Shown: positions 1-20,849 of the stretch, piece by piece
How the letters are laid out: each line of letters opens with the position of its first letter
Position numbering within the stretch: the stretch's first letter is position 1
IMG/VR virus record: IMGVR_UViG_3300005338_000040
Location: 1-20,849 of that record
Length of the DNA: 20,849 bases
Strand: one strand, 5' to 3'
From: a virus
Notes under the pieces: model-generated
Told to the model about the DNA's origin: nothing
Database searches by the model: none
The model's input: only the letters and a program-made list of their open reading frames with translations
Translations under genes and position numbers: made by a program

Positions 1-768
1 AGGGCGGCGGCCGGTCGGTTCGTAAACTTTGGCGATTTGGATATCATCGATAATGCTAACGCTATTGAATACAACTTTGAAACTGGCAAGTGGGCACGTG
101 TTATTGAACTTAATGGTGAGCGTAACCGTATCCAAAAGCATGTCTACTTTAACAGTTCTCATTTGGTGATTGTGCAAGATGATCCAGCCATCTATCAAAT
201 GGCAGGCAATATTTACCATAACGAATTAAGAAATACAGCACAACCAGACATTCAAGCAGCGGATGCGTTTTTGAAATACCCCATGCGCTATGAGCTTGTG
301 ACCCAGCAAATCTATTTGCCGGATTACGCGGAGTTTGAAGATGAGTATGTCGAGATTGACTTTGTATTTGGGAATAAGACGTTTTATCAAAGCTATGCCC
401 CTTTCCTCAATACGGTATATGTCGTTAAGGATGGCGAGCCACCGGATGCACCTGTCTTTGTCCTTTCAGAAGATAATAAGTATCTTATTAAAGAGGGAAC
501 CAACACACCCACATTTGATGATAACCATTATAACGCTCTATTTAAGCCTCATATTGAGCTTTATTATTCTGATGATGGGGGTGAAACATACCTTCCAGCA
601 GATGTGCGCGAATTCAGCCCCCTTGGGGCCTATCGCTGGCGAATGCGGTGGTACGAATTAGCTTGTAGCCGTAACCGCTGTTATCGGCTGGTCTGTGTAA
701 GCTCAGCGCCCATCGTGGTATTGGGTGGGGTTCGCATGAGCCGCCGTGTGAGCGGGGGTGCCAATTAA
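1..768 (+). CDS. Packaged-DNA stabilisation / tail accessory protein, gp10-like (3' part)
   Basis: The frame is open from the first base, so the gene begins upstream of the window; an internal TTG at 37 is not a credible start. The visible 255 or so residues end in a pattern like the C-terminus of phage P22 gp10: a 'YYSDDGGETYLPA' strand, then 'YRWRMRWYELACSRNRCYRL', then a closing beta segment ending near 'GVRMSRR'. P22 gp10 forms part of the tail machine that plugs the portal and keeps packaged DNA inside the capsid. The ejection-protein genes that follow support this role. It shares its stop codon with the next start (TAATG at 766-770). Family assignment is by remembered resemblance and is moderately sure; another beta-rich tail protein is the alternative. 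Confidence 0.62.
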   Translation, partial: RAAAGRFVNFGDLDIIDNANAIEYNFETGKWARVIELNGERNRIQKHVYFNSSHLVIVQDDPAIYQMAGNIYHNELRNTAQPDIQAADAFLKYPMRYELVTQQIYLPDYAEFEDEYVEIDFVFGNKTFYQSYAPFLNTVYVVKDGEPPDAPVFVLSEDNKYLIKEGTNTPTFDDNHYNALFKPHIELYYSDDGGETYLPADVREFSPLGAYRWRMRWYELACSRNRCYRLVCVSSAPIVVLGGVRMSRRVSGGAN

Positions 769-1061
769 TGACTATTTTTTTAGATAGGATTGATGCAGCA
801 CCCATCATGAACAGTGATTTTGATGCCCAATTCTTGCAATGGATTTGGGTGTTGGTTGATACTTTAAATGAGAACATTAATGATATTCAAGACGCCTTAA
901 ATCTATTGACCGCCATGGGTTATACCGCGGTTGAAATTGCTGCAATGAATGTGGCAGGGACTTTGGGCAATGGAGTTTTGTTGTATGACACAACAAACCA
1001 CGTTTATGTAGGGAAGCAAAACGGGGCTTTGGTCAAATTTACGACCACAGCCTACCCATAA
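768..1061 (+). CDS. Small conserved phage protein of unknown function
   Basis: This encodes 97 residues. The ATG overlaps the previous stop by one base and is preceded by a GGGGGTG ribosome-binding site. The N-terminal half is probably helical and acidic (about residues 15-60). The C-terminal part, 'GVLLYDTTNHVYVGKQNGAL' and then 'VKFTTTAYP', has the look of a short beta module seen in small virion-associated proteins of many environmental phages. It lies between the gp10-like tail gene and the injection proteins, so a virion or assembly role is a reasonable inference. No catalytic motif, signal peptide or membrane segment is visible. The reading frame is secure; the function is unknown. Confidence 0.7.
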   Translation: MTIFLDRIDAAPIMNSDFDAQFLQWIWVLVDTLNENINDIQDALNLLTAMGYTAVEIAAMNVAGTLGNGVLLYDTTNHVYVGKQNGALVKFTTTAYP

Positions 1062-1072
1062 GGAGATGAACA

Positions 1073-1735
1073 ATGAGCTGGCTATCTAGTTTTCTACATC
1101 CCGGCAAAGGCTATGAGAAGGGCCAAGAGCAGCTCGATAAATATTATGGGCAGGCTCAAAACTTCTTTAACCAAGGCCAGCAGTATTTAGATCCCTACAA
1201 CAAGCAAGGACAGGGCGCATTTGGTGACTTACAAAACACCATGAAATCACTGCTTGACCCTCAAGCCCTGCAAGATAAATGGATTAAAGGCTATACAGAA
1301 TCGGAAGCTGCAAAGAACGCGGAAGGTAGAGCCCAAGAGCACGGCCTTGATGCCGCAAGCTCTATGGGACTTATGGGCTCAAGCCCAGCCCTATCCGCTA
1401 TACAAGCAGGAACCACACAAATTGGCTTGGATGACAGGCAAAATTACCTTGATAACTTAATGCAAAAATACCTAGCGGGTGCTGGCATGGCTCAAGGGCT
1501 CTATGGCTCAGGATTAAACGCCGCAGGCCAGCAAAACCAAAATGCTATGGGTATGGGTAACAATGCCATGAATATGGGCCAAAATAGCGCTCAAATGGCC
1601 TTTGGACAGCAAAATGCTGGCGGCAGTATGTTTGGTAATTTGCTAGGAGCTGGCTTAGGATTGGCAGGAAGTGCGCTGGGTGGGCCTATGGGTGGCGCTT
1701 TAGCTAAACGATGGAATCTTTCAGGGGGTGCATAA
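1073..1735 (+). CDS. DNA transfer / ejection-type internal virion protein
   Basis: This encodes 220 residues and starts at ATG 1073 after a strong AAGGAG site. The protein is rich in Gln, Gly, Asn, Met and Ala. It begins with Tyr/Gln-rich helices ('DKYYGQAQNFFNQGQQYLDP', about residues 22-42). A conserved-looking core around residues 80-140 contains 'GLDAASSMGLMGSSPALSAI' and 'DDRQNYLDNLMQKYLAGAG'. It closes with Met/Asn/Gly repeats and a Gly-Ala hydrophobic tail. This composition and the position after the tail gene match the small ejection proteins of podoviruses (the role of P22 gp7/gp20), which leave the capsid to form a conduit for DNA entry. The exact family cannot be fixed by eye. The stop overlaps the next start (TAATG). 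Confidence 0.7.
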   Translation: MSWLSSFLHPGKGYEKGQEQLDKYYGQAQNFFNQGQQYLDPYNKQGQGAFGDLQNTMKSLLDPQALQDKWIKGYTESEAAKNAEGRAQEHGLDAASSMGLMGSSPALSAIQAGTTQIGLDDRQNYLDNLMQKYLAGAGMAQGLYGSGLNAAGQQNQNAMGMGNNAMNMGQNSAQMAFGQQNAGGSMFGNLLGAGLGLAGSALGGPMGGALAKRWNLSGGA

Positions 1736-2835
1736 TGGCAATTAATGTTCCTATGCCCTCATTACCGGGGGATGCGCTGTTAAAAGGGATTGATACTGGC
1801 TCAAATATGTTTGCCAAAATCATGAACGCCCGCTACAACAGCTCACTTCACCCATCAGGTGATGTGGCAAATGCCATGTATGTGGAGCAATTGCGAAACC
1901 AATACGGTGAAGATGACCCACGCTATTTGCAAGCAAAAGCCGCTCATGAAATGGCAATGCAAGGGCATCAATCCTTAATGGATTACCGTACCCAATTATC
2001 GCAATTAGCCCCTTATCGTGCCGCAACACCCGAAGAAAAACTCATTGCCGCCCAAAAAGGTCATGGCGTATTGCAAACTTTTGGTGGTGGAACAGGTGGA
2101 AGCGAGAAAGTCAAAGCAGGTATGGTGTCTGGCGATGATGGTCATGTGATTTCTGAAGAGGAAGCACGCGTTTATAACCAAGCATTGGGCAAAAAGACCA
2201 CTGACGCTGCCATTCGTAATAAGATTCCCTATGCTAAAAACGTCAAAATCACCATGGATAACATCAATCCTGAAGCATTGGTTCAATATTCTGGCGTTCA
2301 AGGCAATGGTAAATTATTAATAGATTCTTTGAAAGCGGCAATGGGTACGCCACCCCCTGAATTCATGGAATACCAAAAGGCCGTGACAGGTGCTAAGACG
2401 TTATCCAAGCAATTGCGTCAATTTTGGGGTGATTCCATTCAGCCTGCGGCGACCGATAAGATTGATCAGCTCACTAACCCAAGCCATTGGAGCAAAAATC
2501 CACAAGTGGCCTTGCAGCAATTTAACCAATTAAAGCAAATAACAGACCAAGAATTGCAAACCTTCCAGCAAGCAGGCACATCGCCCATGAAGCTGGATTA
2601 TGACAAAGCCACAGACAGTTTCTTTGCAACGCCTACTCAAAAGGCTGCTAAAGCTGAAGAAAAAATTGCTCAAGATACATCCGATGATTTCTTAAGAGCT
2701 ATGGAGCCTCAACTGCTGCAAATGAATCCTAAATTTACGGCTTCTAACATCAAACATACAGCCCAAGAAACTGGCATGAGCGTTGAGGAAGTGATTCAAC
2801 AACTGATGTATAAAAATCAGCAAGGGGGCCGATAA
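1735..2835 (+). CDS. Putative ejection / internal virion protein
   Basis: This encodes 366 residues. An in-frame ATG exists at 1711, but the start at 1735 is preferred: it follows AGGGGGTG with good spacing and overlaps the upstream stop as TAATG, the pattern used repeatedly in this operon. The protein is mostly alpha-helical, with Gln/Ala/Lys-rich stretches. An N-terminal part ('GIDTGSNMFAKIMNARYN') precedes a helix-rich region with 'DPRYLQAKAAHEMAMQGHQS'. Near the end is 'LLQMNPKFTASNIKHTAQET', which looks like a small helical domain. No enzyme motif is visible. Its position between two other injection-type genes suggests a role in the DNA ejection assembly, by analogy with the three ejection proteins of P22-like phages; this is inference. 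Confidence 0.65.
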   Translation: MAINVPMPSLPGDALLKGIDTGSNMFAKIMNARYNSSLHPSGDVANAMYVEQLRNQYGEDDPRYLQAKAAHEMAMQGHQSLMDYRTQLSQLAPYRAATPEEKLIAAQKGHGVLQTFGGGTGGSEKVKAGMVSGDDGHVISEEEARVYNQALGKKTTDAAIRNKIPYAKNVKITMDNINPEALVQYSGVQGNGKLLIDSLKAAMGTPPPEFMEYQKAVTGAKTLSKQLRQFWGDSIQPAATDKIDQLTNPSHWSKNPQVALQQFNQLKQITDQELQTFQQAGTSPMKLDYDKATDSFFATPTQKAAKAEEKIAQDTSDDFLRAMEPQLLQMNPKFTASNIKHTAQETGMSVEEVIQQLMYKNQQGGR

Positions 2836-4217
2836 TGCCTATTAATTTGCTGGCTGATGACACTGAAGCGCCTATCAATTTGCTGGCTGAAGAACCAAGT
2901 AGCCAGTCATTTTATGACTTATCGCCTGAAGATCAAGAAAAAGTCATGGGCCTTGTTAAGCAAAAATTATCCATGCAACACCCCAATATGCCCGAGTGGA
3001 TGCAAGATGTATTGCTGAAAATGACACCAAAAGACAAGTCGCCCATGCTTGAATCAGCAGCGCGTGGCATGACGAACGTGTCAAACTACATACCAGCAGC
3101 CTTTGGTGGCCTATTACAAGGCGCATCCATCCCAATTCGTGGTGTGGCAAGCATGATTCCGGGTGAATTTGCCAAAGGTCTTGCCAATAGCCCTGATTTA
3201 CGTGATTTATTTCCACAAGCTGAAGGAACAGGCCAAAAGTCTGTCCAAGCAGCCGCAGAATTACTAGGCGGTGGCGGTTTATTCGGAAAGCTCATGCAAG
3301 GTGTGAAAGGTGCTGCCGCCTTATCCCGAGTACCTAAGATGCTTCAAAACCCATTAGCTTTGGGTGGTGCTGGGTACATTGCCACCCCCGGAACCCCAAC
3401 TGATAAAGGCTTGGGTGCAGCCGGGGCTCTGGCTCTTGGTGGCGCTGGAAATCTAGCCGGTAAAGCGGCTGGCAAAGTAGGTGAAAAATTACCCGAATTC
3501 ATGCGCGGGTTAACCAGTAAATCAACCCCTGAAGCACTGGTTGAAGCCGTACAAAAACCCCATGACAAGCTTCAAAGTACCGCCGATGAGCTCTATGGAC
3601 AGGTGCGTAGTGCGGTTAAAAAGCGTGGCATTAAGATCCCTATCAAAGACATGCATTTGGATAAGGTAAGAGAAATATTGCCTAAAACACGTGCCAGTGA
3701 GAAGCTTATTGAGCGTGCCAAATCAGGCGATTATGACGCAGTACATGACTTACAAAGCCACCTTTACAAGAAAGGCACCAAAGGCTTGGCATCTGATGAT
3801 ATTGCCTTGGAAAACCAAGGTGAAGAGATATTGGATTTACGAGACAAAATAAACGATGATTTAGAAAGCCACTTATTGAAAGAAGGTCACATTGATGTGG
3901 CCCACGTGCTCAAACAAGGGAAAAAGACGGTTGCTAAGCTTAAAAGTACCTACTTTGCGCCACTGCTTAGAAAAGGCGTTGGCAAGATGGTGCAATCTGA
4001 TTTGCGCTTGGTTCCTGAGAAGCCTGAGAAGTTATTTAGCCAGAATTCAGTGCCTATGAAAGATTTCTTAGCTAAACATCCTGAAGCAGCTAAACATGCT
4101 CAGGGCATCAAAGAAAAAGAAGCCGCATTAAAAGCATTAAAAAATATGTTTGGTATAACTGCTGGGGCAGGCGGATCGACTTATTTATTAAAATCAGCTT
4201 ATGATTTACTTAAATAA
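2835..4217 (+). CDS. Putative ejection protein with Gly/Ala-rich membrane-active segments
   Basis: This encodes 460 residues. It overlaps the previous stop as TAATG and has AGGGGG as its ribosome-binding site. It opens with a duplicated motif, PINLLADD and PINLLAEE. An acidic helical part follows ('YDLSPEDQEKVMGLVKQKL'). A long Gly/Ala/Leu-rich zone (about residues 70-225) contains amphipathic or hydrophobic stretches such as 'AAAELLGGGGLFGKLMQGVK' and 'GAAGALALGGAGNLAGKAAG'. The C-terminal half is Lys-rich and helical, and a short hydrophobic end closes the protein. Such a layout fits injection proteins that insert into or cross the host envelope. No lytic transglycosylase catalytic motif is evident. 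It is the third and last of the block. Confidence 0.65.
   Translation: MPINLLADDTEAPINLLAEEPSSQSFYDLSPEDQEKVMGLVKQKLSMQHPNMPEWMQDVLLKMTPKDKSPMLESAARGMTNVSNYIPAAFGGLLQGASIPIRGVASMIPGEFAKGLANSPDLRDLFPQAEGTGQKSVQAAAELLGGGGLFGKLMQGVKGAAALSRVPKMLQNPLALGGAGYIATPGTPTDKGLGAAGALALGGAGNLAGKAAGKVGEKLPEFMRGLTSKSTPEALVEAVQKPHDKLQSTADELYGQVRSAVKKRGIKIPIKDMHLDKVREILPKTRASEKLIERAKSGDYDAVHDLQSHLYKKGTKGLASDDIALENQGEEILDLRDKINDDLESHLLKEGHIDVAHVLKQGKKTVAKLKSTYFAPLLRKGVGKMVQSDLRLVPEKPEKLFSQNSVPMKDFLAKHPEAAKHAQGIKEKEAALKALKNMFGITAGAGGSTYLLKSAYDLLK
2838..2894 (+). repeat. Duplicated PINLLA(D/E)(D/E) motif at a protein N-terminus
   Basis: Two 24-base units (2838-2861 and 2871-2894), 33 bases apart, encode PINLLADD and PINLLAEE at the start of the 460-aa ejection-type protein. 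They differ at only a few bases. A short repeated linear motif at a virion protein's N-terminus suggests a docking or packaging tag; this is inference. Confidence 0.7.
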
Positions 4218-4351
4218 TGCGCCCTTTAGCCCAAGAATGGTGACACATAAGCAGCTTACTAATAGACATGAGTAAATTATCAATAACATTTTAATCCCCT
4301 AAAAGACGGATTATAAAGCAGTAGATGGATAAAAAACAAGCATTAGTCGAC

Positions 4352-4357
4352 AAGGAG
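4352..4357 (+). promoter_or_regulatory. Ribosome-binding site deciding the start of the DUF6496-like gene
   Basis: AAGGAG lies six bases before ATG 4364. The in-frame ATG at 4325 has no such site, so 4364 is taken as the start. Confidence 0.7.
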
Positions 4358-4363
4358 TTGAAA

Positions 4364-4513
4364 ATGCCGTTAGTGAAAGGGAAAAAAGCAAGCACGCGCT
4401 CAGGGTTTTCCGAGAACGTGAAGCGTGAAATGAACGCCGGCAAGCCCCAAAAGCAAGCTGTTGCTATTGCTTATTCGGAAGCGCGAGAAGGTAAAAAGCG
4501 CCCTAAAAAGTAA
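4364..4513 (+). CDS. Small basic DUF6496-like phage protein
   Basis: This encodes 49 residues from ATG 4364. It is strongly basic. Its core, 'SGFSENVKREMNAGKPQKQA' followed by 'VAIAYSEARE', is the hallmark pattern of the DUF6496 group of tiny phage proteins (a Ser-Asn-Lys-Glu helix, then GKPQKQAVAIA). The function of that group is not known to me; the high charge and the repeated occurrence among structural genes suggest nucleic-acid binding or virion association. A 146-base spacer with no other gene and no clear promoter precedes it, and the spike gene follows 16 bases later. Confidence 0.72.
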   Translation: MPLVKGKKASTRSGFSENVKREMNAGKPQKQAVAIAYSEAREGKKRPKK

Positions 4514-4529
4514 ATTATAAGGACATACC

Positions 4530-6674
4530 ATGGCACTAGGGATAAGAGGCGCAAACCCGATTTGGGCTGAGTTTGATTTGGAAGGGAATCTATTTGACGA
4601 CACGTTTTATCTGTACGTGCTTCAAAACACATTGCCTTATTTGCCTGCGACCGTGTATCACGATCCAGATTTATCAGTGCCATGGACTAATCCCATTCAG
4701 TTCTTAGCCAATGGCACATTGCCTGTCGATATATTCTTTGAATCAGATGTAGTCTATCGCTTGGAGTTTCGACAAAACCTTGGCGTAGCACCCCCATCTC
4801 AAAACGACCCACTCATTTATGAAGTCAATAATTACATTGCAGGCTCAGGCGGCTCAACACCGATTGATACGGTGGCCTTTGCGTCTAGCAATCAGATAAC
4901 CAACCCCCAATTTTCTCTGATAAGTTTTTCGTCCCCTTTTACCTTATCAGCGGCGACTAATCCCGATCCGATAGAAGTTGCGCCGGGTTGGTTCCTAGAA
5001 TTAGCAGGAACCGGAAACGTAACCCTTGAGCAAGTGCCATTAAATGACACCCTCACCAACCCGTCAAATGCGCCCTATGCGCTGCGATTGACCTTGGTTG
5101 GCTGGGACACTGACGGAGTCTTCTTGCGTCAACGATTCCAACAAAATGGAATGCTCTGGGCGAATAAAATCGTATCATCCACAGTCACCGCACGCATTGG
5201 GCCATCAGATGTACCCCAAAACATCAGTGCTGATTTAATTGACTCCAATGGAACAACGCTTACGCGCGTGCTTGAACAAACGCCTGTCACCGGTTCATTT
5301 AGTGAATTGACAGGTCATGGAAGTTTGCCAGCGACATCAAACCCTGATGTACCGCCTGCCGCTTACATTGATTACAAGATGTCGATTCCAAGTAATATCG
5401 ATCTCTACGTCACAAGCTTCCAATTGGTCGTCCAAGACCTACCCATTGAGCCAAGCTTTGAACAAGACTCAATCGATAGGCAAATTGACCATACCTTCCA
5501 TTATTATCGAGACTCTTTGCTAAGACAGCAAAAAGAATCGATTTTAACAGGATGGGACTTTGGCCTTAACCCTTGGCAGGCATATCCTGTAACAACCACC
5601 AATTTGGCAACCTTTGGTTATACAGCAGACCAAACAATCATGATTCAGCAAGCCTATGTTGCCAGTGCCACAGGCAATAATATTTCAACGGCTCGCGGCT
5701 CTGCTGCCGAAAAGTATGGCTTTAAAGTGGCATCAGTTACAGCAACCAACCAATTTGCAATGATTCAGTATGTAGATCCTGCAACCATTCGTGATGGCTG
5801 GGGTAAGAATTTCTCAGCACTGCTTAAATTAGTTGCACAATTGCAAAACCCAGCGGCTACCGTTCGCCTTAAAATGAAGCTCATTTGGCGCACCTCTTTA
5901 CCAAGTGCGATATCACAAACAGAGCCGATTACCACATGGGCTGCCAGTGGTGAGCCTGTATTTGCTGCCGGATGGACTGCTATAAATTCAATCAATAATC
6001 GAGTTTATAGTCTTGTCAATGGGGCTAACTCACTACTTTTTGAGGGCTTTAGCCTGCCGGCTGCCAGTTCGACAACAATGACGCTTGGAATTGTGGTGTA
6101 TACGGTTGACTCAATGCTGTCATCAGGAACACCAGATAACATATTGTTTGAAAAATGCTCTTTAGTGCAAAACGATTTTGCCATTGACACGCCGTCTTTG
6201 ACCTATGATGAAACCTTGCGCCGATGCCAATATTATTATGAGACAAGCTTTGAACCCGGTGGTGCTACATTAACGACAGGGCCGCAAAGAGTTTCGCTTA
6301 TAAGTGCGGTATATGAGCCACAAAATGCCTACTTTAACCAAGGTGCTGCCACTGTTTCTGCCTTTCCAAACGGCTTTGGAGTCCAATACAAAGTGATTAA
6401 GAGGGCTAATCCAACCCTTGGTATTTATTCAGGGGTTACGACTACCGTTGGAAAAGTTTGGGGGGTTTTAAATGGATCGAGCGGTGCCGGCTCGAATGAA
6501 GTGGATTTGGCAACCTTCTTCACAACCTTTGGTGTTAATGGAGTGTATGGTTTTTCATACCGCGGAACAGGTTTAAGTACAATGGTTGCAGCACCGAGTG
6601 GTATTTCATCATCTACCGCAGGAACAGCAGGGATACTTTATCACTATATAGCTAATTCACGACTAGGAGTCTAA
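4530..6674 (+). CDS. Tail spike / receptor-binding protein with jelly-roll-like domains
   Basis: This encodes 714 residues, with ATG 4530 after AAGGA. Residues 1-105 form a module common at the N-terminus of environmental podovirus spikes: 'WAEFDLEGNLFDDTFYLYVL', then 'YHDPDLSVPWTNPIQFLANG', then a 'VYRLEFR' strand. This is likely the virion-attachment domain. A first beta-rich domain follows (about residues 120-310, with 'APGWFLELAGTGNVTLEQVP' and 'FLRQRFQQNGMLWANKIV'), resembling carbohydrate-binding jelly rolls. A second lies at about 335-560, from 'GWDFGLNPWQAYP' onward. The motif 'TLRRCQYYYETSF' (about 560-573) is typical of the C-terminal fold of such tail proteins. No catalytic residues can be assigned, so binding rather than cleavage is the safer call. 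Confidence 0.72.
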   Translation: MALGIRGANPIWAEFDLEGNLFDDTFYLYVLQNTLPYLPATVYHDPDLSVPWTNPIQFLANGTLPVDIFFESDVVYRLEFRQNLGVAPPSQNDPLIYEVNNYIAGSGGSTPIDTVAFASSNQITNPQFSLISFSSPFTLSAATNPDPIEVAPGWFLELAGTGNVTLEQVPLNDTLTNPSNAPYALRLTLVGWDTDGVFLRQRFQQNGMLWANKIVSSTVTARIGPSDVPQNISADLIDSNGTTLTRVLEQTPVTGSFSELTGHGSLPATSNPDVPPAAYIDYKMSIPSNIDLYVTSFQLVVQDLPIEPSFEQDSIDRQIDHTFHYYRDSLLRQQKESILTGWDFGLNPWQAYPVTTTNLATFGYTADQTIMIQQAYVASATGNNISTARGSAAEKYGFKVASVTATNQFAMIQYVDPATIRDGWGKNFSALLKLVAQLQNPAATVRLKMKLIWRTSLPSAISQTEPITTWAASGEPVFAAGWTAINSINNRVYSLVNGANSLLFEGFSLPAASSTTMTLGIVVYTVDSMLSSGTPDNILFEKCSLVQNDFAIDTPSLTYDETLRRCQYYYETSFEPGGATLTTGPQRVSLISAVYEPQNAYFNQGAATVSAFPNGFGVQYKVIKRANPTLGIYSGVTTTVGKVWGVLNGSSGAGSNEVDLATFFTTFGVNGVYGFSYRGTGLSTMVAAPSGISSSTAGTAGILYHYIANSRLGV

Positions 6675-6676
6675 TG

Positions 6677-7012
6677 ATGGCGATTCAATACAACAGCAAC
6701 TACAACGACACGATACCTTTTAGTGACGTCTGTTTTCAGGTGGCTTTAGCTACCAATACCGATGAGGCCATCACCATACCCGGTGCGCCTACCACTCAGT
6801 ATCAAGCCTTATTCAGTTATACGTCCACATCCAACGTGTTTGTTCGTAACAACACAGCTGCGGGCGTACCTGCTGGCGGCACGACTGAAGAAGAGCAGTA
6901 CAATGAGTTTAGACCGTACAAGCGTTATGTGAAAGGTGGTGATGTGCTACACTTAATTACGCCGGATGCGTCTGCTTATGTTGGAGTGTCATTAAGACAA
7001 CTACAAGGCTAA
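6677..7012 (+). CDS. Small spike/fibre-associated protein of unknown function
   Basis: This encodes 111 residues. Two adjacent ATGs are possible (6674 overlapping the previous stop, or 6677); AGGAG at 6665-6669 is better spaced for 6677. The protein appears all-beta, with Thr/Asn-rich strands, then 'TTEEEQYNEFRPYKRYVKGG' and 'DVLHLITPDASAYVGVSLRQ'. It has no signal peptide or membrane segment. Its location between the two adsorption proteins suggests a virion decoration, adaptor or chaperone role. The N-terminal MAIQ is shared with the fibre protein that follows. The family is not recognised with certainty. Confidence 0.65.
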   Translation: MAIQYNSNYNDTIPFSDVCFQVALATNTDEAITIPGAPTTQYQALFSYTSTSNVFVRNNTAAGVPAGGTTEEEQYNEFRPYKRYVKGGDVLHLITPDASAYVGVSLRQLQG

Positions 7013-7038
7013 TAAACGAATAATCACAAGGATAAGTG

Positions 7039-10000
7039 ATGGCCATTCAGACTATTAAGTTTAGTGAGTTTACTAACGGGGGCGATTTAGAACCAAACCA
7101 GACTACGGTTGGTTTAGATAATACGCTCACCGTTAATACGCGGTTTACAAACCCATTTCCTTTGCTCGCCCCGGGCTCTACAGGCGACAGACCTGTTCCT
7201 GCTGCGAATATGTACTTTCGCTTGCGTTTTAATACAACGACCGAGCTTTATGAGTACTATTCCCCAACAACTGCGTCATGGATCAATATTCAATCGGGAA
7301 CAGATATCCTTCCCTTATTGGCAAGCCATGCGGCAGGGGAAGGAGCAAGCCTGATTGGTCTACAAAACCAAGGTGGGGTATTAAATAAATTCGTTCAAGA
7401 CCTAGCCAATGGCGCAATCCTTGCTCAAACAGATAACGGCACACTGGTCAATGGCGTATTCCTTGATGATTTGACAACCGGCATGCTGGGTGTGACCACA
7501 GGAACAGGCGCACTGGCGTCACGCATATTAACGGGTGTCGCTAACCAAATAGATATCGTTAATGGCGATGGCTCAGCAAATCCAACATTTGGATTGTCAA
7601 GCACTTTAAATATTCCCGGAACCTTTACCATTCAAAGCTCATCGGTCATTCAAGCAATCATCAATGACAATACGATGGCAACAGCTTCCACAAACAACAT
7701 ACCAACTGCTTTGTCCATTAAGACGTACGTTGACAACTCTGTAAGCAGCGGCGTTGGGGGTGTGAATGGAAATATTCAATATAATAATGCTGGTATTTTT
7801 GGTGGCGATCCTAATATTAACACTGATGGCGTAGGCAATTTGACCGTCATTGGGGGCTCTTTAACCGTTGATAACGTCAAATTAAGCGGTAACACCCTTC
7901 AAACCCTAGATACTAACGGTAATTTTAATGTCGATTTGGATGGAACAGGCCAATTCTTTATTAATGCCACCCAAGGGGTGGATGAAATCATCAACGATGC
8001 AACCATGGCAACGGCTACCTCAAATAATCTGCCCACAGCGCTTGCCATTAAGCAATACGTGGACGCAGTAGCCAGCGGTCTTGCATTTTTAACCGCAGTA
8101 ATGGCGGCATCTACTGGAAACTATACCGCCACCTATTTTGATAACGGTGCAGGCGGTATTGGCGATACATTGACCAACGCAGGAGCCATGGCCGCTTTTT
8201 CTATAGATGGATTAAGCCCAAGCGTAAATGATAGGGTTCTTATTAAAAACCAATCAACACCGGCTTATAATGGTGTGTACACAGTGACAACGGTAGGCTC
8301 TGGTGCTGTTAATTGGGTTTTGACTCGTGCTACAGACTTTGATGAACCAAGTGAAATCGTACCCGGTGTGGTCATTCCAGTTTTACCCGGCGGTACTGCC
8401 AATGGTGGCACAAGCTGGCTTCAAGTGGATACCGTGGTCACCGTGGGAACCGATCCAATCGAATTTATCCAGTTTACAGCTCAATTGCCTTTAAGTTTGG
8501 CAAACGGCGGAACAGGTGCCAATTTAACGGCTGCCAATGGCGGTATTGTTTACTCTGGCGCAAGTACTTTGGCTATATTAGCCCCTGCTGCAAACTCAAT
8601 GTTAGTCACTGATGGCTCAAGTATTCCGTCAATGGTGGCCTTTACCGGTAGCGGTGCGCCCGTGCGAGCCACAGGCCCAACCTTGGTTGGCCCGATTTTG
8701 GGAACGCCTGCAAGCGGTACGTTAACCAACTGCACAGGATTGCCCATATCAACTGGCGTGAGTGGTCTTGGCGCTGGTATTGCGACTTTCTTGGCTACCC
8801 CATCAAGTGCTAATTTAGCAGCCGCAATGACCGATGAAACAGGATCGGGCTTATTAGTATTTAATGATAACCCGACCTTTATTTCACCGATTCTTGGCAC
8901 ACCAACATCAGGAAACCTTGCCAACTGCACAGGATTACCCTTGACAACAGGTGTGACCGGTAACTTGCCTGTAACCAATCTAAACTCAGGCACAGGTGCA
9001 ACCTCATCAACTTTCTGGCGTGGTGACGGCACTTGGGCAACCCCTTCAGGAACCGGTGTGACATCTGTTTCAGGCACATTAAATCGCATCACATCCACCG
9101 GCGGCTCAACCCCTGTCATTGATATTGCGGCAACTTATGTGGGTCAAACCTCAATCACCACTCTTGGAACCATTACATCAGGTACTTGGAATGCGAACGT
9201 GGTGCAGCCAACCTTTGGGGGAACCGGGGTTAACAATGGCCTGTCCACGCTTACTTTGGGCGGCAATTTAACCACATCAGGCGCCTTTGCAAGCACCTTT
9301 ACCATGACGGCTGCCACAGCAGTCACATTTCCTACCTCTGGAACCTTGGCCACAACAAGCCAAATCCCAACGGGTGCGGCCCTAACAAAGACCGATGACA
9401 CCAACGTAACTCTAACACTTGGTGGAAGCCCAACAACGGCTCTTGTCAACGCAGCCTCATTAACCTTGGGATGGACTGGTCAATTGGCGGTAACTCGCGG
9501 CGGTACTGGTTTAAGCTCTGTATCTCAGGGTGATATTTTATATGGTAGTGCTGCAAATACGCTGTCAACGCTTGCCAAGAACACAACAGCAAGTCGTTAT
9601 TTATCCAATTCAGGAAGTTCTAATAACCCTGCTTGGGCGCAAGTAGACTTGTCAAATGGTGTTACTGGAAACCTACCAGTTACCAATTTAAACAGCGGAA
9701 CAAGCGCCTCAGGAACGACTTTTTGGGCAGGTGATGGCACTTGGAAAACCCCTGCTGGGGGTTCAGGATTTACCAGTATTGTTATACAGACCTTCCTTAC
9801 TAACGGAACATCAACCTATACACCAACCTCAGGTATGTCCTATTGCATCGTTGAAGTCGTTGGCGGTGGCGGGGGTGGTGGCGGATGCGCTGCCGGTGCT
9901 GCCAACTCACTCGGCGGTGGCGGGGGTGGTGGCGGCGGTGGATATTCACGTGAATACTATTCCGCGGCAACCATTGGCGCCAGTAAATCCGTAACCGTTG

Positions 10001-10422
10001 GGGCCGGTGGCTCAGGCGGGGGAGCCGGGGGAACCGGGAACCCCGGGGGAACCACAAGCTTTGGCTCGCTCATGACTGCCACTGGCGGATCAGGCGGCGG
10101 TGGACTGACTGGCTCAACGGCATTTCGTTCAATTTCAGGCGGCACCGGCGGAGCGGGTGCATCAGGTACGTTTAATATCAACGGCGATGCCGGTGGATTT
10201 AGCGTGACCTCAGGAAGCACGCAGGCGGGCTCTTCAGGCGGCGGTGGAAGCTCTTATTTTGGCGGTGGAGCTATCTATAAAAACGGAACGACCGCAGCTA
10301 CCGGGGGAACTGGAACCGCAATCGGTGGCGGCGGCTCAGGGGGTCTTTGCACCAACGCATCCAATGCTTCAGGTGGCGGCGGCGCAGACGGCTGTTGTAT
10401 AGTTACTGAATTCATTGTTTAA
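7039..10422 (+). CDS. Large modular tail fibre with polyglycine-type C-terminal tip
   Basis: This encodes 1127 residues. ATG 7039 is chosen over the in-frame GTG at 7036 because AAGGA at 7028-7032 is better placed. The N-terminal ~200 residues probably attach to the virion. The shaft is built from duplicated modules: '[20 protein letters not shown]' and a copy ~110 residues on, '[19 protein letters not shown]' and copy, and '[12 protein letters not shown]' and copy. GGTG motifs occur at three sites, each starting a repeat typical of trimeric fibres. A separate domain (about 345-480) contains '[20 protein letters not shown]'. The last ~215 residues begin at '[20 protein letters not shown]'. 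They are dominated by Gly runs and end in 'CCIVTEFIV', matching the glycine-rich tip domain of phage adhesins, where Gly-rich loops contact the receptor. Confidence 0.82.
7650..8079 (+). repeat. Diverged duplicate module A in the tail fibre
   Basis: Segments 7650-7752 and 7981-8079 encode near-identical peptides (NxTMATA, NN(I/L)PTAL, the K-Y-VD segment). Bases differ mostly at third positions, so the duplication is kept at protein level. Confidence 0.7.
8668..8962 (+). repeat. Diverged duplicate module B in the tail fibre
   Basis: Segments at about 8668-8760 and 8870-8962 both encode a PT-PILGTP-SG-L-NCTGLP-TGV pattern. They share the exact run aactgcacaggatt and diverge elsewhere. Confidence 0.75.
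8944..9760 (+). repeat. Diverged duplicate module C in the tail fibre
   Basis: Segments 8944-9050 and 9661-9760 both encode [15 protein letters not shown], then a TFW-GDGTW-TP motif. They are about 710 bases apart, enclosing other shaft modules with GGTG motifs. Confidence 0.75.
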
Positions 10423-10432
10423 GGATAAATAA

Positions 10433-10867
10433 ATGAAAGCACTTATATTTCAAGAAAAGGTCATCGAAGTAAAAGAAATTCCTTTTGAAGTCGCACCAGA
10501 ATTATTCTGGGTCGACTGCCCTGATGATTGTGTTCCGGGTTGGACTTATATAAATGGAGTGCTCGCACCCCCTGTTATTGCTCCACCTGATATCCCACAG
10601 ATTTTGAATGAATACAATGCAGGCATTCAGGCTTATTTAAACGATGTGGCTTTGAAAAAAGGCTATGAATCAGCACTGTACTGCTTGAGTTACTTGCAAA
10701 GCTCAATCCCTGCATGGGCTGAAGAAGCAGGCGTTTTTTTAAAATGGCGTGATAGCGTGTGGGTGTATGTATTAGGAGAATTGCCAAAATTCTTAAATGG
10801 TGATAGACCTTTAATTCCGCTTGAGCAATTTATATCAGAATTCCCGGTCATTAGCTGGCCGAGTTAA
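10433..10867 (+). CDS. Tail-fibre assembly-like protein
   Basis: This encodes 144 residues. Its AAGGA ribosome-binding site overlaps the fibre stop codon, so the two genes are probably co-translated. The N-terminal ~45 residues read as a beta module with 'FWVDCPDDCVPGWTYINGVL', the common opening of small phage proteins placed behind fibre genes. The rest is helical, with 'YNAGIQAYLNDVALKKGYES' and a Trp-rich end ('WAEEAGVFLKWRDSVWVYVL'). Many phages encode a dedicated chaperone or tip protein directly after the fibre, and both sequence and position fit that. It could instead be a structural cap. Confidence is moderate for the role and high for the reading frame. Confidence 0.62.
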   Translation: MKALIFQEKVIEVKEIPFEVAPELFWVDCPDDCVPGWTYINGVLAPPVIAPPDIPQILNEYNAGIQAYLNDVALKKGYESALYCLSYLQSSIPAWAEEAGVFLKWRDSVWVYVLGELPKFLNGDRPLIPLEQFISEFPVISWPS

Positions 10868-10892
10868 GATTTTTTAAAACAAGGAGAGGGTA

Positions 10893-11213
10893 ATGGTTTT
10901 AGATATGCAAGTAATTCGTCATCAATTACAAAGTTGTATTATGCAAAGAGATGAAGCGGCACATAAATTCCAGCAATGCGTAGGCGCTATTTCTATATTA
11001 GAAGAGCAGCTCAAGGTGATTGCTCAAGGGCTTGCAAACCCTGCAAAGAAAGAAGAAGACTGTGGCTGCAAGGAAGGTACTTCACCTGAAGACTGTGAGT
11101 GTGAAGAAGAGCAAAAAGAGGGTGCCGCTGTCATGGATGGACTGCCCTGTGAAGGAGAACAACAAGATGGCCAAGTTGAGCAGCAAGAGCCGGTCGAAGC
11201 TTCCCAAGAGTGA
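10893..11213 (+). CDS. Acidic, Cys-rich coiled-coil phage protein of unknown function
   Basis: This encodes 106 residues and starts at ATG 10893 after AAGGAG. The N-terminal ~50 residues form a probable coiled coil ('QRDEAAHKFQQCVGAISILE'). The C-terminal half is very acidic and carries a cysteine cluster ('EEDCGCKEGTSPEDCECEEE') that could bind metal. The last 47 bases overlap the next gene in another frame. Its low-complexity tail could make it look like a spurious frame, but the strong ribosome-binding site and ordered N-terminal heptads support a real gene. The function is unknown; the position among small charged proteins after the fibre suggests a virion or assembly accessory. Confidence 0.65.
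   Translation: MVLDMQVIRHQLQSCIMQRDEAAHKFQQCVGAISILEEQLKVIAQGLANPAKKEEDCGCKEGTSPEDCECEEEQKEGAAVMDGLPCEGEQQDGQVEQQEPVEASQE
11152..11157 (+). promoter_or_regulatory. Ribosome-binding site deciding the start at 11167
   Basis: AAGGAG, nine bases before ATG 11167, lies inside the preceding gene. It selects this ATG rather than any earlier in-frame codon. Confidence 0.65.
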
Positions 11214-11391
11214 TTTTGGTATGCCCGGTGAAAAGAAGTATCCCATGCCTGATAAAGCACACGCAGCCAATGCCAAAGCGCGTGCTACACAGATGGAGAA
11301 CAAAGGGAAGCTTTCATCTTCATCGAAAGCTAAAATTGATGCCAAAGCCAACAGGATTTTAGATGCTGGCAAACGCGGGGGTAAAGGATAA
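11167..11391 (+). CDS. Small basic DUF6582-like phage protein
   Basis: This encodes 74 residues. The open frame extends far upstream, but ATG 11167 is the supported start because AAGGAG lies nine bases before it and the recognisable protein begins there. The core 'FGMPGEKKYPMPDKAHAANA' followed by 'KARATQM' matches a small family found in many phage and prophage genomes (I place it with the DUF6582 type). A Ser/Lys-rich helix and a 'GKRGGKG' basic tail complete it. The role is unknown; the charge suggests nucleic-acid contact. The first 47 bases are read in a different frame by the preceding acidic protein, and the stop overlaps the next start (TAATG). Confidence 0.7.
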   Translation: MAKLSSKSRSKLPKSDFGMPGEKKYPMPDKAHAANAKARATQMENKGKLSSSSKAKIDAKANRILDAGKRGGKG

Positions 11392-11579
11392 TGAGTTTAT
11401 TATCATCATTTATAACCAATCAATTAATTAAAAGCCTTGAAGATCAATTTGTAGCGCATGAGCCTGAGATTCAAGATGCTTTTGTTAATGAAGTCGCAGT
11501 GGCCGTTAACCACGTGGTATCTTGGGTTAATGACAAATTGCATGCCAAACAACAAAAACTAGAAGAGGGCCAGCAATGA
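11391..11579 (+). CDS. Small helical protein of unknown function
   Basis: This encodes 62 residues. It is translationally coupled to the previous gene by TAATG and to the next by ATGA. It is probably entirely helical, with an amphipathic first half ('SSFITNQLIKSLEDQFVAHE') and a Lys/Gln-rich end. There is no membrane segment long enough for a holin. The function is not recognised. Confidence 0.6.
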   Translation: MSLLSSFITNQLIKSLEDQFVAHEPEIQDAFVNEVAVAVNHVVSWVNDKLHAKQQKLEEGQQ

Positions 11580-11680
11580 AAAAGCCTGCCAAGAAGATGG
11601 AAGAAAAAAATATCCGTAATATGGATAGGAAAGACGAAAAGAAGTTGGAAAAAAAGAAGATGAAAAAGGATTGTAAATAA
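11576..11680 (+). CDS. 34-aa lysine-rich microprotein
   Basis: ATG 11576 overlaps the preceding stop as ATGA and the frame closes with TAA at 11678-11680. The 34 residues are about half Lys, Glu and Asp ('MKKPAKKMEEKNIRNMDRKD' and then 'KKLEKKKMKKDCK'). Tight coupling and the neighbouring series of tiny charged proteins support translation, but low complexity makes this less sure. Confidence 0.5.
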   Translation: MKKPAKKMEEKNIRNMDRKDEKKLEKKKMKKDCK

Positions 11681-11698
11681 CAACTCAAGGAGCGAATC

Positions 11699-11896
11699 AT
11701 GGCTTACGATGAAACACCCCGTAAGGAAATCGAAGTCCGTGAAGGCAAGAGTCGCAATTACGCAGGTCATGATTCGTTAATTGACAGCGCAAAGGCGTCC
11801 GGCAAGTACGGAGTTCGTACCGATGCAGCAGCAGAGGGCGTCGGCTATCTAGGTGTCGACGATTTAGATAGAATAAGACGTCGGAAGTTGAAGTAA
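11699..11896 (+). CDS. Small charged phage protein of unknown function
   Basis: This encodes 65 residues. ATG 11699 follows AAGGAG with good spacing. The protein is hydrophilic, with 'EIEVREGKSRNYAGHDSLID' at the start and a basic end ('DRIRRRKLK'). No domain is recognised. It closes the run of tiny charged proteins before the 275-aa virion-type gene. Confidence 0.62.
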   Translation: MAYDETPRKEIEVREGKSRNYAGHDSLIDSAKASGKYGVRTDAAAEGVGYLGVDDLDRIRRRKLK

Positions 11897-11932
11897 AGGA
11901 CTTACTTTTAATAATTATAAGGAGATAGTTTC

Positions 11933-12760
11933 ATGGCTATTACAGCAATCGGACGTTACTTTGTTGGCAACCCTAACATTGTAGCCATCGTCACAGACGA
12001 TAACTTAGCAGCAATCACCACAGCAGGGTACTTGACTGGCGCGGCAATTGCCGCAGACATTGAAGCCTTACAAAATGGTGAGTTTCAATGGCAAGATACA
12101 GACATCGTTTTAATATCCTACGCACCTGATTTCATAGTGAACTGGTTTAAATACGATGCAGCCAATGCCACATTCGTTGCAAACCCTGCTGCTGGCGGCT
12201 TAAGCAACAGTCTTTTAAGCGGACGAATTTTTGTTGGTAATGGTGCAAACGTAGCGACTGGTGTTGTTGCCTCTGGTGATATCACCAATAACAACGCTGG
12301 TGTTTTTGCAATCGGGGCTAACAAGGTACTTTCTTCTATGATTAGCCCGCTAATCAGAAAGTATGTTGCGGTTCCCATTACTGCTGCTGAGTTTAATGGC
12401 ATGTATGCCGCTCCTAAACTGCTTGTTGCAGCCGGTGGCGCGAATACATTGCTTGTCTTAGATCAGCTACAACTTGCAATGACTTATGGCTCTGCGAACT
12501 ATGCTGCTGGGGGCGTTGCTGCTGTTCAATACGACTCCACTGCAAACGGCGCGGGTACTATTGCATCGACCACTTTGGCCGCTGCTACTTTCCAAGCTGC
12601 TGCCAGCACCACATTCACTATGAACGCAGGCGTTGTGGCCTTACCGTTCAGTACTACTGTGAATAAGGGCTTGTACCTATCCAACATCACAGGGGCGTTC
12701 ACAACCGGTGATTCTGATATGGTGGCTCATGTATGGTATCGTCAAATACCTACAGTGTAA
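11933..12760 (+). CDS. Virion-type protein with fibre-like spacer module
   Basis: This encodes 275 residues, with ATG 11933 after AAGGAG. The N-terminal ~85 residues ('IGRYFVGNPNIVAIVTDDNL' onward) form a mixed domain. A central stretch at about 95-130, 'SGRIFVGNGANVATGVVASG' then 'DITNNNAGVFAIG', is a motif that recurs in phage tail fibres as a spacer. The C-terminal ~140 residues are Ala/Thr/Gly-rich beta strands ending in 'DMVAHVWYRQIPTV'. This composition fits a decoration or secondary receptor-binding protein. There is no signal peptide; exposed cysteines are absent. It sits between the small-protein run and the lysis group. Structural role is likely; the exact part is unknown. Confidence 0.6.
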   Translation: MAITAIGRYFVGNPNIVAIVTDDNLAAITTAGYLTGAAIAADIEALQNGEFQWQDTDIVLISYAPDFIVNWFKYDAANATFVANPAAGGLSNSLLSGRIFVGNGANVATGVVASGDITNNNAGVFAIGANKVLSSMISPLIRKYVAVPITAAEFNGMYAAPKLLVAAGGANTLLVLDQLQLAMTYGSANYAAGGVAAVQYDSTANGAGTIASTTLAAATFQAAASTTFTMNAGVVALPFSTTVNKGLYLSNITGAFTTGDSDMVAHVWYRQIPTV

Positions 12761-12764
12761 TCGT

Positions 12765-13295
12765 ATGAAAAACCTAGTATTGGCGCTAGGGGTCTGTAGT
12801 TTTCTGTCTGGGTGCGCTGGTGAAAGGCACCTTAAGACAGAAATTTTGACACCTATTTGTATTAAGCCTATGTTTGGCTATCATTATCAGGTATGCCACA
12901 AAGTGGTTTTTAAGATAAATGGCAATGAATTTTATATTCCTGCCAACTTTGAAACTGATTTGGCAAGCATCCCGCGCGTTGCATGGCCCATCATGGCGCC
13001 ATCACATTCGTCACTGATACGACCTGCCATTATTCACGACTGGTTTTATCGTAAAACCTGTGATTTCTCACGCTATCAAACCGATTTAATCTTTTATCAC
13101 ATGTTGAAAAATGACGGTGTGTCAACTTTGCGGGCATCCATGATGTACTATGCGGTGCGTGCTTTTGGATGGAACTATTACAATGAGGACTATTGTGATG
13201 ACGAACGTAAAGGACTGGATCAAGAAACACGAGAGCTTCAGATCGCATCCCTATTTGGATACAGTGGGGAAGGTGACGATAGGATGGGGACGTAA
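12765..13295 (+). CDS. DUF1353 family lipoprotein
   Basis: This encodes 176 residues. ATG 12765 is chosen over an earlier in-frame start because it gives a clean lipoprotein signal: basic start, hydrophobic core, and lipobox LSGC with Cys17. The mature part matches the DUF1353 pattern: 'FETDLASIPRVAWPIMAPSH', then 'LIRPAIIHDWFYR' with the HDW motif at 91-93, and 'YAVRAFGWNYY' (129-139). DUF1353 genes are frequent near phage lysis or tail genes; their biochemical role is not established as far as I know. The last 32 codons (13198-13295) are also read in another frame as the start of the endolysin. A lipid-anchored protein beside an endolysin could act at the envelope during lysis, by analogy with spanins, but no spanin signature is seen. 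Confidence 0.75.
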   Translation: MKNLVLALGVCSFLSGCAGERHLKTEILTPICIKPMFGYHYQVCHKVVFKINGNEFYIPANFETDLASIPRVAWPIMAPSHSSLIRPAIIHDWFYRKTCDFSRYQTDLIFYHMLKNDGVSTLRASMMYYAVRAFGWNYYNEDYCDDERKGLDQETRELQIASLFGYSGEGDDRMGT

Positions 13296-13611
13296 TATCG
13301 ATGACAATGGGATATCTAAAGAAGAAGGTGACTATCTTTTTGATAACGATTTCGCTCGCTGTCAAAGAGAGCTGGCACCCTTCCCATGGTTTGTTGACCA
13401 ACCCCAAAACGTACAAGACGCCCTATTAAATATGTGCTTTAACATGGGCATTGCGCGTCTATTAGGATTTAGACGCATGATCATGGCACTCACCGCTAAA
13501 GACTATACCAAAGCATCAATCGAAGCCCTAGACAGCAAATGGGCAACTCAAGTCGGACAACGTGCCAAGGATGTGGCACTTATGATGAGGCAAGGAAATG
13601 CTGAAAGATGA
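13198..13611 (+). CDS. Endolysin, T4-type lysozyme (GH24)
   Basis: This encodes 137 residues. It should cleave the MurNAc-GlcNAc backbone of peptidoglycan to release progeny. The start ATG 13198 is preferred: a GAGG lies nine bases upstream and it places the catalytic motif at the usual distance from the N-terminus. Glu12, Asp21 and Thr27 sit in 'KKHESFRSHPYLDTVGKVTI' with spacing 9 and 6, exactly that of the T4 lysozyme triad (11/20/26). 'GWGRNI' follows, and 'NMCFNMG' is the downstream conserved helix. There is no signal peptide, so a holin would be needed, yet none is visible nearby. The first 98 bases overlap the DUF1353 gene and the last 14 overlap the nuclease gene. Confidence 0.93.
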   Translation: MTNVKDWIKKHESFRSHPYLDTVGKVTIGWGRNIDDNGISKEEGDYLFDNDFARCQRELAPFPWFVDQPQNVQDALLNMCFNMGIARLLGFRRMIMALTAKDYTKASIEALDSKWATQVGQRAKDVALMMRQGNAER

Positions 13612-13996
13612 ACAAATAGCTCACTTAAATGTAATGAACTGGCTGCGCCAAGTACACCCGGAAGCTGAAGAAAACAGCTACCATTTCGCCAATGAACGAA
13701 AGTGCAGTATTCAACAAGGACGGTTACTAAAACGCATGGGGGTGAAACGTGGGGTTGCAGATGTTTTCATCGGAGTACCCAAACAGGGTAAAAGCGGATT
13801 ATGGGTTGAAATCAAGGTTGAAGGTAATTACCCAACGAAAGAGCAAAAAGAATTTTTGGCTCGTCAAGTTAAAAATGGCTTTGCAGCAGCTTGTTGTTGG
13901 GATTTAGACGCTTGCATTCGTGTTATAGGCAATTATTTATCAGATGATATAATAACTAACTATTTCGATCAGGTAATATACCAAAAAAGCGGTTAA
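13598..13996 (+). CDS. VRR-NUC domain nuclease
   Basis: This encodes 132 residues, starting within the endolysin's end. The VRR-NUC fold (PD-(D/E)XK-like) is indicated by 'NSYHFANERKCS' near residue 26, then 'GVKRGVADVFIGVP' with Asp55. 'GLWVEIKVEGNYPTKEQKEF' follows, holding the catalytic E-x-K (Glu71, Lys73) and the following Gln83. The length fits stand-alone phage VRR-NUC proteins, which are thought to cut branched or structured DNA. It is the last gene of the rightward late block, an unusual place beside the endolysin rather than with the replication genes. A role in host-DNA breakdown or resolution before packaging is possible. Confidence 0.87.
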   Translation: MLKDEQIAHLNVMNWLRQVHPEAEENSYHFANERKCSIQQGRLLKRMGVKRGVADVFIGVPKQGKSGLWVEIKVEGNYPTKEQKEFLARQVKNGFAAACCWDLDACIRVIGNYLSDDIITNYFDQVIYQKSG

Positions 13997-14099
13997 ATTA
14001 TTGACCAATTTGCAGACCTGTTTTTGACCAGTATAGTATAGGTACAAAATTGGTATGAATTATACCTATTGGCTGAGTTGTATACTAAAAAAGGCTTAA

Positions 14100-14123
14100 G
14101 TCTGGTTATTTCAATAACCAGAC
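14100..14123. terminator. Hairpin between convergent operons, candidate terminator
   Basis: There is a perfect 10-base inverted repeat, GTCTGGTTAT and ATAACCAGAC, with a TTCA loop. It lies in the 164-base gap where the two transcription blocks converge. On the - strand a run of six T follows the stem after about eight bases (14086-14091 read in reverse). On the + strand no T tract follows, so rho-independent action is better supported for leftward transcription. The rest of the gap holds only short AT-rich palindromes. Confidence 0.55.
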
Positions 14124-14160
14124 CGTATAAGGCGATAGTATTTATAGTATTCGATGTTAT

Positions 14161-14484
14161 TCAGATTTTAAGCAAACTAACTGGATGTTTTTTTAAATCG
14201 GGATTTTCTTCTTTTAGTAAATGGATATCTTTATAAATACTATTTAAACATTCTTCTTTTGATAAAAAGATTGAATCGACAAATTCTATTTGAATCCAAA
14301 AATTTTCATTTTTACAATTACCAAAATCAGGGTCAAGATGAAACACATAATTATCATTATTCCATAAATTATAGTTAATTGTTATTCTTGCAACCTAAGC
14401 TTCCTTAATCCATATTAACCCATCAATATCCATTCGTTTGATATAAACGGTCTTTCCTAAATATTTTTCAATTAGTCTGTCCAT
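14161..14484 (-). CDS. Hypothetical frame split by an in-frame TAG codon
   Basis: From ATG 14484 the frame reads 29 codons ('MDRLIEKYLGKTVYIKRMDI' and on), meets TAG at 14395-14397, then continues without interruption for 77 codons to a stop at 14161. The second half ('NYNLWNNDNYVFHLDPDFGN', then an acidic helix with 'SKEECLNSIYKDIHLLKEEN') looks like ordinary protein. Its first possible own start, GTG 14346, lacks a ribosome-binding site and would drop 16 plausible residues. The start at 14484 sits just after the upstream gene's stop. Options are a nonsense-mutated gene, readthrough of TAG, a sequencing error, or two unrelated frames. The product family is unknown. It is the last gene of the leftward block. 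Confidence 0.5.
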
Positions 14485-14486
14485 TA

Positions 14487-14708
14487 TTAATCATCTTCCC
14501 ACCTTTTATTGCATTTAAGACACATTGCCGTATTGCAATCAAGGCATCCGCTTGATCGCTCATGCTCACAATAATCATCAATCATGGTTTGGATTTTGTC
14601 TTTTAGTATTGGGTAATATTTATATTCTTTGGCTTCACCCCAATGTCTGATTACAATGTTCAGCTCCAAGAACAATATTTTTAGTTCTTCTTTCGTGAAG
14701 TCATTCAT
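14487..14708 (-). CDS. Small Cys-rich, possibly zinc-binding phage protein
   Basis: This encodes 73 residues. ATG 14708 overlaps the stop of the upstream 28-aa membrane protein as ATGA. The N-terminal ~48 residues are helical ('KEELKILFLELNIVIRHWGE'). The end carries five Cys and a His in 'CEHERSSGCLDCNTAMCLKC', a plausible zinc site with two CxxC pairs. It has no close ribosome-binding site, consistent with coupled translation. The function is unknown. Confidence 0.68.
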   Translation of the reverse strand: MNDFTKEELKILFLELNIVIRHWGEAKEYKYYPILKDKIQTMIDDYCEHERSSGCLDCNTAMCLKCNKRWEDD

Positions 14709-14791
14709 ATTAAAAAAGCCACCATAATGATTATAATAAAAATTATAAGAAAAAATTGTCCTTTTATATCTTCATTATTAAATTCACTCAT
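14705..14791 (-). CDS. 28-aa single-span membrane microprotein
   Basis: ATG 14791 follows the helicase TAG directly. GAAGGA within the last helicase codons, about four bases upstream, serves as a ribosome-binding site. The first 12 residues are polar and acidic ('MSEFNNEDIKGQ'); the remaining 16 are entirely hydrophobic ('FFLIIFIIIIMVAFLI'), enough for one membrane span with the N-terminus probably inside. It ends by ATGA overlap with the next gene. The coupling on both sides argues that it is translated. It lies in the same frame as the helicase, one stop codon apart. Role unknown. Confidence 0.6.
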   Translation of the reverse strand: MSEFNNEDIKGQFFLIIFIIIIMVAFLI

Positions 14792-17191
14792 CTAATCCTT
14801 CCAGTTAAAAGAATCCAGCTTTTCAAATTCATTGCCTGAATGGTCTTGCCATTTACTGATGTCCTCATCATGGCGTCCGTTAGCAATCACCTGAAATGCC
14901 CTGAATTCCTTGTTATTTAACCTGTCCAAATCTATTTCATGAATCTTGCAAGACGCATGAACCAATTTATCGTATTCTTCATTCCAATCATTCATTGCCT
15001 TGACATATCCATGTAAAGATACTCTATAGCATTTGAAGGATTTCATTTCCCGACTGTATGCAATGGTGCTATTAAACACTTCCATCTTGACTATTTGGCA
15101 CCATTTGTCATAGGCATAGCGCAGGCTTACTCTTGGCAATATCGTATTCCAGTGGGTATCCCATGAAATCAAATCACCATTCTCACTAAAGCGTTTCATT
15201 TTATCTTTATGATCAACCCAAATCTTTGTCGGGAATCGAATGTGGCTTTGATTCTCTGCGACCTTCTCAATGGTATCCCCAAGGGTTGATCCATAGTTTT
15301 TAGCAAATCTAGCATAAGAACTTGGTGTGCGAATTCTGTATTGATCTTTGATAAGCCGCAGCTCATTGTTCTCACGCACCAAATACTCAAATATCACCTG
15401 ATTGGTAAAACGGGCTATTTCAAAAAACGTATGAATCACATCCAATTCCCGCTCATCTTCATCAACCATTGGATGGTCAAAATATTTCTCAACCACCTTA
15501 AGACGATTCATGTCTTGCTCAATGCAATCAATTTGAACCGGTGAATGCAGCTCACCGTTTTCAAGAATACTCTTTAAGTAAGCCATATTCTGCAATCGCC
15601 CATAGGCTTGATGAGGATGAACAAAATGCTGCTTAACTACCGTGTGATAAAAGAACCGCACAGCCTTTTCAGTGCTTAACAGGAAGTTTTCTTGGGCTTT
15701 AATGTATTGGGTAGGGTTTGTTTTTGGGTTCAATAGGTAAGTGATATCGAAGCGTGGTGAACCATTTACAATAGATATTCCGTACTGCGTTTCCTTCACA
15801 TCCAGCAAGATTCTATTTTTATTAGAGGCTATCTCTTTAAGGTTTCGATTGGGATCGATAAGCTCTGTGTGACACGCTCTGCATTGACGCGACACAATGT
15901 CATTCTTAACACCACATCCGGGACAATCCTTCCATTCAAACCAGTGATCACATCGTGAGTCATCTTTGGTGCCAATACATCGTCTGGCGGTCACGGTATT
16001 CATCGCATTGCAACTGTAACACTCAATACAGTAATCGGGATTACCTTCACGGTTTTGCAACAGCGCTTTGTTAATCACTGGATTGTCAATGTCACCATGC
16101 CTATCAAGGTTACCGGCATAATCCAAAATAAGACAATCGGTTTTACCATCTGCCAATCGAAGCCCGCGACCCAAGCACTGTATATACAAGACCAAGGACT
16201 CAGTAGGTCTAACAAACACAACAGTATCATAAGTAGGTACATCAACGCCTGTACATAGAACATTCACATTCACCAAATATTTAATTATCCCAAGTCGTGC
16301 CTTGGTTATGTATTCATCACGCAAATGATCGGGCGTATTCCCGGTAATAATGGCAGTCTCATCAGGTGGTAACCATTCAGCACACTCAGAGCAATGCTGA
16401 ATGCTGCTTGCAAAAATAAATGCACCTTTCCTGTCTTTCACAATCTCTACCACTTCCGCCATAATTTTGGCAGTCAAGCGCGGCTTTTTATTGACACACG
16501 CCTCTAAGTCAACTGAGTTAAAGCGCCCCATGGAATTAACCTTTAATTCCTGAAAATCGTATTGAAGCGTCTTTTCGCAATAACCCCAAATAGGGTTGGT
16601 TAAATACCCTTCTTTAATGAGCCAATCAGCAGTAATCGCGCAGACCTCTTCTTGAAAGAATAATTTATCACCGACTATTGTGTGGCCTTTGCCACGGTAG
16701 GGCGTCCCCGTGAGCCCTACGAAACGAAGCTTGTGTCCTTCCTGTTGAGCATACAGTGCATAATGATTAAATATGCGCATGTAGGTCGTATCTTTTTCAT
16801 TAAAGTTGATATTGTGGCATTCATCGACAACAATGAGATTGAATGGTATTTTTGAAAACTTGCCTTTCGCTTTTATGCTGCCCCTTACTGAAAGGGGTGA
16901 GGCAAATATTACTGGCTCTTCAGAATCCTTTTGACCCAAAGCCGCACAATAAATACCAGCATTACCACCTTGTAGTCTATAGGTTTCAGCATTTTGACGA
17001 ATGAGCGTGCTATTCATTGTAAGGCAAAGCGCACGCCAGCCAGCTTTCTCAATCACCATCAGCAATTCAGCTATGATAAGAGACTTACCAGCACCAACGC
17101 TTGCATTAACTAACAATGGCCCTTCAGTTTCTTTTAGGCGTGCTTTGAGCTTATCAAGCACTTCTTTTTGATACGGTCTTAATTTTTTCAT
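14792..17191 (-). CDS. SF2 DNA helicase (DEAD/DEAH, ResIII type) with zinc ribbons
   Basis: This encodes 799 residues. It is an ATP-driven helicase of superfamily 2, most like phage UvsW/ResIII-type enzymes that remodel forks or branched DNA. Motifs are in order: a Q-like 'LRPYQKE' (4-10), Walker A 'ASVGAGKS' (30-37), Walker B 'VVDECHN' (121-127), motif III 'TGTPYRG' (161-167), 'CTGVDVP' (313-319) and motif VI 'QCLGRGLR' (338-345) with the arginine fingers. After the helicase core come Cys clusters (388, 391, 394, 405, 414 and the pairs 423/426 and 437/440), likely zinc ribbons. The last ~300 residues show no recognised domain. The start has only a weak ribosome-binding site. It is the largest gene of the leftward block and ends in TAG, rare in this window. 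Confidence 0.9.
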   Translation of the reverse strand: MKKLRPYQKEVLDKLKARLKETEGPLLVNASVGAGKSLIIAELLMVIEKAGWRALCLTMNSTLIRQNAETYRLQGGNAGIYCAALGQKDSEEPVIFASPLSVRGSIKAKGKFSKIPFNLIVVDECHNINFNEKDTTYMRIFNHYALYAQQEGHKLRFVGLTGTPYRGKGHTIVGDKLFFQEEVCAITADWLIKEGYLTNPIWGYCEKTLQYDFQELKVNSMGRFNSVDLEACVNKKPRLTAKIMAEVVEIVKDRKGAFIFASSIQHCSECAEWLPPDETAIITGNTPDHLRDEYITKARLGIIKYLVNVNVLCTGVDVPTYDTVVFVRPTESLVLYIQCLGRGLRLADGKTDCLILDYAGNLDRHGDIDNPVINKALLQNREGNPDYCIECYSCNAMNTVTARRCIGTKDDSRCDHWFEWKDCPGCGVKNDIVSRQCRACHTELIDPNRNLKEIASNKNRILLDVKETQYGISIVNGSPRFDITYLLNPKTNPTQYIKAQENFLLSTEKAVRFFYHTVVKQHFVHPHQAYGRLQNMAYLKSILENGELHSPVQIDCIEQDMNRLKVVEKYFDHPMVDEDERELDVIHTFFEIARFTNQVIFEYLVRENNELRLIKDQYRIRTPSSYARFAKNYGSTLGDTIEKVAENQSHIRFPTKIWVDHKDKMKRFSENGDLISWDTHWNTILPRVSLRYAYDKWCQIVKMEVFNSTIAYSREMKSFKCYRVSLHGYVKAMNDWNEEYDKLVHASCKIHEIDLDRLNNKEFRAFQVIANGRHDEDISKWQDHSGNEFEKLDSFNWKD

Positions 17192-17208
17192 AAAGCAAAA
17201 TCAATCCT

Positions 17209-17292
17209 TCATTGTTTTGATGCCCAAATCATCAGAGCATACGCAATCCCTGCGCACAAAATAGTTAAGGGTAGAGCTAAAAAGTCATACAT
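17209..17292 (-). CDS. 27-aa single-span membrane microprotein
   Basis: ATG 17292 has AAGGTG about six bases upstream and lies nine bases after the DUF551 gene's stop. The whole protein is 'MYDFLALPLTILCAGIAYAL' then 'MIWASKQ': a hydrophobic span of about 20 residues with a short Lys-ended C-terminus. It fills the gap before the helicase gene. Translation is supported by the ribosome-binding site and spacing only. The function is unknown; it lacks the soluble parts of a typical holin. Confidence 0.55.
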   Translation of the reverse strand: MYDFLALPLTILCAGIAYALMIWASKQ

Positions 17293-17301
17293 AATTTCAC
17301 C

Positions 17302-17646
17302 TTATTCGGTTATTGGATAATCAGGTAATGGCATCCAATGGGTCACAGCCACATCATCATTTAATATTTGGGTTGAGTACCAAAGACAGCAATGTGTCCA
17401 TTTGCCATTCTCACGATGACCTGTCATGATTTCTTTTCCACCCATTGGGTTAATCGCAAAATACATTACCTCTTTCCTGTCTTCAGGCAGCCTGTCATCA
17501 ACATCAATCCAGCAATCTTCTATACTCATCGGTAAAATCTCAGTAAAAGTAAAATTACAAAATTCAGGACAAAGCTGATTAGCAAAACCCCACAACTCGT
17601 CCCACTGCTGTTCTTTATTGCAGCTTGGACATCTTTTCATTTTCAT
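17302..17646 (-). CDS. DUF551 domain protein with N-terminal zinc-binding segment
   Basis: This encodes 114 residues. ATG 17646 follows AGGGA at good distance; a second ATG two codons on is possible. Residues 41-110 match the DUF551 pattern: 'CWIDVDDRLPEDRKEVMYFA' near the start and 'DDVAVTHWMPLPDYP' at the end, the domain's usual W-[IV]-x-V-x-x-R-L-P opening and T-H-W-x-P-L-P close. Ahead of it is a Cys-rich part with 'CPSC', 'CPEFC', probably a zinc ribbon. DUF551 proteins are very common in phage early regions; their function is not established. The gene overlaps its upstream neighbour by 32 bases. Confidence 0.85.
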   Translation of the reverse strand: MKMKRCPSCNKEQQWDELWGFANQLCPEFCNFTFTEILPMSIEDCWIDVDDRLPEDRKEVMYFAINPMGGKEIMTGHRENGKWTHCCLWYSTQILNDDVAVTHWMPLPDYPITE

Positions 17647-17875
17647 TGGTTATCCCTAACAAAGTATCTTTATTTTTGTATCGTAGGATTTCCAAAAGGA
17701 GTCGTTTTAAATTCTTTTCAAGCGCATCAAGCCCATATTCGGTAAGAATTATTTTTTGACTATATAAGGCCACACGTGCCAATCCATCATGACATTGCTG
17801 ATTGACCGTGATAACCGTTAAATTGTCTTGATTTTCTTCTATTTTGAATATGGACTCTGTAAGTAGCTCTATCAT
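17615..17875 (-). CDS. Hypothetical early-region protein
   Basis: This encodes 86 residues. ATG 17875 overlaps the upstream stop as ATGA, with AGGTG inside the upstream gene's end. The first half is predicted beta ('QDNLTVITVNQQCHDGLARV'); the second is an amphipathic helix with 'EYGLDALEKNLKRLLLEILR'. No motif is recognised and no membrane segment is visible. It overlaps the DUF551 gene by 32 bases. Confidence 0.68.
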   Translation of the reverse strand: MIELLTESIFKIEENQDNLTVITVNQQCHDGLARVALYSQKIILTEYGLDALEKNLKRLLLEILRYKNKDTLLGITNENEKMSKLQ

Positions 17876-18186
17876 TCAAAATTCACCTGTTTCATCCCTT
17901 CCATATTGCGCTTCATCCCATCCAACACCTTTTGATAGGTATCTATAACAATATGCATTATCTCAGACGCACTCACCTGCTTATGACCTACCTGAAGGTA
18001 GTCATCAATGGCTTTAATGGCGGCGTTAACCATATTAAATAAACTTAATTCCATGAAGTCATGAATGCCCCCACGTTTGGCCGTATTAAACTTTTCAAGG
18101 AAGGTTAATAGAAACTGATGGGCATCAATAACTTTCTCATGAGCTGCAATTTCACGGCCCTCATAGCGGTTTAATTCAGACATCAT
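17872..18186 (-). CDS. Hypothetical helical early-region protein
   Basis: This encodes 104 residues, starting at ATG 18186 (or the adjacent ATG 18183, which is one codon shorter and sits further from the preceding run of G). It is almost wholly helical, with 'HEKVIDAHQFLLTFLEKFNT', 'FNMVNAAIKAIDDYLQVG' and 'IVIDTYQKVLDGMKRNMEGM'. It overlaps the end of the alpha-CTD-like gene and is probably translated with it. No family is recognised; a helical partner of the coiled-coil neighbour is possible but speculative. Confidence 0.65.
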   Translation of the reverse strand: MMSELNRYEGREIAAHEKVIDAHQFLLTFLEKFNTAKRGGIHDFMELSLFNMVNAAIKAIDDYLQVGHKQVSASEIMHIVIDTYQKVLDGMKRNMEGMKQVNFE

Positions 18187-18709
18187 CCCCCCTAAATGCT
18201 AGTCCTTTCTTTTTTAGTGCTTCCGTAATTTCAGAAAATGATTTTTTCCCAAGATTAGGAATTTTGTATAATGTATGTGCTTTTATTTTCAACAAATCTT
18301 TCATGTAAATAAAATTATCGGCATTCAAGATCCGTATGGTTCTTACGGTTAAATCTAAATATTCTGAAATTAAAGCATGATCGATACATTCAACTTGTTC
18401 AGGTTGCTTAGGCGGCGTATCAGTTAGAAAAAAGTTTTCAATGCGATAAATAAATTCATTGATTTGAATCGTAATGCCGATGAGCTCTTCTTGGCGATTG
18501 ACTATATCTTCCATCAAGCTTACAAGCGTTTTACGCTGCCCGCGCACTTCATCATAAGCCCGCGCTAAATCCGCCTTGTATTTGCGCAAAAGCTCTAATT
18601 CACCTTTGATGGCCTCATCGTATTGGCGATTTAAGTTTTCTTCATAGCGATGAAATATAAGCTCGATATGTTCTTTTTGTTCGGGGGTGAGTGGATCGTT
18701 AGTGGACAC
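18176..18709 (-). CDS. Coiled-coil protein with RNA polymerase alpha-CTD-like domain
   Basis: This encodes 177 residues from GTG 18709, chosen because AAGGGGG lies five bases upstream; TTG 18754 or ATG 18727 would add residues without such a site. Residues 10-95 are a long charged coiled coil ('EENLNRQYDEAIKGELELLR' and on). A short linker (95-113) leads to residues 115-173, which read as the bacterial RpoA C-terminal domain: 'YLDLTVRTIRILNADNFIYM', 'KDLL', then 'IPNLGKKSFSEITEALKKKG'. Arg123, Gly154, Lys156, Ser157 and Glu160 align with E. coli alpha R265, G296, K298, S299 and E302, the DNA-contact set; N268 is Arg here and C269 is Ile. The RpoA N-terminal assembly domain is absent. It may bind AT-rich DNA or mimic alpha at promoters; this is inference. 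Confidence 0.8.
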   Translation of the reverse strand: MSTNDPLTPEQKEHIELIFHRYEENLNRQYDEAIKGELELLRKYKADLARAYDEVRGQRKTLVSLMEDIVNRQEELIGITIQINEFIYRIENFFLTDTPPKQPEQVECIDHALISEYLDLTVRTIRILNADNFIYMKDLLKIKAHTLYKIPNLGKKSFSEITEALKKKGLAFRGDDV

Positions 18710-19121
18710 TTTTGCCCCCTTTTTCATCCATTTGCTTTTTAATGATAGCAACAATGGCTTCCTTTACTTCGTCAGGCAAATCTTTCATTTCCAGTGTCAC
18801 AGCTTCTTTTTGCTCTTGAACAAAGAAGGGGTTCATATCCAGTTTTACTGAATCCCATCCTTTTTCGATGGCTTCACTGGTTTGGAAAAAAGGATGATGC
18901 AAATCAAAGCCAAAGCGAAAAGCATGGCTTGCCATGTGCATTGCATGATTAGCACCCATCCATATGGCTCCTAAACGGTGGAGTGCCATGTAACGCTCAA
19001 ATACATCCCCTTTTCTATCTTCAAGAACCTCAACTTCTTCAGTCATGTCCTTCATTAAATCAAGTACCTTTTTGATGAGTCCCCTGATATTTTTCTCATC
19101 AATCTTCTGTATTTCTTTCAT
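18699..19121 (-). CDS. Hypothetical early-region protein
   Basis: This encodes 140 residues. ATG 19121 follows AAGGA inside the end of the upstream gene. The N-terminus is a charged helix ('IRGLIKKVLDLMKDMTEEVE'), the middle a Met/His/Phe-rich part ('GANHAMHMASHAFRFGFDLH', about residues 57-76). A helix of 'DLPDEVKEAIVAIIKKQMDE' ends it. The His cluster could bind metal, but no known motif is matched. It overlaps the start of the alpha-CTD-like gene by 11 bases, so the two are probably translated together. Confidence 0.68.
   Translation of the reverse strand: MKEIQKIDEKNIRGLIKKVLDLMKDMTEEVEVLEDRKGDVFERYMALHRLGAIWMGANHAMHMASHAFRFGFDLHHPFFQTSEAIEKGWDSVKLDMNPFFVQEQKEAVTLEMKDLPDEVKEAIVAIIKKQMDEKGGKSVH
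18715..18721 (-). promoter_or_regulatory. Ribosome-binding site deciding the GTG start of the alpha-CTD-like gene
   Basis: AAGGGGG on the - strand, five bases before GTG 18709, lies inside the end of the upstream gene. Neither alternative start (18727, 18754) has a comparable site. Confidence 0.6.
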
Positions 19122-19290
19122 TCATTTCATCCTTTCTTTTATTTAAATAAACAATCATGCATTCCATGCCACAAAAATCTAAGGGTGGGAATGATAAAAT
19201 ATTATCCACAAAATTCACTTCAAAATGACCTATATACGATCCTGTTAAATTCTTATCGCATTGATCGCAATGATGGGTCGTTTTTCTCAT
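19099..19290 (-). CDS. Small zinc-finger-like protein
   Basis: This encodes 63 residues from ATG 19290, which overlaps the nuclease stop as ATGA and has AAGG about ten bases upstream; an in-frame ATG at 19299 would sit only one base from that site. The pattern H-H-C-x2-C ('THHCDQCDKNL') near the start and C-x3-C ('FCGMEC') about 35 residues later suggests a single zinc-binding fold. The end is highly charged. It may bind nucleic acid or a partner protein. No closer family is recognised. Confidence 0.66.
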   Translation of the reverse strand: MRKTTHHCDQCDKNLTGSYIGHFEVNFVDNILSFPPLDFCGMECMIVYLNKRKDEMNERNTED

Positions 19291-19946
19291 TTGTGGCATA
19301 CCTTGTTAAATTTACACATCTTGCATTGATACCAAAGCGGCGAACCATTAATGCGCGGGGGCGCCACATTTGCTTGTGTAATCATTAGAGCCTTGCATTC
19401 CAAATTGACATAAAATGCGGGGTCAAAAGTCACTAATTCATCGGAAATCTCACTATTATCCTTATTTAGTACAAGTATATATGTACTATATATGCGACTC
19501 ATCCCCATATAGGACTGAATTTGCGCATAATATTGAGGATTCCAAACCTTAACCCCTTTCTTAACAAATATCTTAAAACTGGCATCTTTAGCGGTTTTAA
19601 TCTCAATGATTGCCTTAAATACACCACCACGACCAATCCAAACCGAATCAACATGCCCCTTAAATTGCGGCACCATCTCAGACGACAACGTGCGTTGTGG
19701 CAACACGCCAAGCGTAATACCTGCATCATCAAGCCATTCCATAACAAGACGCTCAAGCCATTTACCAATAGCCCATGTACGCCGTGTTTTAGTGGGTACT
19801 TTCTCAGCCTTTGTACCCTTAAATTCATACCAAATTTGTCTTAAACAATCGGAGCCAATGCTACTGGCCCCGATATAATCACGCGTATCATTTGAATCAC
19901 GCGCCTGATACTTTTCAATGCGCTTGGTTAATATATCTCTGGCCAT
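19287..19946 (-). CDS. PD-(D/E)XK exonuclease, Cas4/RecB-like with Fe-S cysteines
   Basis: This encodes 219 residues, with ATG 19946 after AGGA. It is probably a DNA exonuclease that processes ends during replication or recombination. The nuclease core shows 'GHVDSVW' (His98, Asp100), 'IIEIKTAK' (Glu115, Lys117) and 'QYYAQIQSYM' with Gln142 and Tyr146, the RecB-family QhxxY motif. One cysteine near the start (Cys34 in 'SDCLRQIWYEF') and three at the end (Cys208, 211 and 217) are placed as in Cas4 and AddB-type nucleases that hold a 4Fe-4S cluster. No CRISPR array or other cas gene is nearby, so it belongs to the phage replication set, next to the SSB and recombinase-like ATPase. Confidence 0.87.
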   Translation of the reverse strand: MARDILTKRIEKYQARDSNDTRDYIGASSIGSDCLRQIWYEFKGTKAEKVPTKTRRTWAIGKWLERLVMEWLDDAGITLGVLPQRTLSSEMVPQFKGHVDSVWIGRGGVFKAIIEIKTAKDASFKIFVKKGVKVWNPQYYAQIQSYMGMSRIYSTYILVLNKDNSEISDELVTFDPAFYVNLECKALMITQANVAPPRINGSPLWYQCKMCKFNKVCHK

Positions 19947-19965
19947 TTATAATCCTAATTGCTCT

Positions 19966-20565
19966 TTAAAATGGCACATCGTCCAAAAGGTCTTGGGTTG
20001 GTGCTGCTGCTTGATTTCGGCTAAAAGCACTGTCAATAGGCTCACGTCCACCACTGGCATAAGTGGCTAGAGCAACGTGAGTTGTGGCAGGAAGCCCGTG
20101 ACCTGTTTCGCATTTAAATCCCTTAGAGTCATGAATCTCAGCCACCCAATTGTATTGGCGCCCCTGATCGTTTGGTTCAGTCTCACGAATCTTAATTCCC
20201 GCAGCTTTACCCACAAAAACCGCCAAATCTTGGTCTGTAGGCTCGCCGGCATGCTTAGGCTTTGTGTTGTATAGCTGATAAATTAATTTGAGCATATTGA
20301 GCGCTCTATGGCGTGCCTTGGCTGGCTCTTTAGCCATGGGGTCGCCATACACCTTAAGCTTTTGCTCAACCTTGGAGCCTTTAAAGTCCCCATCGGTTAA
20401 AAGCCAGCTTATGGATAGATACTTATTGCCATTAAATTCGGCATTTTTGAAGGACTCAACGCGAGCTAGCGCCATTGTGCCGTCTGGTATTTGTGTAAAA
20501 GACTTTGCAAATGCATCTTCAGCATTGCCCGTAACTTCACCTATTTCAGATTCCCAAAAACTCAT
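19966..20565 (-). CDS. Single-strand DNA-binding protein, DUF669-like
   Basis: This encodes 199 residues. Its GAGGA ribosome-binding site lies in the last codons of the ATPase gene. The N-terminal region has 'IPDGTMALARVESFKNAEFN' followed by 'YLSISWLLTDGDFKGSKVEQ', the pattern of DUF669-type phage proteins with an OB-like fold. The end is a Gln/Ala linker and the acidic tip 'DLLDDVPF', closely resembling the D-D-x-P-F tail by which bacterial SSBs recruit partner enzymes. It probably coats single strands during replication and recombination and docks the nuclease, helicase or host proteins. Neighbours on both sides are recombination genes. Confidence 0.83.
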   Translation of the reverse strand: MSFWESEIGEVTGNAEDAFAKSFTQIPDGTMALARVESFKNAEFNGNKYLSISWLLTDGDFKGSKVEQKLKVYGDPMAKEPAKARHRALNMLKLIYQLYNTKPKHAGEPTDQDLAVFVGKAAGIKIRETEPNDQGRQYNWVAEIHDSKGFKCETGHGLPATTHVALATYASGGREPIDSAFSRNQAAAPTQDLLDDVPF

Positions 20566-20568
20566 TAT

Positions 20569-20849
20569 TTATTCCTCATCATTAAAGTAATTTTCAACTG
20601 CACCTTTTACCGTCAACAAATCGTTGGGTATAAGGAACTCTTCAAACATTCCCATTGGGGACTTGGCCAAAAACTCACCATCGTATTGGGTTTGAAACAA
20701 ATACTCGCCATCCACCACACGTGAATGCAGCACTGTTGTAAACAAGCCCTCAATGGTTATCTTCTCATCTAACATCTTGCCAATGGTTTTGCATTTGGAA
20801 CGCCCTGTGGAGTCCACATCACTATGCGCCAAGATGAAATTGGTAAGTG
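20569..20849 (-). CDS. P-loop ATPase, Sak4/RecA-like (3' part, gene continues past the window)
   Basis: The frame is open to the right edge, so the start and the Walker motifs are outside the window. The visible 93 or so residues read 'LTNFILAHSDVDSTGRSKCK', then 'TIGKMLDEKITIEGLFTTVL', 'LFQTQYDGEFLAKSPMGMFE' and an acidic end. This is the C-terminal part I associate with phage AAA/Sak4-type ATPases, single-strand annealing or RecA-like recombinases that lie beside an SSB. The adjacent SSB gene supports this. Without the P-loop the assignment rests on C-terminal resemblance and context. Confidence 0.7.
   Translation of the reverse strand, partial: LTNFILAHSDVDSTGRSKCKTIGKMLDEKITIEGLFTTVLHSRVVDGEYLFQTQYDGEFLAKSPMGMFEEFLIPNDLLTVKGAVENYFNDEE

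Follow-up and report, generated by a model that had tools for sequence, protein, structure and literature searches.

A phage protein joining a long helical arm to an RNA polymerase alpha-CTD-like domain that is exchanged between close relatives

The window, by which we mean the whole 20,849-base stretch analysed here, is a linear contig from IMG/VR. The minus strand of positions 18176-18709 encodes a protein of 177 residues plus stop (P0001), with a GTG start at 18709 and, 5 nt upstream of it, a Shine-Dalgarno-like GGGGG (18715-18719, minus strand; read from the sequence and matching at consensus level only). The initial annotation had placed an open reading frame here, and the ORF list and a match to PF03118 confirm that it is real. 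Residues 9-95 (18425-18685, minus strand) form a long amphipathic helix, a probable coiled-coil or oligomerising arm judging from the AlphaFold model, the hydrophobic periodicity, and a CTD-less homologue in a relative, L009. Residues 116-166 (18212-18364, minus strand) form an alpha-CTD with two helix-hairpin-helix (HhH) motifs, assigned by PF03118 and Foldseek. Within it, the R123 codon (18341-18343, minus strand) aligns with that of R265 in Escherichia coli alpha, the key UP-element contact. The gene overlaps both of its neighbours, indicating an operon-like arrangement. Its coding region is conserved at 100% in L002 and is also conserved in L003. Comparison with L003 indicates purifying selection on the arm (dN 0.013, dS 0.37; 17 synonymous and 2 nonsynonymous codon changes). 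No family for the protein was found in PHROGs, and no defence match in PADLOC.

The overlapping downstream gene (17872-18186, minus strand; 104 aa) is conserved, being 60-65% identical in 10 relatives, while the upstream gene that overlaps the GTG start (18699-19121, minus strand; 140 aa) was defined from the ORF list and from relatives. In L003 (2610-2676), an in-frame stop lies near the start of this upstream gene, which there probably begins at a downstream ATG to give 118 aa. Further upstream on the same strand are genes for a Cas4-domain exonuclease (19287-19946; phrog_1990, E=1.6e-53), a single-strand DNA-binding protein (SSB; 19966-20565; phrog_9002, E=1e-14), and a Sak4-like ssDNA annealing protein (20569-20847; phrog_2872, E=4.9e-30) that is cut by the window end and complete in a related record, G001. 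On the other side lie a DUF551 protein of the same operon (17302-17646; E=1.1e-10) and a DNA helicase (14792-17191, minus strand; phrog_16, E=6.6e-81; ResIII and Helicase_C). L002 carries a 173-aa HNH-type endonuclease-like ORF (2954-3475) between its 139-aa gene and its Sak4-like gene, which is absent from that place in L003. Further genes in G001 encode a terminase small subunit, a portal, a scaffold, and head proteins. No integrase was found in nine records, some of which may be fragments, in a search whose positive controls worked. Among the classified genes of the window and G001 no phage RNA polymerase gene was recognised, the PF00940 search having been run without a positive control. 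The closest relative in the genome collection lies within a Gammaproteobacteria bacterium assembly.

The C-terminal part of P0001 had been read as an alpha-CTD lacking the RpoA N-terminal domain (NTD), and both halves of that description hold. Pfam RNA_pol_A_CTD (PF03118) matches residues 116-166 with 44.1 bits against a cut-off of 23.8 (E=1.7e-11), and a six-frame search of the whole 20,849-base record with the same profile returned this gene as its single match (E=1.4e-13). Against PDB sequences, P0001 gave 44 distinct matches at E<=0.1 (best E=5.9e-9), all of them RNA polymerase alpha as far as they are named. The NCBIfam rpoA models match the CTD end only, scoring 43.6 bits against a cut-off of 227.8, so the RpoA NTD is missing.

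A structural model of P0001, built with an alignment of viral alpha-CTDs, has a mean pLDDT of 91.6, rising to about 95 over the alpha-CTD, whose helices span residues 114-117, 122-130, 136-140, 144-147, and 155-167. The predicted domain has the two-HhH fold and overlays closely on solved alpha-CTDs, with a Foldseek TMt of 0.91 (rmsd 1.2 A) to 1z3e_B and of 0.88 (rmsd 0.9) to 8y5t_A2. The best 50 PDB matches all contain RNA polymerase alpha, either as the chain itself or within a complex, the Spx complexes 1z3e and 3gfk included. Neither of the computational outcomes named beforehand as refuting the initial annotation, a missing profile match or a fold without HhH motifs, was thus observed. Residues 9-95 are modelled as one unbroken helix of 87 residues with pLDDT mostly 92-98, joined to the domain by a weaker linker (block mean pLDDT 62-70 around residues 91-110). 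Hydrophobic residues in the arm recur with a period of 3.6, as in an amphipathic helix (p=0.0004), and only marginally with the 3.5 of a canonical heptad (p=0.07). The coiled coil of about 85 residues initially proposed therefore stands as a long uninterrupted helix, with its heptad character marginal; the arm is probably a coiled coil, and "long helical arm, probably coiled coil" is the safer wording.

Compared with the CTD of E. coli RpoA (residues ~250-329), P0001 has the same fold and both HhH motifs, with 42% identity over the domain. It differs in having no NTD, and by architecture is not an RNA polymerase subunit. The rpsD-rpoA-rplQ ribosomal-protein operon context of RpoA is also absent, the neighbours of P0001 being phage recombination genes. 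Numbered as in E. coli alpha via the alignment, P0001 keeps R265, N294, G296, K298, S299, and E302, and differs from E. coli in N268R and C269I, as the initial annotation had noted for all of these but N294. Five of the seven UP-element contacts (R265, N268, C269, G296, K298, S299, and E302) are thus kept. The equivalent domain of L003 keeps R265, N294, G296, K298, and S299, with N268K, C269A, and E302A. Position 268 is basic in both versions (Arg in the window, Lys in L003) and in none of 28 gammaproteobacterial-type RpoA sequences, all 28 of which have Asn; across viral alpha-CTDs it is occupied by Asn (35), His (13), Arg (6), or Lys (3). Among 64 distinct viral alpha-CTDs, R265 is present in all 61 that reach that position and E302 in 59 of 64; R265 lay outside the search pattern, though confirmation by tblastn against the window domain introduces a mild bias for such non-pattern residues. 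The pattern covered residues 294-299, so viral invariance there is partly circular.

The roles of these contact residues are established for E. coli alpha, where activators such as CRP touch the 287 determinant. In P0001 this determinant is lost (T285K, E286A, V287H, and E288T), and the sigma-facing 261 determinant is kept only in part (D258E, D259Y, and E261D). E. coli-style contacts with activators or sigma are consequently doubtful, which weakens an earlier suggestion that the protein recruits activators. With the DNA face mostly kept and the activator face lost, the simplest function to propose is direct DNA binding, and we infer it to be the best reading of the domain from its residues. 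In phage T4, the enzymes for ADP-ribosylation of alpha R265 are Alt/ModA. The likeness to the present case lies in phage interference at the DNA-binding face of the alpha-CTD, but Alt/ModA modify host alpha, whereas the window phage carries an alpha-CTD of its own. R265 acts in DNA binding, and its modification is a case of phage interference at the alpha-CTD (PMC2988020).

Lying in a viral record, with an alpha-CTD and without an RpoA NTD, P0001 is a phage-encoded non-RpoA alpha-CTD protein, and it has many counterparts. An alpha-CTD alignment used to scan IMG/VR matched 78 loci, from each of which the ORF was extracted. These ORFs encode 83-304 aa; of the 76 whose layout was tallied, 52 have the CTD at the C-terminus, 9 have it at the N-terminus, and 15 have it in some other or an undecided position. 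An RpoA NTD profile matched none of the 78, while finding the positive control, E. coli RpoA. Ten non-RpoA alpha-CTD proteins scanned with Pfam all exceeded the PF03118 cut-off, with scores of up to 80 bits, as did all 13 viral records searched whole. The viral domains are fused to many unrelated parts, several of which resemble sigma-70 region 4 or helix-turn-helix (HTH) elements. Viral contigs L069, L070, L095, L101, and L054 each combine a sigma-70 region 4 or HTH-like part with an alpha-CTD, and these fusions are possible phage transcription factors uniting two promoter-reading modules. In the L032 group and in L103, what appears to be one type of small phage domain (LLDHFAIEAMK and LRDYFAAKAMQ) is joined to the alpha-CTD, on opposite sides in the different phages. 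By comparison, in 114 bacterial genomes from the class of a genome with a related helicase, the match was almost always a single RpoA-sized ORF; in those bacteria, therefore, free alpha-CTD proteins seldom occur, and phage records contain them repeatedly.

Isolated phages also encode such proteins. Bacillus phage vB_BmeM-Goe8 c00050 (L148, 1959-2591) contains an alpha-CTD scoring 78.1 bits and is annotated "RNA polymerase subunit alpha". It is the fifth annotated gene, at most 2.6 kb from the left genome end, amid small unknown genes that may serve host takeover. Ruegeria phage vB_RpoS-V16 gp23 has an alpha-CTD of 41.4 bits in N-terminal position. Both resemble P0001 in being non-RpoA alpha-CTD proteins, but their fused parts are unrelated to its arm. 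UniProt contains several phage proteins named after the alpha-CTD, of sizes without room for most of the RpoA NTD; these share the module and differ in the fused parts. An alpha-CTD protein is listed in an Erythrobacter phage, by annotation only (PMC9127768). Searches of the collections of phage and plasmid records mainly recovered host rpoA, and these matches were rejected, among them MT839537, a bacterial rpoA-rplQ contig end, and Acinetobacter and Salmonella "phage" records that carry rpoA genes. In a phylogenetic tree of alpha-CTDs, whose small number of columns precludes a finer placement of the window and L003 domains, most viral domains, these two included, fall outside the supported RpoA clade (99/96). 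The window domain was therefore not recently copied from any of the host genes sampled.

Comparison with G001 (IMGVR 3300020121_000064), which contains L003, revealed how the domain varies among near-identical viruses. Over its whole length, and also in the tail gene, G001 shares 95.6-96.3% identity with the window, with the exception of two stretches. One of these (18178-18398, minus strand) covers the alpha-CTD and is an exact in-frame replacement: the arm of the L003 protein is 97% identical, after which the frame runs on into a different alpha-CTD-like domain, which scores 29.5 bits against PF03118 (E=6.3e-7) and is about 34% identical to that of the window. A model of the L003 protein folded without an alignment is of low confidence (pLDDT 66.3). 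The other stretch (14128-14788) holds small ORFs at 14161-14346 and 14487-14708 and is a second variable cassette site, adjoining the helicase. Elsewhere, substitution rates between the window and G001 are low (dS 0.10-0.37, dN 0.002-0.015), so substitution cannot yield the difference in the CTD, while recombination in the conserved flanks can. When close relatives of the replacing CTD were sought as a possible donor, its own record was the sole match.

The arm also occurs without the head. At the corresponding position, upstream of the 104-aa gene, L009 (whose helicase is 70% identical) encodes a protein of 102 aa that is homologous to the arm (33% identity, E=2e-12) and has no CTD. In other, more distant helicase-bearing relatives, some with incomplete records, neither arm nor CTD was found, and the alpha-CTD is absent from 16 of the 17 records of helicase-bearing relatives searched, several of which are fragments. 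A suggested search of phage genomes for the arm-plus-CTD layout met with divided success: the arm matched only the two known relatives, and the scans run did not trace it beyond its own phage group; the CTD joined to other parts proved widespread. Among relatives, the interval between the exonuclease and the 104-aa gene contains differing small genes, as is typical of an accessory slot. The clean exchange in a near-identical virus makes the head look like a plug-in DNA-binding module, apparently passed between close relatives by recombination. The arm without a head may be the earlier state, with the head gained later.

We tentatively propose, from sequence and structural modelling, that P0001 is an accessory early protein of a podovirus-like phage that self-associates and binds AT-rich promoter DNA for host takeover. 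The long arm would probably mediate self-association, multimerisation being plausible from the model, and the C-terminal module would bind double-stranded DNA at AT-rich, UP-element-like minor grooves through the face used by RNA polymerase alpha. Two or more linked heads would, through multivalency, have a higher affinity for promoter regions, and could thereby compete with or replace the host alpha-CTD, shifting host RNA polymerase from host to phage transcription. Such a role in transcription is favoured by the early-type accessory slot, the sigma-like fusions in other viruses, and, as weak support, the lack of a recognised phage polymerase. Against it, the surrounding operon appears devoted to recombination and replication and not to transcription.

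That operon is the starting point of the main rival, in which the alpha-CTD acts as an HhH DNA clamp and the arm docks the neighbouring exonuclease, SSB, Sak4-like protein, or helicase onto DNA during recombination or replication. Beside other viral alpha-CTD genes, too, the commonest known families are RecE-like exonucleases, helicases, and HNH endonucleases, in a count that has no control set. Together with the operon this keeps the tethering model alive, but the neighbours are conserved in relatives without the alpha-CTD protein and so do not need it, and parts resembling sigma-70 region 4 are fused to some of the viral domains; we regard tethering as rather unlikely. The head might instead act through proteins, mimicking the host alpha-CTD and so titrating activators, sigma, Spx-like factors, or RNA polymerase. 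Its fold is that seen in the Spx complexes and acidic residues are kept at 258 and 261, yet the loss of the 287 determinant and of D259, and the variation of partner-contact positions across viral domains in which R265 does not vary, make a protein decoy distinctly improbable. The patchy distribution of the domain among helicase-bearing relatives would also suit a functionless fragment of host rpoA captured by chance. This we consider very improbable, given that both lineages have preserved the reading frame, purifying selection acts on the arm, the swap retains an in-frame alpha-CTD, the DNA-contact residues are kept, and the window domain lies outside the RpoA clade. Direct action on promoter DNA in host takeover accordingly remains our tentative preference.

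In bacterial RNA polymerase, it is the alpha-CTD that recognises UP elements in promoters and is contacted by many activators, and its disabling by phages is known. Phage alpha-CTD proteins are already named in databases, and no experimental study characterising one was found in a search of open-licence papers. The present analysis adds the arm-plus-CTD layout, a clean swap of heads in two nearly identical phages, and an arm homologue without a head; it also shows that alpha-CTD proteins occur in phages in large numbers, have no RpoA NTD, and retain R265. It is possible, though doubtful, that the alpha-CTD is more generally an exchangeable DNA-targeting head that phages accrete onto unrelated early proteins and swap as a unit; swapping between close relatives would then suggest that selection favours change in its specificity for DNA or for partners, linked to host promoter range or to evasion. 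Widespread, polymerase-free, joined to many partners, and exchanged in blocks, these domains point to an unstudied class of phage proteins, one whose action could be probed using a small protein, a DNA-binding assay, and a single point mutant (R123A). If this wider reading is correct, the module would be a phage counterpart of host alpha, helping to choose the promoters used in infection.
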